Shown in pieces: positions 1 through 37,504 of a stretch of DNA of 37,504 nt (its first letter is position 1; every line of letters begins with the position of its first letter). The translations under genes were made by a program, and so were the position numbers. The notes beneath the pieces were generated by a model. That model saw only the letters and a program-made list of their open reading frames with translations, was not told the DNA's origin and did no database searches. This DNA is from Pyrinomonadaceae bacterium (lineage in GTDB: Bacteria > Acidobacteriota > Blastocatellia > Pyrinomonadales > Pyrinomonadaceae): contig JAJQRF010000018.1 of assembly GCA_021228405.1 (NCBI GenBank), positions 1 to 37,504 on the forward strand. Direction: 5' to 3'.

Positions 1-96
1 GGGACGTGGTATCTGCTGAGATCGACGAGCGGATTTCAGGCACTGACGTTCGGAGCAAACAGCGACCTTCCCATCCAAAACGCTTTCGTTCAGTAA
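1..96 (+). CDS. C-terminal end of an FG-GAP/VCBS-like repeat protein (5' truncated by window edge)
   Basis: Reading from base 1 in frame gives 31 residues and a TAA at 94-96. The peptide contains GTWYLLRSTSGF and LTFGANSDLPI, the same pattern as the last repeat of the protein at 4224-6074 (GIWYRLRSTAGF, VSFGNSTDKPI). Both proteins end a few residues after the P-I dipeptide with an A-F pair near the terminus. It is therefore the tail of a paralogous secreted repeat protein whose body lies outside the window. A terminator follows at 110-136. Function beyond a calcium-binding surface or secreted repeat protein cannot be judged. Confidence 0.75.
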   Translation, partial: GTWYLLRSTSGFQALTFGANSDLPIQNAFVQ

Positions 97-109
97 ATTT
101 GAAATAAAA

Positions 110-136
110 AAGGATGTCGAAACAGACATCCTTTTC
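110..136 (+). terminator. Rho-independent terminator after the truncated repeat gene
   Basis: A perfect 9-bp inverted repeat AAGGATGTC (110-118) / GACATCCTT (125-133) encloses a 6-nt loop and is followed by CTTTTCTT. It lies 14 nt after the stop of the truncated gene and faces the convergent gene ending at 195, so it could serve both strands. Confidence 0.75.
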
Positions 137-194
137 TTATTGAACTATTCTTGATTTACAAAGGCTAATTTCATTGGTCAGAAAAAACCTGACG

Positions 195-944
195 TTATTT
201 AAATATTGCACCGAACACTTTTTTCAGCAATGCCGAACCGGTGCCGAGCGGGTCTTTGCGGATTTTCTTTTCCTCTTCGGCGACCATAAAAAACAAACCG
301 TCGAGAGCCTTTTGCGTCACGTAACCGTCGAGGTCGGTCGCATCCTTGCCGAGCAATTGAGCAGCGAATCCGGCTTTTCCGATCATATTTTTATAGCTTT
401 GCGTCACACCCGTTTTCGCCGTAAATTCTTCGACGATCGGGCGAAATTTGCCGCGCAGGGTTTCCTCGCTTTTTGAACGGAAATAAAGCGTCGCGGAATT
501 GTCCTGACCGCTGAAAAGAATCTTGCGCGCATCGTCGAAGGTCATTTGCCTGATCGCATCGACGAAAACATCGACGGCAACGGGAACGGCTTTTTCGGCG
601 GCGTGATTCATCGAACCGATAAACTCATCGACCGCTTTGCCCTGTCCCGCCAGGCGCAAGCCTTTTTCGATTTTCTGCAAAGTGCCCGGCAAGGGAATCT
701 TGACGCGTGCGTCGTCCAGAAAACCGTTTTCCCTGCCGAGCGTATCGACCGCAAAACGCACGCCTTTCGTTAAGGCTTCCTTCAAACCGCCGTTTATCTC
801 CGTGTCCGTCACGGTTTGCGTCGTAGTTTTCGTGGTCGTCGTTTTTTTCCTGGTCGTGGTTTTCTTTTTGGTTTGCCCGAACGTAACCGACAGGCTCAAC
901 AAAATAATGCCTGAAACGATTGAAATTTTTCTTAAATTAAACAT
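195..944 (-). CDS. DUF4197 domain-containing exported protein
   Basis: 249 aa. It has an N-terminal hydrophobic signal peptide (residues 1-23, ending SVTFGQ), then a Lys/Thr-rich low-complexity linker (about 25-45, KKTTTRKKTTTTKT). A domain of roughly 200 residues follows that resembles the DUF4197 family: GGLKEALTKGV, FLDDARVKIPLP, a MNHAAEKAVPVA segment and the ending GLFFMVAEEEKKIRKDP. The biochemical role of the family is unknown to me; the signal peptide puts it in the periplasm or outer membrane. A strong Shine-Dalgarno (AAAGGAGG on the minus strand, about 952-960) supports this start. It is the last gene of the accD-folC-gpmA block, 60 nt after gpmA, so it may be co-transcribed. Confidence is high for the gene and good for the family. 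Confidence 0.85.
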   Translation of the reverse strand: MFNLRKISIVSGIILLSLSVTFGQTKKKTTTRKKTTTTKTTTQTVTDTEINGGLKEALTKGVRFAVDTLGRENGFLDDARVKIPLPGTLQKIEKGLRLAGQGKAVDEFIGSMNHAAEKAVPVAVDVFVDAIRQMTFDDARKILFSGQDNSATLYFRSKSEETLRGKFRPIVEEFTAKTGVTQSYKNMIGKAGFAAQLLGKDATDLDGYVTQKALDGLFFMVAEEEKKIRKDPLGTGSALLKKVFGAIFK

Positions 945-1004
945 AGATTCTGCCTCCTTTCTTGCGCTAATCCGGGGGCGAATTAGTTTTTGAATTTAAT
1001 AAAA

Positions 1005-1751
1005 TTACTTCGATTTCCCTTGATTCGCAACCGCATCCTGCGCGGCTTTGATCGCTTCCTGATCGCCGAGATAATAACTTTTGACGGGTTTCATTTCGTC
1101 GTCGAATTCAAAGACGAGCGGAACGCCTGTCGGGATGTTGTATTTGATAATATCTTCATCCGAGATCGCGTCGAGATATTTCACCAAAGCGCGCAGTGAG
1201 TTGCCGTGTGCGGCGATGATGAGTTTTTTGCCCGCCTGTATTTTCGGGAAAATCTCGGTCTGAAAATAAGGCACGACGCGTTCGACGGTTTCCTTCAAGG
1301 CTTCGGCTTTCGGAAACTTTTCGGCTTCGATTCCTGCATAGCGCGGGTCGCGTCCGAGCCAGCGTTCGTCGGTTTCTTCCAAGAGCGTCGGCAGAACGTC
1401 GTAGCTTCTGCGCCAGATCAAAACCTGTTCTTCGCCGTATTGCGCGGCTGTTTCGGCTTTGTTCAAACCTTGCAGACCGCCGTAATGACGTTCGTTCAAA
1501 AGCCACGATTTCGTTTCGGGAATCCACATCAAATCCATTTCATCCAAAATTATCCAAAGCGTTCGGATGGCGCGTTTTAAAACGGAAGTGTAGGCTTCGT
1601 CAAATGTAAACCCTTCCTTTTTCAGCAGTTCGCCCGCCGCTTTTGCTTCAATGCGACCTTTTTCCGAAAGATCGACATCCTTCCAGCCCGTAAAACGGTT
1701 TTCCTTGTTCCATTCGCTTTCGCCGTGTCTTATCAATACCAGTTTTTGCAT
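1005..1751 (-). CDS. gpmA: 2,3-bisphosphoglycerate-dependent phosphoglycerate mutase
   Basis: 248 aa, the normal length for the cofactor-dependent enzyme that interconverts 3- and 2-phosphoglycerate in glycolysis and gluconeogenesis. The phosphohistidine motif [10 protein letters not shown] is at residues 6-15 (catalytic His9). [13 protein letters not shown] follows at 20-32, the substrate-binding [13 protein letters not shown] at 86-98 (acid catalyst Glu87), and the second histidine is in [13 protein letters not shown] (His182). All catalytic residues are present. The gene follows folC by about 30 nt on the same strand, which suggests one transcript with accD and folC. The intergenic stretch is AT-rich with no obvious Shine-Dalgarno sequence. 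Confidence 0.96.
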
Positions 1752-1781
1752 AAAATTATTTTAGATTCAAAAATTCAGATT

Positions 1782-3077
1782 TCAAATTTCGGTTTTACTT
1801 TTTAATATTTTTTGTGCCTCGCCGACCAGATAAAGCGAACCCGTTACCAATTTCAACTCACTTTCGACTGAAATTTCTTCCGCTTTTATTAAAGCATCTG
1901 CGACCGTTTCGGTTTGAAAAACTTTGCCTTGAAAACCGGTCGGGACGAATCTTAAAATCTCTTCCGTTTCCATCGAACGCGGATTATCGGGTTTGGTCAG
2001 GATCAGTTTAGCGGTTTTGGCGAAAAGAATTTCGGCAATTTCGGTCAAATCCTTGTCGCGCATCGCGCCGAAGATCATCGTGATCGGCTTTTGATTAAAT
2101 TCTTCGAGATAATCGCGAAGAGCTTTTGCGCCCGAAATATTATGCGCACCGTCAAACAAAAATCCGTTCCGATATTCGAGCCGTCCGCGATGTTTAGCGG
2201 TTTCAATTCCGGTTAAAATGTTTTCCTTCGTAACCTTAAATCCATAATCTCTCAAACTTTCGGCAATTAATATAGCCAGATTCGCATTCTGCAATTGATG
2301 CCGACCGAGCATATTCATTTCCACCTGGTAATCGGTCAGAGGCGTTTTGAAGTTTACACAAAGAAAACCGCCTAAATCTTCGATCTCTATGACCTGCGGT
2401 TTCGACCGGATCGCTTCGACCCCGACTTTGCGGCATTTTCCGTAAATGACCTTTTCGGCTTCGCTCTTCTGTTCCGCCGCGAAAACCTTCGTATCGGCAC
2501 GAATGATCGCCGCTTTTTCCGCCGCGATTTCGCTGATCGTGTCGCCTAAAATCCGTTGGTGATCGAGATCGACCGGCGTGATTGCAACGATTTCGGCGTT
2601 TGCCGCCGTCGTCGCGTCGAACCTTCCGCCCAATCCCGTTTCCAAGATCGCTATTTCAACCTTAGCTTCGGCAAATGCCAGCAACGCGATTGCCGTTACC
2701 TGCTCAAAATAAGTCGGAACGGTTTCAAGATTGCCGTTTTCGACTAGTTTTTCGCTTGTTTCGCGGATTTTTGTCGCCAAACGTGCAAATCCTTTTTCAG
2801 AAATTTCGTCCCCGTTGATGCGAACTCTTTCGGTCACGGAGATGAGATGCGGCGAAACCGTCGCGCCGACTGCGATTCCCGCCTGAACGCAAACGGATTC
2901 GAGAAAAGCGACCGTCGAACCTTTCCCGTTCGTTCCTGCAATCTGAACCTTCAAATATTGTTTTTCGGGATTTTCGAGCGCAGTAAGCAATGTGCGGATA
3001 TTTTCCAATCCGAGCTTCATCGCCAAAACTTCATTGCCCAAGCCGTAAAGATAGTTTTGAGATTCTTCAAAATTCAT
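1782..3077 (-). CDS. folC: Bifunctional folylpolyglutamate synthase / dihydrofolate synthase
   Basis: 431 aa from the ATG at 3077. A TTG codon directly upstream (3080) would add one residue and is less likely. Mur-ligase-superfamily enzyme that adds glutamate to dihydropteroate and to folates, using ATP, in the cytoplasm. The P-loop GTNGKGST lies at about residues 48-55. The FolC signature SPHLISVTERVRINGDEIS follows near 78-96, then ETGLGGRFDATTAA (about 146-159) and the C-terminal-domain motif DGAHNISGAKAL (about 309-320). It lies downstream of accD; accD-folC adjacency is a common bacterial arrangement. Length and motifs are complete. Confidence 0.95.
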   Translation of the reverse strand: MNFEESQNYLYGLGNEVLAMKLGLENIRTLLTALENPEKQYLKVQIAGTNGKGSTVAFLESVCVQAGIAVGATVSPHLISVTERVRINGDEISEKGFARLATKIRETSEKLVENGNLETVPTYFEQVTAIALLAFAEAKVEIAILETGLGGRFDATTAANAEIVAITPVDLDHQRILGDTISEIAAEKAAIIRADTKVFAAEQKSEAEKVIYGKCRKVGVEAIRSKPQVIEIEDLGGFLCVNFKTPLTDYQVEMNMLGRHQLQNANLAILIAESLRDYGFKVTKENILTGIETAKHRGRLEYRNGFLFDGAHNISGAKALRDYLEEFNQKPITMIFGAMRDKDLTEIAEILFAKTAKLILTKPDNPRSMETEEILRFVPTGFQGKVFQTETVADALIKAEEISVESELKLVTGSLYLVGEAQKILKSKTEI

Positions 3078-3125
3078 CAATTGGAGAAGTAAAATTTTAG
3101 TATTCGGAACACACGGCTCGGAACT

Positions 3126-3995
3126 TTACCTTCTCGATTTTTCGTCGTGCATCATAAAATTCAGCAGACGAATAACCGTGTCGCGCATTTCGCGGCGGTC
3201 AACGACCATATCGAGCATTCCGTGTTCGAGCAGAAATTCCGAACGCTGAAAGCCTTTCGGCAGTTTTTGACGAATCGTTTGTTCGATCACGCGCGGTCCG
3301 GCAAACCCGATCAAGGCTTTCGGTTCGCCGATATTTATATCGCCGAGCATCGCAAAACTTGCCGTTACGCCGCCCGTCGTCGGATCGGTCAGAATGGAAA
3401 TATACGGCAAACCTGCCTGGTGAAGCTGTGCGAGTGCGGCGGAAATTTTTGCCATCTGCATTAATGAAAGCGTTCCTTCCTGCATCCGCGCTCCGCCCGA
3501 AGCGGCAAAGATGACGACCGCGCCGTTCGTTTTTTTGGCGCGCTCGATCAACCGCGTGATCTTTTCACCGACCGCCGAACCCATCGAACCGCCGATAAAC
3601 GACATATCCATCGCGCCGGCATAAACCGGATGTCCGCCGACCTTGCCTTTTCCCGAAACGATCGCTTCAGGCAAACCGGAAGATTTTTTGGCGGCTTCGA
3701 TGCGTTCGATATACGGTTTCGTATCGACAAAGCGGAGTGGATCGGTCGAGGTTACTTCTTCATCGAGCTTTTCATAATCGCCGTTGTCGAAAAGCGTATC
3801 GAGCCGCTCCCGCGCACCGAACCGAAAATGATAAGCACAATGTGTGCAAACCTGTAACGATTCCTTTAATTCCCTTTTGTATAGCGCACTGTCGCACTCG
3901 GGACATTTTACAAAAATCCCTTCGGTTTTGACCTTGCGTTCTTCTTCGTTAGATTGCTCTTCGATTTTTGGTTTCTTTCTACTAAACCAAGACAT
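3126..3995 (-). CDS. accD: Acetyl-CoA carboxylase, carboxyltransferase subunit beta
   Basis: 289 aa, standard length. AccD pairs with AccA to transfer CO2 from biotin on AccB to acetyl-CoA, giving malonyl-CoA for fatty acid synthesis. The N-terminal zinc ribbon is intact: Cys31-x2-Cys34 and Cys50-x2-Cys53 (KCPECDSALYK, VCTHCAYHFRFG). The crotonase-fold body carries GSMGSAVGEKITR, FAASGGARMQEGTLSLMQMAK, TDPTTGGVTASFAMLGDI and IGFAGPRVIEQTI. It is the first gene of the minus-strand block and is divergent from the secreted protein at 4224. A candidate promoter lies at 4054-4081. Confidence 0.97.
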   Translation of the reverse strand: MSWFSRKKPKIEEQSNEEERKVKTEGIFVKCPECDSALYKRELKESLQVCTHCAYHFRFGARERLDTLFDNGDYEKLDEEVTSTDPLRFVDTKPYIERIEAAKKSSGLPEAIVSGKGKVGGHPVYAGAMDMSFIGGSMGSAVGEKITRLIERAKKTNGAVVIFAASGGARMQEGTLSLMQMAKISAALAQLHQAGLPYISILTDPTTGGVTASFAMLGDINIGEPKALIGFAGPRVIEQTIRQKLPKGFQRSEFLLEHGMLDMVVDRREMRDTVIRLLNFMMHDEKSRR

Positions 3996-4053
3996 AAATT
4001 TTATATTTGCGAATATTGGAAAATAATGGATTAGCTTAACACAAGCAAAAAAG

Positions 4054-4081
4054 AGGTTAAAGCAGACAGAACGCTTGTCAA
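4054..4081 (-). promoter_or_regulatory. Candidate sigma-70-type promoter of accD
   Basis: On the minus strand a perfect TTGACA (plus-strand 4076-4081) is separated by 16 nt from TAACCT (4054-4059), about 60 nt upstream of the accD start. The -35 is ideal and the -10 only fair, so this is a prediction. Confidence 0.4.
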
Positions 4082-4223
4082 AAATATGCGTTTTTCAGCG
4101 GCACGTATTTTTCGGAATTTCACTTTCATTTCCACTTCCCGGTCAGGATTGTGAGCCGCTTGAATTTATGTTAGATTCAGAAACGATTTCAATATTTCAA
4201 ACTTTCTTTTTTCCGAGGTTCCG

Positions 4224-6074
4224 ATGCCAAAATCTGTCTTTTTCTACCTTTTAATTCTTTTTTTATTTTCAATCAATAATTTTGCCGCTATCAAAACCTG
4301 GGACGGCGGCGGCGGCGATAACAACTGGACGACCGCCGCCAACTGGGTCGGCGATACCGCGCCAGCCGCAAATGACGACCTGGTTTTCCCCGCCGCCGCC
4401 GCACAACAATCGAACAATAACAATTTTTTTATTTTAACGGCATTTCGTTCGATCACTTACGAAGGCGGTGCTTACACCGTCAGCGGAAACCCGTTTCGCC
4501 TAACGAACGGCTTGACCGTCAGCGGCGGCACGCAGACCATTAACACGGCAATTTCATTGACAGGTGCGCAAACGTTCAATTTTGCGCAAACGTCTTTAAC
4601 GACCATCGCGGTTTTGTCTGTTTCAAGCGGCGGCTTGATCTTCGACGGCGACGGAAACGGCGGAATCGGTTTGATCTCGGGTTCGGGCGGTTTGACGAAA
4701 AACGGACTCGGCGCGGTTTTGCTCGCTTCATCATCGGGTTTTACGGGTTCGATCACGCACAACAGCGGAATTTTCGCAGTGGATGCCAATATTCCGAACA
4801 GTGCCGTCACGATCAACGCCGGAACGATCGGCGGAACCGAGCTCGGTTTCAGCGGATTCGGCGGAACGGGAACGGTCGGGACAGTCAACGTCACGCAGGG
4901 AGTTTTGAGCGCGGGAACGCTGACTTCGCCGACGGGAATTTTGAACACGGGAAATTTAACTTTCACCTCAAACGGCAATTTAGCCATCAAGATCGGCGGC
5001 ACAACGGCGGGAACGGGCGGTTACGATCAGATAAATGTCGCGGGAACGGTGACTTTAAATAATGCACGGCTTGCGCCCATCCCTTGGAACAATTTCCAAA
5101 CATCGATCGGCGATTCGTTCACGGTTTTGCGAAACGACGGCGCGGACGCGATCAACGGAACGTTTCTCAATGCGCCCGAAGGTGCGGTATTCGGCGGCGC
5201 GCTCAACACGGCTTTCCGCATTACCTATCAAGGCGGCGACGGAAACGACATCGTCATTTCCCGCGTCAATCTCGCCGATTTCGATTTTGACGGCGACGGG
5301 AAAGCAGATGTTGCGGTTTTCCGTCCGTCAAACGGTGTCTGGTATCAATTTTTGAGTTCAAACAATTCCATTTCCGCGCCCGCATTCGGGCTTTCGACCG
5401 ATAAGTTGGTTCCTGCCGATTACGACGGCGACACGAAAACCGACGTTGCCGTTTTCCGTGACGGCGTTTGGTATTATCTGAAAAGTTCGGACAACAGCTT
5501 CGCGTTTATATCGTTCGGAACGGCGGGCGACATTCCCGTGTCGAACGATTTCGACGGCGACGGACGCGCCGATTTTGCGGTTTTCAGACCGTCGAACGGA
5601 AATTGGTATCAACTGCGAAGCCTCGGAAATCAAGTCTTTACCGCGCCTTTCGGACAAAACGGCGATCTTCCGCAAATTGGCGATTTCGACGGCGACGGTT
5701 TCGGCGATCTGTCGGTTTATCGAAACGGAAACTGGTATTTTACCTTGAGCGCGGACAATTCGTTTTCGGCGGTTGCCTTCGGAAATGCGACCGACAAACC
5801 CGTTCCTGCCGATTACGACGGCGACGGAAAAACCGATGTCGCGGTTTATCGGGACGGAAATTGGTATATTTTGAATTCTGCGAGCGGATTTTCAGCCGTC
5901 GCATTCGGGATTGCGACCGATATTCCCGTTCCTGCCGACTACGACGGGGATGGAAAAGCGGACGTGGCTGTTTATCGAAACGGAATCTGGTATCGGCTCC
6001 GTTCGACCGCCGGTTTCGACGCGGTCAGTTTCGGAAACTCGACCGATAAACCGATTCCCGGCGCGTTTCAATAA
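4224..6074 (+). CDS. Secreted autotransporter-strand / FG-GAP (VCBS-like) repeat protein
   Basis: 616 aa. It has a signal peptide (1-21). The N-terminal half begins KTWDGGGGDNNWTTAANW, the usual start of the autotransporter-associated beta-strand (PATR-like) Gly/Thr/Asn-rich region, and continues to about residue 345. The rest (about 351-616) is six repeats of roughly 44 residues built on D-[FY]-DGDGK-x-DVAV-[FY]-R followed by NWY/VWY, i.e. FG-GAP/VCBS-like blades with DxDxDG calcium loops. The C-terminus ends PIPGAFQ, like the truncated paralog at 1-96. Probably exported; a role in surface binding or adhesion is only a family-level guess. No catalytic motif is visible. Base composition is GC-rich with many GGCGGAACG runs from the repeat structure. 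It is followed by a palindromic element at 6083-6154. Confidence 0.85.
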   Translation: MPKSVFFYLLILFLFSINNFAAIKTWDGGGGDNNWTTAANWVGDTAPAANDDLVFPAAAAQQSNNNNFFILTAFRSITYEGGAYTVSGNPFRLTNGLTVSGGTQTINTAISLTGAQTFNFAQTSLTTIAVLSVSSGGLIFDGDGNGGIGLISGSGGLTKNGLGAVLLASSSGFTGSITHNSGIFAVDANIPNSAVTINAGTIGGTELGFSGFGGTGTVGTVNVTQGVLSAGTLTSPTGILNTGNLTFTSNGNLAIKIGGTTAGTGGYDQINVAGTVTLNNARLAPIPWNNFQTSIGDSFTVLRNDGADAINGTFLNAPEGAVFGGALNTAFRITYQGGDGNDIVISRVNLADFDFDGDGKADVAVFRPSNGVWYQFLSSNNSISAPAFGLSTDKLVPADYDGDTKTDVAVFRDGVWYYLKSSDNSFAFISFGTAGDIPVSNDFDGDGRADFAVFRPSNGNWYQLRSLGNQVFTAPFGQNGDLPQIGDFDGDGFGDLSVYRNGNWYFTLSADNSFSAVAFGNATDKPVPADYDGDGKTDVAVYRDGNWYILNSASGFSAVAFGIATDIPVPADYDGDGKADVAVYRNGIWYRLRSTAGFDAVSFGNSTDKPIPGAFQ

Positions 6075-6082
6075 AAATTCAG

Positions 6083-6154
6083 AGCCGCGAAAAGTCACAG
6101 AAAAAACGAAAATACGAAAAGGATTTTTTGTGACTTTTGTGACTTCTCGCGGCT
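6083..6154. repeat. Palindromic intergenic element, probable bidirectional terminator
   Basis: AGCCGCGAAAAGTCAC (6083-6098) and GTGACTTCTCGCGGCT (6139-6154) are inverted copies with one mismatch. The interior is purine-rich on the left (AAACGAAAATACGAAAAGG) and pyrimidine-rich on the right (TTTTTTGTGACTTTTGTGAC), so the whole 72 bp can fold into a long hairpin. It fills the gap between convergent stop codons at 6074 and 6160. A related element lies at 14427-14503, also between convergent genes. Confidence 0.75.
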
Positions 6155-6159
6155 ATTTT

Positions 6160-6924
6160 TTATTTTAAAATGTCGCTCATTTCATCGTGAATCAATCCGT
6201 TCGAGGCAAGAATCGGCGGACTGTAAATGCTGAAAGGCGAATTGTCGTAGTAAGTTACTTTTCCGCCCGCTTCTTCGATCAATAATTTCCCTGCCGCTAC
6301 GTCCCAGGGGTTCAAACCTTCTTCCCAGAAGCCGTCGAAACGTCCGCAAGCGACATATGCCATATCAATTGCTGCCGAACCGTCGCGCCGGACTCCGCGC
6401 GAAAAAAGCAGGAAATCCGTCAAATGACGCGCAAAATTTTCTTTTTCCTTGAAATTGTATGGAAAGCCCGTCACGAGCAAAGATTCGCTCAGTTTTTCGG
6501 TTTCCGAAACGTAAATTCGTCGATTATTCAAAAACGCGCCGTTTCCCTTTTCGGCGGAAAACATCTCGTTGCGCGTCGGGTCGAAAGTGACGGCGACGAC
6601 GATCTCGCCTTCGTGTTCGAGCGCGATGTTTACGCAAAAAGCCGGATAACCGTGCGCAAAATTTGTCGTTCCGTCGAGCGGGTCGATGATCCATTTCCAC
6701 GTATTTTCGCCGCCGATGACGACCGCTTCACCCGATTCTTCGGCTAAGATCGAATGTTTCGGATAATGACTTTTGATACGTTCGATAATCAGTTTTTCCG
6801 AGGCAAGATCGGCTTCAGTGACAAGATTTATGTCGCCTTTTTTGGAAATATTTATTTTCCGTCCGTATTTTTCAAGCAGGATTTGTCCGGCATCGCGCGC
6901 CGTTTCCATTGCAAAATTAAGCAT
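6160..6924 (-). CDS. Inositol monophosphatase family protein (SuhB-like)
   Basis: 254 aa from the ATG at 6924; a TTG at 6930 would add two residues. Mg2+-dependent phosphatase fold of the IMPase/SuhB/FBPase family. Metal ligands are visible: the Glu pair in ILAEESGEA (residues 59-67), IIDPLDGTTNFAHGYP (79-94, Asp81 and Asp84), and the C-terminal NPWDVAAGKLLIEEAGG with the last metal-binding Asp. The substrate could be myo-inositol-1-phosphate or another small sugar phosphate; sequence alone does not settle this. A terminator at 6958-6994 separates it from the upstream esterase gene, so it probably has its own promoter. Confidence 0.93.
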   Translation of the reverse strand: MLNFAMETARDAGQILLEKYGRKINISKKGDINLVTEADLASEKLIIERIKSHYPKHSILAEESGEAVVIGGENTWKWIIDPLDGTTNFAHGYPAFCVNIALEHEGEIVVAVTFDPTRNEMFSAEKGNGAFLNNRRIYVSETEKLSESLLVTGFPYNFKEKENFARHLTDFLLFSRGVRRDGSAAIDMAYVACGRFDGFWEEGLNPWDVAAGKLLIEEAGGKVTYYDNSPFSIYSPPILASNGLIHDEMSDILK

Positions 6925-6957
6925 ATTCAAAGTTTAAAAGATAATTCGGAAAAGATG

Positions 6958-6994
6958 AAAAGCAGGAGTCGAAATTTTTCAAGCTCCTGCTTTT
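6958..6994 (-). terminator. Terminator hairpin between the esterase and IMPase genes
   Basis: AAAAGCAGGAG-type stem (about 6958-6968) pairs with CTCCTGCTTTT (6984-6994) across a 15-nt AT-rich loop. On the minus strand it follows the esterase stop by about 20 nt; the downstream T stretch is short (TTT). Confidence 0.6.
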
Positions 6995-7015
6995 ATTCTT
7001 TTGTGCAAAACGCGA

Positions 7016-7915
7016 TTATTTGGCGGCGGCTTGCGAAATATTCATAAACCGTTCGCTCAATTCGAGAAATTCCTGAATCTGCGAATCCCAAAACTTCCAA
7101 TCGTGTTTGCCCGGAAGTTGACGAAATTCGTGCGGGATTTTCTTTTCGATCAAAATCGCTTGAAAATCACGGTTATTTTGAATTAAAAAATCTTCCGTTC
7201 CGCAATCGAGATACAGAAACGGCAATTCCCTGACCTTTTCGGGCGTGATTTCCTTAGCAAACCTGTAAATGTCGTTGTCCTTGCGCGTTTGGCTGTCGTC
7301 GTCGCCGAAAGTGCTCGTGACCGAATCGACCAAAGCCTTCCAACCGCTGTTTCCGAGCGTTTTCACACTCCACGAGTTTGCCGGAAGCGCGCCGCTGAAG
7401 CTTCCCGCCAAAACGAACATCTGCGGATATTTCATCCCGAATTTCAAGGAACCGTAACCGCCCATCGAAAGTCCGGCGATTGCCCGATGATTGCGGTCGG
7501 TCAGCGCGCGGTAATTTTTCTCGACTTCGGGAATCAGTTCCCTGATGATATAGCTTTCGTATTTATCGGTCGGAACGGTCGCGCTGTCGGTATACCAGCC
7601 GTCATTGCCTTCGGGCGTAACGATGATGTAATTGTATCGCGCCGCGTATTCGGCTAATTTCGTGTTGTTCGTCCAATTATCGAAATGTCCCGTCAAACCG
7701 TGTAAAAGATAGATTACAGGATAACGTTTGTCTTTCGCTTTTTCGTAATCGACCGGCAAAACGACGCGGTAAGGCATTTCCCGCGCCATCAATTTGCTGT
7801 TCAATTTTACATTTTGAACACTTGTCTTTTGCGCATAGATCGGCACAAAGGTCACTGCAAAAAGCAGCAACAACCAAGATATTCGCGTCGTTTGAAACTT
7901 TTTTAGTTGTATCAT
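7016..7915 (-). CDS. Secreted alpha/beta-hydrolase, esterase D/tributyrin-esterase family
   Basis: 299 aa. It has an N-terminal signal sequence (hydrophobic core WLLLLFAVTFVPIYA, residues 14-28). The hydrolase domain shows YLLHGLTGHFDNW (69-81, oxyanion-loop region) and the nucleophile elbow GLSMGG (Ser150). Asp242 in CGTEDFLIQ and His271 in GKHDWKFWDSQ complete a plausible Ser-Asp-His triad. The pattern fits the Pfam esterase (PF00756) family, which includes S-formylglutathione hydrolase, antigen 85 and secreted carboxylesterases; the signal peptide argues against a cytosolic formaldehyde role. Only 9 nt separate it from the zinc-ribbon gene upstream, so the two are likely co-transcribed. 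Substrate unknown. Confidence 0.9.
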   Translation of the reverse strand: MIQLKKFQTTRISWLLLLFAVTFVPIYAQKTSVQNVKLNSKLMAREMPYRVVLPVDYEKAKDKRYPVIYLLHGLTGHFDNWTNNTKLAEYAARYNYIIVTPEGNDGWYTDSATVPTDKYESYIIRELIPEVEKNYRALTDRNHRAIAGLSMGGYGSLKFGMKYPQMFVLAGSFSGALPANSWSVKTLGNSGWKALVDSVTSTFGDDDSQTRKDNDIYRFAKEITPEKVRELPFLYLDCGTEDFLIQNNRDFQAILIEKKIPHEFRQLPGKHDWKFWDSQIQEFLELSERFMNISQAAAK

Positions 7916-7924
7916 TTCAATCTC

Positions 7925-8212
7925 TTAACCGAAAAGTTTGCCGAACCAGCCGCTTGAATCTTTGTGTGTGACCTGCGCCAGTTCGCCTGCGTCGAGCCAG
8001 ACTCCGTGACATTTGTTGCAGACATCGATCTTGATATTTTCGTAATCGGTTTCAAACAAAACTCCATCGCACTTCGGGCATTGCACGGCGGTTTCTTTGG
8101 AAGTTTCTTCACCTAGTTTTTCCTTCATCTTTTGGAGCAGTTCTTGCTCCCTGCGGCGAAAATATTCGTCTTCAAGTGCGCGTCCGCGGTCATCTAATGT
8201 AATTTCAGGCAT
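7925..8212 (-). CDS. Small zinc-ribbon (zf-TFIIB-type) protein
   Basis: 95 aa. An N-terminal charged helix (about 10-35) is followed by a zinc ribbon with Cys45-x2-Cys48 and Cys65-x2-Cys68 in CPKCDGVL and CNKCHGVWLDAGEL. The C-W/V-L-D-x-GEL signature is that of the zf-TFIIB (PF13453) family found as small stand-alone bacterial proteins. Function unknown; metal binding is the only safe statement. A Shine-Dalgarno GGAGAAA precedes the ATG by about 8 nt. It ends 9 nt before the esterase start. Confidence 0.85.
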   Translation of the reverse strand: MPEITLDDRGRALEDEYFRRREQELLQKMKEKLGEETSKETAVQCPKCDGVLFETDYENIKIDVCNKCHGVWLDAGELAQVTHKDSSGWFGKLFG

Positions 8213-8329
8213 AAAATTATTTCTCCGTTAAATTATTAATACTTCCTGCAAGTAAAAAATTAACAGACTGTTGCTCAAGTTTCAAAATTCATTGTTTGAA
8301 ACTGACCGTTCATTTGAGTTATTCGGATC

Positions 8330-9238
8330 TCAGGCTTCGGTTTTGTGAATCGAACGCATTCTCTGACGGGCTTTTTTGGCGCGGCGGATCGTGTTTCGTT
8401 TTTTCAGGCTGTTTTCCGCCCAATCGGAAACCTGTTTGATCGGATGCCATTCAAATTGTTCCTGCGGCGTAACTTCGCTCGATGCTTCCTGCAATTTCAG
8501 CGTTCCGATGCCGATTGCCAAAACTATGACGTTAAACAATAATCCCGCAAAAATCACCATCCAACCGGGCGCAAGCCCGACCTGTGCGCGGTTGATAAAT
8601 GTGTCAATGTCAGGCGCGGGTGACGGGTGAATATAAACTTTCAAAGCCCAGCTCAAAGCCAGCAAAATGAAAATCCACATATAGTTGGCGCGAAGCCGCC
8701 GTCCGATGGCTTCCCATTCGCTAATCGTAAAATGCGGGGTCAAAAGGTCGGTCGCAATGTGATCCGCCCATTCCTTATCGGGCGGAATCATTCGGTGCGA
8801 AAGCATCGGCGCAAAATAGCCGGTTTCTAAAATCCTGACGCGGTTCGCCCAAACTTCGTAATAACGATAGCGGCGGGCTTCCATAAAAAGAAAGATCGAA
8901 ACGAGAATCGAATTGATCGGAATCGCAAAATGCGGATTGTCGGGCGAACTGAAAACAAATGAAAGCGTTGCACCTGCCGTAATTACCGCCCAGTTCGTCG
9001 TCGCATCCAGACGGTTGCGCCAAACGTTCGACCGCTGAACTTCACCGCGATAAAAATGCACCATTGCCGTGTTAAATTCAGAGGGTGAAAGTTTTTGTGG
9101 GATGGTCGCGGGCGTGGCTTTCGGTTTCTCGTGACGGGCGCGCACTTCTTCGGCAAATTGCTGAAAAGATTGGGGAACACTTGTGATATGTATATCTTCG
9201 TCGGATGATTCTATCTCAAACCGATTTTCGTCTTTCAT
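8330..9238 (-). CDS. DUF2270 integral membrane protein
   Basis: 302 aa. After about 55 polar residues the conserved DUF2270 core begins (LSPSEFNTAMVHFYRGEVQR, NVWRNRLDATTNWAVI). Four hydrophobic segments are visible: near residues 84-100 (WAVITAGATLSFVFSS), 106-121 (AIPINSILVSIFLFME), 189-205 (YMWIFILLALSWALKVY) and 225-245 (GWMVIFAGLLFNVIVLAIGIG). The invariant-looking EARRYRYYEVWANRVRILE lies between TM2 and TM3. The C-terminal tail is basic. Role unknown. It is transcribed toward the zinc-ribbon gene with a 117-nt gap and is divergent from tadA. Confidence 0.88.
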   Translation of the reverse strand: MKDENRFEIESSDEDIHITSVPQSFQQFAEEVRARHEKPKATPATIPQKLSPSEFNTAMVHFYRGEVQRSNVWRNRLDATTNWAVITAGATLSFVFSSPDNPHFAIPINSILVSIFLFMEARRYRYYEVWANRVRILETGYFAPMLSHRMIPPDKEWADHIATDLLTPHFTISEWEAIGRRLRANYMWIFILLALSWALKVYIHPSPAPDIDTFINRAQVGLAPGWMVIFAGLLFNVIVLAIGIGTLKLQEASSEVTPQEQFEWHPIKQVSDWAENSLKKRNTIRRAKKARQRMRSIHKTEA

Positions 9239-9401
9239 AGTGCGTTCAGGAAGAGTATTTCTGCAAAAGCGAGCGGCTTACCTTTACAGAATATAGATTT
9301 TACACTTTATCTTTTTGGTTGCAAAGATTTTCGCGTTATATAGAATTAATTTTTGTTTTTCGACTCTGCAATTTATTCGTCTTTCGGCTAAAATTTTTTC
9401 C

Positions 9402-9899
9402 GTGACGAATGCAATCGATGAATTTTGGATGAACGAAGCGGTCAAAGCCGCCGTCGAAGCTGAAGAGATCGGCGAAGTTCCGATCGGTGCCTGTATCGTT
9501 TCGGAAACGGGCGAACTTCTCGCAAAAGCGGGAAACAGAACGATCATCGACACCGACCCGACCGCACACGCCGAAATTCTCGCACTCCGCGAAGCCGCAA
9601 AAGTCATTGGTAATTACCGGCTTGTCAACGCAACGGTCTATTCGACTGTCGAACCGTGCGCGATGTGCGCCGGAGCACTCGTTAACGCCCGCGTTAAACG
9701 GCTTGTTTACGGCACGAAAGACGAAAGATTCGGAGCGGTCGAAACGCTTTTCCGTATCTGCGACAGCGAACATTTAAATCATCGGATCGAGTTAATTACA
9801 GGCATTTTGGAAATAGAATGCCGGAGTTTGATGCAGAATTTTTTCAGAAAAAAGCGTGAAATTCAAAAATCGAAAAAGATAATTGCAAATCAGACTTGA
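9402..9899 (+). CDS. tadA: tRNA-specific adenosine deaminase
   Basis: Zinc-dependent enzyme that converts A34 of tRNA-Arg(ACG) to inosine. The deaminase signature is complete: His56-Ala-Glu58 in TAHAEILAL and Pro85-Cys86-x2-Cys89 in VEPCAMCAGALVNARVKRLVYG, plus the tRNA-contacting GNYRLVNATVYSTVEPC. I start at the GTG 9402 (VTNAIDEFWMNEAV), which matches usual TadA N-termini. The frame stays open upstream to 9315, but that extension is hydrophobic and atypical, and an ATG at 9429 is also possible. No good Shine-Dalgarno is seen before any of them. 165 aa, within the family range. The gene sits just upstream of two tRNA-Ser genes. Confidence 0.93.
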   Translation: MTNAIDEFWMNEAVKAAVEAEEIGEVPIGACIVSETGELLAKAGNRTIIDTDPTAHAEILALREAAKVIGNYRLVNATVYSTVEPCAMCAGALVNARVKRLVYGTKDERFGAVETLFRICDSEHLNHRIELITGILEIECRSLMQNFFRKKREIQKSKKIIANQT

Positions 9900-9936
9900 A
9901 ATTTTTCGTCATTCATAGTTAAACTTATTAATTCGC

Positions 9937-10028
<92 letters not shown>

Positions 10029-10105
10029 ATCAATTTCGGATATAAGAATTGCGGATTTTGGATTCAATCAAATCCGCTTTATCTTTGAAAAAAAATAAGC
10101 TTTCA

Positions 10106-10195
10106 GGAAAGGTGCAAGAGTGGTTGAATTGGCAGCATTGGAAATGCTGTGAGCCTTAACGGGTTCCGTGGGTTCGAATCCCACCCTTTCCGCCA
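10106..10195 (+). tRNA. tRNA-Ser (anticodon GGA)
   Basis: The acceptor stem GGAAAGG (10106-10112) pairs with CCTTTCC (10185-10191), then G and encoded CCA (10193-10195). The anticodon arm CAGCA-TTGGAAA-TGCTG gives GGA, reading UCC/UCU. It has a long class II variable arm and a standard T-arm. The body is nearly the same as tRNA-Ser(CGA) upstream, and the 3' flanks of the two genes are also alike. Confidence 0.95.
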
Positions 10196-10199
10196 GTTC

Positions 10200-10269
10200 G
10201 ATTTCGGATGTCGGATTGCGGATTGTGGATTCATAAAAATCCCAAATTCCAAATCCTAAATCCCAAATC
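10200..10269. repeat. Heptamer-repeat hairpin between tRNA-Ser and SRP RNA
   Basis: Left arm: degenerate 7-bp units CGGATGT CGGATTG CGGATTG TGGATTC (about 10205-10232). Right arm: AAATCCC AAATTCC AAATCCT AAATCCC (about 10237-10264). The arms are roughly complementary around an ATAA loop, forming an imperfect hairpin with 7-bp period. It lies directly upstream of the SRP RNA. Confidence 0.6.
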
Positions 10270-10276
10270 AAAATAT

Positions 10277-10379
10277 GGCTTCAGGCTCCGCACAAGGTTT
10301 GAGTTGTGAACTCCGCTAGGCGAGGAATCGAGCAACGGTAACAATTTCAGCTTGTGTTGCGGTTAAGTCTGAAGCCTCC
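10277..10379 (+). ncRNA. ffs: Small bacterial signal recognition particle RNA (4.5S-type)
   Basis: The terminal stem GGCTTCAGG (10277-10285) pairs with TCTGAAGCC (10368-10376), allowing a wobble. The conserved Ffh-binding helix 8 is present: GTGAACTCCGCTAGG, a GGAA tetraloop (10324-10327) closed by CGA/TCG, then GAGCAACGGTAAC, and the 3' side TGTTGCGGTT. This is the standard small SRP RNA that targets ribosomes making membrane and exported proteins. It lies just upstream of dnaX, a common arrangement in bacteria. Exact 5' and 3' ends are estimates. Confidence 0.9.
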
Positions 10380-10471
10380 AATTTTTTAAATTGCAAAAGT
10401 GAATTCTGAATAGACAGTCAGATTTAAGTTGACTAAACTATTCACGATTCACTTTTTTTCATTTATCGCAG

Positions 10472-12397
10472 ATGTCTTATCAGGTTATAGCAAGAAAATG
10501 GCGACCGCAGACTTTTGAAGAAGTAACGGGTCAGGAAGCGATCACGCAAACTTTGCGTAACGCGCTCGAACACGACCGTCTGCACCACGCTTATCTTTTT
10601 TCGGGCGCGCGCGGTGTCGGGAAAACGACGACCGCACGGCTTCTTGCAAAGGCTCTAAATTGTCATAAAACTCAAACTCCGAATCCGCAACCGTGTTCTT
10701 TCAACGACGAAAACGCTTGCGCTTCGTGCAGAGAAATTTCGGAAAGCCGTTCGATCGACGTTTTGGAATTCGACGCGGCTTCGCACACAAAAGTTGAAGA
10801 AATCCGCGACATAATTCTGGAAAGCATCAACATTTCCCCGGCGCGCGACCGTTATAAAATCTTCATCATCGACGAAGTTCATATGCTTTCGACTTCGTCT
10901 TTTAACGCGCTTTTGAAAACTTTGGAAGAACCGCCGCCGAATGTCGAATTCATTATGGCGACGACCGAGCTTCACAAAGTTCCCGACACGATCCTTTCGC
11001 GCTGTCAGGAATTCGAGTTTCGCACGATCGCCGTTCACAAGATTTTTGAACGGTTGAAACTCATTGCCGAAGCCGAAAACGTCAATATTTCCGACGAAGC
11101 ATTAAAGGAAATTGCCCGTTCGGGCGAAGGTTCGATGCGCGACGCGCAATCGAATTTCGATCAGGTCATCAGCTTTTCGGGCGAGCGCATCGAAGTCAAA
11201 GACGTGACGACCGCGTTGGGCTTGGCAAGCGCGGAAATGCTCACACGCATTTCGACGGCAATTGCCGAAAACCGACCGAAGGAAGCTTTAAGGGTCGTTG
11301 ACGAACTCATTTCACGCGGGCAGGATTTGCGAAATTTCTCGCGTGATCTGCTTTCATTTTTTCGCGATCTGCTCGTTTTCAAAATGGCTGGCGATGCGGA
11401 AAATTTATTAGATACCGCGATTCTTAGCCGCGAAGAAATGCAGACACACGCGGCGATGTTTTCGGAATCCGATTTGATTCGTTTCTTCAATTCGTTGAGC
11501 GAAACCGAAACGAAATTAAAGGAAGCGACGCAAACGCGCTATGTTTTGGAGATCGGTCTGGTGAAGTTGATCGAGATGCGCCGTGTTGCGCCGATCGAAA
11601 AATTGCTCGAAAGAATCGCTAAACTCGAAATCGCGCTGTCAAACGGTAATTTCCAAGCAAATCCTGTCCAGGCAACAACTCCGACGCAGGAAAAAAAAAC
11701 TCTGAATCCTGAGATCAAGCCGAGAAATTATAATTTTTCAGGCGACGATGTTCCCTTTCCCGTCAGCGAAAGTCCGAATGTCAGTTTTCAGCCGGGTAGC
11801 AATGCAAAAATCGAAAATATTGCCGTAATTGAAACGGTCGAAAAAGTCGGGATCGTTGAAAAGAACGTAAAAAAGATGGAAAATCCCGTTTTTGAAGAAC
11901 CGCCGTTCGACGATTTTCCAGAACCGACATTTTCCAATACGGAAATATTTTCACAGAATAAACCGATCATTTCAGAGGATTTTTTGAGTTCGGTCAAATT
12001 CAAGCTTCCGGCGATCTCGTCCGAAGAACTCGAACATTTCGACGACAATAAACTCGACGATGCCTTTGAAAACAAACTCGAACGGCTCGGCGATAATCTT
12101 TTCCCGTTCAAAGATGCCGAAAAACTGGCGCAAACGCTCATCGGCGGAGTTCTTTCGCAAAACGGAAACGTTTTTGAAACCGCGAACGGAAACGGAACGG
12201 CGGCGGCACCCGCGAAAGCGAAACCTATCTTTGAAATTCCCGATTTCGACACTGATGACGCGGAAATCGAGCTTCCCGTTCTTTCCGAAAACCCAACTCA
12301 GGAAGAGCTTCTTGCCTACGCCAAAGCGCATCCTTTGGTCAGAAAAACGCTCAGAACTTTTCGCGGGAAGATCATCGAAGTAAAAAAACTGGATTAA
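10472..12397 (+). CDS. dnaX: DNA polymerase III subunits gamma/tau
   Basis: 641 aa clamp-loader ATPase of the replisome. The N-terminus MSYQVIARKWRPQTFEEVTGQ is diagnostic. Walker A GARGVGKTT is at 45-53. The zinc module uses Cys64, Cys75, Cys83 and Cys86. Walker B FIIDEVHMLS lies at 131-140, sensor 1 IMATTE at 161-166, and the SRC motif TILSRCQEFEF has the arginine finger near 177. Domain III follows to about residue 375. The C-terminal 250 residues are acidic, Pro/Phe-rich and poorly conserved, as expected for a tau-type extension. The last 35 residues (TQEELLAYAKAHPLVRKTLRTFRGKIIEVKKL) look like a folded end. No clear programmed frameshift heptamer was identified. It sits downstream of the SRP RNA gene; the usual ybaB-recR partners do not follow. 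Confidence 0.96.
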   Translation: MSYQVIARKWRPQTFEEVTGQEAITQTLRNALEHDRLHHAYLFSGARGVGKTTTARLLAKALNCHKTQTPNPQPCSFNDENACASCREISESRSIDVLEFDAASHTKVEEIRDIILESINISPARDRYKIFIIDEVHMLSTSSFNALLKTLEEPPPNVEFIMATTELHKVPDTILSRCQEFEFRTIAVHKIFERLKLIAEAENVNISDEALKEIARSGEGSMRDAQSNFDQVISFSGERIEVKDVTTALGLASAEMLTRISTAIAENRPKEALRVVDELISRGQDLRNFSRDLLSFFRDLLVFKMAGDAENLLDTAILSREEMQTHAAMFSESDLIRFFNSLSETETKLKEATQTRYVLEIGLVKLIEMRRVAPIEKLLERIAKLEIALSNGNFQANPVQATTPTQEKKTLNPEIKPRNYNFSGDDVPFPVSESPNVSFQPGSNAKIENIAVIETVEKVGIVEKNVKKMENPVFEEPPFDDFPEPTFSNTEIFSQNKPIISEDFLSSVKFKLPAISSEELEHFDDNKLDDAFENKLERLGDNLFPFKDAEKLAQTLIGGVLSQNGNVFETANGNGTAAAPAKAKPIFEIPDFDTDDAEIELPVLSENPTQEELLAYAKAHPLVRKTLRTFRGKIIEVKKLD

Positions 12398-12464
12398 TGG
12401 AAAAACTTTTTTGGAACAAAATCCGATTCGTTTCGTTATTAATTTGCGGAGGTAATTTTAACTG

Positions 12465-12674
12465 ATGCGAGAACCTTGGATAGCAGGAATTTTGAGTTTT
12501 TTCATACCCGGATTGGGACAGATTTATAACGGACGAGTGATCGTCGGAATAATTTGGCTGGTTTTGACAGGTTTTTCATGGATCGGATCCGCCGGAACGC
12601 TCGGCTGGATAGTTCATCTGATAGCGGCTTGGTGCGCCTATAGCTACGCAAAGGATAACCCGATCAGAAGTTAG
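12465..12674 (+). CDS. Small membrane protein with PGLGQIYNG motif (TM2-like)
   Basis: 69 aa, two hydrophobic segments (about 7-28 and 30-60). The signature FFIPGLGQIYNGR at the start of the first hydrophobic stretch is the hallmark of small TM2/DUF5683-like proteins whose function is not established. A strong Shine-Dalgarno GGAGG (about 12450) sits about 10 nt before the ATG. The short length is normal for the family. An intrinsic terminator follows at 12701, so it appears to close the dnaX transcription unit or form its own. Confidence 0.8.
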   Translation: MREPWIAGILSFFIPGLGQIYNGRVIVGIIWLVLTGFSWIGSAGTLGWIVHLIAAWCAYSYAKDNPIRS

Positions 12675-12700
12675 AGTTTCTTCATGCAATCCTCCTTGAT

Positions 12701-12732
12701 GCCCGATGTTTGCCGACATCGGGCTTTTTTTT
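12701..12732 (+). terminator. Strong rho-independent terminator
   Basis: Perfect 9-bp stem GCCCGATGT (12701-12709) / ACATCGGGC (12716-12724), 6-nt loop, then eight T residues. It ends the transcript carrying the small membrane protein gene, and possibly dnaX, before psd. Confidence 0.93.
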
Positions 12733-12769
12733 ATTTTCCAAACGCAAGATTTTCGAGTAAGATAAAAGG

Positions 12770-12797
12770 CAGATGTCAGATGCCGGATGTTAGATGG
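12770..12797 (+). repeat. Short heptamer tandem repeat before psd
   Basis: Four degenerate 7-bp units in a row: CAGATGT CAGATGC CGGATGT TAGATGG (12770-12797). Same period as the repeats at 10200-10269 and 29661-29723. Confidence 0.55.
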
Positions 12798-12841
12798 GCG
12801 ATTTTATCAGCGTCTCTCACGAGTTTTCTGCGTCTTTTTTT

Positions 12842-13465
12842 ATGGTTAAAGAAGGAATTCCATTCGTAGTCGGGTGTCTACTGCTTGCGGCGATCTGTTT
12901 ACTGCTTTTTCTGACGTTCGGCAGTTTCGTATTTATCGGCGGAATCGTTTTATTTGTTTTGCTCGCCGTGTTTATGGCGTATTTTTTCCGCGATCCGCAA
13001 CGCACCGTTCCGAATGAAGCCGATGCCGTGATTTCCGCCGCCGACGGCAGAGTAACACGCGTCGAAGACCGCGAAAACGGGAAATTCGTGAGCGTTTTTC
13101 TTTCGCCGCTCGACGTTCATATCAATCGTGCACCGATTTCGGGAAAGATCGTCAAGGTCGATTACATAAAGGGCAAGAAAAATCCGGCAACGAGCGACGA
13201 AGCGAGCTTGATAAACGAAAGAAACGCGCTCACCATCGAAGGCGAAAAGATGACGGTGATCGTGACGCAGATCGCGGGAATCGTGGCGCGGCGTATCGTT
13301 TGCTGGAGCAAGCTCGGCGATAAATTAGCGGTCGGCGATAAATTCGGATTGATCAAATTCAGTTCGCGCACCGATCTTTTGATACCGAAAAACGTTGAAG
13401 TCCTGGTCAAGGTCGGCGACCGTGTGGTTGGCGGCGAAACCGTTATTGCAAGATTAAAAAGTTAA
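12842..13465 (+). CDS. psd: Phosphatidylserine decarboxylase, short (Psd-A) type
   Basis: 207 aa from the ATG at 12842 (MVKEGIPFVVG, the usual short-type N-terminus). The frame is open to an ATG at 12794 in a heptamer repeat, which I judge not to be the start. It makes phosphatidylethanolamine from phosphatidylserine at the inner membrane. Two TM segments are visible (7-26 and 28-48), then YFFRDPQRTVP, SAADGRVTRVE (Asp68) and LSPLDVHINRAPISG (His93). The self-cleavage region is IKFSSRTDLLIP. The family normally has Gly-Ser at the cleavage point; here residues 174-175 are Ser-Ser. Everything else looks intact. pssA, the enzyme for the preceding step, follows by about 100 nt. Confidence 0.92.
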   Translation: MVKEGIPFVVGCLLLAAICLLLFLTFGSFVFIGGIVLFVLLAVFMAYFFRDPQRTVPNEADAVISAADGRVTRVEDRENGKFVSVFLSPLDVHINRAPISGKIVKVDYIKGKKNPATSDEASLINERNALTIEGEKMTVIVTQIAGIVARRIVCWSKLGDKLAVGDKFGLIKFSSRTDLLIPKNVEVLVKVGDRVVGGETVIARLKS

Positions 13466-13563
13466 GTTTTAGAAAATCGAATTTCAAATTTGCGGATTGG
13501 AAATGTATAATTTCCAAACTTAAAGGTCTGTGACTTTTAATCCCCTATTTTATTCAATTAATT

Positions 13564-14418
13564 ATGGAAACCGAAGATAACAAACCGCCTCATAAAGGCT
13601 TAAAAAAAGGTCTTTACCTGATTCCGACCGCTTTTACGGCGGCGAATGTCGGAATGGGTTTTCTGGCTGTTTTGTATTCGATTCGCGGTTTTCACACGGT
13701 TTATTCAAATCCCGATACATCGGCTTACTACTTTAATTTTGCGGGAATTGCGATCGGTCTGGCGATTCTTTTCGACACTTTGGACGGGCGCGTGGCGCGG
13801 ATGACGCGGACGGCGACCGAGATCGGCGTGCAGTTCGATTCTTTGGCGGACGTTTTGACATTCGGCATCGCGCCGATCGCCTTGATCTACAGTTGGGCGA
13901 TCGCGCCGACGTTTAACGAACAAAGTCCGGCGTATGCGTTCGGCGTGTTTTTGCTTTTTATGTATCTGATGTGCGGCGCGTTTCGTCTGGCGCGGTTCAA
14001 TCTGCAAGCGACGCGACCGCGCGTTCTGATCGAAGGCACGCCGAAGGTCGATAAAAAGAATTTTGTCGGACTGCCGATTCCGCCCGCCGCCGGATTGATG
14101 GCTTCGATCGTTCATTTCGCGCCGAAACCGCTCAATGCCTACGGCGAAATGGGTTCGTTTTACGCATATCTGATGATGATTTTACTGGCGGTTCTCGGGG
14201 TTTTGATGGTCAGTACGATCAAATATTCGAGCTTCAAATCGAAAGGCACGGGCAGACGAAATCTTTATCTTATCCTGCTGATCGCCGCCGTCGGAATGCT
14301 GATCTGGCTTTACTCGAAGTATATGCTCATCATTCTTTCGATTCTCTACGTTTCGCACGGCATCGTCTGGCAATTGTTCAGTATGCTCCGTCCGCGCAAA
14401 GCCGAAGCGGAAGCATAA
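13564..14418 (+). CDS. pssA: CDP-diacylglycerol-serine O-phosphatidyltransferase
   Basis: 284 aa integral membrane enzyme that makes phosphatidylserine from CDP-diacylglycerol and serine. The CDP-alcohol phosphatidyltransferase signature is complete: Asp71-x2-Asp74-Gly-x2-Ala78-Arg79-x8-Gly88-x3-Asp92-x3-Asp96, within DTLDGRVARM and QFDSLAD. About eight hydrophobic segments are visible. The N-terminus LIPTAFTAANVGMGFLAV is typical of the PssA type 2 subclass. It is directly downstream of psd, so the two steps of phosphatidylethanolamine synthesis are linked. A palindromic element follows at 14427-14503. Confidence 0.94.
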   Translation: METEDNKPPHKGLKKGLYLIPTAFTAANVGMGFLAVLYSIRGFHTVYSNPDTSAYYFNFAGIAIGLAILFDTLDGRVARMTRTATEIGVQFDSLADVLTFGIAPIALIYSWAIAPTFNEQSPAYAFGVFLLFMYLMCGAFRLARFNLQATRPRVLIEGTPKVDKKNFVGLPIPPAAGLMASIVHFAPKPLNAYGEMGSFYAYLMMILLAVLGVLMVSTIKYSSFKSKGTGRRNLYLILLIAAVGMLIWLYSKYMLIILSILYVSHGIVWQLFSMLRPRKAEAEA

Positions 14419-14426
14419 GATTTTCA

Positions 14427-14503
14427 GCCTGCGAAATGAACGGAAGAAACGAAAATAAGAAAAATAGAAAAACCTTTTCGTGTTTTTCGTGTATTTCGTA
14501 GGC
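14427..14503. repeat. Palindromic intergenic element, second copy
   Basis: GCCTGCGAAAT (14427-14437) and ATTTCGTAGGC (14493-14503) are inverted copies (one G/T wobble). Inside, purine-rich GAAGAAACGAAAATAAG faces pyrimidine-rich TTTTCGTGTTTTTCGTG. Layout, length (~77 bp) and the ACGAAAATA core are like 6083-6154. It again fills the space between convergent stop codons (14418 and 14515). Confidence 0.7.
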
Positions 14504-14514
14504 AAATTCTTTTT

Positions 14515-14985
14515 TCAAGGCATAATCTTCGCGCTTTCCGCTTTTGTCCAGTCGCAGAGGGTTTTAATATCTTCGTCGCTCATTTTCGCGTCGCCGTGAA
14601 TCCACAGATAAGACGGCAGAGGCATTTCCCTTGCTTCGATCTGTTCGCAGATTTCGTCCAATTTACGTTTTTTGCGGCGCGGTTCGTAGGTGTTCCAGAC
14701 GGAAAAATTCAATTCGTGTCTGCCTTCGTCGATGTGATCCTTCAAAAACCACGCCGACGGCTGAACTTTTGAATACCACGGATATTTCGTTTCGTTTGAA
14801 TGACAATCCGCACACGAACGATGCAAAATCTGCTTCACATTTTCGGGAAGCTGTGTCGAATTTTCGAGCGTGTCCGCCGCATTAACGGGCGGATTCGTAA
14901 AATCGGGACGAATAAACTGAATCACGACAAAACCGATAAGCAGAACGAGCGCGACTATTTTCAGTATCTTTTTTAACATTTGCAC
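14515..14985 (-). CDS. Membrane-anchored haem-binding domain protein (mono-haem cytochrome-like)
   Basis: 156 aa. A single N-terminal TM anchor (residues 5-25) is followed by a periplasmic domain with one c-type haem motif CADCH (Cys58, Cys61, His62) in LHRSCADCHSNETKYPWYSKVQP. That context (haem motif, then YPWYS, then LKDHIDEGR and EMPLPSYLWIHGDAKMS) fits the Pfam haem-binding domain PF14376. Met within EMPLPSY could be the distal ligand. An ATG at 14979 is an alternative start. The electron-transfer partner is unknown. The gene is isolated and divergent from yraN. Confidence 0.88.
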   Translation of the reverse strand: MQMLKKILKIVALVLLIGFVVIQFIRPDFTNPPVNAADTLENSTQLPENVKQILHRSCADCHSNETKYPWYSKVQPSAWFLKDHIDEGRHELNFSVWNTYEPRRKKRKLDEICEQIEAREMPLPSYLWIHGDAKMSDEDIKTLCDWTKAESAKIMP

Positions 14986-15137
14986 AAATCTTAATTAATT
15001 TTTCCGCATTTCGCAATTTTTCTTCGTCAACGCCTCTTTCGGTTTTGTCCGAAATGATATTGGAAAACCGCGAACAATGGAATAAACTGTTCAAGACAAA
15101 CCACGAGATAAATATTTGAATCTTTTCGACCCGGAAA

Positions 15138-15614
15138 ATGTCTGAAACTTCGCTGTTAAATTTTCGATCTGAAAAATTTGCCGACAATTCGACAGGTTTT
15201 GTCGGCGAATACGGGGAAAGTCTTGCCGTCGAATTTCTGAAAAGCAACGGTTACAGGATAATTCTGGCAAATTTCAAAATTCCCATCGGGCGAAACATTC
15301 GCGGAGCACAGGTTTCGGGTGAAATCGACATCGTTGCGCTCGATCAAAACGTTGTTTGCTTTGTCGAGGTGAAAACGCGCACATCGGACGAGTTCGCTTC
15401 CCCGCTTTCCGCCGTCGATCTGCGGAAACAAAGACAGATCACGCGCACCGCGCGCATCTACCGCAAAGTTTTCAATCTGCATAAATATCCGTTTCGCTAC
15501 GATGTCGTCGGGATCGTTCTGGGCACGGGCGAAAATCCGCAGATCGCGCTTTATAAAAACTTTTGGAACGAATCAAAGTTCAGGAAGAAGGTTTGGAACG
15601 ACGAGCGGTGGTGA
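15138..15614 (+). CDS. YraN family (UPF0102) nuclease-like protein
   Basis: 158 aa. The fold motifs of this restriction-endonuclease-like family are visible: GEYGESLAVEFLKSNGYRIILANF (Glu in GExxA, about 22-45), GEIDIVALDQNVVCFVEVKTRTS (the D...E-V-K active-site pattern, about 60-82) and AVDLRKQRQITRTARIYRK. The family is nearly universal; proposed roles in DNA processing are not firmly established. A small insertion, IGRNIRGAQVS, lies between the first strand and the GEID motif. About 97 nt separate it from the peptidase gene downstream. Confidence 0.9.
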   Translation: MSETSLLNFRSEKFADNSTGFVGEYGESLAVEFLKSNGYRIILANFKIPIGRNIRGAQVSGEIDIVALDQNVVCFVEVKTRTSDEFASPLSAVDLRKQRQITRTARIYRKVFNLHKYPFRYDVVGIVLGTGENPQIALYKNFWNESKFRKKVWNDERW

Positions 15615-15710
15615 TTTGTGCGGAACAATCCGCTAAAATAAACCGTAAGAAATCCACGAGAGCATTCGTAAAAGATAATTTAGAAAGACAATTTAAGGAA
15701 AAAACAGATT

Positions 15711-18041
15711 ATGAAACAACTTTTTATGTTGACGATTTTACTTATTTCCGCTGTTTCGATCTCGGCACAGCTTCCACAGTTGATCGACCGCGAAGTTTTC
15801 TTCGGCAATCCCGAATATGCCGGAGCGCAGATTTCGCCCGACGGCAAATATATCTCGTTCGTCAAACCGTATAAAGGCACAATGAACGTCTGGGTCAAGG
15901 AAACAAGCGCGGCTTTCGATACGGCAAAACCTTTGACCGCCGATCTGTCGCGTCCCGTCCGCAATTATTTCTGGTCGCGTGACGGCAGATATATTCTGTT
16001 CGTTCAGGACAAAGGCGGCGACGAAAATTTCAACGTTTACGCCGTTAACCCGGCGGACAAACCCGCCGCCGGACAGGATGTTCCGACGGCACGCAACCTG
16101 ACCGACGCAAAAGGCATTCGCGCCATCATTCAAGCCGTTCCCGAATCCGATCCCGATACAATTTACGTCGGCATCAACGACCGCGACAAGGCTTGGCACG
16201 ATCTTTACAAAGTAAAAATCTCGACGGGCGAACGCACTTTGATAAATGAAAACAAAGACCGTTATCAAGGGATGATCTTCGACAATAAAGACAAGCTGCG
16301 GCTCGCGGTTCGTTCGGCGCAAAACGGCGATACCGAAATCCTGAAGATCGGCGCGGACGGCAAAGCGACGAAAATCTATTCGTGCAACAGTTTTGAAAGT
16401 TGTGCGCCGATTCGTTTTCATAAGGATAACAAGCGCGTTTACCTGCGCTCGAACAAAGGCGATGCCGACCTGATCGGACTTTATTTAATGGATGCGGAAA
16501 CGGGTGCGGTCGAACTTGTCGAAAACGATCCGATGAAAAAGGTCGATCTTTCCGACGTTTCCTTTTCGGATGTCAGCAAAGAATTGATTCTGACTTCTTA
16601 CGAAGACGACCGCGAAAAGATTTACTGGAAGGATAAAAAATACGAAAAAATCTATAACCGCATCAAAGAGCGGCTCGGCGACCGCGAAATTGCGCTCGGT
16701 TCGAGCACGAAGGACGAAAAGAAATTTATTATTACCACTTACAGCGACGTTGACCCCGGCACGGTTTGGTTTCACGACACGGAAACGGGAAATCTTTCGA
16801 CGCTTTACCAGGTGCGCGAAAAGTTAGACCGCAAAGCACTCGCACCGATGAAAGCCGTTCGTTACAAATCTTCGGACGGATTGGAAATTCCCGCTTATCT
16901 GACCTTGCCGAAAGGCGTGGAAGCGAAAAATCTGCCGACGATCGTCGTTCCGCACGGCGGACCGTGGGGACGCGACAGTTGGGGCTACAGCGGAATGGCG
17001 CAATTTCTCGCCAATCGCGGCTATGCGGTTCTGCAACCGAACTTCCGCGCTTCGACGGGTTACGGAAAGAGATTCCTGAACGCGGGAAATAACGAATGGG
17101 GACAGAAAATGCAGGACGACATTACGTGGGGCGTGAAATATCTGGTCGATCAGGGCATTTCAGACCCGAAACGCGTCGGAATTATGGGCGGAAGCTACGG
17201 CGGTTATGCGACGCTCGCGGGCGTGGCGTTCACGCCTGATACTTATGCGGCGGGCGTGGCGATCGTTGCGCCGTCGAATCTGCAAACTCTGCTCGAAGCG
17301 ATTCCGCCTTATTGGGAAGCGATTCGGACGGTGTTTTATAAACGGATGGGCGACCCGAACACGCCCGAAGGATTGGCGCAGATGAAACGCCAGTCGCCGC
17401 TTTATTCGGCTGATAAGATCAAAACGCCGCTGATGGTCGTGCAGGGTGCAAACGATCCGCGTGTCAATAAATATGAATCAGACCAGATCGTTTACGCGCT
17501 CAATCAGCGAAATTATCCGGTCGAATATATCGTTGCGCCGGATGAAGGTCACGGTTTTGCGCGTCCCGTCAACAATATGGCGATGTATGCAGCGGCGGAA
17601 AAATTCCTCGCCAAACATCTCGGCGGACGTTTTCAGGAATCGATGACACCCGAAGTCGCCACGCGTTTGAAGGAAATCACGGTCGATCCGAAATCCGTCA
17701 CGCTTAAGAAAACCGCCGATATGTCAGCCGCGCCTGCCGTCAACGTGTCGGGCAAATGGAATATGTCAGCCGACGCGGGCGGTCAGATGATCGAAATTGC
17801 GATCGATCTAAAACAGGACGGCGCGAAATTTACGGGAACGCTTTCCTCGATGCTTGGCGGCGGAACGATCGAACAAGGCGTTATCGGCGGAAGCAATTTT
17901 ACGGGAGTTGCGATCGTCGACGTTCAGGGACAACAGATGCAGTTGAAAATGCAAGGCAAAATGGAAGGTGAGAAAATGGTCGGAACGCTCACCGGTCCGG
18001 GCATTCCCGAAGTTTCGTTTACGGCAACAAGGGTGAAATAA
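15711..18041 (+). CDS. Secreted S9-family prolyl oligopeptidase-like peptidase with extra C-terminal beta domain
   Basis: 776 aa. It has a signal peptide (1-19). A beta-propeller (about 25-395) opens with PEYAGAQISPDGKYISFV, then comes the alpha/beta-hydrolase domain. The nucleophile elbow GGSYGGYA has Ser495, the acid is Asp582 in GANDPRVN, and the base is His614 in DEGHGF. GGPWGRDSWGY forms the oxyanion region. It should cleave short peptides in the periplasm or outside the cell. After the catalytic domain, about 115 residues (660-776, VSGKWNMSADAGG to FTATRVK) form a Gly/Thr-rich beta domain that classical S9 peptidases lack. A Shine-Dalgarno AAGGAA precedes the ATG. It is followed by a strong terminator at 18064. 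Confidence 0.93.
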   Translation: MKQLFMLTILLISAVSISAQLPQLIDREVFFGNPEYAGAQISPDGKYISFVKPYKGTMNVWVKETSAAFDTAKPLTADLSRPVRNYFWSRDGRYILFVQDKGGDENFNVYAVNPADKPAAGQDVPTARNLTDAKGIRAIIQAVPESDPDTIYVGINDRDKAWHDLYKVKISTGERTLINENKDRYQGMIFDNKDKLRLAVRSAQNGDTEILKIGADGKATKIYSCNSFESCAPIRFHKDNKRVYLRSNKGDADLIGLYLMDAETGAVELVENDPMKKVDLSDVSFSDVSKELILTSYEDDREKIYWKDKKYEKIYNRIKERLGDREIALGSSTKDEKKFIITTYSDVDPGTVWFHDTETGNLSTLYQVREKLDRKALAPMKAVRYKSSDGLEIPAYLTLPKGVEAKNLPTIVVPHGGPWGRDSWGYSGMAQFLANRGYAVLQPNFRASTGYGKRFLNAGNNEWGQKMQDDITWGVKYLVDQGISDPKRVGIMGGSYGGYATLAGVAFTPDTYAAGVAIVAPSNLQTLLEAIPPYWEAIRTVFYKRMGDPNTPEGLAQMKRQSPLYSADKIKTPLMVVQGANDPRVNKYESDQIVYALNQRNYPVEYIVAPDEGHGFARPVNNMAMYAAAEKFLAKHLGGRFQESMTPEVATRLKEITVDPKSVTLKKTADMSAAPAVNVSGKWNMSADAGGQMIEIAIDLKQDGAKFTGTLSSMLGGGTIEQGVIGGSNFTGVAIVDVQGQQMQLKMQGKMEGEKMVGTLTGPGIPEVSFTATRVK

Positions 18042-18063
18042 TTTCATAACTTAAAAAGAAGAA

Positions 18064-18106
18064 AAAAGACCGGAGTCCCGTCTTCAGAAGGGGCTCCGGT
18101 CTTTTT
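18064..18106 (+). terminator. Rho-independent terminator of the S9 peptidase gene
   Basis: AAAGACCGGAG (18065-18075) pairs with CTCCGGTCTTT (18094-18104) and is followed by further T residues. The loop region is CCCGTCTTCAGAAGGG-like and can extend the stem. It begins about 23 nt after the stop codon. Confidence 0.92.
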
Positions 18107-18161
18107 GACGTAAACGGAAGTCTGCGCGTAAGCAAAGATTTCTGTCAGACTCTAACCAAAA

Positions 18162-18416
18162 TCACCTGCGACAGACCTAAAATCATCTGCGATACTCTTA
18201 AACTCATCTGCGACAGACATAAAATCACCTGCGATACTCTTAAACTCATCTCCGATATGCTTAAACTCATTTGCGATACTCTTAAACTCATCTGCGACAG
18301 ACCTAAACTCATTTGCGACAAAGCCTGTCGCAGATGATTTTGGCTCCGTCGCAAATGAGTTTGGTTCCGTCGCAGATGAGTTTGGCTCCGTCGCAGATGA
18401 TTTTAGGTCTGTCGCA
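18162..18416. repeat. 21-bp tandem repeat array that switches orientation (inverted array)
   Basis: Seven full 21-bp units plus a partial eighth run left to right from 18162 to 18320 (consensus near TCATCTGCGACAGACCTAAAC, with an alternate GATACTCTTAAAC tail). After a 5-nt spacer (AAGCC, 18321-18325) the same unit continues in the opposite orientation to 18416, three full and two partial units (TTTGGCTCCGTCGCAGATGA type). Either strand would encode a heptapeptide period (S-Q-M-S-L). The array abuts the 3' end of the ChaN-like gene at 18424. I treat it as non-coding. Confidence 0.85.
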
Positions 18417-18423
18417 CTCGGTT

Positions 18424-19323
18424 TTATCGTTTCGAGCGTGGTTGTTTGGTATCGGTCAGGATGACGAAATCGCCCAGGTTAGTGTGTTTTTCCTTATTGA
18501 AGGTTTTGAAATCTTCTTCATAGCGCATCGTGACGACGAGGGCTTTGGTTTTCGGGCGATACTTTAGCAGATGTTCGACCGTTCCGAGCCGGTTTTCGGT
18601 GTGAAATGCACCGTTCAGATGCACGACGAGCGCGTTTTTGTTTTTCTTCAGATTTTGCGAAATCCAATAAGCCATCGAAGCGTCCCAGAGCGATTGCGAG
18701 CTTAAAATATTATCCAATCCCATCATCGCTTCCGCGCTCGAACCCATCAGGGCTTTGAATTTTTTGGTGTAGGCTTCGGACGCTTCGGCATATGGAAGCG
18801 GCGGCAGAAATGCCTTTGCTTCTTTGGAAAGTGCGTCGAGCGATTGGCGACCGCCGCGCGAAACCATATTGACATAACGGCGCGGCGCGTTGGCGGCGAT
18901 CACTTCGAGTTTTCTCTCTTTCGCAAGCTCGACCAGCGGGCGATAATCCGTTTTGTAATTTCCCCACGGTCGGCTGTCGTCCATAAATTTCTTCTCGGTA
19001 ATAAGTCCTTGCAGATATTCGTCCAAAACGATCTGATTGTCGCGCTCGACCATTTCGAGCGAAAGCGCGACTTTGTGGTTCGCATTATATTTTTCGTAGA
19101 TCGTCTTAAAGATTTGAAACTGCAAAGCGTGTGCAACCGAATCGTCGTGCTGTTCGCCGAGAAAGACGGCTTCGTTTTGCCCGGCGGCTTCGATAATTTT
19201 GTTCAGATCGACGGCGTTTCCCTGCGCGTCAAAAACGCGATAAGTTTCTTCGGAAGCATTTTGCTGGGCAAAAATAGTTACGGACATCATTAAAATAATT
19301 GCGGCAAGTAAAATTTTATTCAT
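18424..19323 (-). CDS. ChaN family (haem-binding uptake, Tiki-superfamily-like) exported protein
   Basis: 299 aa from the ATG at 19323; an in-frame GTG at 19329 is the alternative start. Signal peptide (residues 1-19, ILMMSVTIFAQ). The ChaN/DUF399 pattern is clear: AVFLGEQHDDSVAHALQ near the N-terminus, VALSLEMVERDNQIVLDEYL, and the late conserved VVHLNGAFHTENRLGT. Family members bind haem or have a metalloprotease-like fold; GEQHD and HLNGAFH are the motifs to look at. No lipobox cysteine is evident, so it is probably periplasmic rather than a lipoprotein. The terminus reads KQPRSKR, then the 21-bp array begins 8 nt beyond the stop. Confidence 0.9.
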   Translation of the reverse strand: MNKILLAAIILMMSVTIFAQQNASEETYRVFDAQGNAVDLNKIIEAAGQNEAVFLGEQHDDSVAHALQFQIFKTIYEKYNANHKVALSLEMVERDNQIVLDEYLQGLITEKKFMDDSRPWGNYKTDYRPLVELAKERKLEVIAANAPRRYVNMVSRGGRQSLDALSKEAKAFLPPLPYAEASEAYTKKFKALMGSSAEAMMGLDNILSSQSLWDASMAYWISQNLKKNKNALVVHLNGAFHTENRLGTVEHLLKYRPKTKALVVTMRYEEDFKTFNKEKHTNLGDFVILTDTKQPRSKR

Positions 19324-19329
19324 AAACAC

Positions 19330-19631
19330 GGAAAAAAGATTTAATGCAAAAAGGATAACACATATTTTCGGTTGAGTTTAGCAGTAAAACCCGCTTTGAG
19401 TCACGCTTTCGAGCGGATAACCGCAACCGAAATTCCCTCCAAAAATGAAACACTTATCGCCCGTAAAACTCAGAGAAAACTTTCCCGCCGCTTTGCTACT
19501 GTTTCGATTACAGACAGCTTGCAATATTTTGTGTCTTGAATCCGCGCAACCCGAAATCTATTAAATTATATATATTTCCACGCATTTCGATTTCCTCAAT
19601 TAACAAAAGACTTTAACGTTTTTGCCCGTTT
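19330..19631. other. Gene-free stretch upstream of the sigma-54 promoter
   Basis: About 300 bp with no credible coding frame. It lies between the ChaN-like start and the sigma-54-type promoter, where an enhancer-binding-protein site would be expected. An imperfect inverted pair CCGCTTT...CGAGCGG (about 19391-19416) is the only structure I noted. Confidence 0.4.
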
Positions 19632-19648
19632 TTGGCACGTTCGTTGCT
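19632..19648 (+). promoter_or_regulatory. Sigma-54 (RpoN) promoter of the CsbD/YflT-type stress gene
   Basis: TTGGCACGTTCGTTGCT matches the -24/-12 consensus TTGGCACG-N4-TTGCT at every defined base. GG is at 19634-19635 and GC at 19646-19647, the required 10-nt spacing. It lies 56 nt upstream of the ATG at 19704, on the correct strand. Confidence 0.85.
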
Positions 19649-19703
19649 CTATGGCTCGATATGCTTTACGGCAAATAAAATTCAGATTAGGAGAAATTGA
19701 GTT

Positions 19704-20372
19704 ATGAACAACGAAGGAAGAGGAACAGTTCGTGAAGAGGCTTCGGCTCTCGGCGACAGAATCGAAGGAAATGTTAAAGACGCTTACGGTTCGGTGACGG
19801 GCAACACTGCCGTCGAACGCGAAGGCGAAATTCAGGCGAATGACGGCGCAATCCGCCAATCGCAAAATCAGATGCTGACGGGTCTTTTCCGCGACCGCGA
19901 CAGTGCAGACAGAGCTTATAAATCGGTTCGTGATCGTGGCTATACCGACGATGATGTAAATTTATTGATGTCGGATCAAACGCGTGATACCTGGTTTGAC
20001 GGCGATGATTCGACCGAACTCGGCTCGAAAGCCCTCGAAGGCGCAGGTGCAGGTTCGGCAATCGGCGGAACGCTCGGCGCAATCATCGGCGGAATTGCCG
20101 CTATCGGAACAAATGTGATTCTTCCCGGTCTGGGATTGATCGTTGCAGGTCCGATCGCCGCGGCTCTTGCAGGCGCGGGCGCAGGCGGTTTGACGGGCGG
20201 ATTGGTCGGTGCATTGATCGGTTCGGGAATTCCCGAGGAACGCGCGAAACTCTATGACGAAGGTGTTCGCAACGGCGGTGCAGTGATCGGTGTTAATCCG
20301 CGCACTCCCGAAGATGCCGAATACTTTGAAAACGAATGGCGCAACTACAAAGGCGAACATATCTATCGTTAA
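19704..20372 (+). CDS. CsbD-like / YflT-type general stress protein with glycine-zipper segment
   Basis: 222 aa. Residues 10-55 resemble CsbD-like proteins (GDRIEGNVKDAYGSVTGN, VEREGEIQANDGAIRQ). Residues 58-100 match the N-terminal part of heat-induced YflT/GS17M proteins (LTGLFRDRDSADRAYKSVRDRGYTDDDVNLLMS). Residues 111-176 are a Gly/Ala-rich, glycine-zipper-like hydrophobic stretch (GAGAGSAIGGTLGAIIGG, ALAGAGAGGLTGGLVGALIGSG), and the end (177-222) returns to a YflT-like fold (EERAKLYDEGVRNGGAVIGV). A stress role is inferred from these families; molecular function is unknown. A Shine-Dalgarno AGGAG lies 10 nt before the ATG. Expression should need RpoN and an activator. A terminator follows at 20411. 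Confidence 0.85.
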   Translation: MNNEGRGTVREEASALGDRIEGNVKDAYGSVTGNTAVEREGEIQANDGAIRQSQNQMLTGLFRDRDSADRAYKSVRDRGYTDDDVNLLMSDQTRDTWFDGDDSTELGSKALEGAGAGSAIGGTLGAIIGGIAAIGTNVILPGLGLIVAGPIAAALAGAGAGGLTGGLVGALIGSGIPEERAKLYDEGVRNGGAVIGVNPRTPEDAEYFENEWRNYKGEHIYR

Positions 20373-20410
20373 TTTTGATTTAGATTTTCATTTTTTTTAG
20401 ACTCCACTAA

Positions 20411-20446
20411 AAAACTCCGCTTAGAAATTTCCAAGCGGAGTTTTTG
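20411..20446. terminator. Bidirectional rho-independent terminator
   Basis: Perfect 12-bp stem AAAACTCCGCTT (20411-20422) / AAGCGGAGTTTT (20433-20444) with a 10-nt loop, T-rich on the right and A-rich on the left. It lies between the convergent stress gene and the 1503-aa gene and can stop transcription from both sides. Confidence 0.92.
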
Positions 20447-20479
20447 TCTTATGAAACGAAATCAATTCGTTTCAGCCCA

Positions 20480-23400
20480 TTATTGATTTTCACTAACGAA
20501 ATTCAGATCGGTAACATTCGATTCCAGACTGACAACACGTGTCGGCGTAGTAAACACATAACGTTTCGATTCGATCGTCACGATATATGTCTGTCCGACC
20601 GCCAGATTGTCAAAGGTAAAGATACCGAACGAACCCGTCTTAACGGTGATCGGTGCGGGCAGATTTCCGCCTGAAAGCGTAACCGCCGCATTGCGGATTC
20701 CGTTACCTTCAAACGTCGTAACCTTACCGCTGATGCTGGCAGGTGCCGAAGCCGGAGCGTAGAATTCATCCGCGCCGATGTCAACCTGAACGACGAGCGC
20801 ATCGGTCGGATTCGGACGCAGTTGATTGTCTTTATCGACCGTGATTCCGGCGATCGGGATTCCGATGTTTCTGACCGGGCTGGTCGGCTGTAGACGCAGA
20901 TTATCGAGCGGATTCAGGAACAGCGGATCGACATCGACCGAGTTTGCATCGTCCGAAACGACTGTCCGCCAAACACCGATGGTCGGTGAATCGGTTCCCG
21001 CCGAAATCGCCAGCGAACCTGTGCGGAAGAATCCGGGATTCACACCCGCACTGTAAAAGTCATTGTAATCCGAATCCAGATTTACGAAGGTCGTCGTAAC
21101 CATTCCGATCGAATAACTTTCAGCCGCCGTGCCGCCGCTTCCGGGATCGAGCGTATTGAAGAAAACGTTATTTTTCAGCTCAACCGTTGGATCCGTTCCC
21201 GTGATCGCAATGCCGTATGAAGGCATTTGGGTAAGAGTCGTGCCGCGGTTTCCGGTCAAAGCAACAGAGTTGTAAATCACTCTGGTGTTTGAACCGGTTG
21301 CGCCGATAACGAAAATTCCGACCGGAAAATCGGGCGAAGTCGAGTTTGCAATCACTCCTGCGATCTCGTTATTGGAAATGATATTTGCTCCCGTCGTTCC
21401 GCCTGCGACCGTAATTCCTGCTGCCGAAAATCCTGACGCGGAATTGCTGTTCACGCCGACAATGCGGTTGCGGGTCACGGTCGAGTTGGTGATGCCGCCG
21501 CTTGTTACGGTGGTCGTATCAACACCCTGTGTTCCGACACCGATTCCGATTACGTCGGCAGATTCGTTTGAATCGAGTCCCGAAATATAGTTTTCGGAAA
21601 TTTCCATACCGTCCTGATTGAACGTCAAGATACCGACACGGCGAATGCGGTTCGTGGTCGCTCCGGTCATATCGTTTTCGGTAATGACCGTTCCCGTTCC
21701 GGGTGTTGCCGCAGCGACACCGGCGGCGTAAATTCCGATGATTGACCTTCTGAAAGAGCAATTCTGAATTCTCGTACCGTTGTTATTAACGGTTGCTACC
21801 GTTCCCGGAGTTGCTCCGCCGACCGAGATTCCACCAAGCGTCGTCGTCGGGTCTTGTCCGACAATATTTACGTTTTGAATCGTATTGTTCAATGCCCCGT
21901 TCGTTCCCGATTGAATCGCAATAACCCACGATGCCGTTCCGGTATTCGTATTTTGAATGGTCAATTGGCGAGTTGCCGGATTTCCGCCGACGAGATTATC
22001 CGCCAACGTTGCCGTCGTCGAACCGTCGATGCGAACACCGTCGGCACCGTTGATCTTGATTAACGCGCCGTTGATGCTTCCCGAAATCGTGCGCGGTGCG
22101 CCGCTCGGTTTGATGAAAACGGTAAAGCCGCCCGGAATTTCATTAAGTGCGACTGCACCCGTTTCCGCCAACAGATCGGATGTAATATTGATCGTCAGAT
22201 TTGAAGTTGCCCCCAAATTATTGATCGTATCGAACACTCCGCCCGGATTGGTCAATGACGTGAAGTTTCCGCCCGCGCCGAGCGTATATGTGCCCGAAAG
22301 CGGATTCAGAATATTTAACGTTCCCGCAATCTCATTATTTCCGGGAACAGTGTCGCCGACCAGTTCCGCAGTTGCTTTGATCGTGTAACTTCCCGCAACG
22401 CCGATCGAAGTTGACGGGAACGATACATTCACCGTAACTCCCGTCGCAATCGTCGGAATCACTGCCGTGTTGTTATAAAGAACCGTCGAACAACCTGCGT
22501 CGGCGCAAATTCTGTAACGAACCGTCACGTTGGTTTGCGTCGCAATTCCGTTGTTCGTAAACGAAGCCTGCGGCGTGAAAATCGATCCGACAAGTTTTGA
22601 ACCGCCGTTTGCGGGGTCGATAAACGCCGTTGCTTGAATATCATTCGTGACAGGCGGAATTCCATCGCGTTCGTCCGCGCCGATGTCGAACAAAGCATTA
22701 AGACCGGGACGCGAGTCGCCGTCAAAGTCATTTGCAATGCCCAAATTTGCCGCTTGATCGATGGCGGGCGAACCGACTTGCAAATGCAGATCGGTATTGG
22801 AAACGAACAACGGATTGGCTTGAATACTGTTCGCATCCTGCCCGACCGCCGCTTGCCAACCAGCCAAAGTGCTGAAATCAAGACTGTTAAAGAAGCCTAA
22901 AATACCGCCCGTTCCGTTGGCGAAATAGACGTTGTTATTGATCGTCAAACCCGTCGGATTTGCCGCCGTTCCGTTTATTTTGATGGCATAGTTTGAGCCG
23001 GTCGCTCCGGCATTACTTCGCCCGTTAAAGAAAATATTGTTGCGGAAACTGCGTGTGTTGACAGTCTGTGTTCCGTTAAAGGCATACGAAGCACCCGTTC
23101 CTGCCGTCGGACTTCCGCCGATGTAAATACTGTTATTTACGAAAGTGTCCGTTCCCAGAGCACCGTTGAAACCGTTGATGCCCGTCGTCGAACTGTTGGT
23201 CGGAGTTCCGCCGAGTGCGTTCGTGATCTCCGTGCCGAGAATAATCATATTGTTTCGGTAAACGGTCGTTCCGCCGCCGACTCTGATTCCGTTGACTTCG
23301 GCAGTTGCACTGTTTGTCGCCGAACTGAAAAAGCCGATAAAGTTTCGCTCGACGACATTTGCCGTCCCGCCCGTAAACTGAATACCCGTAACAATCGATG

Positions 23401-24991
23401 CGGCGGTCGTATTCGTATTGGTCAAACCGCTGATCGTGTTTTGTGTAACCGTCTGATTCGGCGTGGTGCTGGTAAAAATGATCCCTGCCACCGAAGCTCC
23501 CGTTCCCGTTCCCGTTCCGATATTTGTACTGAGATTGCGGATTCGGTTTCTCGTCAGTGTCGAGATCGCATTCGGCGTTTGCATACCGACGACCTGCGAA
23601 GCCGTTCCGGTCGCGTTCAACGCGATCGTATTGGCAAGCGGTCCGCCCACCACGTTATCCGATGCCGTCCAAGTCAGCGTCGTTCCCGTATTGGCACGCA
23701 TTCCGTAAACTAAAAATGTCCCCGAAGCTCCGGCATTCGTGACCTGAATCCCGCCGATATTATTATTATTTGAAACCCAGTTGTTCAAACTGAAATTGAA
23801 CATCCCGTAAACATCCGTGGCAGTTGTCGTGTTTGTCGAAAACACTAACGAATTGATTGAAGCCTGACTTCCGACCGTGTTGTTGCTCGTTTCGGCGACA
23901 CCGTTAATGACCAAAATCGGCACGAACGGCGAAGACGTGCTTGTGCCGCTCGAAGTCACGCCCGTCATACTGACTTCCGCAACCCTGTTGTTATTGACAA
24001 CCGAATTCGTTCCGCCCGTAATTCCGTTGAAAACGATTCCCTGAAATTTTCCGGTCGAGCCGGTCAAGGCATAAGTTCCGGTTTGCGTGTTTGTCGCATA
24101 TCCGACGATGTTTCCGGTGACGGTCATCCCTTGCACGCCGCTCGTTGCAGTCGTGCTGTTCAAATCGATCGCTCGGTGCGTTGCGCCTGTTGTCCAAGTG
24201 CGTAATGCTGTTTGATAGAAGCGGTTATTGGTGATCGTCCAGGTGTTACAGCCGCCGTTGACCGCCACGCCCGAGCTCGTTACCGCCGCGTTGAAAAAGT
24301 CAAAAATGTTGTTGTTGTTAATGACGATTCCGCTGTTTCCGATCGCGGTTGTCGTGGTCGAACCGTTACCCAAAATCCCTTTGGTCGGAAGATTTCCGCC
24401 GGCGGGACCGATATTGTTGTTGGAAATCGTGTTGTTATCGTTTCCGTTTGCGGTCACGGCATCGGTGCTGAAAAAAATGACCGCACCGTTTGTCGCGACG
24501 GAGTGTGTTCCAGCACCTTGAACATTGGAATTCGTAATGGTGTTGTTCGTTGCGCCGCCGATAAAGCGGATGGTCGAAGTTCCTGACGTTGCCGAAATCG
24601 TCGTATTCGCAATCGTCAAACTGTTTCCGCCAGTGTTCAAACCGTCGATCGTGACGTTGTCCGCGCCGTTAAAGTCGATCAACGGGGATCCGGCGGTTGC
24701 CGCTCCCGAAACCGTTCTTGCGCCTGACGGCGTAATTATAATCGATGTATAAGATGCTGCGCCCGTCCCGCTCGCGTTCAAAATGGCTCCCGCCGCCGGT
24801 TCGGTCGTGTCGTTAACGATCGAAACCGTGACTGCGCCGGTGTGGGTTCCTGCATTAATGGCGGTAAATGCGTCGGCTAACGTTGCATAACTGCCGCCGC
24901 CCGGATTTACGTTGACATTTTGTGCCATTGCGGTGACCGCAAATGCAAGCACGATGAATGCCGATAAACTGATTTTTCTCAAAATTTTCAT
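20480..24991 (-). CDS. Large secreted parallel beta-helix protein with CARDB-like and carboxypeptidase-regulatory-like domains
   Basis: 1503 aa with a signal peptide (1-23, AFAVTAMAQ). The first beta-helix module (about 25-775) starts NPGGGSYATLADAFTAINAG and has many N-N-x-I/V ladders, closing with DFDGDSRPGLNALFDIGADE. Residues about 780-895 look like a CARDB/Ig-like domain (NDIQATAFIDPANGG to GDTVPGNNEI). A second beta-helix module (about 900-1410) opens with GGNFTSLTNPGGVFDTINN and again ends DIGADE. The last 85 residues (SGKVTTFEGNGIRNAAVTLSG to LNFVSENQ) are a carboxypeptidase-regulatory-like beta sandwich. No lyase active site is recognisable, so binding or adhesion is as likely as polysaccharide cleavage. 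A Shine-Dalgarno GAGGAGAGGAG supports the start. Confidence 0.88.
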   Translation of the reverse strand: MKILRKISLSAFIVLAFAVTAMAQNVNVNPGGGSYATLADAFTAINAGTHTGAVTVSIVNDTTEPAAGAILNASGTGAASYTSIIITPSGARTVSGAATAGSPLIDFNGADNVTIDGLNTGGNSLTIANTTISATSGTSTIRFIGGATNNTITNSNVQGAGTHSVATNGAVIFFSTDAVTANGNDNNTISNNNIGPAGGNLPTKGILGNGSTTTTAIGNSGIVINNNNIFDFFNAAVTSSGVAVNGGCNTWTITNNRFYQTALRTWTTGATHRAIDLNSTTATSGVQGMTVTGNIVGYATNTQTGTYALTGSTGKFQGIVFNGITGGTNSVVNNNRVAEVSMTGVTSSGTSTSSPFVPILVINGVAETSNNTVGSQASINSLVFSTNTTTATDVYGMFNFSLNNWVSNNNNIGGIQVTNAGASGTFLVYGMRANTGTTLTWTASDNVVGGPLANTIALNATGTASQVVGMQTPNAISTLTRNRIRNLSTNIGTGTGTGASVAGIIFTSTTPNQTVTQNTISGLTNTNTTAASIVTGIQFTGGTANVVERNFIGFFSSATNSATAEVNGIRVGGGTTVYRNNMIILGTEITNALGGTPTNSSTTGINGFNGALGTDTFVNNSIYIGGSPTAGTGASYAFNGTQTVNTRSFRNNIFFNGRSNAGATGSNYAIKINGTAANPTGLTINNNVYFANGTGGILGFFNSLDFSTLAGWQAAVGQDANSIQANPLFVSNTDLHLQVGSPAIDQAANLGIANDFDGDSRPGLNALFDIGADERDGIPPVTNDIQATAFIDPANGGSKLVGSIFTPQASFTNNGIATQTNVTVRYRICADAGCSTVLYNNTAVIPTIATGVTVNVSFPSTSIGVAGSYTIKATAELVGDTVPGNNEIAGTLNILNPLSGTYTLGAGGNFTSLTNPGGVFDTINNLGATSNLTINITSDLLAETGAVALNEIPGGFTVFIKPSGAPRTISGSINGALIKINGADGVRIDGSTTATLADNLVGGNPATRQLTIQNTNTGTASWVIAIQSGTNGALNNTIQNVNIVGQDPTTTLGGISVGGATPGTVATVNNNGTRIQNCSFRRSIIGIYAAGVAAATPGTGTVITENDMTGATTNRIRRVGILTFNQDGMEISENYISGLDSNESADVIGIGVGTQGVDTTTVTSGGITNSTVTRNRIVGVNSNSASGFSAAGITVAGGTTGANIISNNEIAGVIANSTSPDFPVGIFVIGATGSNTRVIYNSVALTGNRGTTLTQMPSYGIAITGTDPTVELKNNVFFNTLDPGSGGTAAESYSIGMVTTTFVNLDSDYNDFYSAGVNPGFFRTGSLAISAGTDSPTIGVWRTVVSDDANSVDVDPLFLNPLDNLRLQPTSPVRNIGIPIAGITVDKDNQLRPNPTDALVVQVDIGADEFYAPASAPASISGKVTTFEGNGIRNAAVTLSGGNLPAPITVKTGSFGIFTFDNLAVGQTYIVTIESKRYVFTTPTRVVSLESNVTDLNFVSENQ

Positions 24992-24999
24992 ACTCCTCT

Positions 25000-25437
25000 C
25001 CTCTTTAGTTGTTCGGTCACAGATAGATTGCCGGATATTTATTTCAGACAGTGTTAGATTTAGCGGCTTAGAAATTTATACGGGGGTTAATCAAGAAATT
25101 CTAAAGATACTGTCTATTTTGAAATTAAATATTTCTTTTTGCTTCTCTATCTCATAATCCTTTTTTCTCAAATACGTCTGCGTCCGAATGGACGAACTTC
25201 GACCTGCAAGCGGAGGCAAAGTTCCTAATTGACCCAAAATATTCTTGAATAAAAGGTGAATTCTCAAAAAAACCTAAAGTGCCGTATTGCGGGAACTTAC
25301 TGTTTTTTAAGATTTTTTCTAATTTTTTGTTGCTAACTCATTAAACTTCACAAGCATTTCTATGTCAAGCAAAAATTAAGTCAAATTTAAGATTCGGGAA
25401 TGATTTTTTGGCAGTTCGGCAGGATTCTTTAATTTAA
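25000..25437. other. AT-rich gene-free region upstream of the 1503-aa gene
   Basis: No credible gene. Two adjacent foldable segments stand out on either strand: CGTCC-GAAT-GGACG (25181-25194), and GAACTT (25194-25199) with AAGTTC (25219-25224) enclosing CCT/AGG. This could be the 5' leader of the minus-strand gene; no known riboswitch was recognised. Confidence 0.4.
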
Positions 25438-25475
25438 ATGAAAAAAAGCGTATTGCCTGTATCAAGACAATACGC
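25438..25475 (-). terminator. Terminator of the 346-aa beta-helix gene
   Basis: Minus-strand hairpin GCGTATTG / CAATACGC (plus-strand 25448-25455 and 25468-25475) followed by seven or more T residues on the minus strand (A run 25441-25447). It lies 25 nt past the stop codon at 25501. Confidence 0.88.
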
Positions 25476-25500
25476 CAAAGAATTTTTATTGGTAAATTTT

Positions 25501-26541
25501 CTACTTTCTGGCTTTGCCCGAAGTCACGTTACAAGTCGGGCAATACCTGATCTGATAACCCGAATTCGAGTCTGAATCACCGAATTTGACCATATCGGTC
25601 AGAGTCACAGCGTTTACTTCGAGATACGAACCGTTTCTGATCTCAAATGCGGGACGCGGACGAGTCGGGAAACCGAAAATCGAATTTAACGTTTCCGCAT
25701 AGCCCACGTTTTTCAAGCTGACTCCCGCACCATCTTTGTTCAGGGTGACATTAACCGTCAAACCGTCGAGCGTCGCCGACATCTGATCTTCGATCCTGAT
25801 CGATTTCAGAGCCGCCGAATCGAAATAGCTGTCTTTGATACGAACCAATCCCTTTCCGACCGACACGGGATTTTCGACTTTCACCCAGTTTTCAGGGCTG
25901 ATGTCAGACGCTTTGCGGGCAGTCGTGTTCAGATATTCGCCTTCGTTCTTAAATACCGTGTTGTTGATCGAAAGGCTTTTCGACGAACGCGTGACGACCG
26001 CGCTTGCCTGTGCCGCAGAACCGTAAAAGATCGTATCTTCAACAACTGCGGCTGTGTCGTTAAATTCGACAATCCCCGTGACGGCTCCGACATCCAGAAA
26101 CGCGCAACGGCTGATCGTTGTTTGCGAACCTTTCTTCGCCCAGATAACGCGTTGGGCATTGATTACCACATCCGTATTGCCGATAAAATTGAGGCTTTCG
26201 ACTTCTGCCTGGATGGAATTTTCAAAAACAAAATAATTCGTCGCCGGACTGCCGTTCAGTTTGACGTAAGAGCCTTTGTCGCCGCTCATCCGAAAGCTGA
26301 CTACACCGCGCGGGTTAAATACTATTTCTCCCTCAATATCCGTGATACCTGATGGAAAAACCAAATCGCCGCCGCCGTTTTCCAGCAAATCCTGCACCGC
26401 CTGTCTGACGGCATCCGTGTCGTCCGTATCATCATTGGCAACCGCGCCGAAATCCGTCACATTTACCGTTTTCGCCTGTGCCCCAAACACAAACATAAAT
26501 GTAAAAACCGTGATGGTCATTATCTTAAAAATCGTCTTCAT
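25501..26541 (-). CDS. Secreted pectate-lyase-superfamily parallel beta-helix protein
   Basis: 346 aa. Signal peptide (residues 1-23, MFVFGAQA). The mature N-terminus KTVNVTDFGAVANDDTDDTDAVRQAVQDLLENGGGDLVFPSG is the classic opening of the pectate_lyase_3 / GH28-like family (the DFGA-x-GD-x-TD-T-A pattern). Beta-helix rungs follow (VWAKKGSQTTISRCAFLDVG, VVEDTIFYGSAAQ, GLVRIKDSYFDSA). The C-terminus carries a pair CPTC (about 337-340) that could bind metal or form a disulfide. No polygalacturonase catalytic triplet is visible, so activity is uncertain. It lacks the C-terminal beta domain of its neighbours. A Shine-Dalgarno AAGGAG lies 6-8 nt before the ATG. Confidence 0.85.
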   Translation of the reverse strand: MKTIFKIMTITVFTFMFVFGAQAKTVNVTDFGAVANDDTDDTDAVRQAVQDLLENGGGDLVFPSGITDIEGEIVFNPRGVVSFRMSGDKGSYVKLNGSPATNYFVFENSIQAEVESLNFIGNTDVVINAQRVIWAKKGSQTTISRCAFLDVGAVTGIVEFNDTAAVVEDTIFYGSAAQASAVVTRSSKSLSINNTVFKNEGEYLNTTARKASDISPENWVKVENPVSVGKGLVRIKDSYFDSAALKSIRIEDQMSATLDGLTVNVTLNKDGAGVSLKNVGYAETLNSIFGFPTRPRPAFEIRNGSYLEVNAVTLTDMVKFGDSDSNSGYQIRYCPTCNVTSGKARK

Positions 26542-26620
26542 ATTTTCTCCTTGGGATGTTTTTGTCTTAAATTTGTATATTTGAATCGACGCGATTTCAT
26601 ACGCGCTACATCCTTACTTA

Positions 26621-26636
26621 TCGGCAAATTTGCCGA
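26621..26636. promoter_or_regulatory. Perfect 16-bp palindrome upstream of the 346-aa gene
   Basis: TCGGCAAATTTGCCGA is fully self-complementary, about 80 nt upstream of the ATG at 26541. Size and position suit a dimeric repressor operator, but no regulator is known. Confidence 0.4.
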
Positions 26637-26765
26637 AAACTTGAGATTGATCGGAAGAGATTGTTCTCACTATTAGACTTAACAAAAAGCCAGTTTTTAT
26701 TGATTCAGAAGAATGAAAATGAAAACGGGCTAAATATTTTTTTTAAAATTTTCAGATTGTCCGGA

Positions 26766-27731
26766 TTATTCATCGGCGACAAAATTCACGTCCGACACGT
26801 CGTTTTGCAGTTCCATCACGATGTTCGGTTGGCTGAAGCGGTATTTTTTGGAAATCACGCTCACGACATAGATTTGATTCGGTGCCAGTTCAGTGAAATT
26901 ATACGCTCCGAAATCGTTCGTTTTGGCGTAAAGCGGCTCGGTGAGGTTTCCGCCGATCAGCATCACGGTCGCGTTGCGGATTACGCCCCGTTCGGTCATC
27001 ACGCGACCGCCGAGCGAAACATTTGCGGCGGTCGCCAATGAATAGGTAATAGTTAGCTCGGCAAAATTCACAGTTCCCGTGTCGCCTTCGCCATTGTCGG
27101 AAACATTCAATCTCCAGGTTCCGTTTGCCAGTTGTGCCTCCAAACCTTGAAAACCGTTGTTGTTGAGATTTAGAGAATGCCCCGCAAAGATCGGATCCAT
27201 ATTTGTAAAATCAGCCGAACCGCCCGAAGTGGTGCGGTAAAATCCCGCCGGAATAACGGCTTCGCTTCCGACCGAAGTTGCAGACTGCCAAAGATCACCG
27301 CCTTGATCGCTAAAAGTATACGGACCCGCAAGATCGGAACTGTCGCCCGCGCCGCCGACGATGGTTTCGCCGACCCGATCAACCAAAGTGTGCGAAGCAT
27401 TGTTCGGCGATGTCAGAACGGCTTTGATGTCGCCGCTCCAGGTGTGTGCCGGGTTGAATCCGAAACTGATTTCGACGTGATTAACGATGCCGTTGATGCC
27501 CGAAACATTGAAAAGAAAATTCGTCCCGTTGGCATCGCCGTCGGGAATTTCCAGAGGAATCGCTGAAATGGTCGTAAAACTCCGTGAAGATAAGTTCGTT
27601 ACGGGCGGATTTTCGGATTTTTGCGCCGGAATTTCCCGGTTTGAAAATATCAGCAAATTCAGCGTCAGCAACATTAAAGAAAAGGCGTAGAATTTTTGTA
27701 GATAAATATACTTAAAAAGTCGATTTTTCAT
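26766..27731 (-). CDS. Secreted P-domain-like protein with C-terminal carboxypeptidase-regulatory-like domain
   Basis: 321 aa. A signal or anchor hydrophobic segment lies near residues 14-30. Residues about 55-225 resemble the proprotein convertase P-domain: IPDGDANGTNFLFNVSGINGIVNHVEIS, a HTWSGDIKAVLTSPNN hallmark, and the closing GTWRLNVSDNGEGDTGTVNFAELTITY. Residues about 235-321 are the carboxypeptidase-regulatory-like domain (GGRVMTERGVIRNATVML to SDVNFVADE), close to the C-terminus of the 1503-aa protein. There is no protease domain; the P-domain stands alone. A Shine-Dalgarno AGAGGA precedes the ATG. The upstream leader contains a 14-bp inverted repeat (27763-27855). Confidence 0.85.
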   Translation of the reverse strand: MKNRLFKYIYLQKFYAFSLMLLTLNLLIFSNREIPAQKSENPPVTNLSSRSFTTISAIPLEIPDGDANGTNFLFNVSGINGIVNHVEISFGFNPAHTWSGDIKAVLTSPNNASHTLVDRVGETIVGGAGDSSDLAGPYTFSDQGGDLWQSATSVGSEAVIPAGFYRTTSGGSADFTNMDPIFAGHSLNLNNNGFQGLEAQLANGTWRLNVSDNGEGDTGTVNFAELTITYSLATAANVSLGGRVMTERGVIRNATVMLIGGNLTEPLYAKTNDFGAYNFTELAPNQIYVVSVISKKYRFSQPNIVMELQNDVSDVNFVADE

Positions 27732-27762
27732 TTTTTTTCCTCTGTAAATTGATAATTAAAGG

Positions 27763-27855
27763 ATTGGCGGGATCGACCTGAGAAATGTGAGATGCTGGTA
27801 AACTGTATTAAGCCTGCGGAATGTCTTCCGTTTTAAGTTGTTCGATCCCGCCAAT
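27763..27855 (-). promoter_or_regulatory. Structured 5' leader element closed by a perfect 14-bp stem
   Basis: ATTGGCGGGATCGA (27763-27776) and TCGATCCCGCCAAT (27842-27855) are exact inverted copies 65 nt apart. The interior holds a smaller hairpin around GCGGAATGTCTTCCG (about 27815-27830). It lies within 35 nt upstream of the start of the P-domain gene (minus strand) and is followed by its Shine-Dalgarno. It could be a regulatory leader RNA or a small mobile palindrome; no known riboswitch was matched. Confidence 0.55.
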
Positions 27856-27877
27856 TATCTTTTCGGCAGAAATGAAA

Positions 27878-27913
27878 TAAAAAAAAGGGCGAAATTCAAA
27901 AAATTTCACCCTT
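27878..27913 (-). terminator. Terminator of the 361-aa secreted protein gene
   Basis: AAGGGCGAAATT (27885-27896) pairs with AATTTCACCCTT (27902-27913) with one mismatch; the minus strand continues in a run of T residues (plus-strand A run 27878-27886). It lies about 25 nt past the stop codon. Confidence 0.85.
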
Positions 27914-27938
27914 TTCATTACCCGTTATTTTTTCCGCA

Positions 27939-29024
27939 CTATTTCGGCGGCGATTTTTGTTCGGCTATCAGATCATTTGACGTGTCCGGCGTAAAGTCCA
28001 GATCATCCCTGTCTGACGAAATAACAACGATCTTCGGAGTGTATGTATTGTTTTTGGAATATGCGTGAATGATGTATGTTTCTCCGACAAAAATCCCGTT
28101 CACTCGATAATTTCCGAATTGATTGGTTTTCGCGATAATGTTGTTTCCTTCGCGGTCGGTGACAATGACGGTTGCGCCTTTGTAACCTCTTTGCTGTGAG
28201 TTCATTACTTTGCCGCTGATAACCGCTTCCGCCGCGGTCGTGACGAAACAACCGACCGTAATATCGTCAATTCCAACCCATTCGTCGTTTCCGGCGGCAT
28301 TTGTCGTCATAATCCGCAAAAACAAAATATCCTGCGACAAGACCAGATGCGGCAACGTTGCGAAAACGCTCGAAACTTTCGTCGCGGAGTTGGGATTGGT
28401 CGCATCAGCAACAAAAGCCCCCGGAACATTTGTAAAATTGCCCGTAAAACCGAGCCGGTATTGCAAAGCAACCTGCTGAACCGCATTGTTTGCCGTGCTG
28501 TCCAGATCGCGAACGTTATAAGCAACCGTCATTACCTTTGAATCGGGACAGTTTTTGGTATTCAGACGAATTAAAAGATTCGGAGCATCCGCAGTATCGT
28601 CGCCTTTCAACGCCACGGTCGGATTTGCCAACCCGTCAAATTCGGCAACTCCGCCCTGCACCAACGTGTTCGGATTCGACTGGTTCGCGATAACGTCGAT
28701 CGGGGTCGCGTCACCCGGAGCCAGCACGGTTTGCGGATCAACCCCGACTCCCGTCGTCAGATTGTCGCCGCGAAATCCCGTGATCGCGATAAAATTATCC
28801 CAGTTGTCATCGGTATTGATCGAAACTGTATCAGACCAATTTTGCAGATACGGATCGCTCGGCGAAATGAACCACGATAAATTATTCAAAAAATCTCTGG
28901 CGGATGTTTTGACCGAAGTCGTATTGATTACAAATGCGCCGAGCGCAATCGCAAAAATCATTGCGGCGGCACGAAAATATAAGCCTTTCTGAGATGTAAA
29001 AATTGTCTTTTTAAAGTTCAACAT
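27939..29024 (-). CDS. Secreted protein, unrecognised ectodomain plus C-terminal carboxypeptidase-regulatory-like domain
   Basis: 361 aa. The N-terminus has a basic stretch and a hydrophobic segment (about 18-36, FRAAAMIFAIALGAFVINTTSV). Residues about 50-255 form a beta-rich, Asn/Thr-rich region (SDTVSINTDDNWDNFIAITGFRG, GVAEFDGLANPTVALKGDD, EWVGIDDITVGCF) that I do not recognise as a named family. Residues about 262-350 are a carboxypeptidase-regulatory-like domain (ISGKVMNSQQRGYKGATVIV, TNQFGNYRVNGIFVGETYII, DRDDLDFTPD), related to the C-termini of the two neighbouring proteins at 20480 and 26766. A hydrophilic tail rich in Lys/Pro ends it. Shine-Dalgarno GAGGAA. Function unknown. Confidence 0.82.
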   Translation of the reverse strand: MLNFKKTIFTSQKGLYFRAAAMIFAIALGAFVINTTSVKTSARDFLNNLSWFISPSDPYLQNWSDTVSINTDDNWDNFIAITGFRGDNLTTGVGVDPQTVLAPGDATPIDVIANQSNPNTLVQGGVAEFDGLANPTVALKGDDTADAPNLLIRLNTKNCPDSKVMTVAYNVRDLDSTANNAVQQVALQYRLGFTGNFTNVPGAFVADATNPNSATKVSSVFATLPHLVLSQDILFLRIMTTNAAGNDEWVGIDDITVGCFVTTAAEAVISGKVMNSQQRGYKGATVIVTDREGNNIIAKTNQFGNYRVNGIFVGETYIIHAYSKNNTYTPKIVVISSDRDDLDFTPDTSNDLIAEQKSPPK

Positions 29025-29204
29025 AAAAAATTCCTCGTTCTTTCACGCCGCACGTCAAAGTATGGAAAAGGGGCACACTTAACCCTAAGCCGTTCGGCAG
29101 GAAAATCCTGTTTGCCAATTTGTTTATGGCAAAATTAAATTACTAATGTTGCAAGATTTCTAAAAAATATACGAAAAAGTTTATTTTGTCGAGTTTTTAA
29201 AGCC

Positions 29205-29240
29205 GAAAAAGCCGCTTCTCTTAAAAAGATGCGGCTTTTA
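29205..29240 (-). terminator. Terminator after atpC
   Basis: AAAAGCCGC (29207-29215) pairs with GCGGCTTTT (29231-29239) around a 15-nt loop. The minus-strand T run is short (five). It lies about 20 nt past the atpC stop. Confidence 0.75.
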
Positions 29241-29259
29241 TTTTGTTTATTTACTTGAT

Positions 29260-29658
29260 TTATCTTCCCGATACGAGTTGCAGACGCGCTTGAGCTTTTT
29301 CCAGTCTTTCTCTTTCAGCCTCAAATTCTTCGTCGGTTCCGCTCCACGCTCCGAGCGTTTTTTCCGCCGCTTCCTTTTCGGCTCTGGCAGTTTCGACATT
29401 TACCTCATCGGCAGTTTCGGCAATATCCGCCAAAACCGAAATTTTGCCCGTGCCGACTTCGACGAAACCGCCTGAAATCACCATTTTTTCAGTAGTTCCT
29501 TTGATCGTGTAGGATAAAATCCCTGATTTGAGCGTCGAGATCAGAGGTGCGTGATTCGGCAGAATTCCGATTTCGCCTTTTTCGGTCGGAATCGTCACGG
29601 CATCGACCGATTCATCCAAAACTCTTTTTTCGGGTGTTACTATTTCTAATTTAATCAT
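29260..29658 (-). CDS. atpC: F1F0 ATP synthase epsilon subunit
   Basis: 132 aa from the ATG at 29658 (MIKLEIVTPEKRVLDESVDAV, the normal family start). An upstream in-frame ATG at 29670 adds only MINE and lies inside the heptamer repeat. The central-stalk subunit couples rotation to catalysis. The conserved beta-sandwich motifs TEKGEIGILPNHAPLISTLKSG and VISGGFVEV are present. The C-terminal helical hairpin (ARAEKEAAEKTL, FEAERERLEKAQARLQL) is complete. It follows atpD on the same strand by about 70 nt, and the gap is filled by repeats. Confidence 0.95.
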   Translation of the reverse strand: MIKLEIVTPEKRVLDESVDAVTIPTEKGEIGILPNHAPLISTLKSGILSYTIKGTTEKMVISGGFVEVGTGKISVLADIAETADEVNVETARAEKEAAEKTLGAWSGTDEEFEAERERLEKAQARLQLVSGR

Positions 29659-29660
29659 TT

Positions 29661-29723
29661 CATTTATCATTTACCATTTATCATTTACCATTTGTTCTAC
29701 TGATAAACGGTAAATGATAAATG
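29661..29723. repeat. Inverted heptamer repeat between atpD and atpC
   Basis: Left arm: CATTTAT CATTTAC CATTTAT CATTTAC CATTTGT (29661-29695). Right arm: TGATAAA CGGTAAA TGATAAA (29701-29721). CATTTATCATTTACC (29661-29675) and GGTAAATGATAAATG (29709-29723) are perfect inverted copies, so the atpD-atpC spacer can form a 15-bp AT-rich hairpin. It touches the atpC start region. Confidence 0.8.
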
Positions 29724-29730
29724 CTCAATG

Positions 29731-31263
<1,533 letters not shown>

Positions 31264-31406
31264 TTATAGATAAGAAAAAAGGTCAGATTACAAAGGAGAA
31301 AGAATACCACATCGAATCGGCGAAAGGCAAAGACGCTTGTGAAAGATGTCATAAGATAGGACTGCTTTCGATGTTTCGGTCGGTTCGGAGTTGAAAAAAT
31401 ATTTCG

Positions 31407-31412
31407 TATAAT
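31407..31412 (+). promoter_or_regulatory. Candidate -10 box, near-leaderless start
   Basis: A perfect TATAAT sits 9 nt upstream of the ATG at 31422; a weak TTCGGA lies 17 nt further upstream as a possible -35. No Shine-Dalgarno fits in the interval, consistent with a leaderless or very short leader mRNA. Confidence 0.4.
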
Positions 31413-31421
31413 CGAATTATT

Positions 31422-32225
31422 ATGAAATGGTTGGGCGGAGTTTTGTCGGTCGGGGCGTTTGCGGTTTTGTATTATTTTGAAAAACGCAGACCTTTGCGCG
31501 ATGAAGTCGAACCGAAAGAAATTAATACGATCAGAAATCTGGCAATCGCTTCCGTGGCAGGTCTAGCCGTTAATTTTCTTGAAAAGCCCTTTGCCGATAA
31601 ATTAACGAAAATAGTTGAAGAAAAACGTTTCGGACTTTTGAAAATTTTTCGTCTGCCGAAAATCGTTGAAACCGTTTTCGCTGTTTTACTGCTCGATTAC
31701 ACGCTTTACATATGGCACGTTTTGACGCATAAAAGCCCGTTTTTATGGCGTTTTCACCGCGTCCATCACGCTGATCTCGATCTGACTGCATCAACGGCGA
31801 TTCGTTTTCATTTCGGTGAGATTTCGATCTCCGTTTTGTTTCGTGCAGGACAGATTTTGCTCATCGGCGTTTCGCCCGAAGCCTTGAAAATCTGGCAAAA
31901 TCTTTTATTCATCAGCATTTTCTTTCATCATTCAAACATCAGGTTGCCGAAAAATTTTGAGGAAAACCTCGAAAAGATCGTCGTCACGCCGCGTCTTCAC
32001 GGTATTCATCATTCGGAGATTCGATCGCAGATGGATTCAAATTGGTCGAGCGGTTTGAGTATCTGGGATAAAATTCACGGAACATTTCAAAATGACATCG
32101 AAGAAAACACTTTTAGAATCGGTGTTGAAGGTTTTGACAATCTTCAATCGATCTCGCTTCCCAAAATGCTGATCGAGCCTTTTATTTCACAGAATAATCC
32201 GCAAAATAAAAGACTCAGAGGGTGA
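31422..32225 (+). CDS. Sterol desaturase / fatty acid hydroxylase family membrane enzyme
   Basis: 267 aa. TM segments lie near residues 4-19, 38-54, 83-100 and 135-155. The eight-histidine di-iron pattern is largely visible: HVLTH (His99, His103), HRVHH (His112, His115, His116) and HGIHH (His193, His196, His197). Family enzymes hydroxylate or desaturate lipids with O2 and need reducing partners; the substrate here is unknown. A TATAAT lies at 31407-31412, only 9 nt before the ATG, so the message may be leaderless or nearly so. Monocistronic, divergent from atpD, convergent with the SDR gene. Confidence 0.9.
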   Translation: MKWLGGVLSVGAFAVLYYFEKRRPLRDEVEPKEINTIRNLAIASVAGLAVNFLEKPFADKLTKIVEEKRFGLLKIFRLPKIVETVFAVLLLDYTLYIWHVLTHKSPFLWRFHRVHHADLDLTASTAIRFHFGEISISVLFRAGQILLIGVSPEALKIWQNLLFISIFFHHSNIRLPKNFEENLEKIVVTPRLHGIHHSEIRSQMDSNWSSGLSIWDKIHGTFQNDIEENTFRIGVEGFDNLQSISLPKMLIEPFISQNNPQNKRLRG

Positions 32226-32247
32226 AGGACAACTTTTCTAAAAAATC

Positions 32248-33144
32248 TTACGCTGCCCGCGTTTCTCCGCCGAGAAGCGTTAAAATCTCGCCTGAAATAT
32301 AACTCGAATCCGCATCCGAAGCGAAAAACACATACGCCGGAGCGACTTCTTCCGGCTGTCCGGGGCGTTTCATCGGAGTGTCCGCGCCGTGTTTGGCAAC
32401 TTCTTCCGCTTCTTTGTCGGCAACGTTCAAAGGTGTCCAGATCGGTCCGGGCGAAACGCAATTTACGCGAATTTGTTTTTCGACCAACTGTTGGGCGAGC
32501 GATTTCGTAAAAGCGTGAATCGCGCCTTTCGTCGCCGAATAATCGAGCAATTCCTTGTTTCCTTCCAAGCCCGTGATCGAACCCGTATTCACGATCGCGC
32601 CGCCTTTTTTCAGATGTTTGAGTGCGGCTTTTGCCATATAAAAATAACCGAAAATGTTCGTTCTGAAAGTTTTTTCAAACTGTTCATCGTCAATGTCGGT
32701 GATTATTTCCTGATGTTGCTGATACGCGGCATTATTTACCAAAATATCGAGCTTGCCAAATTTTTTGACTGTTTTTTCGACCGCATCGCGGCAAAATTCT
32801 GAATCTTTCACATCGCCCGAAATCAGCAGACATTTTTTGCCTTCGTTTTCGACGTGTTTCGCGGTTTCCTGCGCGTCGATCTCTTCTTCCTTTAAATAAA
32901 CGATCGCGACATCCGCACCTTCTCGCGCATACAGAACGGCAACCGAACGTCCGATTCCCGAATCGCCGCCGGTGATGAGAGCAACTTTATCCTCTAATTT
33001 TCCCGAACCTTTATAATTCAGCGCGAGAAATTTCGGTTTCGGTTCCATTTCCGCTTCGATTCCCGGTTTCGGCTGATGCTGTGCGGGCATCGGTGCTTTG
33101 GGTTGTTTTTCTTGTTGAGTTTTTGCTGTCTGACCTTTTGCCAT
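32248..33144 (-). CDS. SDR family oxidoreductase (YghA/YhdF-like, with charged N-terminal extension)
   Basis: 298 aa. The first ~45 residues are a Lys/Gln/Pro-rich extension. Then comes a classical short-chain dehydrogenase: cofactor motif TGGDSGIG (58-65), NNAA (137-140) and catalytic Ser189, Tyr202, Lys206 in VNTGSI and YSATKGA. PGPIWTPLN is the conserved segment after the active site. The extension plus LNYKGSGKLEDKVALITGGDSGIG is typical of the YghA/YhdF group, often linked to stress; the substrate is unknown. Strong Shine-Dalgarno GGGAGG 5 nt before the ATG. The 13-mer AAACGAACAAGGG overlaps the leader and recurs upstream of the gene at 33448. Confidence 0.92.
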   Translation of the reverse strand: MAKGQTAKTQQEKQPKAPMPAQHQPKPGIEAEMEPKPKFLALNYKGSGKLEDKVALITGGDSGIGRSVAVLYAREGADVAIVYLKEEEIDAQETAKHVENEGKKCLLISGDVKDSEFCRDAVEKTVKKFGKLDILVNNAAYQQHQEIITDIDDEQFEKTFRTNIFGYFYMAKAALKHLKKGGAIVNTGSITGLEGNKELLDYSATKGAIHAFTKSLAQQLVEKQIRVNCVSPGPIWTPLNVADKEAEEVAKHGADTPMKRPGQPEEVAPAYVFFASDADSSYISGEILTLLGGETRAA

Positions 33145-33151
33145 TTTTCCT

Positions 33152-33164
33152 CCCTTGTTCGTTT
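33152..33164 (-). promoter_or_regulatory. 13-mer AAACGAACAAGGG, copy upstream of the SDR gene
   Basis: Minus-strand AAACGAACAAGGG, which runs into the GGGAGG Shine-Dalgarno of the SDR gene. The same 13 bases occur at 33672-33684, and a partial form GAACAAGGG at 33429-33437. Confidence 0.45.
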
Positions 33165-33229
33165 AAAAAGTTAAAGCGGAAAGCGTTAGTTGAAAAGCAA
33201 CCAAGCCTTCCGCTGAAATGTTTGATTAA

Positions 33230-33421
33230 TTATTTTTTGCCGGCTGAATTCTTACGTCCCGAACCGCTTTTCTTTCCGCCGCCGTCTTGTTTGTTGACGG
33301 TCGCCCAGGCGCGTTTTTCGGCTTCTTCCTCGGAAACTCCGCGTTCTTCGTAGCTTTCCTCGATGTGTTCAGCCTGTCGTTTTTGCTTGTCGGTATATTT
33401 GTCTTTATCACCTCTCGGCAT
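33230..33421 (-). CDS. Small charged protein (plasmid-stabilisation-protein-like family)
   Basis: 63 aa, very charged: MPRGDKDKYTDKQKRQAEHIEESYEER begins it (shown in part) and the C-terminus is Gly/Lys/Ser-rich (GGGKKSGSGRKNSAGKK). Motifs KYTDKQKRQAEHI and EAEKRAWATVNKQ match a widespread family of ~60-aa proteins often labelled plasmid stabilisation protein, a name without demonstrated function. The basic tail suggests nucleic-acid contact. An overlapping frame at 33226-33411 on the same strand is a shadow. A Shine-Dalgarno AAGGGGGAAG lies before the ATG. It lies between the SDR gene and another small protein gene. Confidence 0.8.
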   Translation of the reverse strand: MPRGDKDKYTDKQKRQAEHIEESYEERGVSEEEAEKRAWATVNKQDGGGKKSGSGRKNSAGKK

Positions 33422-33447
33422 AACTTCCCCCTTGTTCTGTGCTAAGT

Positions 33448-33651
33448 CTAAAAAATACCTGCGGAGCGTTTCCGCAATGATTTTTTTAGTCTTGCAAAAC
33501 GCGTTCCCTGAAAAATCGTTTGATTTTCAGACACTAGTATTTTTTCAGTTTCGATCTTTTCAAAAATCTGCTCTTCCATTTTCGGATTTTCCCCGATTTT
33601 CGGAGTAAACATCGAAATTTCTTTTTTCAAAATCACAGCCTTGCCGTTCAT
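33448..33651 (-). CDS. Small hypothetical protein
   Basis: 67 aa, not recognised. Hydrophilic, rich in Lys/Glu/Ile (FEKIETEKILVSENQT) with a basic C-terminus (RFARLKKSLRKRS). No TM segment or signal peptide. The main support for coding is a very strong Shine-Dalgarno AGGGAGG six nt before the ATG, the same type as its neighbours, and the shared upstream 13-mer AAACGAACAAGGG. The gap to the next gene is 26 nt, so the two small genes may be co-transcribed. A plus-strand frame in this region has no such signals. Moderate confidence. Confidence 0.5.
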   Translation of the reverse strand: MNGKAVILKKEISMFTPKIGENPKMEEQIFEKIETEKILVSENQTIFQGTRFARLKKSLRKRSAGIF

Positions 33652-33671
33652 AAATCCCTCCCTAAGTAAAA

Positions 33672-33684
33672 CCCTTGTTCGTTT
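33672..33684 (-). promoter_or_regulatory. 13-mer AAACGAACAAGGG, copy upstream of the small hypothetical gene
   Basis: Identical 13-mer on the minus strand, about 20-33 nt upstream of the ATG at 33651; here a separate Shine-Dalgarno follows. This suggests a shared leader or transcription-start element for the three adjacent genes. Confidence 0.45.
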
Positions 33685-33805
33685 GGCAAAAGTATTTTTT
33701 ATTACCTCAACCGTTACTTTTTCGATAAAGTAAGCATCTCATAAACGGCTCAAAAGGAAAAGGATTTTTTTGCATGAAAACCGTTAATTTCCGGTAAATT
33801 TTTCG

Positions 33806-33834
33806 TTGACAGTATGCAAACCATTTAGTAGCCT
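33806..33834 (+). promoter_or_regulatory. Candidate sigma-70-type promoter of phoH-ybeY
   Basis: TTGACA (33806-33811), 17-nt spacer, TAGCCT (33829-33834), about 39 nt before the TTG start of phoH. Ideal -35 and spacing, modest -10. Confidence 0.5.
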
Positions 33835-33872
33835 CGTGTTATACCAATATTCACGAGAAAAGGAATTTTATT

Positions 33873-34868
33873 TTGACTAATTTAAGAAAACTGGAACTTC
33901 CGCCGCAAGGCTTGAAAACACTCTTCGGAGTTCAAGATCAAAACATAAAATATCTCGAATCATTGCTCGACGTTTCGATCGGTGCACGCGGAAACGAGCT
34001 TCTCATCGACGGCGACCCGAAAGACATCGAAACCGTCGAAAACATTCTGCGCGATTTTGCCGAGCTTTTCGATGAAGGAAATCAGTTTACCGACAAGGAA
34101 TTGCGCGACGCTTTCAAGCAAATCGCCGAAGATACGGCTTACAGTTTGAAGGATTATTTCACGCGCGCCCGTTTTAACCCGTCGGGCAAAAAAGCCGTCG
34201 CGCCGAAAACCGCCAATCAGCGCAAATACATCGACGCGATCTCAAAAAACGATCTGACTTTCGGCATCGGTCCGGCGGGAACGGGAAAATCCTTTCTCGC
34301 CGTCGCGATGGCGGTTCAGGCTTTGTTTTCAAAACAGGTCAATCGAATCATTTTGACTCGCCCGGCAGTCGAAGCCGGTGAAAAACTCGGTTTTTTGCCC
34401 GGCGATCTGCAAGACAAGGTCGATCCTTACCTGCGTCCGCTTTACGACGCGCTGTTCGATCTGGTTGATACCGAACGTGTGACCAAGATGCTCGAAAAAC
34501 GAATCATCGAAATCGCGCCTTTGGCATTTATGCGCGGTCGGACGTTGAACGATTCGTTCATCATTCTCGACGAAGCGCAAAACACGACGGGCGAACAGAT
34601 GAAAATGTTTCTGACGCGCATCGGGTTCGGCTCGAAAGTCGTCGTCACGGGCGACATTACGCAGATCGATCTGCCGCGCGGACAAAAGAGCGGACTGCGT
34701 GAAGCGGAAAGGATTTTACAAAATATTTCCGAGATCGAATTCGTCTATTTCGGTAAAAAAGATGTCGTTCGTCATCGCCTCGTGCAGTTGATCGTCGAAG
34801 CATACGAAGAACATTCGGAAGAAAATCAACCGCGAAACGATGATCGAAATAGTCAACAATCAGCGTAA
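33873..34868 (+). CDS. phoH: PhoH family ATPase
   Basis: 331 aa, starting at a TTG codon; no better ATG exists near the N-terminus, and an AAGGA Shine-Dalgarno lies about 9 nt upstream. An N-terminal KH-like region (about 12-65) comes first. The PhoH ATPase domain has Walker [12 protein letters not shown] (133-143), [19 protein letters not shown] (162-180) and Walker [12 protein letters not shown] (229-239), then [10 protein letters not shown]. Related to helicase domains and linked with RNA metabolism; the precise role in bacteria is open. It overlaps ybeY by 29 nt, the conserved phoH-ybeY pairing. Confidence 0.94.
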
Positions 34869-35271
34869 AATAAAGCTCAATTCTAAAGTTTTTCAGGAAT
34901 TTGCGGAAAAAGCGGTCGGCAGTATCAGCGAAACCGAAAACAAAAATGTCACGATCGCTTTCGTTTCCGACCGAAAAATGCGCGAATTGAATAAAGATTT
35001 TCGCGGAAAGGATAAAACGACCGACGTTTTATCCTTTCCGTTTGAAACGGATGAATTTGATGAAACCGACGATTTTCTCGGCGACATCATTATTTCGCTC
35101 GAACAAGCCGAAAGACAAGCAGTCGAAAATAAGCTGGAGATCGAACTCGAAATCAAACAGTTGATCCTTCACGGAATCCTGCATCTTTGCGGCTACGACC
35201 ACGAAACCGACGACGGAGAAATGAACGCGCGCGAACTTGAATTGCGCGAAATCCTGAGAATCAATCAATAA
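34840..35271 (+). CDS. ybeY: Endoribonuclease YbeY, 16S rRNA maturation
   Basis: 143 aa. The zinc site H-x3-H-x5-H is intact: His111, His115 and His121 in [13 protein letters not shown]. The conserved [28 protein letters not shown] and [10 protein letters not shown] precede it. It acts in 3' processing of 16S rRNA and ribosome quality control. The start overlaps the end of phoH by 29 nt, indicating translational coupling. Its stop codon overlaps the stop of the convergent gene at 35265 by 7 nt. Confidence 0.95.
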
Positions 35272-35825
35272 TCGAGCGAACTTTGAAAGATCAGGGAAAG
35301 TTTTCTCTTTTCCGCCAAAACTGACTTCGACGTTTTTACGACTTCGTTTTTCTCCAGATTTTTATCGCCGAGCATTGCTTTTATCGCTAATTCATTTTCA
35401 AAATAAATTCGCTTTTCGGGCGTATTTTCCGCTTCAAAATAGAAAACCAACTGCTCTTTTTCATTAAATAAGAACTCGTATTTTTCAATATTTGCCGACC
35501 GTTTGGTTTCGATCCCGATTTTCAGCAAACGATTCGGATACGGATTTTTTTCACGATCCCCGTAGGTGTAATAAAATCTGTAGGTCGTCTGAAAAATACC
35601 GACGGCGGGATATGAGCCGTTATTTTTATTGACGACCATTTCCGTTAAATAAACCGACGAATACTCGCCGTTTTCATTCGCTTCGGCGATTTTTTCGTTC
35701 GTTTCCCGATAGAGCTTTCTGATATGTTCGATGCGCTTATCGGTTTGCGCCGTGAGATCGAAAAAAATTCCGCTCAATAATATTAAGAAAAGTCCGCCGC
35801 TTAATTTCAATTGTAAATTGTTCAT
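35265..35825 (-). CDS. Exported hypothetical protein
   Basis: 186 aa from the ATG at 35825 (MNNLQLKLSGGLFLILLSGIFF), chosen because an AAGGGA Shine-Dalgarno lies about 7 nt before it; the frame extends eight residues further to 35849. Signal peptide or anchor about 1-27. The mature part is a mixed alpha/beta domain with a coiled Glu/Lys-rich start (IEHIRKLYRETNEKIAEANENG), a tyrosine-rich middle (GIFQTTYRFYYTYGDREKNPYPNRL) and FEAENTPEKRIYFENE. No family recognised. Its 3' end overlaps that of ybeY by 7 bp on the opposite strand. Confidence 0.75.
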   Translation of the reverse strand: MNNLQLKLSGGLFLILLSGIFFDLTAQTDKRIEHIRKLYRETNEKIAEANENGEYSSVYLTEMVVNKNNGSYPAVGIFQTTYRFYYTYGDREKNPYPNRLLKIGIETKRSANIEKYEFLFNEKEQLVFYFEAENTPEKRIYFENELAIKAMLGDKNLEKNEVVKTSKSVLAEKRKLSLIFQSSLDY

Positions 35826-35932
35826 AACAAATTCCCTTCCCGATCTCAACGAATTTCCATCTCATTTTTGCACGATTTTTTGTTTTTATTTAACTTGCCG
35901 CAAAACTTTGTGATAATCTTTTTTCAAACCAT

Positions 35933-37438
35933 ATGAGCGAAAAATTTAAACTAGCCGATCCGTGCACGATGATTATTTTCGGTGCGACGGGCGATCTGAC
36001 GAAACGCAAACTTTTTCCCGCGCTTTATAATCTGGCAAAAGCCAAATTTTTACCCGACAATTTCGCGATCGTCGGAGTCGGGCGGCAGGAAATGACGAGC
36101 GAAGATTTTCGCAGTCAGATGAAAGGAAATCTGACCGAATTTATCGGCAAGGATGTCGATAAGGATTTGCTCAAATGGTTTGAGGAAAGAACGCATTACA
36201 CGGGCGGCGATTTTGCGGCGAAAAAGACCTTTACCGAACTCAGAAAACTGCTCAAGGAACTGGATAAGCAATTCGACATTCCCGAAAATTATTTCTTTTA
36301 TCTCGCCACGCCGCCGTCACTTTTCGGACTCGTCACGGAAAAAGCGGCGGAAATCGATCTGACGGACGAAAAAGACGGCTGGCGCAGATTTATTTATGAA
36401 AAGCCGTTCGGACGCGACCTCGAAAGCGCGAAGAGTTTGAACATCGAACTCCAAAAAATCCTGAAGGAATCGCAGATTTACCGCATCGATCATTATCTCG
36501 GCAAGGAAACCGTGCAGAATATTTTGGTTTTCCGCTTCGGAAACTCGATCTTTGAACCGATCTGGAATCGAAATTACATCGACCACGTGCAGATCACGGT
36601 CGCCGAAAAGCTCGGTGTCGAGCTTCGCGGCGGTTATTACGACGCGGCGGGCGCGTTGCGCGATATGATTCCGAATCACATTTTTCAGCTCGTCACGCTG
36701 ACCGCGATGGAACCGCCGATCTCGTTTGAAGCGAACGCCGTCCGCGACGAACAAGCCAAAATCCTGTGTGCGATTCAGCCTTTTTCGCCCGAAGACGTGC
36801 TTCACAAAACCGTGCGCGGACAATACGGCGAGGGACAGATCGAGGATAAAAAGAAGATCGCCTACCGCGCCGAACCGCAGGTAAACCCGATGTCGAACAC
36901 GGAAACCTTCGCCGCGCTCAAACTTTCCATCGACAATTGGCGTTGGGCGGGCGTTCCGTTTTATGTCCGCACGGGAAAACGGATGGCGGCGAAACATTCG
37001 GAAATCGTCATTCAATTCAAAAAAGCCCCGTTTATGCTTTTCCGCGAAACCGCCATCGAAAAACTGACGACCAACCGCATCGCGATTCACATTCAGCCCG
37101 ACGAAGGAATCACGCTTCATTTCGGCGCGAAAATTCCCGGACCGATCGTCAATATGGGTTCGGTTGATATGGATTTCAATTATCTCGATCATTTCGGCGA
37201 ACAGGTTTCGACGGGCTACGAACGGCTTCTTTTCGATTGTATGACGGGCGATGCGACGCTTTTCCAACGCGCCGATATGGTCGAAGCAAGCTGGGCGATC
37301 GTTTCGCCGATTCTCGATGTCTGGCAGGCGATTCCCGCGCGCGATTTTCCGAATTACGAATCAGGCAGTTGGGGTCCGAAGGAATCCGACGCGCTTTTAG
37401 AACAAGACAATCGCAAATGGCAAAATACGGTTGATTAA
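35933..37438 (+). CDS. zwf: Glucose-6-phosphate 1-dehydrogenase
   Basis: 501 aa, normal length. Oxidises glucose-6-phosphate to 6-phosphogluconolactone, giving NADPH, the first step of the oxidative pentose phosphate pathway. The cofactor motif [18 protein letters not shown] lies at 17-34. The active-site RIDHYLGKE is at 184-192 (His187, with the catalytic His later in NHIFQLVTL), and EKPFGRDL is present at about 157. The C-terminal substrate and cofactor regions ([12 protein letters not shown]) are intact. No Shine-Dalgarno stands before the ATG. An extended -10-like TGTGATAAT lies about 20 nt upstream. No pgl, gnd or opcA is within view. Confidence 0.97.
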
Positions 37439-37444
37439 TATTCG

Positions 37445-37504
37445 ACATTGCACGGAGCCTCTGAAACATTGCACGGAGCCTCTGAAACATTGCACGGAGC
37501 CTCT
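37445..37504. repeat. 21-bp tandem repeat, cut by the window edge
   Basis: Two full 21-bp units and 18 nt of a third (ACATTGCACGGAGCCTCTGAA), exact copies, starting 7 nt after the zwf stop codon. The array continues outside the window, so its length and any orientation switch are unknown. Same period as the array at 18162-18416 but a different sequence. Confidence 0.85.

Follow-up and report, generated by a model that had tools for sequence, protein, structure and literature searches.

Three neighbouring genes with a common terminal domain

The window, the whole 37,504-nucleotide stretch of DNA analysed here, carries on its minus strand three neighbouring genes whose products end in the same type of domain, which we call the terminal domain. 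The three open reading frames lie where the first-pass annotation had placed them, and their C-terminal ends can be aligned over 80–86 residues, with 45 and 40% identity of the other two copies to that of the 1503-aa protein. The motif that had been given for these ends was also correct. Its most distinctive residues are the Phe in T-x-x-F-G-x-Y and the Lys in S-K, referred to below as Phe43 and Lys64, and all three window copies keep both. The features of the window are listed by position.

4224–6074, plus strand: 616-aa protein with an export-like start and FG-GAP repeats at its end from about residue 354 (profile match).
9937–10377, plus strand: two tRNA-Ser genes, then a small SRP RNA.
20480–24991, minus strand: 1503-aa protein with an export-like start, NCBI's choice-of-anchor Q domain and the terminal domain at its end (profile and sequence match).
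20483–20740, minus strand: terminal domain of the 1503-aa protein, residues 1418–1503 (alignment; AlphaFold pLDDT 93.6).
20564–20566, minus strand: signature Lys1476 of the 1503-aa protein (alignment).
20627–20629, minus strand: signature Phe1455 of the 1503-aa protein (alignment).
25501–26541, minus strand: 346-aa rhamnogalacturonase-like protein of the same cluster, without the terminal domain (Pfam PF12708, just over the cut-off).
26766–27731, minus strand: 321-aa protein with a P-domain (Pfam PF01483) and the terminal domain at its end.
26769–27020, minus strand: terminal domain of the 321-aa protein, residues 238–321, with signature Phe and Lys (alignment).
27939–29024, minus strand: 361-aa protein with the terminal domain, then 15 more residues (alignment).
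27987–28226, minus strand: terminal domain of the 361-aa protein, residues 267–346, with signature Phe and Lys (alignment).

The PF01483 match agrees with the P-domain-like part that had been proposed for the 321-aa protein. No Pfam match supported the beta-helix that the first-pass annotation had read into the 1503-aa protein, and the ectodomain of the 361-aa protein had no family match in Pfam or NCBIfam. The fourth protein that had been assigned to the cluster is indeed present, as the rhamnogalacturonase-like protein that lacks the terminal domain. Pfam CarboxypepD_reg (PF13620) matched the three ends at 36.9 bits (1503-aa protein), 26.7 bits (321-aa protein) and 29.5 bits (361-aa protein), and only the first of these lies above Pfam's cut-off of 32.3 bits. 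The viral contigs that we searched contained no relative of the 1503-aa protein. The cluster had been taken for a surface-protein locus, which did not hold up: the cluster has ATP synthase genes (epsilon, alpha/beta family) upstream on its own strand, followed by further housekeeping genes, and the window is therefore not a dedicated surface or secretion locus.

A terminal subfamily with its own signature

Searching the genome of origin (5.7 Mb, 20 contigs) with the 1503-aa copy as query gave 30 matches, among them the other two window copies at E 3.1e-18 and 2.2e-6. Twenty-eight of these matches lie in separate proteins, with the domain no more than 30 residues from the C-terminus; of the remaining two, one is a second copy, internal to a 2108-aa protein that ends in the domain as well, and the other lies close to the start of a 1075-aa protein resembling a TonB-type receptor in its architecture. 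The shared-domain observation is confirmed and extends beyond the window to 28 proteins, and this set, including the three window copies, is not a product of chance. The ectodomains of the 28 comprise pectinesterase/pectate lyase, alpha-amylase, reprolysin, subtilase, delta-60 propellers, DUF11 and beta-helix types; a choice-of-anchor Q domain is found in six and CSLREA in five, and a 'PTAA'-like linker usually precedes the terminal domain. Above the PF13620 cut-off were 24 of the 28 terminal copies, the other four scoring 26.7–31.2 bits. PF13620 as a whole has 92 matches in the genome, and outside the set most of those inspected were N-terminal or internal. The first-pass annotation had held that equally frequent N-terminal or internal positions, or cytoplasmic carriers, would speak against sorting; many members of the PF13620 family at large in this genome have such positions, and the family as a whole fails this test, but the subfamily does not, and the positional test therefore belongs to the subfamily. 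Two further proteins of about 300 aa (L042 and L049; G000:C13:54536-54766 and C18:48369-48575) have at their end a generic PF13620 domain that lacks the signature Phe, and neither has a typical export signal by eye.

We then ran a profile of the 28 copies (A2) on loci from this genome, 25 relatives and nine named contigs; the relatives' loci were no random sample but had been selected from lists ordered by score and distributed across genomes. The search gave 124 distinct matches of at least 55 bits (28 in the own genome and 96 elsewhere), of which 123 lie no more than 30 residues from the stop codon; in 107 of the 124 the protein ends within 3 residues of the domain's end. The single non-terminal copy, L109, bears the signature and has FG-GAP repeats after it. 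Below 55 bits, the same loci yielded 25 distinct matches, of which 22 were internal or N-terminal, three were cut and none was terminal. By a crude rule, export-signal-like starts were found in 97 of the 106 carriers with complete 5' ends, compared with 108 of 300 conserved neighbours, and in 25 of 27 carriers of the own genome. Several of the nine carriers that fail the rule still have a hydrophobic start, including the 321-aa protein of the window, and some resemble broken frames. The profile search that had been suggested as a check therefore bore out terminal position and export, but not a co-occurring partner gene: none was recognised in the 40 largest neighbour clusters from 1056 open reading frames around the copies. 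Conserved neighbours were rejected as partners. Several of the repeated ones turn up jointly in one set of loci, a pattern resembling gene order shared by close relatives.

The terminal copies carry residues of their own. With a generic set that omits matches shorter than 50 residues and all open reading frames of 12 loci of relatives in which sister copies, sub-terminal or terminal, occur (L134–L137, L139, L144–L147, L154, L155 and L158), Phe43 was found in the same profile alignment in 119 of 124 terminal copies and in 1 of 58 generic ones; for Lys64 the counts were 108 of 124 and 3 of 51. Position 65, mostly Arg in terminal and mostly Gly in generic copies, makes up with these two the three strongest private positions of the subfamily. 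Phe43 together with Lys or Arg at position 64 was present in 115 of 124 terminal copies, 1 of 58 generic copies and none of 11 copies from sister genera that precede DUF4214 stretches. Two g158 copies are terminal yet lack the signature Phe.

An AlphaFold model of the terminal domain (pLDDT 93.6, pTM 0.80) has seven strands in a transthyretin-like beta-sandwich. Among the fold matches listed, the transthyretin-like domains of carboxypeptidase D/N and Cna-B domains reached Z scores of about 10–11; the list also includes SdrD, UafA, pilin Cna-B domains and teneurin, and no T9SS C-terminal domain (CTD) is among the best 50. Judged by strand order and alternation in the model, the loops with Phe43 and Lys64 are predicted to be at the same edge as the chain terminus. 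Subfamily-specific positions over the whole domain were not enriched on this C-terminal edge (Mann–Whitney p 0.49 and 0.17, not significant), and we gave up the idea that one edge bears a conserved surface patch, although the two strongest signature positions are placed there.

Exchange of the C-terminal slot within the family

Across 247 genomes of the phylum, best matches with E below 1e-20 occurred only in the query's family. The best match elsewhere, at 2e-19, is a terminal copy with the signature Phe (L134) in a genome of another family of the phylum (G026), and perhaps arrived by horizontal transfer. The query's family, 119 genomes, is probably Pyrinomonadaceae (Blastocatellia, Acidobacteriota), and the named contigs that matched carry the labels Pyrinomonadaceae or Acidobacteria. 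Within it, the best match reaches E 1e-20 or lower in 68 genomes. DUF4214 (PF13946), which has no match in the own genome, was found in 49 of the 119: in 1 of the 68 with strong terminal-domain matches (G248, with one match) compared with 48 of the 51 others. This exclusion follows clades and may represent a single event. In sister genera (G075, G247 and G197) a PTAA-linked domain of the same type is followed by about 250 residues with two DUF4214 stretches (Pfam), so the last position is not essential to the domain type. In seven genomes of the DUF4214 clade (G337:C87, G339:C55, G336:C107, G338:C78, G344:C760, G318:C198 and G281:C139), a DUF4214 match belonging to an open frame of 668–954 aa lies 0.25–0.55 kb upstream of an exosortase match on the same strand, a proximity that hints at a link of DUF4214 with exopolysaccharide.

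Choice-of-anchor Q proteins provide a common ectodomain behind which the C-terminal slot can be compared. We classified 73 such proteins in 19 genomes from 121 matches, several of which share an open reading frame, leaving out contig-end and unfetched matches (chiefly in G274, G255, G276, G347 and G157). In the nine terminal-domain genomes there are 46, of which 36 end in the domain, seven end in FG-GAP and three are neither or weak (terminal-domain scores of 23.0 bits, 12.7 bits and none). The ten DUF4214 genomes have 27, and none of these ends in the domain: 13 have DUF4214, 12 neither module, and two are cut. Among the 13, two have DUF4214 after a domain of the terminal type and in five the fetched stretch stops within the module; the 12 include one with a masked stretch and one that ends two residues past the match. 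A profile built from three FG-GAP tails of the kind seen in the 616-aa protein of the window gave, in the fetched loci, 21 strong matches that are not cut, that protein's among them, and each of the 21 ends its protein (tail 0–4). FG-GAP is an alternative terminal module of the terminal-domain clade. The tail shared by export-like proteins and its exchange behind choice-of-anchor Q indicate that the domain occupies the position of a sorting or retention module. Neither DUF4214 nor FG-GAP is a proven anchor, so a slot shared with them is no proof of sorting.

A candidate surface module, its alternatives and known systems

By sequence, proteins that begin with an export-like start and vary widely in their ectodomains end in one transthyretin-like beta domain with a private Phe/Lys mark. 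We propose that the terminal domain is a C-terminal surface-targeting or retention module, a reading to which we assign a probability of about one half. Carriers would enter the periplasm via Sec; the terminal domain would fold after entry, and its Phe43/Lys64 loops would dock onto one common partner. This putative partner could be an outer-membrane protein or a surface polysaccharide that brings the carrier out of the cell or tethers it at the surface. A DUF4214 pair in sister genera, and sometimes an FG-GAP module in the terminal-domain clade, would take the same slot, so that delivery of ectodomains to the surface seems to rely on modules that can replace one another. The earlier interpretation of a sorting or anchoring domain is in this respect partly supported. 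Terminal position, export-like starts and the anchor slot in choice-of-anchor Q proteins speak for it; its sorting part, as opposed to adhesion or retention, has gained no support so far: neither a partner gene beside the copies nor T9SS components were found (the latter searched without a matching control for SprA and PorV, as detailed below), exosortase had no match in four near-complete genomes rich in the domain, and the domain of the sister genera is sub-terminal.

Surface placement of enzymes and adhesins in these Acidobacteriota seems little studied, and the accessible parts of the literature returned by our search gave no description of the terminal domain. One profile and two signature residues list the presumed surface cargo of a genome, here 28 proteins, and the terminal domain, DUF4214 and FG-GAP after the same choice-of-anchor Q domain form a natural contrast. 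Going further, the domain might be the signal of an undescribed outer-membrane export or surface-anchoring pathway, probably in Pyrinomonadaceae and convergent with type IX secretion, whose Phe/Lys-marked transthyretin-like C-terminal domain is replaced by or extended with DUF4214 in sister genera; we regard this as rather doubtful.

The main rival is a plain structural or adhesive end-cap, and it is a distinctly possible one. A stable transthyretin/Cna-B-like domain would stiffen the tail or bind glycans or surfaces, with no sorting partner and with ordinary release, for example by type II secretion. The stalk and adhesin domains among the closest listed folds, next to carboxypeptidase D/N, are consistent with this, as are the slot shared with FG-GAP and DUF4214 and the sub-terminal domain in sister genera. 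Adhesive stalk domains, however, are usually tandem and internal, whereas the terminal domain is nearly always last, on enzymes and propellers alike, and the signature is absent from the sub-terminal sister-genus copies.

It is unlikely that the terminal domains are a self-assembly module, packing together or into an S-layer or matrix lattice and giving retention with no separate receptor. The transthyretin-clan fold and an S-layer assembly (8qox) among the fold matches listed would fit such a role, and one study reports that the clan can form amyloid and that a four-copy PF13620 protein lies in a cluster with a CsgG-like transporter (PMC4737851). Such fold matches are common, however, and these data contain no sign of assembly.

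A true type IX secretion signal is very improbable. The logic would be the same: a Sec signal at one end and, at the other, a beta-sandwich of seven strands and some 80 residues, which is how long T9SS CTDs are described (PMC11969387). One domain-bearing relative, G157, has a Por_Secre_tail match below the cut-off (E 3e-4, 23.4 bits). By contrast, a search for Por_Secre_tail (PF18962) at E 0.001 found nothing in the own genome but matched 11 of 297 phylum genomes, G157 among them (six of the 11 above the cut-off), and one control genome, below the cut-off. SprA was found in none of the 119 family genomes or the 297 phylum genomes and PorV in none of the 119, in searches in which no positive control matched.

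An exosortase, sortase or rhombosortase substrate tail, for which an EpsH-type exosortase in the own genome (92 of 119 family genomes, own included) might speak, is close to refuted by the tail sequence: in alignment and model the terminal-domain ends are beta strands with no membrane helix and no basic cluster or tail. Exosortase also occurs in genera without strong terminal-domain matches and had no match in the near-complete G141, G149, G173 and G181 (98% complete), each with at least 22–23 terminal-domain matches at E 1e-12; it seems dispensable for the terminal domain, and we rejected it as the partner.

The proposed surface module can be set beside known systems. With PF13620 CarboxypepD_reg, of the transthyretin clan, the terminal domain has fold and core motif in common. 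Its subfamily differs in the Phe43/Lys64 signature, the PTAA-like linker and the terminal position: hardly any generic copy of the genome bears the signature, and most sit at the N-terminus, as in TonB-type receptors, or inside the protein. PEP-CTERM and other exosortase or sortase tails occupy the C-terminal slot after choice-of-anchor domains and end in a membrane helix and basic tail; the terminal domain is instead a folded soluble domain, abundant in four genomes without an exosortase match. T9SS CTDs of type B (Por_Secre_tail, PF18962/TIGR04183) likewise combine a Sec signal with a beta-sandwich at the end of proteins whose ectodomains vary and sometimes include choice-of-anchor domains (PMC11969387), but differ in that the own genome has no PF18962 match and that SprA and PorV were not found, in searches without a matching control. 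Membership in either system was not borne out, and the terminal domain may resemble T9SS CTDs and PEP-CTERM in logic. The tandem DUF4214 (PF13946) tails of sister genera belong to another Pfam family, without a match in the own genome, but are like the terminal domain in occupying the same slot behind choice-of-anchor Q or behind a domain of the same type.
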